The position numbers and the translations under genes are program-made. Below, in pieces: positions 1 to 36,673 of a stretch of 36,673 bases of DNA (the stretch's first letter is position 1; the number at the start of each line of letters is the position of its first letter). Location: NCBI GenBank assembly GCA_031281225.1, contig JAITFQ010000076.1, forward strand, positions 1-36,673, written 5' to 3'. The notes under the pieces were generated by a model. It was not told where the DNA came from and ran no database searches. It saw nothing but the letters and a program-made list of their open reading frames with translations. The DNA comes from Chitinispirillales bacterium. Lineage in GTDB: Bacteria; Fibrobacterota; Chitinivibrionia; Chitinivibrionales; Chitinispirillaceae.

Positions 1-239
1 CTGATGTCTAATATCTCTTTGAGTTCGGGGTATTCCGATTTGTCCTTGATACCGAGTATCACCCCCCACATTTTGTTCCTTTTGACCTCTACCAAAACGG
101 GCAGCCCGACCGTGGCCTTATCCCGAAATTTCTCCGGGATCTGATAATCGTACACCCCCGATATTGCGACGGGGAACGCGACGGCGGCGATGTGCCCGCT
201 TGAAATTATATTTTGTGTTTGACCGGTAGTATTCATCAT
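1..239 (-). CDS. priA: Primosomal protein N' (PriA helicase), N-terminal fragment cut by the window edge
   Basis: Reading the minus strand from the ATG at 239 (a second ATG follows directly at 236) gives about 79 residues that run off the left edge. After a short polar start the sequence AVAFPVAISGVYDYQIPE is the opening of the PriA 3'-DNA-binding domain, followed by the expected 'G-x-x-V-L-V-x-V' strand and a GVILGIKD segment. PriA is a DExH helicase that reloads the replisome at stalled forks. Only the 3'-BD domain is visible; the helicase motifs would lie to the left. It is divergent from the FapA gene, with 55 bases between the two starts. No clear Shine-Dalgarno is seen, so the exact start is uncertain. 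Confidence 0.8.
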   Translation of the reverse strand, partial: MMNTTGQTQNIISSGHIAAVAFPVAISGVYDYQIPEKFRDKATVGLPVLVEVKRNKMWGVILGIKDKSEYPELKEILDI

Positions 240-294
240 ATTATATTTAAAATAAGTTCTGCTACATCAACAATTTCATCTTCGAGTGATTTAA

Positions 295-2298
295 ATGTCA
301 TTAGATGAGTTAGACACGGGCGCTATTGACGGTATTGACCGGCAGCCTGAATTTATTACGATAGGGGTACACGTCTCTCCCGACAGGATGCAGGCGCATT
401 TCACGCTTGAACCTGTTGCGGGGGCGCGGGGTACACTCACCGCCGAGCATTTGATAAGCGCGCTTGAAGAGGCGGAGGTAGTGCGCGGTTTCAACAAGGC
501 GCTACTCAAAAATATTGCCGGGGACTGGAGCGCCGAGCCGCGCAGTATGGCCACCGCGCCGGTGGCAAAGGGGAAGCCGGCGGTGGACGAGAAGGTTGGC
601 GCACTCACCATGTTAGTGAGGCATCTCACCGTCCCAAACGAAATCAAGGCGGCGCTGGAAAGCAAATTTTTTTGGGAAGTAGCGGGGCTTGCCCACAAGT
701 TTCAGCGGGTAGACCACGGGACGATCATCGCCCGCCGCGCGAAAAGCACCACGAGCCTGCTCGGCTACGACGTTTTCGGCACGGCGATACAGCCAGCGGA
801 ACCGGAGACCGGCCCGCTCGACGAAGGAACGATCCTCGAACTGAACAATGTATTTATGGCGGGGTACACCTACACAGCCGCCAAAACCGGGATAGTCTAC
901 GTCGACGAAGACAATCTGCCCAAGGTGATTCCACTCGAATTCAACGGCACGGTAGAGCTGCGCGTCGCACCCGACATGATGTCCGCCGAGCTGACGGCGC
1001 TCCCCGCAGGCGAACGGGGGACTATGCCGACCGTGGGGTTCATCCGAAATTTTCTCAAGAGCAAAAACATCGCTTACGGGGTCGACGAAAACGAACTCGC
1101 GTTCCTCATGGGGCAGATTTCAAAAGGGATAAGCGCCCCAATGACGGTCATCGTCGCCGAGGGGCAGCGGGCGATGAAAGGGGACGATGGGCGGGTGGAA
1201 TTCTGCTTCAACACCGATTCATCCCCCATGCCCTCCATAAACCCCGACGGAAGCGTCGATTACAAGAGCGTCAATATAGTTACCACCGTGCAAGCGGGCG
1301 CGATTCTTGCAAAGCTCCACCCGCCATCAATGGGGAGGCCCGGCATGGATCTCGCCGGACGCGCGGCCAAGGCGCTCGACGGGGCGGCGGCGGCAATGCC
1401 AGCCGGGGCGGGCACCATTGTATCACCAACAGACCCAAACACGCTCACCGCACTCATAGACGGCGTCGCAAAATTCGACGGAACAGCGGTAAACGTAACG
1501 GAAGGATACGTAATATCAAGCGACATTGATCACTCGACCGGTAACGTCAACCACCAAGGCTCAGTGGTGATAAACGGCGATGTAAAGAGTGGGTTTGAAG
1601 TAAACTGCGTCGGCGACCTGCAGGTGAACGGCATGGTAGAAGACTGCAAGATAGCGGTCAAGGGTAACGTGCTTTGCAGGTACGGGTTCACTGGCAAAGG
1701 CGGCGGGGTCATCGTGACCGGAGGCGACGTGAACCTTGGGTACATAAAAAACCAGATGCTGATAACAGACGGCAACGTCAACATCGCCAAGGACGCGATC
1801 AACAGCAACATCACGGCGCGTAAGTCGATAAGAATTTACGGCCACACCCTGTCGGCCGTCGGCGGGACGCTCATCACAACCGAGAGCATAGTGCTAAAAA
1901 CGGTAGGCACCGTCAGCGGGGCCATAACGACGCTGCAGATAGACCCCGAACCCGAACTTGTAACCGAGCTCGCGCAAATGGAAGCCGCCGCCGAGGGGCA
2001 CGCCGCCAATATCCAAAAAATCGAAAAAACATTAAAAAACACGGCGGTAGACAAGCCGACGGCGAATAAACTCAAGGACACGATCATCCAACTGCACCAG
2101 CAGCGCGACGCCGTCAAGTTGAAAATGCGCGAGATTAATGTCGCGATAAACAAATTCGAAAACTCATTCATCAGGATAGACCGTCTCGCCTACCCCGGCA
2201 CGATAATCAAAATCGGCCCATACACCAAAGCCCTGTCGTCCCCGCTCGCCGGAGGGAAGACGATCCGGGTTATCGACGGCGAGATACGGATACTATAA
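295..2298 (+). CDS. FapA/DUF342 family protein (flagellar assembly protein A-like)
   Basis: A 667-residue protein. The centre and C-terminus have the DUF342 layout: a right-handed beta-helix-like stretch (about residues 395-545) with repeated short glycine-bounded strands such as VVINGDVKSG and VTGGDVNLG, then a coiled coil (about 555-625, rich in E, K, Q and A), and a short beta C-terminus ending in GEIRIL. The N-terminal 200 residues resemble the FapA N-terminal domain. Family members are cytosolic and have been linked to flagellar assembly and polar organisation; their biochemical role is poorly defined. No flagellar gene is next to it here. The ATG at 295 is the first start in frame, with only a weak GAGTG upstream. 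The 3' end overlaps the convergent membrane protein gene by six bases. Confidence 0.85.
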   Translation: MSLDELDTGAIDGIDRQPEFITIGVHVSPDRMQAHFTLEPVAGARGTLTAEHLISALEEAEVVRGFNKALLKNIAGDWSAEPRSMATAPVAKGKPAVDEKVGALTMLVRHLTVPNEIKAALESKFFWEVAGLAHKFQRVDHGTIIARRAKSTTSLLGYDVFGTAIQPAEPETGPLDEGTILELNNVFMAGYTYTAAKTGIVYVDEDNLPKVIPLEFNGTVELRVAPDMMSAELTALPAGERGTMPTVGFIRNFLKSKNIAYGVDENELAFLMGQISKGISAPMTVIVAEGQRAMKGDDGRVEFCFNTDSSPMPSINPDGSVDYKSVNIVTTVQAGAILAKLHPPSMGRPGMDLAGRAAKALDGAAAAMPAGAGTIVSPTDPNTLTALIDGVAKFDGTAVNVTEGYVISSDIDHSTGNVNHQGSVVINGDVKSGFEVNCVGDLQVNGMVEDCKIAVKGNVLCRYGFTGKGGGVIVTGGDVNLGYIKNQMLITDGNVNIAKDAINSNITARKSIRIYGHTLSAVGGTLITTESIVLKTVGTVSGAITTLQIDPEPELVTELAQMEAAAEGHAANIQKIEKTLKNTAVDKPTANKLKDTIIQLHQQRDAVKLKMREINVAINKFENSFIRIDRLAYPGTIIKIGPYTKALSSPLAGGKTIRVIDGEIRIL

Positions 2299-3093
2299 CA
2301 GGTACCTGAACCCTATCCCCACCGTAAACACGAGCCAGGGATAATGCTCAATCGTACGTCTCTGCGGATGAAGCATCGGACGTATGTCAAGTGTCATCGC
2401 AGTATTTTTAAACGTTTCGTACAGTGAATGGTCGGGGTCAATAAAGCGAAAATCCACCTCTAACCCAAGCTGCGCGCCGACGCCTATGTTGAACCCCTTA
2501 TATGTGTCGGTGAACGCGGACGAGCCCTCATACGGATCCGCCGGGATTCTTGCCGACGTAATGTAGTAACCGAACGCGACTCCCGGGCCAACAAACCAGT
2601 TCAAAATCCCGTCGTCCGAAATGTTGAAGCGGCGCTCGTAAAACCAAAGCGACTCAAACCCCCACGCCGTATACCCCGCTCCCCCCACCCCAAACAAGCT
2701 GGCGTTTATCCCGACGTCGATGCGGTCAGACGCGGTCAGGCCTATCTTGACGCTGCCGCCGATGTTCACTATGGGATTGCCGAACGCAAACCGCCCGCCG
2801 AGGGCGTTGCTGAGCCTCTCGTTTTTAGCCGTTTCCTCGGCTGGGGCCACAGCGGGGGGCGCGTCGCTGACCCGCTCAATGTATGTTATCTCGTTGATGG
2901 GAACAAATCCCGGAGCGGGGGTGTTTTGGCTGATAACGGTGACCTCTTCGGGCGTTTCGGGTTTGGCCATCTCCCTGACCTCCCCACCCCCCTGAAACTC
3001 CAAAACATCGCCATCATCCCACGCGGAAGCGGGGGCGGCGAACAAGGCAGCCGCTATCAGCGCGGCGGCGACGGCATGGAACATCTTTTTCAT
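2293..3093 (-). CDS. Outer-membrane beta-barrel-like protein of unknown function
   Basis: A 266-residue protein with a clear signal peptide (KK, hydrophobic core, cleavage near ASA-W at residues 24-25), so it is exported. Residues 30-95 are a polar, proline- and glutamate-rich linker. From about residue 98 the sequence alternates hydrophobic and polar residues with many aromatics (Trp and Tyr near strand ends) and ends in GIGFRYLL, consistent with a transmembrane barrel closing on an aromatic-rich last strand. I do not recognise a specific family. The ATG at 3093 has a good AGGAGA site 8 bases upstream. It stands alone, convergent with the FapA gene and followed upstream by about 115 bases before the rhomboid gene. 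Confidence 0.7.
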   Translation of the reverse strand: MKKMFHAVAAALIAAALFAAPASAWDDGDVLEFQGGGEVREMAKPETPEEVTVISQNTPAPGFVPINEITYIERVSDAPPAVAPAEETAKNERLSNALGGRFAFGNPIVNIGGSVKIGLTASDRIDVGINASLFGVGGAGYTAWGFESLWFYERRFNISDDGILNWFVGPGVAFGYYITSARIPADPYEGSSAFTDTYKGFNIGVGAQLGLEVDFRFIDPDHSLYETFKNTAMTLDIRPMLHPQRRTIEHYPWLVFTVGIGFRYLL

Positions 3094-3208
3094 GGCGATT
3101 CTCCTGATAAATAGCTATAGGGTTTAGGGTGTTGAGCATACAATGTAAATATATATCATGTCCTTTTTCCAACCGCGCAGCTTTTTTTGCAAAAATCGGC
3201 GGGTATCT

Positions 3209-4039
3209 TTACATCGGCATGATTTTCTTGCCGCGGAATAGATCCCTGTCCACGCGCCCGGCTTTTTCTAATAGCTTTTTCTCGGCGGGCGTTAGCGATT
3301 CCATGCCGCCTTTTGATATTTTCTCGAGGATGGGGTCGATCACCTGCTCAAAATGTTTTTTCCGGTTGACGGCTTGCGCCTCTCTTTCCTTCCGCCTTTT
3401 GACTTCCCGTGAATAGGCTAACTTTTCAACGGCAGACTGTATCAACGGGAAAAATCTCAGATATAGCCAGGCGACCAAAATCCCGCCTAAGTGCGTCATG
3501 TGGGATACGTTGCCGCTGTGGCCTCTGAATGAGAAGAACACGGAGAAAAACGCGTAGCCTATTACGAGCATCCGCATTTTTATGGGTATTATAAAAAACA
3601 GCAGCACCTGCCTGTTCGGGTAATAATGCGCGTACGCCGTAAGCACCCCTAAAACCGCGCCCGACGCGCCTATCACCATCACGTACGGATTACCGAAAAA
3701 GAGGTACAAAAATGAGAAAAAACCCGCGCCGACACCGCATATAAAGTAGAAAATCAAAAATTTCTTGCCGCCCCAAAGGTCTTCAAGCTCTGTGCCGAAC
3801 CACCAAAGGATCAGCATGTTGAAAAGGATGTGGAAGAGCATGTCCGGTGAGTGGAGAAACATGTAACTGACGGGGCGCCAAAGTTCAAAATTAAAAATTG
3901 TGCGGACTGGCATAAGTGCGCCCAAAGATGTCACCCTGTCCCCTATCACCGGCAAGAGCTGCATGATAAACGCGACGACATTGGCTATGACAATGCCCTT
4001 CACATAGGGGGAAAATTTTTGCGTTTGACCGTACATCAT
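3209..4039 (-). CDS. Rhomboid family intramembrane serine protease
   Basis: A 276-residue polytopic membrane protein. The catalytic serine is in GASG (Ser126) and the catalytic histidine in the MTHLGG segment (His183), with the HILFNM segment (Asn74) preceding, which is the standard rhomboid arrangement. About six hydrophobic helices lie between residues 14 and 198. Residues 200-276 form a charged cytosolic tail rich in K, R and E. Rhomboids cleave transmembrane helices of other proteins; the substrate here is unknown. The first codon overlaps the coaD stop in an ATGA arrangement, so it is probably translationally coupled to coaD. Two consecutive ATGs occur at 4039 and 4036; the first is used here. 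Confidence 0.92.
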   Translation of the reverse strand: MMYGQTQKFSPYVKGIVIANVVAFIMQLLPVIGDRVTSLGALMPVRTIFNFELWRPVSYMFLHSPDMLFHILFNMLILWWFGTELEDLWGGKKFLIFYFICGVGAGFFSFLYLFFGNPYVMVIGASGAVLGVLTAYAHYYPNRQVLLFFIIPIKMRMLVIGYAFFSVFFSFRGHSGNVSHMTHLGGILVAWLYLRFFPLIQSAVEKLAYSREVKRRKEREAQAVNRKKHFEQVIDPILEKISKGGMESLTPAEKKLLEKAGRVDRDLFRGKKIMPM

Positions 4040-4515
4040 ACCTTCATTTTCTCCAGCAGCCTTTGTTTAACAATTTCCGGAACAAACCCGCCTATATCCC
4101 CGCCGTGTATCGCTATCTGCTTGACGTGGGTCGAGTTCAGGTAGGCGTATTTCGCGTCGGGCATGAAAAAGACCGTTTCGGCCGCCGCGAGCATGTTGCG
4201 GTTTGTAAACGCCATCTGAAACTCGTAGTCAAAGTCCGACACCGCCCGCAACCCGCGTATAATCGCCGCCGCGCCGTATTCAGCCACGCAGTTAACGATC
4301 AGCCCCTCATAGTTAATCACCTCTATCCGCGGAATCTCTTTGAGCGATTCCCGCGCCAACTCCACCCGTTCCTCCGTCGTAAAGAGCGGATTTTTCGAGG
4401 GGTTCACTGCCACCACGGCAATGACCTTGCTGAAGATTTTAGAGGCCCTGGCCGCTATGTCTATGTGGCCGAAAGTTATGGGGTCAAACGTCCCCGGATA
4501 AATCGCTGTCGACAT
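4036..4515 (-). CDS. coaD: Phosphopantetheine adenylyltransferase
   Basis: A 159-residue protein of normal CoaD length. It catalyses the penultimate step of coenzyme A synthesis, 4'-phosphopantetheine plus ATP to dephospho-CoA plus pyrophosphate, in the cytosol. The nucleotidyltransferase T-x-G-H motif is TFGH at residues 14-17 after YPGTFDP. GLRAVSDFDYEFQMA and the later STHVK segment are further family signatures. It starts inside the end of rsmD (32-base overlap), and its stop overlaps the rhomboid start, giving the order rsmD-coaD-rhomboid. The rsmD-coaD pairing is common in bacteria and supports both calls. Confidence 0.97.
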   Translation of the reverse strand: MSTAIYPGTFDPITFGHIDIAARASKIFSKVIAVVAVNPSKNPLFTTEERVELARESLKEIPRIEVINYEGLIVNCVAEYGAAAIIRGLRAVSDFDYEFQMAFTNRNMLAAAETVFFMPDAKYAYLNSTHVKQIAIHGGDIGGFVPEIVKQRLLEKMKV

Positions 4516-5086
4516 CTATTATCCCGCTTCCGTGATTATCGTTACCGTAAATTTCGATGACCGTATCCGAATAGACACGGACGTCTTTTATTCCCAGCTT
4601 ACCGCCGGTACCGGCGGATTTTTTTTCGCGCTGGCCGCGGCGGCGTTCGTAAATCAGCAAACCGCCGGTTTTTAACAGCGGCAACAGTTGGGGGATGAGC
4701 TCCCGCAAATCGGCGTTATCGTAGGGCGGATCGTAGTAAACTATATCGTATAAATCAACGCGCCCCGAAATAAACTTCCGAACGTCGTCACGTACAATTT
4801 TAGCCCTGCCGCCCAGCCCCAAGTCTCTAGCGACGTCGGCGATCCTTATCGACCGTATCTTGTCGGCTTCAACAAAATCAACCTGCCCCGCGCCCCTGCT
4901 GAGCATCTCAAAACCGAACGCCCCGCTGCCGGCGCAGAGGTCAGCGGCAGTTGCGCCCCGAACCTTTTTTTTAACGATCTCCGCGACAGACTCCCTGACC
5001 CGTTCGAGCGTGGGGCGGCAGGCGGTGTTGTCGGGGATGGTGATACGCCTGCCTTTTAATTCGCCGGATATTATGCGTAATTTCAT
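4484..5086 (-). CDS. rsmD: 16S rRNA (guanine(966)-N(2))-methyltransferase RsmD
   Basis: A 200-residue SAM-dependent methyltransferase. It opens with RIISGELKGRRI, typical of RsmD, then has the R-P-T-x-x-x-V-R-E-S signature (residues 24-33), the SAM-binding DLCAGSGAFGFE loop (49-60) and the catalytic D-P-P-Y motif (119-122). RsmD methylates G966 of 16S rRNA in the assembled small subunit. The C-terminal ~50 residues after YERR are polar and end in a tail overlapping coaD. The ATG at 5086 has only a weak upstream ribosome site. It leads the rsmD-coaD-rhomboid unit; an intergenic palindrome lies just upstream at 5110-5132. Confidence 0.93.
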   Translation of the reverse strand: MKLRIISGELKGRRITIPDNTACRPTLERVRESVAEIVKKKVRGATAADLCAGSGAFGFEMLSRGAGQVDFVEADKIRSIRIADVARDLGLGGRAKIVRDDVRKFISGRVDLYDIVYYDPPYDNADLRELIPQLLPLLKTGGLLIYERRRGQREKKSAGTGGKLGIKDVRVYSDTVIEIYGNDNHGSGIIDVDSDLSGDV

Positions 5087-5109
5087 ATTTATGCCGTTTC
5101 GCCGAGCAC

Positions 5110-5132
5110 AGGCGGCAAGTTGCCGCCCCTAC
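5110..5132. repeat. Intergenic GC-rich palindrome (dispersed family)
   Basis: The core ggcggcaagttgccgcc is an almost perfect palindrome followed by cctac. It sits alone in the 59-base gap between rsmD and the PilN-like gene. The same core with the cctac tail recurs at 18934-18957, and related hairpins occur in other gaps. It may act as a terminator-like or REP-like element. Confidence 0.7.
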
Positions 5133-5145
5133 GGGCCATGTTACA

Positions 5146-6108
5146 TTAATCCCGAACGGTAAACAGTACCTCAATATCCGCTGTTACCACGTCGTCCCTG
5201 ATTGGCCTTATAACGATTTTCTTAAAGGCGCTGGGGATTCTCGCGTCGTACAGGGCTACAAGAAACTTGTGAAAATCGCCGTAGCTCGTGGTACCCGTGC
5301 CTCTGAACAGAACGCGCCGGTACTCCCCTACCCTCTCGGCCGACACCTGGTTGAGCGCCGCCGGCATCCTGTAGTTGCTTGCCCGCGCCAACTCGCCGAA
5401 ACGCCTCACGTGCTGCGCGAGGCCCTCCCGGAACACCATCTCGTCGACAGGCTGAAACTGGCCGGTTACATTCACCCCGAAACGCGGCTTGAAGGTTATG
5501 ACAAACTGGTAGCGGCCCTCGGTGTAGTCCCTTATGTGGGAGTACGGCCTGGGCATCAGTTCGCCAGGCGAGTTTCTGTATCCGGTGAACATCTCCTCCG
5601 TCATCAGCCTCGACAAACCGGCGCCGCTTGCGTAGACCGTTTGGAAATTTTCTATTTCGAGCGCTCTGAACCTTATGCCACCCTCCGGCGTATTGCGGGA
5701 AACCATATCGAACACGTTGCGGGCAAACCACACCTCGTAGTTGATCTTGTCTTCGGTGGTCATCTCCGCGTACGGTGTGTTCAGCCGGTTTTCGGCGGGC
5801 CTGTCGGCTCTGTCGTCAACTTCCTTCACCACGTTTTCCGCCATGTTCGACCGCACGCGCGACGACGGCCGCTCCGCCGGCGTGGCATCGCTTCTCGGGA
5901 CGGGCGGAGGCAGGGCCGTCGCTATCGGCTCGTGCTCGGCCTCAGCGGGTCTGAGGTACGTTATGTAATAGTAGGCGCCGCCGCCGCCAACGCAGAGCAG
6001 CAGCAACACCAAAATAATCCGCAGCGCCGGATTACCCGACGACCCACCCTCAGGTGCACGGCCCCCCTTCGATAAAGCGGGAGTTTTTGCAAGGTTTATT
6101 TTTATCAT
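5146..6108 (-). CDS. PilN-like inner-membrane protein of a type IV pilus/type II secretion-like locus
   Basis: A 320-residue protein starting MIKINLAK. A short cytosolic N-terminus of about 30 residues is followed by one hydrophobic helix (about residues 31-55) and a large periplasmic-type region. This topology and the MIKINL opening resemble PilN, which binds PilM through its N-terminal peptide, but the rest is not a confident PilN match. Residues 65-110 are a P/R/E-rich linker. The start at 6108 is preferred over 6123 because GAGGCGG lies 6 bases upstream and it begins one base after the PilM-like stop, so the two are probably co-translated. PilO, PilP and PilQ are not next to it. Confidence concerns the membrane topology and linkage more than the exact family. 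Confidence 0.55.
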   Translation of the reverse strand: MIKINLAKTPALSKGGRAPEGGSSGNPALRIILVLLLLCVGGGGAYYYITYLRPAEAEHEPIATALPPPVPRSDATPAERPSSRVRSNMAENVVKEVDDRADRPAENRLNTPYAEMTTEDKINYEVWFARNVFDMVSRNTPEGGIRFRALEIENFQTVYASGAGLSRLMTEEMFTGYRNSPGELMPRPYSHIRDYTEGRYQFVITFKPRFGVNVTGQFQPVDEMVFREGLAQHVRRFGELARASNYRMPAALNQVSAERVGEYRRVLFRGTGTTSYGDFHKFLVALYDARIPSAFKKIVIRPIRDDVVTADIEVLFTVRD

Positions 6109-6109
6109 C

Positions 6110-7012
6110 TTATACCGCCTCATCCCCCCTGAGCGCCAGCCCTACCGCTACGGCGAGTTGGGGGGCGTGTGTTTTTATCCGTTCGTCGTCACAATGCACG
6201 CTCTTGAACGGGTCGAGCACCTCGCATCCCTGCACGCCGGATGCAACCGACGCGGCGAAACGCCCGTCGGTGAACAGGGACCCGGCCAAATACACGCCCG
6301 CCCCGCCCTGCGCGACGCCGCAGCCGGCCGCGAGGCGCGACGCCTCGCTGTTGAGCGCCGCGATGTAGTCGGTCGCGCCACGCTCAAAAAAATCGAAACC
6401 AAAAACGCCGCAATCAACGTAAGACGAATCGCGAATCAAAACCGCTTTGGTGCAGTTAGGCTCGCCGTGCACGAGTATGGACGCCCCGGAAAGCCTGTCG
6501 CGGTAATTCATCTGAAAAACGTTGGTCAGGGCGAAAAGGTCTATGTCAATTACATGAGGGTTCAGCTTGACGCTTTTGAAAGCCTTTTTCAGCTTGCCGA
6601 CCGTATCCGCGCGCATCGCCGCCGCCGCGTACCTGCGGCGGTCTACCTGATCGCCAGGATCAACCTCGTAAAAATCAAACGCGTATTCGCCAACAGCCCC
6701 CGCCAGCCCTGCCCCAAGCTCCCAACGCAAAATTTCGTCCTGATCGCGCTCGCCGCTGTCAGCCTCAAGCGTCTTTACAACAGCCATGTCACAGGGAACC
6801 GAGCATATTACACCGGAACCGGCAAACTTGATTTTTTTACCAATACTTTTGAGCTCTCCGGCAACGGCGTTCCAATAGGCGCCGGGAGCGCACGCAGGCA
6901 AGGGCTGCACGGCTGCCTGCTGCATGGAGAGCATACCCCTATCAAAGCGGATGACGCTGAGGTAGCCGCGCTGAATGTCAATAGCGGTAGTGAGAGCAGA
7001 TTGTTTAGCCAT
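6110..7012 (-). CDS. PilM-like actin-fold ATPase of pilus/secretion assembly
   Basis: A 300-residue cytosolic protein with an actin-like fold: a first-strand segment TTAIDIQRGYLSVIRF (phosphate-1-like), a central region with CSVPCDMAVVKTL and an RWELG helix typical of PilM, a second strand ILVHGEPN (phosphate-2 region), GGAGVYLAGSLF (adenosine loop) and the terminal LAVAVGLALRG found at the end of PilM proteins. PilM recruits PilN at the inner membrane in type IV pilus and related systems. It is followed one base later by the PilN-like gene and preceded by the comEA-like gene. A candidate promoter lies at 7060-7089. Confidence 0.72.
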   Translation of the reverse strand: MAKQSALTTAIDIQRGYLSVIRFDRGMLSMQQAAVQPLPACAPGAYWNAVAGELKSIGKKIKFAGSGVICSVPCDMAVVKTLEADSGERDQDEILRWELGAGLAGAVGEYAFDFYEVDPGDQVDRRRYAAAAMRADTVGKLKKAFKSVKLNPHVIDIDLFALTNVFQMNYRDRLSGASILVHGEPNCTKAVLIRDSSYVDCGVFGFDFFERGATDYIAALNSEASRLAAGCGVAQGGAGVYLAGSLFTDGRFAASVASGVQGCEVLDPFKSVHCDDERIKTHAPQLAVAVGLALRGDEAV

Positions 7013-7059
7013 AATTTTTTATTATTTTTTTAAGATTCGTATAAACAACAATATTACTA

Positions 7060-7089
7060 ATAATAAATAAATGTATATAGCAAAGTCAA
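7060..7089 (-). promoter_or_regulatory. Candidate sigma70-type promoter for the PilM-like gene
   Basis: On the minus strand TTGACT (7089-7084) is followed after 18 bases by TATTAT (7065-7060), in a very AT-rich 73-base gap upstream of the PilM-like start. The -35 box overlaps the end of the ComEA-like gene, so the pil-like pair could be transcribed separately from that gene. Confidence 0.4.
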
Positions 7090-7529
7090 TACAAACAAAC
7101 ATGTTCGATAATCTGGGTAAATTTGGCAGGCCCAATCCCCCTGACATTCCGGAGGTCCTCCATTTTCCGAAACGGCCCGCGCTCGGCGCGGTACTGGATG
7201 ATGCTGCCGGCAAGGACGGGGCCTACGCCGCGGATGGTTATAAGCTGGGCCTCGGTTGCTGTGTTGATATTTATACAGTTGGAGTTTAACGGGGGCTGGG
7301 GCGGCGTCAATTCAGGTTCCGCCGATTCCGCCGGCGCTGCTGCTTCTACGGCAATCAACCCCACCTCGCCCGCCGGCAAAAGCGTATCAAGCAGTGCCGT
7401 GTTACCGTTACTGTCAACGACTATTACGGATGAAGACCGGTAATCCCCCGCGCCGGCAAATCCTGCAATAACGAAAATCCCGCCGCTAAGCGCAAGTGAG
7501 AGAATAGCGATGACATCCGGCCATCTCAC
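7086..7529 (-). CDS. ComEA-like helix-hairpin-helix DNA-binding protein
   Basis: A 147-residue protein with an N-terminal hydrophobic anchor (residues 5-27), a linker rich in A, E and P (60-85), and a C-terminal pair of helix-hairpin-helix motifs. The first is ININTATEAQLITIRGVGP, the second LRNVRGIGPAKFTQI; the N-x-N-T-A-T opening and paired G-V-G-P/G-I-G-P hairpins define the ComEA domain. Membrane-anchored ComEA binds incoming double-stranded DNA in the periplasm during transformation; related proteins have other roles. Its place beside PilM/PilN-like genes fits DNA uptake, but no ComEC is in view. The start overlaps the gatC stop by four bases. Confidence 0.85.
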   Translation of the reverse strand: MRWPDVIAILSLALSGGIFVIAGFAGAGDYRSSSVIVVDSNGNTALLDTLLPAGEVGLIAVEAAAPAESAEPELTPPQPPLNSNCININTATEAQLITIRGVGPVLAGSIIQYRAERGPFRKMEDLRNVRGIGPAKFTQIIEHVCLY

Positions 7530-7822
7530 GACCCCGCCTGATTGATGATTTTGGGTACGGCGAAGTGGCCTTTTTTGACGACAGGGCCGTTTCGGAGGGT
7601 CACGCCGGGTTCAAGCGACGGCTGCTCGGCGTCGTCGCGGAGCGGGTCGTGCGACGGCGCGGTGTAGCAGGTGGGCTCGACCCCCGCGGTGCCGGCGGTA
7701 TCAAGCAGGGCAACGTAGCTCAGAATCGACCCAAGCTGCGCGGTGTAGGCGTCGACCTCGCTGTCCGAGAGTTCTAAACGCGCGATGCGGGCGGTGTGCA
7801 ATGTTTTTTGTTTGTCTATCAT
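7526..7822 (-). CDS. gatC: Aspartyl/glutamyl-tRNA amidotransferase subunit C
   Basis: A 98-residue protein matching GatC in length and pattern: TARIARLELSDSEV at the start, a helix with LGSILSYVALLD, the central V-E-P-T segment, and a C-terminal LRNGPVVKKGHFAVPKI tail. GatC wraps around GatA in the GatCAB complex, which converts Glu-tRNA(Gln) and Asp-tRNA(Asn) to the amidated forms. GatA and GatB are not adjacent. The ATG at 7822 has AGGAT upstream. It follows the helicase gene by 37 bases and overlaps the comEA-like gene by four. Confidence 0.92.
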   Translation of the reverse strand: MIDKQKTLHTARIARLELSDSEVDAYTAQLGSILSYVALLDTAGTAGVEPTCYTAPSHDPLRDDAEQPSLEPGVTLRNGPVVKKGHFAVPKIINQAGS

Positions 7823-7859
7823 TTCGTTATCCTGATTATGAAAATATAATTAACGCGTT

Positions 7860-10154
<2,295 letters not shown>

Positions 10155-10178
10155 AAGTAAGGGGCCCGGACGGGAAAA

Positions 10179-10475
10179 TTACTTCTCGTCCAGGTGGGAA
10201 TCGACGAATTTTTTGTCTTCCGGATCGAGGAATTTATTTTTCTCAAGCGTAAACGTCAGCGCTTTTATTGTCCTGTTGAGGTGGGCGAAGTCGTTTTCTT
10301 TGAAGGCTACGAATTTCGCGTCAATGGCGTCAAATTTACTATTAAATTTCCCCTCCATTTCATCAAATTTTTTACCAATATACAGCCTGAACCACGTAGA
10401 ACTCACCCCTATCGCAATAATAATGAAAAGGGTTCTCAAGTTTTCAGCATTCAGGACTAAAGTCACTGATTCCAT
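10179..10475 (-). CDS. Small membrane-anchored coiled-coil protein, unknown function
   Basis: A 98-residue protein with a hydrophobic segment near residues 14-29, then a charged helix (about 35-80) with heptad-like spacing of F, I and L among K, D and E residues, as in repeated KFDEMEGKFNSKFDAIDAKF. This suggests a short membrane anchor with a cytosolic coiled coil. I recognise no family. The ATG at 10475 has an excellent GGAGGG site 5 bases upstream, supporting a real gene. It lies 24 bases upstream of the helicase start on the same strand, so could be co-transcribed with it. Confidence 0.65.
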   Translation of the reverse strand: MESVTLVLNAENLRTLFIIIAIGVSSTWFRLYIGKKFDEMEGKFNSKFDAIDAKFVAFKENDFAHLNRTIKALTFTLEKNKFLDPEDKKFVDSHLDEK

Positions 10476-10550
10476 ACCATCCCTCCGTTTCTAATCATAA
10501 TATACTACATTTTTCAAAAAAAAGCAATTTTTTTCACAAAACAGACGGCA

Positions 10551-10645
10551 TCATTTATTTACCCTTGCGGCAACTCTAAAATAAAGGGGGTATATGCCTG
10601 CGTCGCGCGGTGTCGTTTTGGCGGCGCGGAAGTCGGGGAAGATCA
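10551..10645 (+). pseudogene. Decayed, internally deleted copy of the phosphatidyltransferase gene start and its upstream region
   Basis: Three blocks of this gap match, in the same order, pieces of the intact gene 1.0-1.4 kb downstream. Block a (10551-10593) matches the leader at 11588-11630 and includes ttgcggcaactctaaaat. Block b (10591-10607) is tatatgcctgcgtcgcg, as at 11734-11750. Block c (10607-10645) matches 11977-12015 and includes gcggcgcggaagtcggggaa. The parts between the blocks are missing, so it cannot encode the enzyme. It is best read as a duplicated then deleted remnant, marking the left side of the JAMM cassette. The rest of the 10476-10772 gap holds only AT-rich sequence and a promoter candidate. 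Confidence 0.75.
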
Positions 10646-10704
10646 CCCGATTTGACGCCCTAACGCCGGTTTAGACCGTTTTTGAAACAAAAATAATTCA
10701 GGTA

Positions 10705-10734
10705 TTGACATCTATCATCCCTTAGTAGTATTTT
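10705..10734 (+). promoter_or_regulatory. Candidate sigma70-type promoter for the JAMM cassette
   Basis: TTGACA (10705-10710) is a perfect -35 box and TATTTT (10729-10734) follows after 18 bases. The TTG start of the JAMM gene is 38 bases further on, with AAGGAG between. Confidence 0.5.
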
Positions 10735-10772
10735 AGATTAGGTGCCGACAAACCAAGAAGGAGCGGTGGAAA

Positions 10773-11315
10773 TTGATTAAACCACAGGATGAAAATGTTA
10801 TACTTAACGATGAAAAAGTCCTTGAGACGCTCCTTAAAGTAGAACTGGAAATAAAGGATAGCAACGGTTGTGAAATAGGGGTTGTAGTCGATCGTAACGG
10901 GAAAGAAATTTACAGGGTTAACGGGCAAAAAGCCGAAGTAGAAGCCCCGCCCGATGACTTGGTTAAAAACAATGTTTTTACGCACAATCACCCTAGCGGA
11001 AATTGTGCATTCAGCAATAATGATATATATAATATCGTTAAACAAGATGGCTATGAACTGAGAGCCGTAACATCTGATGGACGGTTTGTGAGCCTGAGAA
11101 AAAACGCAAATGTTTGGGACGCCAATATCTTAAGTGGGTTTAGTAAGGTTAGCGGTTACAGGCTTTTTGTAAAAGCAAGTCAACTTGCGCAAATAAAGCA
11201 TAGCGGGCAAGCAACACCCATTCAAATAAACAAGGAGGCAGAAAACCTTGTAAACGAGTGGCTGCGCAATAATGCGGAAAAGTATGGCTATATTTTCACG
11301 GAAGGGGTGATATAA
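10773..11315 (+). CDS. JAMM/JAB-type metalloprotein related to RadC and phage-head JAB domains
   Basis: A 180-residue protein. The stretch THNHPSG...SNND contains His71, His73, Ser81 and Asp84 spaced H-x-H-x7-S-x2-D, the zinc-binding JAMM+ motif; Glu34 or Glu45 upstream could supply the catalytic acid. The preceding VVDRNGKEIYRVNG strands and following ELRAVTSDGRFVSL strand match the JAB fold in RadC-like and phage minor-head or polymorphic-toxin proteins. These domains are isopeptidases or peptidases in known cases; the substrate here is unknown. The C-terminal 60 residues are a helical extension I do not recognise. The start is TTG with AAGGAG 9 bases upstream, as no in-frame ATG exists nearby. 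AT-rich, unlike its neighbours, and one base upstream of the 85-residue gene. Confidence 0.72.
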   Translation: MIKPQDENVILNDEKVLETLLKVELEIKDSNGCEIGVVVDRNGKEIYRVNGQKAEVEAPPDDLVKNNVFTHNHPSGNCAFSNNDIYNIVKQDGYELRAVTSDGRFVSLRKNANVWDANILSGFSKVSGYRLFVKASQLAQIKHSGQATPIQINKEAENLVNEWLRNNAEKYGYIFTEGVI

Positions 11316-11316
11316 C

Positions 11317-11574
11317 ATGGTTTTGATATCCAAAACAGATGATGTAGAAGCCTTCAAAGTATGGGTTAGACCCCCAAACGAGGGGCCCAAAGGTTACGAT
11401 GATCGTATCGGCTTTATGGACGCCCTCTGCTTGGCTGTCCACTATAGAGACGAGTACAAATCGCCCCTAATGCTACAAGAATTGGAAAAGCTCTATCCGG
11501 GAGACGTAAAAGCGTCAATAAGGGTAGCCGAGGAAAATGTAAAATCGTCGATGAGCGAACTTGTATTCGCATGA
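11317..11574 (+). CDS. Unrecognised 85-residue partner of the JAMM protein
   Basis: Starts one base after the JAMM stop, so the two are almost certainly co-translated. The protein is acidic and predicted mostly helical: an N-terminal strand-rich part with FKVWVRPPNEGPKGYDDR, then helices around FMDALCLAVHYRDEY and LMLQELEKLYPGDV, and a helical tail. No signal peptide or membrane segment. I recognise no family. Being small and coupled to a probable enzyme it could be a substrate, inhibitor or immunity protein, which is inference only. Its last codons overlap the repeated leader that precedes the phosphatidyltransferase gene only by position, not sequence. Confidence 0.65.
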   Translation: MVLISKTDDVEAFKVWVRPPNEGPKGYDDRIGFMDALCLAVHYRDEYKSPLMLQELEKLYPGDVKASIRVAEENVKSSMSELVFA

Positions 11575-11586
11575 CCACTTTCTCAA

Positions 11587-11630
11587 TCATTTATATTTAC
11601 CTTTGCGGCAACTCTAAAATAAAGGGGTAT
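11587..11630 (+). repeat. Right copy of a ~43-base direct repeat flanking the JAMM cassette
   Basis: This leader of the phosphatidyltransferase gene (starting atcatttat, containing ttgcggcaactctaaaat and the aaagggg ribosome site) is repeated almost exactly at 10550-10593 in the same orientation, about 1,037 bases upstream. The two copies bracket the JAMM gene and its partner. Confidence 0.8.
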
Positions 11631-11633
11631 CTT

Positions 11634-12230
11634 ATGAATTTAGCGACATTAATCACCGCTTCCCGCGTAGCCATCGCGCCGGTGTTTGCGTATCTGTTTA
11701 TTAAAGGGTACGGCTCGGACGGCAGCGGGTGGATATATGCCTGCGTCGCGCTGGCCGCCCTCATAGAACTGTCGGACATAATCGACGGCACGGTCGCGCG
11801 GGCGCGCAAAGAGGTCACGGACTTCGGAAAAGTTTTTGACCCGGTCGCCGACAGCGTCTCCCGCCAAACGGTTTTTATTGCGTTTATGGTCGCCGGCATT
11901 ATCCCCCTCTGGATGTACCTTGTGTTTTTTTACCGCGACGCGTTCATGCAACTGCTTCGGATAGTCTGCGCGTCGAGCGGCGTCGTCCTCGCGGCGCGGA
12001 AGTCGGGGAAGATCAAGGCGGTCTTGCAGGGGATAGCGACGTTTGGGGTCCTGGCGGTAGTTTGGGCAATCGGCGCAGGGCGGATGGAAGCGGTCGTCTG
12101 GGGGCGGCACCCCGGATTTTGGGTAATGATTCTGCCGGCGGTCTACACCTTATTGTCGGTTATTGACTATATTGTGCCGAATGGAAAATTGATTTTGAAA
12201 ATGATGGAAGCAAAAAACAAGGGGGGATGA
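11634..12230 (+). CDS. CDP-alcohol phosphatidyltransferase family protein (PgsA-like)
   Basis: A 198-residue integral membrane enzyme. The family motif D-G-x2-A-R-x8-G-x3-D-x3-D is present at DGTVARARKEVTDFGKVFDP (about residues 44-67), with all catalytic acids intact. Several hydrophobic helices follow. Members transfer an alcohol headgroup to CDP-diacylglycerol; PgsA makes phosphatidylglycerol phosphate, but the substrate cannot be fixed from sequence. The ATG at 11634 is chosen over the longer frame from 11571 because it has AAAGGGG 8 bases upstream and begins NLATLITASRVA, the usual start. Its leader and parts of its body are duplicated at 10551-10645. A short GGGGA/TCCCC hairpin overlaps the stop. 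Confidence 0.88.
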   Translation: MNLATLITASRVAIAPVFAYLFIKGYGSDGSGWIYACVALAALIELSDIIDGTVARARKEVTDFGKVFDPVADSVSRQTVFIAFMVAGIIPLWMYLVFFYRDAFMQLLRIVCASSGVVLAARKSGKIKAVLQGIATFGVLAVVWAIGAGRMEAVVWGRHPGFWVMILPAVYTLLSVIDYIVPNGKLILKMMEAKNKGG

Positions 12231-12249
12231 ATCCCCATTATTTTATATT

Positions 12250-12278
12250 TTGACTTTATCATTTCCCTGATTTATATT
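12250..12278 (+). promoter_or_regulatory. Candidate sigma70-type promoter for the flavodoxin gene
   Basis: TTGACT (12250-12255), a 17-base spacer and TATATT (12273-12278). The ATG is only 10 bases after the -10 box and has no Shine-Dalgarno, so the transcript would be leaderless or nearly so. Confidence 0.5.
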
Positions 12279-12288
12279 ATAAGACACT

Positions 12289-12780
12289 ATGAAAAATATA
12301 GCCATTGTCCTTCACACTAATTCCGGGCACACCCTCAAGTTCGCCCAGGCCATTCGAGACAAGCTCGTTGCGCTAGGGCACGAGGTTGATCTGCTTGGCC
12401 TGCGCATAGCCGGTTCGGCAACGCCCGGCTTTATGTTCATCCCCGGCGCCGGCGGCGGAAGGTTCACTATAAAGTCACCGCCTGAGGTAACCGGATACGA
12501 CGTTATCCTCGTTGGCGGCCCGGTGTGGATGTTCAAGGCTTCGCCGGTAATCATGCGGTATCTTGCCGAGGACTTGCCGGTTATCAAGGGGAAGAAAGCA
12601 CTCTCTTTTGCGACGTTGCTTTTCAGGGGCGGCGCCCGTGCACTGCGTATGATGAACGACGAGCTTGAGACTTCGGGGGCGGATGTGCTCGAGGGGGAAG
12701 CATTGCGTTATTTTATGAAGTTTAACGAGGCCGAGCTGGTAGCGGCGGTTGACAGAATTTGCGAGCGAGTCACATCTTAA
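12289..12780 (+). CDS. Flavodoxin-like protein
   Basis: A 163-residue protein with a flavodoxin-like fold. The N-terminal loop HTNSGHTLKFAQAI (residues 9-22) corresponds to the FMN phosphate-binding loop (T/S-x-S-G-x-T), and YDVILVGGPVWMFKASP (about 66-82) is the strand-loop that packs on the flavin ring in flavodoxin/NAD(P)H-oxidoreductase-like proteins. No signal peptide, so cytosolic. It probably binds FMN and shuttles electrons or senses redox state; partners are unknown. The histidine kinase follows on the same strand after 44 bases and an intergenic palindrome. Confidence 0.82.
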   Translation: MKNIAIVLHTNSGHTLKFAQAIRDKLVALGHEVDLLGLRIAGSATPGFMFIPGAGGGRFTIKSPPEVTGYDVILVGGPVWMFKASPVIMRYLAEDLPVIKGKKALSFATLLFRGGARALRMMNDELETSGADVLEGEALRYFMKFNEAELVAAVDRICERVTS

Positions 12781-12798
12781 CCTGACCCAAAAACCCGT

Positions 12799-12822
12799 AT
12801 GGGCGGACGGTGTTCGCCCTTA
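12799..12822. repeat. Intergenic GC-rich palindrome (dispersed family)
   Basis: Hairpin gggcgga...ttcgccc with a short loop, preceded by at. Nearly the same sequence (gggcgga, spacer, ttcgccc) lies at 22727-22749. It covers the GTG at 12810, which argues for the ATG at 12825 as the kinase start. Confidence 0.6.
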
Positions 12823-12824
12823 AA

Positions 12825-13973
12825 ATGCCGAGGAACACAATTTTGGACATCGAACAAAGCAATTCCGAGCGCCAGCTATACATCAGCCAAAAGCTGGACA
12901 TCGTTGGCCAGTTAGCCGGCGGCATTTCCCACAATTTTAATAACCAGCTTACCGGGATTATGGGGTTCGCCAACCTTATCAGCATGAGGTCGGGCGACGA
13001 CAATATCAAAAAGTTCGCCGATGAGATTCTCGGCATCTGCAAAAACGCCGGCGACATGGTACGGGAGCTGCTCACTTTCGCCCGCTACAAGCCGGTGGCT
13101 ACAGCCGATATAGACGTTCACGGCATTATCACCACTATTACCAATCTTCTCGCCAACAGTATCGACAAACGGATCGTTATTGAACATAAGCTCAGCGCGG
13201 AGCACTGCGCAGTGGTAGCCGACGCGATTCAGTTGCAGAGCGCACTTCTGAATTTGGCGCTAAATTCCAAAGATGCAATGCCCAAGGGTGGGGTCATCAC
13301 GTTTACTACGTCCAATATCGTTGACGGCAATGGCGGCTGTTTTGTGAAGATAGAGGTCGCCGACACCGGCAGCGGCTTCGGCGGCGACGTTGAGCCGCAT
13401 CTGTTTGAACCGTTTTTTACCACCAAGGGGCAGGGGCATGTCGGCCTTGGGCTATCGGCGGTGTACAGGTTTGTGAAATCAATGAACGGAGTGATAGAGG
13501 TGAGCAGCACTGAGGGGCGGGGGACATCGGTAGTTCTTCTGCTCCCGGTCTACGCCGCCGCTGCGGACGTGGCGGAAATTTGCCGTACGAGCACGGGCGG
13601 CACCAAGAGAGTAGAGGGCGGCACGATACTTTTAGTCGACGACGACAAGGGCATCCGCGACAGCATATCCGCGTTTCTGAAAGGGCTGGGCTACATCGTA
13701 ATCACCGCAAGCGACGGCCTTGAAGCAGTAGAGGGGTACACAGACACATACGCCGGAGTTGATTTGGTAATTATGGACATGGTAATGCCGCGCATGGGCG
13801 GCAAGGAAGCGTTTGTGAAGATGAGGGCGATCAACCCCGCGATAAGAGCGGTCGGCATTACAGGCTTCACCAAGCACACCGCCGAAGAGATGACCGCGCT
13901 CGGTATGAAGCGGATCCTGCACAAGCCATTTTCGTTCGACGAACTGTCGAGCGTCGTCACGGAATATATTTGA
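12825..13973 (+). CDS. Hybrid histidine kinase with C-terminal receiver, no sensor domain
   Basis: About 382 residues, soluble. The dimerisation helix carries the phosphoacceptor histidine in GGISHNFNNQLTG (residue 36 from this start), followed by the HATPase domain: N box LLNLALNSKDAM, G1 VADTGSGFGG, F box FEPFFTTKG and G2 GLGLSAVYRFV. A receiver domain occupies about residues 265-382 with LLVDDDKGIRD, the phospho-acceptor Asp in VIMDMVMPRMGG and the conserved Lys in HKPFSF. It has no PAS, GAF or membrane part before the H box, so it may take its signal from a partner protein. GTG at 12810 is an alternative start but lies in a palindrome. The nrdR start is one base after the stop. Confidence 0.88.
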   Translation: MPRNTILDIEQSNSERQLYISQKLDIVGQLAGGISHNFNNQLTGIMGFANLISMRSGDDNIKKFADEILGICKNAGDMVRELLTFARYKPVATADIDVHGIITTITNLLANSIDKRIVIEHKLSAEHCAVVADAIQLQSALLNLALNSKDAMPKGGVITFTTSNIVDGNGGCFVKIEVADTGSGFGGDVEPHLFEPFFTTKGQGHVGLGLSAVYRFVKSMNGVIEVSSTEGRGTSVVLLLPVYAAAADVAEICRTSTGGTKRVEGGTILLVDDDKGIRDSISAFLKGLGYIVITASDGLEAVEGYTDTYAGVDLVIMDMVMPRMGGKEAFVKMRAINPAIRAVGITGFTKHTAEEMTALGMKRILHKPFSFDELSSVVTEYI

Positions 13974-13974
13974 T

Positions 13975-14430
13975 ATGCGCTGCCCATTCTGTTCGCACGA
14001 AGAAGACCGCGTGGTAGATTCGCGCACCAGCAAAGAGGGCGGTGCCGTACGGCGCCGCCGCGAGTGCCTCGACTGCGGCCGCCGGTTCACAACGTACGAA
14101 TACATAGAAAACATATCCCTCACAATAATAAAAAACGACCAGCGGCGCGAAGCCTACGACCGCCAAAAATTGACGCAGGGGATCACCTCCGCGTGCAAAA
14201 AACGTCCGATAAGCCTGAAAAAAATTGAGAGCATCGTCGACAAAATTGAAAATTTAATCGAAAAAACAAGCAAGAACGAAGTCCCAAGCTCAGAGATTGG
14301 GAGGATGGTGATGACCGAGCTTTACGGCCTCGACGAAGTTGCCTACATAAGGTTCGCGTCCGTATACAGAAAGTTCAAGGACGTGAGCGAGTTCATCTCC
14401 GAGGTTAAGGGGATAGAGGCGAAACATTAA
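13975..14430 (+). CDS. nrdR: Transcriptional repressor NrdR
   Basis: A 151-residue protein, the normal NrdR length. The N-terminal zinc ribbon uses Cys3, Cys6, Cys31 and Cys34 (CPFC and CLDC). It is followed by VVDSR and the ATP-cone domain with VIKNDQRREAYDRQKL-like sequence (residues 45-65 read IIKNDQRREAYDRQKLTQGI) and a C-terminal helical part. NrdR senses ATP/dATP and represses ribonucleotide-reductase genes by binding paired NrdR boxes. It follows the kinase gene by one base, so is likely cotranscribed. No NrdR box was noticed in the window. Its 3' end overlaps the convergent DUF5683-type gene by four bases. Confidence 0.96.
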   Translation: MRCPFCSHEEDRVVDSRTSKEGGAVRRRRECLDCGRRFTTYEYIENISLTIIKNDQRREAYDRQKLTQGITSACKKRPISLKKIESIVDKIENLIEKTSKNEVPSSEIGRMVMTELYGLDEVAYIRFASVYRKFKDVSEFISEVKGIEAKH

Positions 14431-15110
14431 AAATTCACCACCAGCGCCGCCCCGCCCAAATCCGGCGACAGAGCCGGCTCAAACCTTACGCCGCGCGACA
14501 AGCTCTTTTTTTGGAATACCCGCAAGTCAACCATCGACGCCAGCCGGTTCGCCACTAGTGCGCCTATGAAGAACGACGACGCCACGCGCAGGTTTCGCGC
14601 CTGCTGGCGCAGGCCGTTGTATTCGCCCCGCTGGCTCTCGTCACCCCAGCGCCACCACGAATCGGGATCAAGATACATGAATTCTGCGTCGCCCCGCGAC
14701 AGTTCTACGGCTTCGTTGTACGCCGCGGCGTCCATGAACGCGCCTACGTGGCGCCAATACGCTTCGCCGGAGGGAGCACGGGTAATCCCGGCCACGGCGG
14801 CAGCGTAGGAACGCGCTTCCTTCTCCTGCCGGCCAGCAAGGGCGTTGAACGTAACCGCCCCAAAGAACGACGCGGCATCGATAGACATGTACACGAGCGC
14901 GCTTTTAGGCTTGTCTATATAGTAGTGCCCGGCTCCCGGCAGCAGGGCGGACAAACCGATGGCGGCAGTGAGGTTATACGGGATTTCGACTTGGATGTCG
15001 AACAGATTCACGTCTTTGGTGATGATTTCGTCCTCAACAATTACTTGCGCGGCGGCGTTGAAAGCGAGGGCCGCGAGGAGGGCTGCGGTCAGCACGCGCG
15101 GCAGCCTCAA
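14427..15110 (-). CDS. DUF5683-type envelope protein, short paralogue
   Basis: A 227-residue protein with a signal peptide (cleavage near AQ-V, residues 22-23). Around residues 52-72 LSALLPGAGHYYIDKPKSALVY matches the P-G-x-G-x-x-Y core of DUF5683, with a hydrophobic helix after it. A second hydrophobic segment (about 180-195) precedes a C-terminal ALVVNF ending. DUF5683 proteins are found mostly in FCB-group bacteria and their function is unknown. It overlaps the longer paralogue by four bases, and both have the same overall order: PGxG core, a polar middle, then a hydrophobic segment and a barrel-like end. Probably the last gene of a dapA-dapB-DUF5683-DUF5683 unit. Confidence 0.68.
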   Translation of the reverse strand: MRLPRVLTAALLAALAFNAAAQVIVEDEIITKDVNLFDIQVEIPYNLTAAIGLSALLPGAGHYYIDKPKSALVYMSIDAASFFGAVTFNALAGRQEKEARSYAAAVAGITRAPSGEAYWRHVGAFMDAAAYNEAVELSRGDAEFMYLDPDSWWRWGDESQRGEYNGLRQQARNLRVASSFFIGALVANRLASMVDLRVFQKKSLSRGVRFEPALSPDLGGAALVVNF

Positions 15111-16513
15111 AATTTCACCCTGAACGCAATCCCCGGCGATGTTTCCGAGCCGGTGAAGACGTACTGCTGTTCGACGGAGATTCTATTCCACGCGCTCTCC
15201 CTGCCGAGGAGCCGCGCGTTGTGCGCGCGCGCCGTGAAGCCGGCGTCTATCGCGCTCACTATGTGGTTGACGACCAGGGCGTAGAGTGTGAAGTTTACGA
15301 AGTCGTGGTAGGAGTTCGCGTCATTCATCATTGAGTTGTACTGCTCCTGATAGCTTGAATAGCCGCGCGCCCACTGCTCGTCGCGCATAGCGTTGCCGTT
15401 GGCATCGGCCACCCTTCTTACCAGGTAAAAGAGGTGGCTTCGCGCTTCGGGAAGGTTTCCGGCGTCGCTGAACGACCTGTATACGCCGCTTTGGCGCTGA
15501 AGGGTGTCGTTCTGCCCGAGCGCGATTATCTCGTTTAACGTAAATTCATTGTCGCGCCACCCCGGGGTAAAGTCAACGTTGCGGATGGTTTCGTAGAAAT
15601 AGGTCTCCCTATTTGCCGCCGCGTCGTAGAAGGCATCGTCGTACGGTTCCCACGGCAGAACGGCCACCGCCCTGCTGGTGTCAATATAACCGCCGGCAAG
15701 CCGCCTCTCAAACTCCTGCAGCAACTGCCGGTCGTATTCCCTCAATTGCTCAACGTCAAAATGCCGGTCGGCGAACTTGTGCGCGTCGCGCTTTTTCGAT
15801 TTTCCGACTGAGTTGAGATAAGCCGCCACCCCAATCACCGCAACCTCCGCCGCGATGAAACCGCCGGCCTTGATGTAGTCGCGCGAGTACGCCTGACCAA
15901 GCCCCGGCACGAGAAACGAAAGCAGCATCGCGAGACGCGGTGAGCGGTATTCGGCAAGGTTTTGCGCGAAATTCACTGTCCGGCCATCCTCAATCACCAT
16001 GGGGCCGAGATCGGCGGTGTCGGCGGAAATCGACGCCCGGCGGACAGGCGCCCGGCCCGGCTGCCGCGTGTCGCCGGCAACGGGCGTTTGGGCGGAATCG
16101 GCTGCTACCGCCGATTCCGCAGATGCCGATAGCGAATCGACCGCGATAGTGTCTTTGGCTACGACAGCCGGTATGTACTCCCCTAACAAGCCGTCCTCTT
16201 CGTCATCTTCGGCCAAAAGCTTGTCGAGGTCAAGACCCCGCTGCTGGGGGGCCGGCGGGCCGTCGCTGTCAACGGCAATGTCATCACCGGCTGGTTCCCC
16301 GCTAACAGCAGGTTCGCCGTCATTATCCTCGCCGTTGTCACTATCTGCGGCAATATTTGCAGATTCTTCACCGACAGCGCCATCACTATCAACGGCAATA
16401 TCCGCGGGTTTTTCGCTGACAGCGGAACCGTCGTCGGCAATAACAACGGGCTCGTCACTATCAACAGCAAACGCTGCGGCGGCCAGCAATAAACAGATAA
16501 TCAGTATTTTCAT
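15107..16513 (-). CDS. DUF5683-type envelope protein with acidic repeat N-terminus
   Basis: A 468-residue protein with a signal peptide (cleavage near AFA-V, residue 16). Residues 17-125 are a low-complexity acidic region with repeats of AVDSD/AADSD at irregular spacing. After a polar linker comes SPRLAMLLSFLVPGLGQAYSR (about 190-212), the DUF5683 core with its P-G-x-G-Q-x-Y motif, then a hydrophobic helix. A later hydrophobic segment (about 415-430) and a FRVKF end mirror the shorter neighbour. The acidic region, sitting just after the signal peptide, suggests a calcium- or surface-facing flexible tether, which is inference. It starts three bases after the dapB stop. Confidence 0.68.
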   Translation of the reverse strand: MKILIICLLLAAAAFAVDSDEPVVIADDGSAVSEKPADIAVDSDGAVGEESANIAADSDNGEDNDGEPAVSGEPAGDDIAVDSDGPPAPQQRGLDLDKLLAEDDEEDGLLGEYIPAVVAKDTIAVDSLSASAESAVAADSAQTPVAGDTRQPGRAPVRRASISADTADLGPMVIEDGRTVNFAQNLAEYRSPRLAMLLSFLVPGLGQAYSRDYIKAGGFIAAEVAVIGVAAYLNSVGKSKKRDAHKFADRHFDVEQLREYDRQLLQEFERRLAGGYIDTSRAVAVLPWEPYDDAFYDAAANRETYFYETIRNVDFTPGWRDNEFTLNEIIALGQNDTLQRQSGVYRSFSDAGNLPEARSHLFYLVRRVADANGNAMRDEQWARGYSSYQEQYNSMMNDANSYHDFVNFTLYALVVNHIVSAIDAGFTARAHNARLLGRESAWNRISVEQQYVFTGSETSPGIAFRVKF

Positions 16514-16516
16514 AAA

Positions 16517-17332
16517 TCAGATCTCCAAGACATCCCGCATCGTATAGGCGCCCGGATTTTTCCCCAGTATCCACTTCGCCGCCACTACCGCGCCGCGCGC
16601 GAAAATTCCGCGGTTGTGCGCCATGTGCCGCAACTCCACCCGCTCGCCCATTCCGGCAAACAACACCGTATGGTCGCCCGTGATGTCGCCGCCCCTAACC
16701 GCGTGCATCCCTATCTCAAGCGGCGGGCGCGTGCCGTCAATCATCCCCTCACGGCCATTGACAACCGCTTCATCGTACGTCCGACCGACCGCCTTCGCCG
16801 CGACCTCGCCGAGCGTGCGAGCGGTGCCACTCGGGGAATCCTTTTTGAAGCGGTGATGCGCCTCAATGATCTCAATGTCAAACGCGCCGCCGAGCTTTTT
16901 GGCGACGAGTTCGGTGAGCGAAAACAGCAGGTTAACCCCAAGGCTCATGTTTGTGCTGACGATGACGGGTACCGACGCCGACGCAATCTTGGCGAGTTCG
17001 TGATCCTCTTTTTCGAGGCCGGTCGTCCCGACAACCAACGGCATTTTCAGTTCGGCGGCCCGCGACAGGTTGGCGCGGGTTGAGGCCACAGACGAAAAAT
17101 CAATAATAACGGCGTTTTCGCGGACGCCGGTTTCCTCTATGGACGCCGCGACCTTAACGCCGCCGCAGTCCACACCGATGCAGGCACCGTAGGTGTGGCC
17201 GATTTTTTGGTGGCCGGCGTGCTCGACGGCACCGGCGAGACAGACGGCGGGGTCATCCAGTACGATTTTGGCGATCTCTATACCCATGCGGCCTAGGGCG
17301 CCTACTATTACTACATTCGTTTTTGCTGACAT
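16517..17332 (-). CDS. dapB: 4-hydroxy-tetrahydrodipicolinate reductase
   Basis: About 271 residues from ATG 17332, the normal DapB length. It reduces 4-hydroxy-tetrahydrodipicolinate with NAD(P)H in the lysine/meso-diaminopimelate route needed for peptidoglycan. The dinucleotide motif is VGALGRMG (residues 10-17), FSSVAS and VVGTTG follow, and the catalytic loop EAHHRFKKDSPSGTA (158-172) holds the His pair and Lys164. The frame is open to 17401, but those 23 extra residues do not look like DapB, and GAGG stands near the 17332 start. dapA is 72 bases upstream and the DUF5683 gene three bases downstream. Confidence 0.95.
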   Translation of the reverse strand: MSAKTNVVIVGALGRMGIEIAKIVLDDPAVCLAGAVEHAGHQKIGHTYGACIGVDCGGVKVAASIEETGVRENAVIIDFSSVASTRANLSRAAELKMPLVVGTTGLEKEDHELAKIASASVPVIVSTNMSLGVNLLFSLTELVAKKLGGAFDIEIIEAHHRFKKDSPSGTARTLGEVAAKAVGRTYDEAVVNGREGMIDGTRPPLEIGMHAVRGGDITGDHTVLFAGMGERVELRHMAHNRGIFARGAVVAAKWILGKNPGAYTMRDVLEI

Positions 17333-17404
17333 ATTATGCCTCAATATTAAAGTTAAAGGGGTTACACCCCCTGCAACGGTCCCCGCCCGCGTTTCAAACA
17401 TTTT

Positions 17405-18289
17405 TTATTTGTATGTTTTCCAAACAGACAGTAATTTCTCCTTGTTGGTGTCTGACATTGGCGCTAAGGGTAGTCTTACAGGGCCTGACGCCAAACCTAT
17501 TTCGGCCATGCACACCTTTACGGGCGCGGGGTTTGTTTCAATAAAAACTATTTGTGACAGCGGCAGCAGTTCCTCGTGTATTTCTAGGGCGGCGTGGTGG
17601 TCGCCTTTTTGGTACAGGGCTACCATTTTGCTCATCTTGGCGGGGACGATGTTGCCTATTACCGATATTACACCTTTGCCGCCGCAGGCAAGGACGGGAA
17701 GGGTCATGCCGTCGTCGCCGGAGAGGATGTCGAGACGGTCGCCGCAGAGGCGGTGGATCTCTGAGATTTGGGTTATGTTGCCGCTGGCTTCCTTTACGGC
17801 CATGACCTGCGGGATGTCGCAGAGCCTTGCCACGGTTTCGGGGAGCATGTTCACGGCGGTGCGGCCGGGTACGTTGTAAACTACCATCGGGATATCGACC
17901 TTGGCGGCTATCGCGCTGAAATGCCGGTAGAGGCCCTCCTGCGTGGGCTTATTGTAGTAGGGCGTGATGCTCATGATCGCGTCGGCACCGCTTTTTTTGG
18001 CGTGGAGCGCGGCTTCGACCGCCTCACTCGTGTTGTTTGAGCCGGCACCGGCGATCACCTGCACGCGGCCTTTGGCCTGTTCAATCGCGATATCAACCAC
18101 CCTTTTGTGCTCTTCCCACGTGAGCGTCGCGCTCTCGCCAGTCGTACCGCACGGGACGATTCCGGCGACACCGTTTGCGATGAGAAATTCGATGTTTGAG
18201 CGGAGGCCCTCCTCGTTGAGGGAACCGTCGCTGTTGAACGGCGTGACGATGGCCACGTAGCAGCCGCAGAATTCAATTTTTTTTCCCAT
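17405..18289 (-). CDS. dapA: 4-hydroxy-tetrahydrodipicolinate synthase
   Basis: A 294-residue class I aldolase. It condenses pyruvate with aspartate semialdehyde, the first committed step to lysine and meso-diaminopimelate. The substrate loop is CGTTGESATLTW (47-58), the catalytic Tyr is in VVYNVPGRT (Tyr138), and the Schiff-base lysine is Lys166 in AVKEASG. Length and motifs are normal. The ATG at 18289 has AAAGGAA upstream. A terminator-like hairpin separates it from rplI, so dapA probably begins its own transcription unit; no clear promoter stands out in the 147-base gap. Confidence 0.96.
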   Translation of the reverse strand: MGKKIEFCGCYVAIVTPFNSDGSLNEEGLRSNIEFLIANGVAGIVPCGTTGESATLTWEEHKRVVDIAIEQAKGRVQVIAGAGSNNTSEAVEAALHAKKSGADAIMSITPYYNKPTQEGLYRHFSAIAAKVDIPMVVYNVPGRTAVNMLPETVARLCDIPQVMAVKEASGNITQISEIHRLCGDRLDILSGDDGMTLPVLACGGKGVISVIGNIVPAKMSKMVALYQKGDHHAALEIHEELLPLSQIVFIETNPAPVKVCMAEIGLASGPVRLPLAPMSDTNKEKLLSVWKTYK

Positions 18290-18329
18290 TTTTTTATTTG
18301 GTTCCTTTCGTTATGTCTGTGCGAAAAAC

Positions 18330-18348
18330 GGGCGGAGTCTGCCTGCCC
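18330..18348. repeat. Imperfect member of the intergenic palindrome family
   Basis: gggcggagtctgcctgccc folds with one mismatch in the stem. It resembles the GGGCGG...CCGCCC family but is more diverged. It lies between dapA and the rplI terminator. Confidence 0.4.
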
Positions 18349-18368
18349 GCGTTATTAACATCACAAAA

Positions 18369-18411
18369 GGGCCGGGGCCCGGGACGATCTGTATCCGCGG
18401 ACGCCCGGCCC
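18369..18411 (-). terminator. GC-rich hairpin terminator after rplI
   Basis: Read on the minus strand, gggccggg (18411-18404) pairs with cccggccc (18376-18369), with partial pairing inside the loop, and the hairpin is followed by TTTTGTGATG. It lies 25 bases after the rplI stop and before dapA. A smaller ggcc-aaacc-ggcc hairpin sits right at the rplI stop. Confidence 0.6.
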
Positions 18412-18436
18412 GAAAACATCGGCCAAACCGGCCCCG

Positions 18437-18886
18437 CTAACCCTCTTCCTTGACAACCCAAACTTTCAGATCCGCATCCACGCCCTTGTACAGGTTGATT
18501 GCCACGGTATAGACGCCGAGCTGCTTTATGGGTTCTTCGAGCATTACCTGGCGCTTTTCCACGCTAAAACCCTCTCTTTTCAGGAATTCGGCGATGTCTT
18601 GCGCGGAAACCGAGCCGTAGACCTGCTCCTCCTCGCCTACTTTCACGGCGATGGTGCACGGCGTCTGCTCGATTTTGGCTAGAAGCCCGCGGGCATCAGT
18701 GCGCAGTTTTTCCTCACGCTTGTCACTCGCCCGCTTGGCGTCGGCGACCACCCGCTTGTTCCCCTCGGTGGCTATGACGGCCACGCCATTCGGGATCAGA
18801 AAATTGCGGGCGTAACCGTCGCGTACGGTGACGACGTCCATCGCCTTGCCCAATTTTCCGTAATCTTTTTGCAACAATATTTCCAT
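18437..18886 (-). CDS. rplI: 50S ribosomal protein L9
   Basis: A 149-residue protein with full-length L9 features: the N-terminal domain MEILLQKDYGKLGKAMDVV with VRDGYARNFLIPNGVA (residues 19-38), a long charged connecting helix (about 40-75), and the C-terminal rRNA-binding domain with YGSVSAQDIAEFL (about 90-105). L9 binds 23S rRNA at the base of the L1 stalk. AAGGAGC precedes the ATG. It is the last gene of the rplY-pth-rpsF-rpsR-rplI cluster and is followed by a terminator. Confidence 0.96.
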   Translation of the reverse strand: MEILLQKDYGKLGKAMDVVTVRDGYARNFLIPNGVAVIATEGNKRVVADAKRASDKREEKLRTDARGLLAKIEQTPCTIAVKVGEEEQVYGSVSAQDIAEFLKREGFSVEKRQVMLEEPIKQLGVYTVAINLYKGVDADLKVWVVKEEG

Positions 18887-18933
18887 GATTTTTATTGCTC
18901 CTTGATAATCGTCATTTTCTGCAACTCCGGCAC

Positions 18934-18957
18934 GGGCGGCAGGCTGCCGCCCCTACG
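18934..18957. repeat. Intergenic GC-rich palindrome (dispersed family)
   Basis: gggcggcaggctgccgccc forms a near-perfect hairpin followed by ctacg. It lies in the 78-base gap between rpsR and rplI, inside a ribosomal operon, and shares core and tail with 5110-5132. Here it may reduce readthrough or stabilise the upstream mRNA end. Confidence 0.7.
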
Positions 18958-18964
18958 AAGATTT

Positions 18965-19195
18965 TTATTTTATGTTTTCGGCGACAAACGGTAACAGGCC
19001 CAGGTGCCTCGCGCGCTTGACGGCGGCAGATAAAAGCCGCTGATTCTTGGCGCTGACCCCGGAGAGACGCCTCGGCACGATCTTGCCGCGCTCGGTGACG
19101 AACCGACCGATTATCTTGATGTCCTTGTAATCGGGCGCTACCTTGTTCTGCTCAAACCAGCAGACTTTTTTTGATCTTCTCTTTACGAAAGCCAT
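18965..19195 (-). CDS. rpsR: 30S ribosomal protein S18
   Basis: A 76-residue basic protein matching S18: an N-terminal charged stretch with [14 protein letters not shown], the [38 protein letters not shown] core (split over residues 31-66) and a short tail. S18 pairs with S6 on the small-subunit platform. It begins three bases after the rpsF stop, and GGAGG overlaps that stop. ssb, which often sits between rpsF and rpsR, is absent. Confidence 0.97.
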
Positions 19196-19198
19196 GGT

Positions 19199-19606
19199 TT
19201 AGTCCTCCCTGTCCGCATGGTATGAGTGGGTTTCGGAATCGTCGTCGCCGTCCTCGCCGGGCTTTTCGACCTTGACCTCTTCCTTGCGGGCCGCGAACGC
19301 TTCGCGGGCAGCCTCGTTTTTCAGGTCTCTGACAACGGTCAAATGGCGCAGAACTCTCTCATTGAGCTTGACGTGCTTCTCAAACGCGGCCGGAACCGTA
19401 CCCTCGCCGCGGTAGTAGTACACCACGTAGTGGCCCATCCTCTTTTTGTTAATCGTGTAGGCGAGCTGGCGCTTGCCCCACACATCAATCTTCTCAACTT
19501 CGGCGCTGGACTTGAAGAAGTCTTCAAGCGCCTGCTGCTCCTTTTCAACCGCGTCGTCGGGTAGCGTCCCGTCAATCACGACCGTCGTTTCGTAGGGTCG
19601 AATCAC
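19199..19606 (-). CDS. rpsF: 30S ribosomal protein S6
   Basis: A 135-residue protein. The S6 fold begins RPYETTVVIDG and contains VEKIDVWGKRQLAYTINKK and GHYVVYYYRGEGT, typical of the family; the C-terminal 30 residues are an acidic, disordered tail longer than in many S6 proteins. The start is GTG at 19606, with AGGAGG 8 bases upstream and no better ATG. S6 forms a heterodimer with S18 and binds 16S rRNA at the platform. It opens the rpsF-rpsR-rplI group. Confidence 0.95.
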   Translation of the reverse strand: MIRPYETTVVIDGTLPDDAVEKEQQALEDFFKSSAEVEKIDVWGKRQLAYTINKKRMGHYVVYYYRGEGTVPAAFEKHVKLNERVLRHLTVVRDLKNEAAREAFAARKEEVKVEKPGEDGDDDSETHSYHADRED

Positions 19607-19681
19607 CTTTACTGCCTCCTGTGGACTTTGGCCCCGGAACTGTAACTATGTTACGCCCGGAGCAGGGTTAATTGAAATATA

Positions 19682-20305
19682 CTAGTTATACTTGTTCATC
19701 GCCGCGTCGATACCGCTGTTTATCATAAACTCTACAGCGGCAACTGCGGTTTTGACCGCCTCCGCGGACTCCTCACGCTCCTGACCGTCAAAATGGCCGA
19801 GAACGAAACTTGTAACGCTCACACCGGCCGGCAGCGGCCCAATCCCGACGCGCAGCCGCGGGTAATCGCAGCCTATCGCCGCGGATACCGACTTTAGCCC
19901 GTTGTGCCCCCCCGACGTCCCATCCTTACGGAAACGGATTTTGCCGAGCGGGATGTTGAAATCGTCAACAATAACGAGACACTCGGCAGCGGTCAACTGA
20001 TATCTTCTGACCAGCGCGGCGGCCGATTCGCCGGACAGGTTCATATACGTGAGCGGCTTGACCAGCAACACTGGCTTGCCGCCTGCCCCGCACACCGCCG
20101 CCCTGCACTCCGCCTCGCAGAAATACTCCTTCGGCCCCGGCACACTGCCCGACAGCTCACAGAGCCCGTCAATCACATCAAACCCGATGTTGTGACGCGT
20201 ACCGCTGTATTTGACCCCGGGGTTGCCCAATCCGAATATCAGCAACTCAGGCTTGAAGTCTTTGGCGCCCATCCCAAAGAGTTTTTTGAAAAACGCCCCG
20301 AGCAT
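19682..20305 (-). CDS. pth: Peptidyl-tRNA hydrolase
   Basis: A 207-residue protein. The catalytic set is present: Asn and Gly in FGLGNPG, the catalytic His in TRHNIGFDVID, the Asp in VIVDDFNIPLG and the GTSGGHNGLKS loop. Pth frees tRNA from peptidyl-tRNAs dropped by the ribosome. The start at 20305 gives about 22 residues before the usual first strand; the in-frame ATG at 20272 would give a more typical length. Neither has a good ribosome site. It follows rplY by 15 bases, the usual neighbour. Confidence 0.95.
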   Translation of the reverse strand: MLGAFFKKLFGMGAKDFKPELLIFGLGNPGVKYSGTRHNIGFDVIDGLCELSGSVPGPKEYFCEAECRAAVCGAGGKPVLLVKPLTYMNLSGESAAALVRRYQLTAAECLVIVDDFNIPLGKIRFRKDGTSGGHNGLKSVSAAIGCDYPRLRVGIGPLPAGVSVTSFVLGHFDGQEREESAEAVKTAVAAVEFMINSGIDAAMNKYN

Positions 20306-20320
20306 CCCCAGTCAAAAACC

Positions 20321-20962
20321 TTACTTACCGGACTTAGCGGCCGGCTTGGCCGCGGTTTTTCCTGCCGCCGGAGCGGCAGCGTCCTCTTCCGCTGCTACCG
20401 CCGCCTTCTCACGCGTCGGGTGCGTAACCACCGCGAGCACCTCTTCTGGTGCGTGCCTGAACGTCACGTTGGGTATCGACAAGTCCCTCACATGCACCGA
20501 TTCACCGATTTTGAGCGCGGCCACGTCGATCGTAATCTTTTCGGGGATGTCCGTCGGCAGACACTCGACCTTCACGGTTTTGAACGGGTGCCCGAGCACT
20601 CCGCCATCGTCCTTGACGCCGGCCGGGACACCTATGAGTTCAACGGGCACATCGACGATCGTTTTCTTGTTCATGTCGATGTGCATGAAGTCGAGATTAT
20701 AGTACACGCTGTCTTTGATTTTGTTGCGCTGCACCTCGCGTATGACGGCGATTGAGCCGCTGCCCAGCCCTAAATCAAAGAGGTGCGTGTGCTTGCGCGC
20801 CCTCACCACCGCAGCGAACTCGGCGTGGGGGATCTCCACATTCTTGGGTTCGAGACCCGGCCCGTAGTACACGCCGGGTATCCACCCCTGCGCACGCGCC
20901 TTGCGCGTATACGACTTTCCGGTCCCCGCTCTTTCACGAGCCTGCAATTTGATGATGTCCAA
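20321..20962 (-). CDS. rplY: 50S ribosomal protein L25/Ctc
   Basis: A 213-residue two-domain L25 (TL5/Ctc type). The N-terminal 5S-rRNA-binding domain starts IIKLQARERAGTGKS with R-x-x-G-W-I-P-G-V-Y-Y-G, then the C-terminal beta domain with VPVELIGVPAGVKDDGG and VDVAALKIGESVHVRDL. The last 25 residues are a low-complexity A/K/P tail. The start is TTG at 20962, because an AGGAGG stands 7 bases upstream and no ATG is near. It follows tRNA-Gln by 43 bases and precedes pth. Confidence 0.94.
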   Translation of the reverse strand: MDIIKLQARERAGTGKSYTRKARAQGWIPGVYYGPGLEPKNVEIPHAEFAAVVRARKHTHLFDLGLGSGSIAVIREVQRNKIKDSVYYNLDFMHIDMNKKTIVDVPVELIGVPAGVKDDGGVLGHPFKTVKVECLPTDIPEKITIDVAALKIGESVHVRDLSIPNVTFRHAPEEVLAVVTHPTREKAAVAAEEDAAAPAAGKTAAKPAAKSGK

Positions 20963-20969
20963 AGTACAA

Positions 20970-20975
20970 CCTCCT
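20970..20975 (-). promoter_or_regulatory. Consensus ribosome binding site that fixes the rplY TTG start
   Basis: AGGAGG on the minus strand, 7 bases before TTG at 20962. No ATG or GTG in frame is close enough to use it. Confidence 0.75.
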
Positions 20976-21005
20976 ACTTGACTAAAAACGCGTTAACGAG
21001 TGATA

Positions 21006-21081
21006 TGGCAGGGGCGGAAGGATTCGAACCTCCGAGTGTCAGAACCAAAATCTGATGTCTTAGCCGCTTGACGACGCCCCC
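21006..21081 (-). tRNA. tRNA-Gln (anticodon TTG)
   Basis: A 76-base gene with the CCA end encoded. The acceptor stem is GGGGGCG/CGCCCCT, the anticodon loop reads ATTTTGG with anticodon TTG, and the T arm is GGAGG-TTCGAAT-CCTTC. The first pair is G1-U72, a wobble, where bacterial tRNA-Gln usually has U1-A72. The rest is standard. It is transcribed in the direction of rplY and probably cotranscribed with it. Confidence 0.93.
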
Positions 21082-21113
21082 GCATAAAGCTCCCTTTCGG
21101 GGATAATTCATAT

Positions 21114-21142
21114 AATATATGTTATGCGCAAATAAAAATCAA
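21114..21142 (-). promoter_or_regulatory. Candidate promoter for tRNA-Gln and rplY
   Basis: On the minus strand TTGATT (21142-21137), 17 bases, then TATATT (21119-21114). The tRNA 5' end is 32 bases on. The rest of the gap to 21282 is AT-rich, and I see no further feature in it. Confidence 0.5.
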
Positions 21143-21282
21143 TATTTTTTAAAGTTTTTAAAAGATTAAAATCAATCCTCCCAAAAAAATCGGCTTTCAC
21201 TTTAAATTCACCCCACCGCAATAAAATAATTAACAACAACGAAAACAATATATTCTTTTCCTTTTATCAGAAGGGGGACCTT

Positions 21283-22458
21283 ATGATAAGGCGGGAGGCT
21301 ACGCGCCGCATACAGCTTATGGCGCGGGCACGGCCGGTGATTACTGTCGCCGGGCCGCGGCACGCGGGGAAAACCACGCTTGTAAGGGCGATATTTCCGT
21401 ACCACAAATACGTAAATCTCGGAATCTCCGATGTGCGCGAGTTCGCCGAAAAGGACCCGGCGGGGTTTCTCAGGTTCCACACGGGGTACACGGGGCTCAT
21501 AATAGAAGACTACCTGCGGGTGCCGAAACTTTCGCACCACATACGGGAGGCTGTCGAAAAAAACAGGAGGCGGGCAGGGCGGTTTATACTGACAACCTCC
21601 CATTTGCCGATAAAAACCGGCCCGTGCGGACAACCCCTGAGACACCCGTCTACGCAGATACTGCTCCCGCCGTCCATCCGGGAATTGGGCTTCGCGAAGA
21701 TCTCCCTTGAGCGCGACGAGTACATATACCGCGGATTCATGCCGCGCGTGCACAGCGAAAAAACCGACCCGCGGGCAATACACACAAACTACACCACATT
21801 CTATGTAAAACACGACATCAAAAACATCATTGAAATGGACGACCAGGCCGCGTTTTGGCGGCTGCTCAAACTTCTAGCCGGCCGCGTGGGCCAAATCATA
21901 AACACGGCAGCCATCGCCGAGGACGCCGGTATATCGCAATCAACCCTCGAGAGATGGATAAGCGCCCTTGAAGAGAGCTTCATTATTTTCAAGCTGCCCG
22001 CCTATCCGGCGAGCTTCGGGAAAAAGGTGTCGAGAGTCCCAAAACTGTACTTCACCGACGTCGGCATGGCGGCAGCCCTGCTCAAGATAACAAGCGCGGA
22101 GCAGGTGTTCCGCGACCCGTTAGTGGGGAACCTCTTCGAAAACATGGTCGTGGCCGACGCCCTGAAATGCCGCTACAACACCGGGCAGGGCGCGGACATC
22201 TTTTACTACCGAAGCCCAAACGGCATCGAGATAGACATGGTCGTGAGCAGGGGGCGCTACATCATGCCAATCGAAATAAAATCCACCCCGCAATACAACG
22301 CCTCATTCACAAAAAACATAAAACTATTCAGCAGGCTGTCAAAAAGAATCAAATACGGGTACGTCGTGTACAGCGGGGAAACGAGGGAAAGGGCCGGGGA
22401 ACCGGGATTCGTGAATTTCAAAAATATCGGGGCGCTGGTCGCGGAGTGGGAGGGGTAA
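21283..22458 (+). CDS. AAA-type ATPase with C-terminal DUF4143 domain
   Basis: A 391-residue protein of the AAA_14/DUF4143 type. The Walker A is GPRHAGKT (residues 24-31), followed by a Walker B-like LIIEDYLRVP and a GRFILTTSHLP sensor strand. The middle holds a winged-helix-like part (about 200-235, with ISQSTLERWISALEESFI) and the C-terminal DUF4143 segment has YFTDVGMAAALL, DPLVGNLFENMVV and VDMVV/PIEIKS, a nuclease-like core seen in this family. Function is not established; such ATPases are common, often scattered and horizontally moved. A strong AGGGGG site precedes the ATG. It is a lone plus-strand gene among minus-strand ones. Confidence 0.86.
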   Translation: MIRREATRRIQLMARARPVITVAGPRHAGKTTLVRAIFPYHKYVNLGISDVREFAEKDPAGFLRFHTGYTGLIIEDYLRVPKLSHHIREAVEKNRRRAGRFILTTSHLPIKTGPCGQPLRHPSTQILLPPSIRELGFAKISLERDEYIYRGFMPRVHSEKTDPRAIHTNYTTFYVKHDIKNIIEMDDQAAFWRLLKLLAGRVGQIINTAAIAEDAGISQSTLERWISALEESFIIFKLPAYPASFGKKVSRVPKLYFTDVGMAAALLKITSAEQVFRDPLVGNLFENMVVADALKCRYNTGQGADIFYYRSPNGIEIDMVVSRGRYIMPIEIKSTPQYNASFTKNIKLFSRLSKRIKYGYVVYSGETRERAGEPGFVNFKNIGALVAEWEG

Positions 22459-22464
22459 CGGGGA

Positions 22465-22481
22465 GGCGGACTGTGTCCGCC
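22465..22481. repeat. Intergenic palindrome (dispersed family)
   Basis: ggcggactgtgtccgcc, a hairpin between the DUF4143 stop and the DUF2905 end. It is not followed by a T run, so is not a clear terminator. Confidence 0.5.
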
Positions 22482-22485
22482 AGCG

Positions 22486-22704
22486 TCATTTCCGCGAAAA
22501 AAAATTCATCACTACCGTCAGCGCCACACTCAGCAATACCGACGTCGCTATCGGGATGTATATCCTGAACCGCCCGCTGCCTAAACGCAGATCGCCGGGC
22601 AGGCGGCCCAGCGGTATCTTGTCAGACAGCATGAAGAACAGGCCGACGACGATTATTACAGTGCCGGCGATTATCAGGAAACGGCCGCTTTCAATCCAGT
22701 TCAT
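22486..22704 (-). CDS. DUF2905 small membrane protein
   Basis: A 72-residue protein with two hydrophobic helices (about residues 8-26 and 50-66) joined by the conserved SDKIPLGRLPGDLRLGSGRFRIYIPI loop (split over residues 27-52), the DUF2905 signature. Function is unknown. Members lie next to ruvB in many genomes, as here, where it follows ruvB on the same strand. GGAGG precedes the ATG. Confidence 0.85.
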   Translation of the reverse strand: MNWIESGRFLIIAGTVIIVVGLFFMLSDKIPLGRLPGDLRLGSGRFRIYIPIATSVLLSVALTVVMNFFSRK

Positions 22705-22726
22705 AATGTGACTCCTCCGATTAGAT

Positions 22727-22749
22727 ATGGGCGGATAACATTCGCCCGT
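22727..22749. repeat. Intergenic palindrome (dispersed family)
   Basis: atgggcggataacattcgcc plus ccgt, a hairpin gggcgga/ttcgccc in the 56-base gap between ruvB and the DUF2905 gene. It closely matches 12799-12822. Confidence 0.65.
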
Positions 22750-22760
22750 GCGAAAAAATA

Positions 22761-23795
22761 TTACGAAAACATATCGTACGCGGCGCCTTTGGGCGGTTGC
22801 ACGTTAAAATATTTGTACGTCTTCACCGTGACCTCGCGGCCGCGGGGCGTACGCTTCAAAAATCCCGACTGAATCAGGAAAGGCTCGTAAACCTCCTCAA
22901 TCGTGTCAGGTTCCTCCCCGACAACCACCGCAACTGTATTGAGCCCCACCGGCCCGCCGCCGTAATGCTCTATTATAGATAACAGGATACTCCTGTCCAT
23001 TTCGTCAAGCCCGCTCTCGTCGACGCCGAGAAGCGACAGCGTTTTGTTTACGATGCCGACCGTGACCGTGCCATCCCCCCTGACCTCCGCGACGTCCCGG
23101 CAGCGGCGCAAGAGCCTGTTCGCTATACGCGGAGTTCCCCGCGCCCGCCGCCCCAGCGCGAGCGCCGCCTCGGCGCCGCACTCCACGCCGAGTATCGACG
23201 CCGACCGTATTATCACGCGCATAAGCTCCTCCGGCGTGTAGTAGGCAAGACGGCAAACGTACCCGAACCGCGCGTGCATCGGCGACGTGAGCATACCCGC
23301 CCGCGTCGTCGCGCCGACAAGCGTAAACGGCTTCAGGCTGAGCCTTATTGACCTGGCCGCGGGGCCGTCGCCTATCGTTATGTCAAAAACAAAATCCTCC
23401 ATCGCGGGGTAAAGCGATTCCTCGACGACGCGGTTGAGCCTGTGTATCTCGTCTATGAAAAAAATTTCCCGCTCGCCGAGGTTCGTGAGGTTGCCGGCGA
23501 GATCGCCCTTTTTTTCGAGGACGGGGCCGGATGTCGTCTGTATCCCGACGCCGAGTTCATTGGCGAGAATGCGGGAGAGCGTCGTTTTGCCAAGCCCCGG
23601 CGGGCCGCAGAAGAGGACGTGGTCGAGCGCCTCACCCCGCTTTTGGGCGGCTTCGACAAATATACGGAGGTTCTCCTTAATAGCCTCCTGACCGATAAAA
23701 TCGGAGAAACGCTCCGGGCGGAGGGCGTGGTCGAACTGCTCCTCGTCGGAGACGGATTTTTCGGCGGAAACGATTCGGGGTTCTTGGTCGTTCAT
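22761..23795 (-). CDS. ruvB: Holliday junction branch migration ATPase RuvB
   Basis: About 344 residues from ATG 23795. RuvB hexamers drive branch migration with RuvA. Motifs: [12 protein letters not shown] near the start, Walker [12 protein letters not shown], Walker [11 protein letters not shown], sensor GATTRAGML with the arginine-finger region, and a C-terminal winged helix ending in [12 protein letters not shown]. The frame is open to 23852, but that start would overlap ruvA and add residues outside the family; 23795 begins [10 protein letters not shown]. The C-terminal tail is a little longer than usual. It follows ruvA by 26 bases. Confidence 0.95.
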
Positions 23796-23821
23796 ATATT
23801 TTTCAGTTTTAAAGTCAAGGC

Positions 23822-24421
23822 CTATATTACTTGTAATGCCATGCGTATCCATTCTTCTATGGGAGCATCGGCGGTTATTTCTTGGGATACCCGGTCTATT
23901 GCTTTGGCTACTTGTTTATCATTGTACCCCAGTGACATCATCGCGGCGAAGGCTTCCTCCATGCGGCCTTTGCCGATGGGGGCTTTTGCGGAGAGTGCTG
24001 CCGGGGGCATTGATGAATACATCCCCAGTTTTCCCTTCAACTCCACGATTATCCGCTCGGCTGTTTTGGGGCCCACGCCGGGAATTTTTCTTAATCCTGC
24101 CGAATTGCCGGTGTTTACGTGGGTGACTAAATTTTCTATTGATATCCCGGACATTATCCCCATAGCCACTTTGGGGCCTATTGAGTTTACGGTTATCAGA
24201 TGGCGGAAGACCTCGCGCTCGGTTTTGGTCGCGAAGCCGTAGAGCTTTACGTCATCCTCGCGCACATAATAGTGTATGTAGACCTTTGCCTGCTGGCCGG
24301 GGTTGGGCAGTTTCTCGTACGTGGAGAGCGGAATCATCACCGCGTAACCCACGCCTGAGGTTTCGAGGGCGACGGACGATATCTCTTTTTCGGTTAGTGT
24401 GCCGGCTATGTATTCTATCAT
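23822..24421 (-). CDS. ruvA: Holliday junction binding protein RuvA
   Basis: About 199 residues from ATG 24421. The N-terminal OB fold starts MIEYIAGTL with [16 protein letters not shown]; two helix-hairpin-helix motifs follow ([12 protein letters not shown] and [17 protein letters not shown]), and the C-terminal domain III that contacts RuvB has [15 protein letters not shown]. RuvA tetramers hold the junction square. GGAAG lies upstream of this start, two bases after the ruvC stop; the longer frame from 24475 runs into ruvC and is not used. Confidence 0.95.
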
Positions 24422-24423
24422 AA

Positions 24424-24921
24424 TTATTGCTTCCGCGTTAACAATGTTTTCCGCCCCATATTGTGAAAGTCGCACATCGCCGTAGCAAGCGCGTCGTATG
24501 CGTCTTGGCGCATTTTTTCAACGGGGGGTTTTAATAGCATTTTCACCATGTACTCCACTTGCTCCTTCGCCGCGTTGCCGTTGCCCGTCACAGATTTTTT
24601 TATCTCCCGCGGGCTATACTCGCTCACCTCGCAGCCATGCTGCGCGGCGGCCAGCATCGCCACGCCGCGGGCGTGGCCGAGGACGAGCGTCGTGTGCACG
24701 TTTTTGCCATAAAACGCCTCCTCCACGGAAACACGGTGCGGGGAATGCTCGGCTAACTTCCCGCGTATCCCGTCATATATAAGCAACAGGCGCTCGGGCA
24801 GCGGCGCCGACGCATTGGTGACGATTACGCCGGAGTCCACCCAGGACACGCTGTTGTTCACCACCCTGATAACGCCGTAGCCCGTCACCGCGGTTCCGGG
24901 GTCGACGCCCAAAATAATCAT
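24424..24921 (-). CDS. ruvC: Holliday junction endonuclease RuvC
   Basis: A 165-residue protein of normal length. Catalytic acids are visible: Asp7 in GVDPGTAVTGYG, the Glu in VSVEEAFYGKN and the acidic pair in RQDAYDALATAMC near residue 140. RuvC resolves junctions by paired nicks within the RuvABC complex. It lies three bases after yebC and two bases before ruvA, so the set yebC-ruvC-ruvA-ruvB is one operon. Confidence 0.96.
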   Translation of the reverse strand: MIILGVDPGTAVTGYGVIRVVNNSVSWVDSGVIVTNASAPLPERLLLIYDGIRGKLAEHSPHRVSVEEAFYGKNVHTTLVLGHARGVAMLAAAQHGCEVSEYSPREIKKSVTGNGNAAKEQVEYMVKMLLKPPVEKMRQDAYDALATAMCDFHNMGRKTLLTRKQ

Positions 24922-24924
24922 CGG

Positions 24925-25671
24925 TTACCCCATTTTGGCGATCTCTTCGTCGCTTAGGTCAAATCCGGCGTAGACGTGCTGGGTGTCGTCCAGTTCGTCT
25001 AACGCGTCGACTAATTTCATGATCCGCGCGGCGTTGTCGCCCTCTAACTTTACCGGGTTGTCCACGACCTTCGTGATCTCCGCCGACGACGGTTCCACGT
25101 TCGCGGCGACGATCGCCTCCCGCACCGTGTCGAACGCGTCAACCGAGGTGTTGACCTCGTACTCGTCGCCCTCCGCCGACATGTCGTCCGCCCCGGCCTC
25201 AAGTACGAGCTCCATCAGGGCGTCTTCGGCCATCGCGTCCTTTGGGACGGTTATCACCCCGAGCGTTTTGAACATCCACGCTACGGAGTTGGACTGCCCC
25301 AGATTGCCGCCGTACTTTGTGAGCAGGTGGCGCACCTCCCCGACGATCCGGTTCCGGTTGTCTGTCACGGTTTCGACCATAATCGCGACGCCGCCGGGGC
25401 CGTAGCCCTCGAACGTTATCTCCTCGTAGCTAACGCCCTCGAGCTGGCCCGTCCCCTTGAGGATCGCCGATTCAATGTTCTTGCCCGGCATATTCGACCC
25501 GCGCGCCGCGGCGATGGCCGTGCGCAGCCTCGGATTGGAAGACGGATCGCCCCCCCCCTCCCGCGCCGAGATCGTTATCTCGCGGATGAGCCTGTTAAAC
25601 AGCTTGCCCCGGGCGGCGTCCGCCTTGCCCTTGGCGCGTTTGATGGTCGACCATTTGGAATGTCCTGCCAT
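24925..25671 (-). CDS. YebC/PmpR family protein
   Basis: About 248 residues from ATG 25671, beginning AGHSKWSTIKRAKGKADA, the family's start signature, followed by FNRLIREITISAREGGGDP and the EGYGPGGVAIMVETVTDNRNR motif. YebC proteins were long called transcription regulators; recent work links them to relief of ribosome stalling at proline-rich stretches. The frame is open to 25755, but the upstream residues are unlike the family. It heads the yebC-ruvCAB operon; a candidate promoter is at 25720-25748. Confidence 0.95.
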   Translation of the reverse strand: MAGHSKWSTIKRAKGKADAARGKLFNRLIREITISAREGGGDPSSNPRLRTAIAAARGSNMPGKNIESAILKGTGQLEGVSYEEITFEGYGPGGVAIMVETVTDNRNRIVGEVRHLLTKYGGNLGQSNSVAWMFKTLGVITVPKDAMAEDALMELVLEAGADDMSAEGDEYEVNTSVDAFDTVREAIVAANVEPSSAEITKVVDNPVKLEGDNAARIMKLVDALDELDDTQHVYAGFDLSDEEIAKMG

Positions 25672-25719
25672 AATTATGTGCCGCCTCGTGGAAAGGGTTT
25701 TTTGTGATTTTATGATTTT

Positions 25720-25748
25720 ACAGTAAATATACATGATGTTGAGGTCAA
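25720..25748 (-). promoter_or_regulatory. Candidate promoter for yebC-ruvCAB
   Basis: TTGACC (25748-25743) with a 17-base spacer to TACTGT (25725-25720) on the minus strand. The -10 match is weak. Confidence 0.35.
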
Positions 25749-25798
25749 AATCCAAAAATCAGAATCTTTTTTAATATGTATTTTTTTAACATAAAATA

Positions 25799-25826
25799 TT
25801 GACACACTATAACGCACATATTATTT
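25799..25826 (+). promoter_or_regulatory. Candidate promoter for the leader ORF and two-gene cassette
   Basis: TTGACA (25799-25804) is a perfect -35 box; TTATTT (25821-25826) follows after 16 bases, or TATTAT (25819-25824) after 14. A consensus AGGAGG lies immediately downstream at 25829-25834. Confidence 0.4.
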
Positions 25827-25839
25827 TTAGGAGGTGCTG

Positions 25840-25881
25840 TTGTGGGGTTTTGATTTTCTTAAAGAAAGAGGTGGGATATGA
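25840..25881 (+). CDS. Possible 13-residue leader peptide coupled to the next gene
   Basis: A TTG at 25840, five bases after a perfect AGGAGG, opens a 13-codon frame encoding MWGFDFLKERGGI. Its TGA overlaps the next gene's ATG as ATGA, an arrangement typical of translational coupling. It is too short for a family call. It could be a control peptide, or chance; the strong ribosome site with no other nearby start is the main evidence. Confidence 0.4.
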   Translation: MWGFDFLKERGGI

Positions 25882-26069
25882 CAGGTGAAGATTTTGATGC
25901 TCGGTATGAAAAATATATAAAAGAAGCCCGTGACATCATGTCTCGGGAGAAGACCGCGTGCCTGACTCGAACCAACACGGCCAATCCGCCGAACCCCAAG
26001 TCATGGGCTAGAATAGACATGGGGGAAGCCGAAGTATTTTGGGAGAAATCCAAATGCCTTACAATTTAA
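25878..26069 (+). CDS. Unrecognised 63-residue protein, first gene of an AT-rich cassette
   Basis: Begins MTGEDFDARYEKYIKEARDI, a charged helix, then a short central R/N/P-rich part with ANPPNPKSW, and ends in WEKSKCLTI. No signal peptide or membrane segment. GAGGTGGG sits just before the ATG. Its 3' end overlaps the following gene by 16 bases, so the two are coupled. I recognise no family. Base composition is more AT-rich than the ruv operon next to it, which suggests transfer. Confidence 0.6.
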   Translation: MTGEDFDARYEKYIKEARDIMSREKTACLTRTNTANPPNPKSWARIDMGEAEVFWEKSKCLTI

Positions 26070-26554
26070 CAGGCGAGCAAAAAAGTGAGATTGAGCAGCG
26101 ATACGCCTCAATAATGTCTGCCTTTTATGATTTAAAAAACATATCATCCGCCCCCAAAAGTAACCTTATATGGATGCAATCCGACCAACTTTATTGTGTG
26201 GTTGCATCTTGGGTTATTGATGAGAGCAGGCACGTAAATTTCCATAGTTGCAACGGCTTGGAACTGCACAAAATAGCATCTTATTTTGCGTATTGGTTTG
26301 TACGCCTGAAGCCTATACAGGTTTTGAGTGTGGATGGGGCTTCTGAACCGCGAGTGGTGCTAGTCAATGAAATTTTCGCGCTGCACTACATTTGCGGTAT
26401 ACTGGGCATAAAGCTAAACATAGTAGCGTCAAGCAAATTTTACGACGAATTTATTTATATGCTGCGGTATCGCAAGTTTGATGCAGAACCAACATTCCCA
26501 ATGATGCGCCTGCTGGAAATATCGGCAAAAAACGGCGCCTTGTCGTCATATTGA
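26054..26554 (+). CDS. Unrecognised 166-residue protein, second gene of the AT-rich cassette
   Basis: From ATG 26054 (GGGAGA 7 bases upstream; a TTG at 26039 is the alternative). The protein is soluble and mainly helical, with an N-terminal helix LTGEQKSEIEQRYASIMSAF and a central KIASYFAYWFVRLKPIQVLSV segment that looks like the core of a domain, then LVNEIFALHYICGILGIKL. No catalytic motif is obvious. It overlaps the 63-residue gene and ends among the remains of a convergent toxin gene. The function is unknown. Confidence 0.62.
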   Translation: MPYNLTGEQKSEIEQRYASIMSAFYDLKNISSAPKSNLIWMQSDQLYCVVASWVIDESRHVNFHSCNGLELHKIASYFAYWFVRLKPIQVLSVDGASEPRVVLVNEIFALHYICGILGIKLNIVASSKFYDEFIYMLRYRKFDAEPTFPMMRLLEISAKNGALSSY

Positions 26555-26624
26555 CGCCATGCCGATGAATAGCAATCAAATCATTTTGGGCAGCCAATAG
26601 CCATTTTACCTCATACGTCTTCAT
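26451..26624 (-). pseudogene. Truncated ParE/RelE-type toxin gene
   Basis: Starting at ATG 26624, the first 20 residues MKTYEVKWLLAAQNDLIAIH match the opening strand and helix of ParE/RelE toxins. The sequence then departs from the family, and from 26554 down it is just the antisense of the 166-residue gene. The toxin's central sheet and C-terminal residues are missing; a full toxin has about 95 residues. The start overlaps the antitoxin end by 14 bases, the usual antitoxin-toxin order. Confidence 0.6.
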
Positions 26625-26961
26625 TTTCGACCTCTCGCCAAAATTCACGCATGAACTCATCGTGTGATGTCCAACGTTTTGCCTTTCTATCGGCCGCGGC
26701 CTCGGCAAACATCCGTTCGAACTCGGCCCTTGCCTCGGAATACTTCGGGTCGGGGCTTTCAAATATCTGCCCTATCATATCGGTAAGGATTTCACCTTCA
26801 AGGCCGGCGCCGTCAACAAAATCAAAACTGTCCATGTCCTCAATAACCGCGCCGCTACTGCCAGGTGCGATTACGTTTCCGGCGCGATAGGCGATCATCG
26901 TGGGTTCTTGCAATTCGAGGACGGATTCGTCCGTAGCTGACTCGGGTAATTTGTAGTTCAT
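26611..26961 (-). CDS. Probable antitoxin of a broken toxin-antitoxin pair
   Basis: About 116 residues from ATG 26961 (GGAG upstream), starting MNYKLPESATDESVLEL. The protein is acidic; the C-terminal third, ERMFAEAAADRKAKRWTSHDEFMREFWREVENEDV (split across residues 82-116), is a charged helix of the kind that covers a ParE/RelE toxin. The N-terminus is not clearly a DNA-binding fold. The call depends mostly on the overlapping toxin remnant, so it could be something else. Confidence 0.5.
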   Translation of the reverse strand: MNYKLPESATDESVLELQEPTMIAYRAGNVIAPGSSGAVIEDMDSFDFVDGAGLEGEILTDMIGQIFESPDPKYSEARAEFERMFAEAAADRKAKRWTSHDEFMREFWREVENEDV

Positions 26962-27031
26962 GGGGGGCTCCGTGTTAGAGTTTAAGAAAAAATACATTCT
27001 TTCACCTCAAAAATCAAAATATAAAACCCGC

Positions 27032-27068
27032 AAAAAAAAAGAAGCGGAAGACTCGCGCCTTCCGCTTC
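27032..27068 (-). terminator. Strong intrinsic terminator
   Basis: On the minus strand a perfect 10-base stem (gaagcggaag/cttccgcttc) with an 8-base loop is followed by nine Ts. It stands about 260 bases after the giant gene and can end that transcript before the antitoxin gene. Confidence 0.8.
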
Positions 27069-27251
27069 CGTTATCAACCGCATGCGGAGCGAAGATTCCG
27101 GAGACCGCTCAAAATCGAGCGGGTTGCAGGTCTTCCCAGCGCACAGATTTGCCGCGAACCGCACGAGGGCTGAGAACACCCCGAACATTCGCGAACAAAT
27201 TTTTTTAATTGTGACGGCAAAGCCGGCGATTTCAGATTTTACGGTGTGAAT

Positions 27252-27273
27252 ATGGGCGGCGGGTTGCCGCCCG
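27252..27273. repeat. Intergenic palindrome (dispersed family)
   Basis: atgggcggcgggttgccgcc plus cg. The stem is gggcggc/gccgccc. It is close to 22727-22749 in its atgggcgg start and ccgt end, and the next hairpin is 20 bases away. Confidence 0.7.
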
Positions 27274-27292
27274 TATAAATCAATCAAAATTT

Positions 27293-27316
27293 GGGGCGCG
27301 ATAAATCGCGCCCCTA
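27293..27316. repeat. Intergenic palindrome with CTAC tail
   Basis: ggggcgcga-taaa-tcgcgcccc is a perfect 9-base stem with a 4-base loop, then tac. It lies 8 bases after the giant gene's stop, so may help end or protect its mRNA. Confidence 0.7.
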
Positions 27317-27323
27317 CGACAAA

Positions 27324-30300
27324 TTATCTGACAACGATGACGCTCGATACGCGCTGCGTCTTTTGGCCTTCCGTGGTCAGGACGCCTCTTATGAGGTACG
27401 TGCCTTCGGATACGGGGCGGCCGCTTCTGTCGGTCAGGTTCCAACTGCCGATGGCGCGGCGGTCGGTGTTGCTCGAAACGTCTGAAACGTTAACGGACGC
27501 AATCAGGTTACCGGTCGCGTCGAAGACGTTCAACGTGCCGTTAACTAATTTTACGCCGTTCCAGAACAGGGTTACGCTGCCGTCAGACTTCGCGACTACG
27601 TTCGGGCCGACGGTGAATTCACCGGAGACGGGAACGGTCGGGACGACGATGACTTCGATGTCGCCGTCACCGGGCAGATCGCGGTTGCCTTCGTTTACGC
27701 TGACCGCGGTACCGATTGTAACGGTCGTGGTAGCGCTCGCGAAAGCGGTGGCGGTCGCGGCTACGCGGACCTGATAGTCGCCGGAGGCGAGGCCGGTAAC
27801 GCTTGTGCCGGTGATGGCAATCCAGTCACCAGTGCTGCCGAGCCTGTACTGCATGCCGGCGGCTACACCGTGAATCGCGCCGGTTCTCGTCGCGTTATTG
27901 GTGGTATCGGCCGTCGTCGTGAGGCCCGTGGGGGCGGCGAGACGAGCGGGGATTACCAGAGACTGGGCGTCGCTGTCGATGTAGACGATGTGGCCGGCCT
28001 GAGCCTTCGCGACGGTTACAATCGCGACGGTTGAGCCAATCATATCGCCGACAGGGAGCGTGCCGTTTGTGATGGTAACATCATCGCCGTCAATTGCGTA
28101 GTTGCTGCCGGAAACAAAACCGGTGAGGGTCTCGGCGGCGAAATTGATAGCTACGTCAGGCGTGGCTTCCTGTTCTTCCACTTCGTTGATACCGATGGTC
28201 ACGTTAGCGATCGCGCTGGCGAAAGCTGTTGCTGTCGCGGCGTAGCGGACGTTATAAACGCCGGCGCCGAGGCCTGTGGCCGCGGTGGTTCTCCACATAC
28301 CGCCAGCAGCTCTCCACTCCATCGCGTCCGTAACACCGGTGATAGCGCCGTTCTCTTCTTCAAAATCTGTGTCGACCGCTACGAGGCCTGTGGGGGCGGC
28401 GGAGCGGGCGGGGATTTCGAGTTCCTGAGCGTCGCTGTCGATATAGACGATGTGGCCGGCTTGCGCCCTCGCGACCGTTACGATTGCGATTTCGCTGTCA
28501 AGCCACTCGGGGTCGATGGCAAGCGTTGCACCGGTAAGGGTGACCGCTACGCCGTTGACTTCGTAGCTGCTGCCGGTAACAAAACCGGTGAGGGTTTCGG
28601 CGGCAAAGTTGATAGCTACGTCAGGCGTGGCTTCCTGTACTTCCACTTCGTTGACGCCGATAGTAACAGCCGTGGCCAAGCTGGCGAAAGCTGTTGCTGT
28701 CGCGGCGTAGCGGACTTCATAGCCGCCGGCGGCGAGGTCTGTGGCCGCGGTGGCTGCCCACGTACCGTCGACAATTCTCCACTCCATACCGGCAGTGATA
28801 CCGGTGATAGCGCCTTCCTCAACACCGTAATCGGTGTCGACGCCGGCGAGGCCCTCAGGGGCGGCGCGGCGGGCGGGGATGAAGAACACTTGCTCGTCGC
28901 TCTCAACGCTGAACTGACCCGGCGTTACAGGCCACAGTATGACTCTGACCGAATCCGCATAGCCCATCCACTCGGCGTCGATAGCAACCGTGCCGGCAGT
29001 GCTGACGGTCACGTCATCGCCGTTTACCGTGTAGGTTCTGCCAGTGGTGAAACCGGTGAGGATTTCGCTCAGGAAGTTGATAGCAACGTCAGGGGTTGCT
29101 TCCTTGTGAACGTCGGTACCGACCGTCACTTCGATTGCGTAGCTGGCGAAAGACCCTTCGACATTAATTGTCGACGCGGCCATGCGGATTTCGTACACAT
29201 CGGGGGCGAGGCCGGTTACCGACGTGCCCACGACGCGTGTCCAGTTTTCGTCACCTTCCGCTCTCCACTCCATTTGGTTCGTTACGCCGTTGATACGGCC
29301 ATCGGTCGCCATGAGGCTGGAGTTTACGGTTACAATATTTTCCACGAGCGTGGCAGGGAAAGCCGGGCGCACGGGGATGTTGAGTACGTTCGCTATGCTC
29401 GGGAGGCCCCAAGTGTAGCGCGGGAGGGCTATGACCTCAACCGACTTGCCGAACCACTCTTCATCTATGGCTACGTTATTGACTTCGCTCACCGTTTGGG
29501 TCGCGCCGCCTACGAGGCCGATTGTGTACTCTCTGCCGTCAACCAGGAAACCGGTGATGGTTTCGGATTCCCAACTGACAAGAACAGCGGGCATAGGTTC
29601 GGCGAGGTTTTCGTCGTCCTTAAAGCGCACTGTAACGGTCACCGTATTCGCGGTTTCGTCGATATTGCCGCCGTCAACCGTAAGGGTGATGGTGAAGAAA
29701 TCGCCGTTTAGGGTTTGATCGGTGACGTCGAACGACAGGGTTCTGCCTTCTACCGTGGGTTCGCCGTCGATCATTGTACCGCCGTCGTTGCTAGCCACGC
29801 TGTAAGCCGCGCCGAAACGCGCAACGTCGGCCAACTGGACATTTACCCCAATCGCTCTTTTCTCGGGCAGTTCCGTCTCCATCACGAGCCACTCGTTTTC
29901 GAGCAGGTCGGAGAGTTTGGCCGGGCTTATCGCAAACCGCCCGATTTCCCGCGGCGTGAGTATGTTGGCGAAGTTGGTGGCGTCGACAGTCTGGATACGC
30001 ATGGCGTAGACGCCCGCGTTTACAGGCTGGGCCACAGAGATACCGTTAGGATTCTCCTCTGTTATGCGCAGGAACGAGAAGCTCGCCGTACCAAGGCCGG
30101 TGTACCGCGCGTGGTAGGTAAACGGCTCGACCCTTATGCTGTCCATCGTGATCCCTCTCAACACATTCTGACCCGTGTAGACCACGGTGTTGGCCGCGTT
30201 AGGAGCCGTGCCAACGACCGACAAAGGCCGGCGGTTGACGGTTTCGGTCGAGGAGGTATCTACTACATAACCCGCGTAGTGGCCCCTGAACATGCCTACC

Positions 30301-33300
30301 GACCCATTGTCAAGGTTTGCCGGGAAGTTCCCCGCCACAGGCGACGCTGTGTCGACGACGATAGTCAGGTTTCTTTCGCTCGCCTCGAAGTGCCCCGCCT
30401 CGTTAGAAACGCGGACGCGGAAGGTCACGCCGGCGGCTGGCGTTACGGCTGTGGCCGTGCCACGCCTGAGCCCGCTCACGATGGTCCCGATACGGCCGGA
30501 GTCGCCAACGGTGACCAATTGGAGGAGCGAATCTCTCGCGGGAATCGCAACCGGGATTATAGGCGGATTGGCGGAGACAGGCTCAAGCCTTACCCTGCCC
30601 ACCGGCAGATTACCGGATACGTGGGTGAAGCTAAGCGTCCCCTTGTGCTTGAAAGACAGCGAGTCAACGCCAATTCTCACGTCAAGCGGGCTGTATGCCG
30701 TCTGCCTTATCGTGCTAACGACGGCGGAATCAAGCGTATTTGCCGCGTTCCTGATTGTGAAACCGGCGAGGGTGGGAGGTATGACAACGCTAGCGTTATT
30801 GTGATCAACGCGCGGCCTTTCCGTCCCTATGGGACCCGTCAAGCTGTCCGCCCAGTTTTGGAAATTGAACGACGCGCCGTTCATGAGCGAACCGACAGAA
30901 AGGACCATTTTACCGGCGTTCTTGAACGAAATTTCAGGAGTAGTACCCGTCGTACGGAACGCGAGGTTCCCGCCCGTGCCTATTATGGTAGTAGCGTCAG
31001 CCGTGTTTGTAAACTGCGTACCGGCAGCCGTTACATCAAGCGTACCGTTAATACGGAGCGTGGAATTGGCAATAGGATTAATCCTCGCCGCGGCTCCAAC
31101 CAAGTTAACCCTACGGCCAGCCGCGATGGTGGTCGTCCTGTTAGCGATCGTATTAATAACGCCGCGCAGAGTGATGTTGGCGTCAACCACACCCGCAATG
31201 GCCAAACCAGCAGTCACCGCAGCCGGCACTATTACAGAGTCAGTCGCAATTATACCGATGTCTCTCGAATTAATAGCAACGGTGGCTGTGGTAGTCAGAA
31301 CCTCAACCCTGCCGGCACGAATAGCAGTACCGAGACTGTCCGGCGCAAGAATCGACGTTGCATTAGTTATCCGCACCGTGCCCGCGATGTCAAGACCTAT
31401 GCCGCGGTTGGCCACGGTGACAGTACCGCCAGCGATAGTGTCTATCGCGGCTGCCGCTGTCGACCTGATGGCCGTGCCGAGAGTGTCGGCTTTTACCTCA
31501 CCGTCCTCAATATTGATACGGTCGCCGGTGGCGTAGATACCCGTACCGGCCCGGCCCACTGTCACGCGGGAGCCAGCGTTGGTGACGTCTATCTTTCCTG
31601 CCGAACGGATGGCCGTACCGCCGTCGCCGGTGAGTACCTTAGCGTTACCGACAGTAATATCAATATCCGCGTTGGCGTTCCAGATACCGCGGCCCGCGCC
31701 ATGCACAAGAACGCTGTCCCCGTTAAGCTCGAACACACCCGCGTTACCCGCCAAACCCGTGACGCCCGTGGCGATGGTAATCACCGAGTCTTCATCAATA
31801 TTACCCGCGACAATCGTACCGTTCGTGAGGGTGAAACTACGTGCGGAAACGGCGGTGCCGGCGAGCGTTGTTGTGCTGTTACCGATCGCGCGGATTGTTC
31901 CGTTTGCCCTCGCCATGCCAACGGTATCGCCAACAACAGCGGTACCCGAAACTGTGGAAATGTCAACTTTTGAAGCCGAAGCCGATCCAGCCCCAATATC
32001 AACTGTTCCATAAGGTGAGTTGACCGCGATCCCGCTAATGGAACGAATTATGATATCCCTGTTAGTAGTCGCGCCGCCCAATACAGTAACCTTCCCCTGA
32101 TCCGCTGCTCCGGCCACCGTATCTATTTGAATAGCGTTACCGGCCACAGCGCTTACGACTGTACTGTCGTTATCCCCAGCAGGAGGATTTATAGTCACGT
32201 TACCCGCAGTCCCCGTCCCTGTGCCCCGCGCGCGGATTGCTCTGCTCGCCGCGCCGCTGCCAGTCGCCCGGATGACCGAGCCAGTAACAGTTATCTCACC
32301 CTCGAAAGCCGCGTCAAGCGCGACGCCGTTCGTGCCGGAAGCCACAACCGTAGCGCCCGTAACCGTGATGTCGCCGTCGCCGTTCGTCAAGATACCGCGG
32401 CCGGTGGCGCCTCTCGAAGTAATAGTCCCGCCCGTGACCGCAACGTTGCCCGTCCCGGCATTGATAGCCGCCGCGGAACCGGTTTCGTTCAGCGCCTCAA
32501 TGACGCCGCCGCTTACCGTTACCGGAGCCGTCGCGATTGCATTTATAGTACGTATGGTGGACCCGTCAAGATTGGCGCCCGAACCACGCACCTTACCGCC
32601 GGCTATTGTAGCCTCAGCCGCCGTAGAGAGGATAATGGCCGATCCGGTGTTCGCTAAAACGAGCGTATCGCCCGTGGACGTCCCGGAGGCAACTGTCCCC
32701 ACATTAACTACCCCATCGCTGCCCGAAGCGTATACGGCTGGCCCCGCGCCGGTCGCCTGAACCGTGCCGCCCCATACATTAACCATACCGCCGTTCACGT
32801 CGATAGCCGCGCTATTAGCGCCGCCGCCAGTGATGACGGAGCCGCCTCTAACAAGAACCCTGCCGGCGCCCGTCCCCATCTTAATGGCCGTACCCGTAGC
32901 CGTCCGAACGACACCGCTGACAAGCAGAATGCTGTCCGTATTCGTGGTCGTCCCCGTAATCTCTACCGCTGTACTTGCGCCGCCCGCTCTGATAGTATCT
33001 ATCCGCGTAATTTCAGCAACGCCACCTGCCCTGACAGCCGTATTCACAGCGGTACTTGAATTTGTCCCTTGGCTTATGACTGAACCGAGTGCCGTCGCGT
33101 TTACACGAACGTCAACACCCGCATAAACCGCTACGCTGTCGCCCTCAATCGTAATGCGAGTGACTGTGGGGGGCATAGTCGTTCTCCATCCCGCGTCAGC
33201 AGTCGCGCGGTCCCCTATCCACGCGTGATTGGAAGCCGAGATAGCCGCTCCGCGCCCTGTTATTGACCCGCCGCGGACGAACACGTCTTTCGCCGTGATA

Positions 33301-35540
33301 GCCGTTGGCCTTACGTTACCCGTTCCTGAAATCGCAATACGCGTATTCCTGTTTGTGCCGTGTTCCCCCACCAGCACGCTGTCCGCCTGAATCAGCGACA
33401 CGCTGTCACGGGGCTCCCCCGTTACCGTGGCGTTCACGACCACAACCGCCCCCGTGGCATAAATGGCGCGGCCGATAGCGCTGGTAATGGTCGGACGCGG
33501 AGCCTCCGCCGCGCTCTGAACCGCGCTGGTTCCGCCTCTCACAACAACATGAGTTGCCGAGTTAATCGCCGTACCGCGGCCGCCGGCTACGCTAACGACG
33601 ATATTCCCGTTAGTCTTCGTATTGTCTGTACTCCCGATCGTGACCGTGCCCGCGTTTATAGCGCCTACGTACGGGTTCCCGGCCGTAGCCGTAGCACGTA
33701 CTTCCGTCGAGGCGGTGTTATTAGCAATACCTTCGAGAGTTACCGACCCGGTTCCCCCCGCGTGTACTACCCAGCCATCCGTAACCGAGCTCCTGACAAC
33801 AGCGCCGCGGATTGTTATGTTTCCACTCGCTGCCGTAACCAAAGCCGGCCCATTGGCGATTGGGAAACGTCCGCCTTCAATCACAATACTCCCACTGCTT
33901 GTCGTCTTCGCAATCGCGCCGCGCAGGTTGGTGGTGTTGTCGGTTTGACCGGTGATGTTTACGTCAGTAAGAGTTATAGCGTTTGCCGCACCGAACACCA
34001 TGTCCGTAGCCGCGACGGGGGTCGCGTTGGTGGTCAGGTGGCGGATGGTCGCGTCATCTACCGTAATCGCGCCCGCGCCGCCGTCAATAACTACGCCGCC
34101 GCCGCCGGCGACGATGGTGGAGGCACCGGTAATAGTGACAGCGCCATCGGTTTTGACAGCCGTACCGAGAGTGGCCGTAAGCGTGCCGCCGGAAACGGTC
34201 ACAGCGGCAGTACCAGCGTCAATCGCCGTGCCGACAGAAGCGGTGACCGAACCGCCACTCATAACGACCGCGCCGTTGTTGGTCTTAATGGCCATGCCGG
34301 AAGCGGCAGTGATGGCGGAACCGGAGTTGATGAGGACTATGCCGGAACCGAGGGCGTTTGAAATGTTCACAAGAGGTTCGGCCGCCGCCTTCCCGGTAAG
34401 AGTAGAATTAAGAGTCGCGTTCCATACTACCGTGAGCCCTCCCGCACCACTCGTAGTTCCAGCAATTACTTCAAGACGATCTACGTTAGTTCCCGCGTTT
34501 CCGGTTACATATATTGTATCCGTGTTTGTATTGTGTGCCGGCATGGTGACGCGTAACATTTTTACCGCGGGCAGATATTGAATACCGCGGATATTTCTAC
34601 CCGGGCCATCATCGTCATACAGGCTGTCTGTCGCGAGCGCGCTTAGGTTGAGCACGAAACGGCGGTCATCTAGAGCCACCGTCCCTGTCACGGCAGGAGG
34701 CGCTGTCATAGGGAAAGTCACGTCGAACACGTAAGTATTTTCGTCGGTTCTCCCCAAACCCGGGCCGGTCGTCACATCACCATCGGCAACAACAATGGCC
34801 CCCGTAGGCGCCGCAGGGAACATATAGTGTTCCACCGCTTTGAGGGTTACGCGAGCGCGATACACCGTCACTCCCTCAAAGCTCTCCGTATGGGCGGTCG
34901 TGCTGCCTGCCGCGAACCATTGGATTGTGTTGGCTGATGTGTTGGTATTGCTCATTGATATACTACCCGTAACCGCCGACACCCCCGTCGCCGGACGCGT
35001 GACACCACTCACGGTGGTTAGGGCAATTGAGCCTTTGGCGACGGGAGCGCTAACAGAGACATCCGTGAACGCCAGATTCGCATTCGCCGGCGCAGCACCA
35101 GTCATAGCCGCTTCGGGAATCTCGCCCGTTGCCGTAATCGTGCCCGGTAACGCAACCGACACTGTTGGAGTTCCCGTCAGGGTCATCGTATAAATCCTGT
35201 TATTCCCCGTCAGAGCGCCGGCAGCGCCCCATGTCAAGCCCGTATGGGCCGAAAGGGATACCAGACCCGCCATATTGACGTGGTGCGATCCCATATCACT
35301 CTGAAACGCCCTATCCCCTGATTCCGATTCATCATTGTCAATCACAAATACCACCGTTGGTATCGGAGTAAGCGTATTCACATTCACGCCCACCTTCAAT
35401 TCCGCGGGAAATCCATGAAACGTTACCGTTGCCGTCGGCACCGGCACCGCCCACACCCCCGTCACCCCCCCCATCACCACTACCATTACCCAAGCCAGCG
35501 TCACCGCCGCCCGGCACTTCCTGAATGCTTTCGTACTCAT
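27324..35540 (-). CDS. Giant secreted beta-helix/Ig-repeat surface protein with FlgD-like C-terminal sorting domain
   Basis: About 2,738 residues. A signal peptide (KAFRK, hydrophobic core, cleavage near VWA-V, about residue 32) marks export. Residues 33-370 are beta-rich and unrecognised. Residues 380-1550 repeat short units of the kind VTVSGGTLTA and GTAIRSAG, pointing to a very long parallel beta-helix. Residues 1550-1980 hold mixed Ig- or cadherin-like beta domains, including TFRVRVSNEAGHF and GDFFTITLTVDGG. Four tandem repeats of about 155 residues follow (1980-2608). The last 100 residues end in LNVFDATGNL, GSWNLTDRSGRPV and GTYLIRG, the FlgD-like Ig fold used as a sorting signal on surface proteins of FCB bacteria. 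On reading I saw no cysteine in the mature part. ATG 35540 (GGAG 7 bases upstream) is preferred over 35558. Probably an adhesin; no enzyme domain was seen. Confidence 0.85.
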   Translation of the reverse strand: MSTKAFRKCRAAVTLAWVMVVVMGGVTGVWAVPVPTATVTFHGFPAELKVGVNVNTLTPIPTVVFVIDNDESESGDRAFQSDMGSHHVNMAGLVSLSAHTGLTWGAAGALTGNNRIYTMTLTGTPTVSVALPGTITATGEIPEAAMTGAAPANANLAFTDVSVSAPVAKGSIALTTVSGVTRPATGVSAVTGSISMSNTNTSANTIQWFAAGSTTAHTESFEGVTVYRARVTLKAVEHYMFPAAPTGAIVVADGDVTTGPGLGRTDENTYVFDVTFPMTAPPAVTGTVALDDRRFVLNLSALATDSLYDDDGPGRNIRGIQYLPAVKMLRVTMPAHNTNTDTIYVTGNAGTNVDRLEVIAGTTSGAGGLTVVWNATLNSTLTGKAAAEPLVNISNALGSGIVLINSGSAITAASGMAIKTNNGAVVMSGGSVTASVGTAIDAGTAAVTVSGGTLTATLGTAVKTDGAVTITGASTIVAGGGGVVIDGGAGAITVDDATIRHLTTNATPVAATDMVFGAANAITLTDVNITGQTDNTTNLRGAIAKTTSSGSIVIEGGRFPIANGPALVTAASGNITIRGAVVRSSVTDGWVVHAGGTGSVTLEGIANNTASTEVRATATAGNPYVGAINAGTVTIGSTDNTKTNGNIVVSVAGGRGTAINSATHVVVRGGTSAVQSAAEAPRPTITSAIGRAIYATGAVVVVNATVTGEPRDSVSLIQADSVLVGEHGTNRNTRIAISGTGNVRPTAITAKDVFVRGGSITGRGAAISASNHAWIGDRATADAGWRTTMPPTVTRITIEGDSVAVYAGVDVRVNATALGSVISQGTNSSTAVNTAVRAGGVAEITRIDTIRAGGASTAVEITGTTTNTDSILLVSGVVRTATGTAIKMGTGAGRVLVRGGSVITGGGANSAAIDVNGGMVNVWGGTVQATGAGPAVYASGSDGVVNVGTVASGTSTGDTLVLANTGSAIILSTAAEATIAGGKVRGSGANLDGSTIRTINAIATAPVTVSGGVIEALNETGSAAAINAGTGNVAVTGGTITSRGATGRGILTNGDGDITVTGATVVASGTNGVALDAAFEGEITVTGSVIRATGSGAASRAIRARGTGTGTAGNVTINPPAGDNDSTVVSAVAGNAIQIDTVAGAADQGKVTVLGGATTNRDIIIRSISGIAVNSPYGTVDIGAGSASASKVDISTVSGTAVVGDTVGMARANGTIRAIGNSTTTLAGTAVSARSFTLTNGTIVAGNIDEDSVITIATGVTGLAGNAGVFELNGDSVLVHGAGRGIWNANADIDITVGNAKVLTGDGGTAIRSAGKIDVTNAGSRVTVGRAGTGIYATGDRINIEDGEVKADTLGTAIRSTAAAAIDTIAGGTVTVANRGIGLDIAGTVRITNATSILAPDSLGTAIRAGRVEVLTTTATVAINSRDIGIIATDSVIVPAAVTAGLAIAGVVDANITLRGVINTIANRTTTIAAGRRVNLVGAAARINPIANSTLRINGTLDVTAAGTQFTNTADATTIIGTGGNLAFRTTGTTPEISFKNAGKMVLSVGSLMNGASFNFQNWADSLTGPIGTERPRVDHNNASVVIPPTLAGFTIRNAANTLDSAVVSTIRQTAYSPLDVRIGVDSLSFKHKGTLSFTHVSGNLPVGRVRLEPVSANPPIIPVAIPARDSLLQLVTVGDSGRIGTIVSGLRRGTATAVTPAAGVTFRVRVSNEAGHFEASERNLTIVVDTASPVAGNFPANLDNGSVGMFRGHYAGYVVDTSSTETVNRRPLSVVGTAPNAANTVVYTGQNVLRGITMDSIRVEPFTYHARYTGLGTASFSFLRITEENPNGISVAQPVNAGVYAMRIQTVDATNFANILTPREIGRFAISPAKLSDLLENEWLVMETELPEKRAIGVNVQLADVARFGAAYSVASNDGGTMIDGEPTVEGRTLSFDVTDQTLNGDFFTITLTVDGGNIDETANTVTVTVRFKDDENLAEPMPAVLVSWESETITGFLVDGREYTIGLVGGATQTVSEVNNVAIDEEWFGKSVEVIALPRYTWGLPSIANVLNIPVRPAFPATLVENIVTVNSSLMATDGRINGVTNQMEWRAEGDENWTRVVGTSVTGLAPDVYEIRMAASTINVEGSFASYAIEVTVGTDVHKEATPDVAINFLSEILTGFTTGRTYTVNGDDVTVSTAGTVAIDAEWMGYADSVRVILWPVTPGQFSVESDEQVFFIPARRAAPEGLAGVDTDYGVEEGAITGITAGMEWRIVDGTWAATAATDLAAGGYEVRYAATATAFASLATAVTIGVNEVEVQEATPDVAINFAAETLTGFVTGSSYEVNGVAVTLTGATLAIDPEWLDSEIAIVTVARAQAGHIVYIDSDAQELEIPARSAAPTGLVAVDTDFEEENGAITGVTDAMEWRAAGGMWRTTAATGLGAGVYNVRYAATATAFASAIANVTIGINEVEEQEATPDVAINFAAETLTGFVSGSNYAIDGDDVTITNGTLPVGDMIGSTVAIVTVAKAQAGHIVYIDSDAQSLVIPARLAAPTGLTTTADTTNNATRTGAIHGVAAGMQYRLGSTGDWIAITGTSVTGLASGDYQVRVAATATAFASATTTVTIGTAVSVNEGNRDLPGDGDIEVIVVPTVPVSGEFTVGPNVVAKSDGSVTLFWNGVKLVNGTLNVFDATGNLIASVNVSDVSSNTDRRAIGSWNLTDRSGRPVSEGTYLIRGVLTTEGQKTQRVSSVIVVR
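27715..29600 (-). repeat. Four tandem ~155-residue beta-domain repeats inside the giant gene
   Basis: Each unit contains a TPDVAINF...LTGF start, an IPAR linker and a final GxYxVRxAATATAFAS strand. Matching points near 28140, 28610 and 29072 are 462-471 bases apart; the fourth, near 29590, is more diverged. The first two in sequence share long identical DNA stretches, for example around aaaccggtgagggt, which suggests recent duplication or gene conversion. Confidence 0.85.
30900..34400 (-). repeat. Beta-helix repeat region of the giant gene
   Basis: About 1,170 residues built from short irregular units, with recurring GTAI, SGG and ATG-type turns and valine/isoleucine strands. Unit length varies, roughly 18-25 residues. 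The region lacks charged clusters and aromatic residues are rare. Confidence 0.75.
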
Positions 35541-36100
35541 AGCACTGCTCCATTTCAAGTTTAAGTTAAGGTTTAAATTTTACCGCTTTTGCCGGTTTTC
35601 CCGCGCTGCGCCTGCCCGTACCCGCCTATACCATATTATTACGCGCCGCCCGCGCGGCCATTTCGGCGCGCATAGCCCCCGCGTAACGCTGCCACACTCA
35701 GGCTGCCACATATTCGCGCGCTATGCGCGTTGCTGCGTGGCGTCCCGTACGGCCGTAGTATGTAGTTGGTATTGTAGCTGGCTCGCCGTTTCCGGCCCAT
35801 CTTTCCATCTTTCCTTCACCCGGATTCTCAGTTTCCGGTCCGTCTTTCTTTGGGCGCCTTTGGCTTCTCAGACCCTTGGCCTCCCCAAATCCGTCTATAT
35901 TTCCGCATGTCTCCCGCCGCGCGTTCTCAGGCGCGCGTTTTCGCGTTTGGCATGTTGTTCTGTTTTGTATCTAATTAGCTGTACAGCGGCGGCGGGGGCA
36001 ACAGATACGTTGCGTCCCCTGTGGCCCTTCGTGAGGAGCAGTTTAGGTTTTTATTGTTTTTTGGCCCTGCTTTATTAATATTTTTCATATTTCCCCATAT
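35541..36100 (-). other. Long leader or decayed gene upstream of the giant gene
   Basis: No single frame explains this GC-rich block. On the minus strand a 37-codon frame starts at ATG 36088 and ends at 35975; a second frame is open from 36050 to 35898 (51 codons, with a protein-like ALRTRGG-type basic end but no start); a third is open from about 35915 to a stop at 35698. Hairpins include cgcgcatag (35667-35675) pairing with ctatgcgcg (35721-35729). Read as a long 5' leader RNA of the giant gene or as a frameshifted gene. The terminator-free stretch to ATG 35540 fits either. Confidence 0.4.
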
Positions 36101-36300
36101 ATTTAGCCTCATCCCCCACTCCCCCACCACCCCCGCCGTCACAATCCGCGGGTCGGAACATGCCTATATGTATAGATACGATATAAAATAATACAATGTT
36201 GAATTAAAAGCAAGTGTTTTTTTAAAAAAGTCAAAATCTTTGAAATACAAAGTCAAAATCTTTTTTTTTAATTGTGTATTTTTACATGTTGCTTGTAATG
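36101..36300. other. AT-rich gap, possible promoter zone of the giant gene
   Basis: No gene seen. The 15-base word aaagtcaaaatcttt occurs twice in tandem spacing (36227-36241 and 36249-36263). Read on the minus strand it gives two TTTTGACTTT words, so one could be a -35 element, but no well-placed -10 box was found. Confidence 0.4.
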
Positions 36301-36336
36301 GCGCGTGTACGAAGCGAAGTTGGGGCATTATCATCC

Positions 36337-36355
36337 GGGGCGTCACCGACGCCCC
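36337..36355. repeat. Intergenic palindrome
   Basis: ggggcgtcaccgacgcccc, a perfect 8-base stem with a 3-base loop. It is related in composition to the dispersed hairpins of the window. Confidence 0.55.
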
Positions 36356-36449
36356 TGATAGAGAGTGTGTATGGCGGAAAGACGGTGGTGCAGTATTTTG
36401 GGTTCGTGTCATTGTAGGGGCGCGTGTAGGGGGTATTTGCGTGTGTTGC

Positions 36450-36505
36450 CTTCGACAGGCTCAGGCAACGGTCAGAGAGCGAACCGGTGGCTGAGCCTGT
36501 CGAAG
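36450..36505. repeat. 15-base perfect inverted repeat
   Basis: cttcgacaggctcag (36450-36464) and its exact reverse complement ctgagcctgtcgaag (36491-36505) enclose 26 bases. It is too long to be chance in a gap this size and is in no gene. Confidence 0.8.
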
Positions 36506-36564
36506 CCACATTCCCCCCTGCCGGGATGTTTGTGATACCTGCATATGCAAAGCAAACGGGGCGT

Positions 36565-36582
36565 TGCGGGGTGTTCCCCGCA
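36565..36582. repeat. GC hairpin
   Basis: tgcgggg-tgtt-ccccgca, a perfect 7-base stem with a 4-base loop, 19 bases before the terminator. Confidence 0.5.
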
Positions 36583-36600
36583 GAGGGGGCAGCGGAAAAC

Positions 36601-36636
36601 AAAAATAACCGGACGGCTTTTTGTCCGGTTATTTTT
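36601..36636. terminator. Strong bidirectional terminator
   Basis: A perfect 14-base stem, aaaaataaccggac with gtccggttattttt, and an 8-base loop. The A run on one side and T run on the other let it stop transcription in both directions. It separates this region from whatever lies right of the window. Confidence 0.85.
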
Positions 36637-36673
36637 GGTTGGAGCGAGGGGGAGACTTCCCCCCTTAAAATAT

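Follow-up and report, generated by a model that had tools for sequence, protein, structure and literature searches.

In MuF polymorphic toxins, the small genes that follow the toxin genes have been argued to encode immunity proteins (Jamet et al. 2017, PMC5576092). JAB domains occur among the polymorphic toxins surveyed by Zhang et al. 2012, and stand-alone toxin cassettes are described there as well (PMC3482391). For the orphan effector–immunity modules of the V. cholerae T6SS, insertion by homology-facilitated illegitimate recombination has been proposed (PMC5361080).

Here, we analysed a window of 36,673 nucleotides from a Chitinispirillales bacterium (contig JAITFQ010000076.1, positions 1-36,673), in which a JAMM gene and its partner are situated between two copies of the start of a pgsA-like gene. 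An intact pgsA and an eroded pgsA start around such a cassette may illustrate how toxin units can settle in a bacterial chromosome without a transposase. The eroded gene start would be a readable scar, which makes the route of entry testable even where no transposase is at hand.

The JAMM pair and its phage relatives

The cassette consists of the following features.

10707-10739, forward strand: promoter-like stretch ahead of the JAMM pair, with TTGACA followed by a TA-rich part, as read in the sequence
10773-11315, forward strand: free-standing JAMM/JAB protein of 180 aa, which matches the domain at the C-terminus of phage MuF minor capsid proteins
11317-11574, forward strand: partner gene of 85 aa, a predicted immunity protein, resembling the gene after the MuF-type gene in phage contigs

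The JAMM protein carries the E ... HxH ... S..D pattern of the JAMM/JAB superfamily. The metal-site residues E34, H71, H73 and D84 are invariant in eight homologues, and S81 is present in most of them. The AlphaFold2 model adopts the JAB fold (pLDDT 85), and its best PDB fold matches by Foldseek include Pyrococcus PfJAMM1 (probability 0.99) and RadC (probability up to 0.72), at modest scores (TM to the query of only 0.3-0.4, E >0.01). The Pfam match to RadC lies under the cut-off, and a comparison of the protein sequence with the solved structures gave nothing meaningful. In the fold search against viral proteins, many phage minor capsid proteins are among the best matches of the model. The partner matches no Pfam family and no PHROG family.

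Scanning public viral contigs yielded five relatives of the JAMM protein. In all five, the JAMM domain forms the C-terminal part of a longer protein of the head-morphogenesis type, and a small partner-like gene directly follows the JAMM-bearing gene. Pfam Phage_Mu_F matches both contigs scanned for it (L078 and L079), where portal genes lie upstream. In the contig L082, the C-terminus of the MuF-type protein is 50% identical to the JAMM protein, and the gene following it is 38% identical to the partner. The JAMM protein thus corresponds to the domain at the C-terminus of phage MuF (minor capsid) proteins, and its partner to the small gene that comes next. Together with the fold search, this indicates that the pair is a free-standing version of this domain and its neighbour. 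The phage homologues possess the MuF part, which the 180-aa protein in the window lacks. We infer a toxin function for the JAMM protein and an immunity function for the partner. A likely origin of orphan toxin–immunity pairs would be the C-terminal domain of a phage head protein and the neighbouring gene, freed together as a chromosomal operon.

How does this pair compare with the described toxins? As in the MuF polymorphic toxins (Jamet et al. 2017, PMC5576092), the phage JAMM domain is a C-terminal MuF extension followed by a gene of <150 aa. In the window, by contrast, the MuF part is missing, and the domain and the small gene form a stand-alone chromosomal unit with a promoter of its own. 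The words “JAB” and “JAMM” are absent from the available part of that text. With the JAB toxins of Zhang et al. 2012 (PMC3482391), the protein shares the JAB fold with its E, HxH, S and D residues, as well as a context of the toxin type, in which an immunity gene (here a predicted one) lies alongside. Tox-JAB-1 and Tox-JAB-2 differ from it in their listed delivery routes, which do not include MuF, and in their immunity families, Imm65 and Imm-NTF2-2, which are other than the partner. The available part of this 2012 survey reports no Tox-JAB on MuF carriers, which counts against the explanation as a MuF toxin. A JAMM domain on MuF proteins with a partner family of its own appears in the available part of neither article (PMC5576092, PMC3482391), and would represent a new toxin–immunity pair that can be tested.

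Another phage protein, ORF29 of the pneumococcal phage MM1 (NC_003050.2 14542-15288; L080:3617-4363), weakly matches most of the JAMM protein, as do 28 other Streptococcus phage records, and phrog_5057 matches over the same span as ORF29. Unlike the MuF-type relatives, the ORF29 type lies ahead of the terminase as a free-standing gene with no MuF fusion, and it shows 28% identity to the JAMM protein (E 0.05). A ubiquitin-type (E1/E2/DUB) operon was ruled out for the pair, as such genes do not adjoin it.

Distribution in the genus

The genus was sampled with eight genomes, the window's own (G000) and seven congeners. A free-standing JAMM pair is present in three of the eight (the own genome, G005 and G006), each time at a different locus. 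Two of the pair-bearing genomes, Chitinispirillia bacterium Co191P1bin56 and Fibrobacteria bacterium GUT77, we take to be MAGs of the termite-gut type. The pairs in G005, G006 and G007 also have comparable TTGAC...TATATT stretches ahead of them. Duplicated flanks were looked for at the G005 and G006 pairs, and none were found. In a tree of eight JAMM sequences, the three free-standing pairs do not all group together, which disfavours a single origin, within the limited support of the tree.

In G007 (C57; L044:3920-4271), the partner is intact and lies directly downstream of a JAMM gene of which only small pieces are left, in order. These comprise the promoter-like stretch and the last dozen codons, both identified by alignment, and the MCNLS codons, located by eye. 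Loss of the JAMM gene with retention of the partner is as expected of a toxin–immunity pair.

These observations bear on a different view, in which the JAMM protein would be no toxin but an enzyme that has been domesticated (a RadC-like one or a processor of ubiquitin-like proteins, for instance), and its partner a substrate or an adaptor. The intact JAMM residues and the presence of a JAMM peptidase and RadC among the nearest solved folds are consistent with such an enzyme. However, the tie to MuF carriers with a small gene following, the patchy distribution at loci that change, and the retention of only the partner in G007 all argue against it, and we consider a domesticated enzyme doubtful.

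A repeat of the pgsA start upstream of the cassette

A repeat search revealed three direct-repeat blocks in 10550-10645. They are collinear with the leader of pgsA and with two segments inside the gene.

11586-11627, forward strand: pgsA leader, intact copy, delimited by its alignment with block 1
11634-12230, forward strand: intact gene for a pgsA-like CDP-alcohol phosphatidyltransferase (PF01066, E 5.6e-30)
10556-10589, forward strand: remnant block 1, matching the leader at 11594-11627 (34 nt, 97%); extended, 10550-10589 matches 11586-11627 (93% allowing a 2-nt gap)
10588-10608, forward strand: remnant block 2, matching an inner part of pgsA at 11731-11751 (20/21 identical, 95%)
10600-10645, forward strand: remnant block 3, matching an inner part of pgsA at 11970-12015 (46 nt, 89%); trimmed, 10605-10645 matches 11975-12015 (35/39 identical over 10607-10645, with four synonymous differences)

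The score of each block was reached in 0 of 2000 dinucleotide shuffles, and the best alignment of the remnant region scores 69; the shuffles reach 32 at most, and the rest of the window gives 35. An earlier note on this DNA had described three ordered blocks matching the pgsA leader and inner parts, with the JAMM gene and its partner between the copies. This description holds: the blocks align far better than shuffled sequence, and none of the congeners possesses them. In two details it needs correction, since the second block, itself real, corresponds to 11731-11751 rather than 11734-11750, and the pgsA gene starts with the ATG at 11634. A whole-genome search with the blocks gave no match outside the pgsA places themselves, and the remnant is absent from all seven of the same-genus genomes searched. 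The source of the blocks is not a second pgsA paralogue, because pgsA is single-copy in the own genome (one match). Nor is the leader a genome-wide regulatory element, as it occurs in two places only and is absent upstream of the congeners' pgsA.

The spacing of the blocks indicates that the left copy is short of two internal pieces, of ~105 bp and 227 bp. The ~105-bp loss, which joins blocks 1 and 2, occurred at TAT and left one extra G, and the 227-bp loss, which joins blocks 2 and 3, lies between two GCGTCG words. Slippage between short repeats typically produces deletions of this type. The first ~430 bp of pgsA with its leader (11586-12015) thus once existed in two copies, on either side of the cassette. 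The pgsA remnant and the G007 JAMM gene are eroded in the same style, and this “shredding” into ordered scraps therefore probably reflects the usual way in which genes decay in this lineage.

In block 3, pgsA reads GGC GTC GTC CTC, where the remnant reads GGT GTC GTT TTG (GGC>GGT, GTC>GTT and CTC>TTG), and all four of the base changes in this block are synonymous. If the four are independent, the protein remains unchanged in 0.65% of random trials (P 0.0065). Three of them fall within four bases and may represent one event, and when the changes are counted as two events, P is 0.09. The exclusively synonymous changes suggest, on a small sample, that the remnant may be a diverged allele, which diverged under selection, rather than a freely decayed duplicate.

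On the other side of the remnant, between it and a UvrD/PcrA-like helicase gene, the minus strand encodes a small protein of 98 aa (10179-10475), which probably has one membrane segment and has no Pfam match.

The left joint and a dispersed element

At its joint at 10645, the left copy is not continued by pgsA, and instead abuts a different repeat, with at most ~1 shared base at 10645/10646. This repeat belongs to a dispersed element, as its tail; the alignment of the copies defines the element as an intergenic sequence of ~110 bp with a hairpin. The copies without a strand below lie on other contigs of the own genome.

10646-10676, forward strand: tail of the dispersed ~110-bp element, 90% identical to G000:C96:4699-4729 in the own genome (E 5e-5)
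10670-10691, forward strand: 22-nt match (20/22) to the flank of the DUF3791/DUF3990 pair at G000:C64:4689-4710, directly downstream of another element-tail copy
C45:13094-13214 and 13800-13895: element copies flanking a vapBC pair on both sides (86% over 96 nt)
C96:4265-4310 and 4699-4729: element copies beside a vapBC pair
C64:4750-4777 and ~3440-3480: element copies flanking the DUF3791/DUF3990 pair on both sides
C5:252-358: element copy near a nucleotidyltransferase-type pair
C61:2277-2359: element copy near a HicAB-like pair

These toxin–antitoxin pairs were named from their translated sequences, except for DUF3990 (Pfam). Since the element tail and the 22 nt are common to the flanks of toxin–antitoxin pairs, the left flank of the JAMM cassette is of the same kind, and the element could serve as a recombination substrate for cassette exchange. 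It has no match in the seven congeners. As for a possible identity as an integron attC site, inspection by eye revealed no core sites.

Route of entry

How did the cassette reach the space upstream of pgsA? We favour homology-anchored illegitimate recombination over transposition, because it accounts at once for the long repeat, the synonymous changes and the abrupt joint to a foreign flank. With modest confidence, we propose that a MuF-type module was brought in by such recombination with related DNA, and that the left copy was then eroded. We infer both the recombination route and which of the two copies is older.

Arrival: The cassette would be a free-standing MuF-type toxin–immunity module, composed of a JAMM/JAB domain and then a small cognate immunity gene, under its own promoter. 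It would have reached this space on the DNA of a related cell, which also bore the start of pgsA.

Joining: One end would have been anchored by homologous recombination in pgsA, and the other would have been joined by illegitimate recombination within the first ~380 bases of the pgsA reading frame. The product would read truncated pgsA, cassette, leader and intact pgsA.

Erosion: The truncated left copy, being useless, would have shed its internal pieces via deletions between short repeats.

Homology-facilitated recombination would be expected to leave one joint with homology and the other with little or none. At the left joint, ~1 base is shared at most; on the homologous side, a trace could be recognised only against the donor or parent sequence. 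As in the V. cholerae T6SS modules (PMC5361080), one end would be anchored by homology and the other illegitimate, with remnants of the displaced gene left behind; in contrast, V. cholerae uses as anchor a conserved region upstream of the effector–immunity module, while here it would be the housekeeping gene pgsA. The window carries ComEA-like and PilM genes, and elsewhere the genome encodes ComEC and DprA. These competence-type genes are permissive only for a route by natural uptake, as ComEC and DprA occur too in bacteria not noted for competence.

The earlier note had instead read the locus as an insertion into a single pgsA region, in which inserting the cassette would itself have doubled at least 430 bp of target, followed by unconstrained decay of one copy. 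Its account stands in that at least 430 bp were once present a second time, with the cassette in between, and in that the left copy lost pieces. An ordinary insertion with target duplication is not supported in that form, because the left joint fuses pgsA to the dispersed-element tail (the repeat at 10646-10676 had been missed, and the cassette had not been identified as a toxin-type module of the phage MuF kind) and the coding differences are all synonymous. A target duplication would yield the same final layout, and the two copies otherwise differ little (97% identity in the leader); however, a transposase is absent, and hundreds of bases are too long for target-site duplications, as no transposase is known to duplicate that much of its target. 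We therefore regard it as possible but unlikely. The target-site duplication of an insertion sequence is ruled out, as no inverted repeats flank the insert and none of the ORFs in 10154-12230 encodes a transposase; the earlier note had likewise stated that no transposase is present.

Alternatively, the pgsA start may have been duplicated in tandem first and the cassette inserted later between the copies, or the cassette may have come first and the duplication arisen by template switching during repair. The sequence does not fix the order of events, and the joint at 10645, with little or no shared sequence, would fit. Either order, however, requires two separate events at one site, and the congeners show no duplication without the cassette, which renders both quite improbable. 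The support that the earlier note had sought, from strains that carry a single leader and lack the cassette, could be looked for in other species only: six of the seven congeners have one pgsA without a JAMM pair beside it, and the seventh, a draft, shows no pgsA. The upstream DNA and the neighbours of pgsA differ in all of them, and thus none is a clean empty site.

Beyond this locus, homology-anchored recombination leads us to a tentative and rather speculative suggestion. Free-standing JAMM toxin–immunity pairs derived from phage MuF head proteins might be a roaming chromosomal module in termite-gut Chitinispirillia, moved by natural transformation and anchored in housekeeping genes, with truncated gene starts as their scars, together with other toxin–antitoxin pairs that share the dispersed flanking element.

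Minor reading frames

The remnant contains one short reading frame composed of pgsA scraps and the element tail.

10594-10674, forward strand: 26-codon ORF MPASRGVVLAARKSGKITRFDALTPV, which arose from the deletions, behind the copied ribosome-binding site

It is possibly meaningless. That the remnant is alive, with the copied leader, ribosome-binding site and new ATG yielding a 26-codon peptide whose selection explains the synonymous changes, is highly improbable: the frame does start 4 nt after GGGGG, keeps the pgsA frame in block 3 and continues in frame into the element tail, but ORFs this short are often chance products and no relative has this one. Elsewhere in the window, the minus strand carries an ORF of 2744 aa at 27324-35558.
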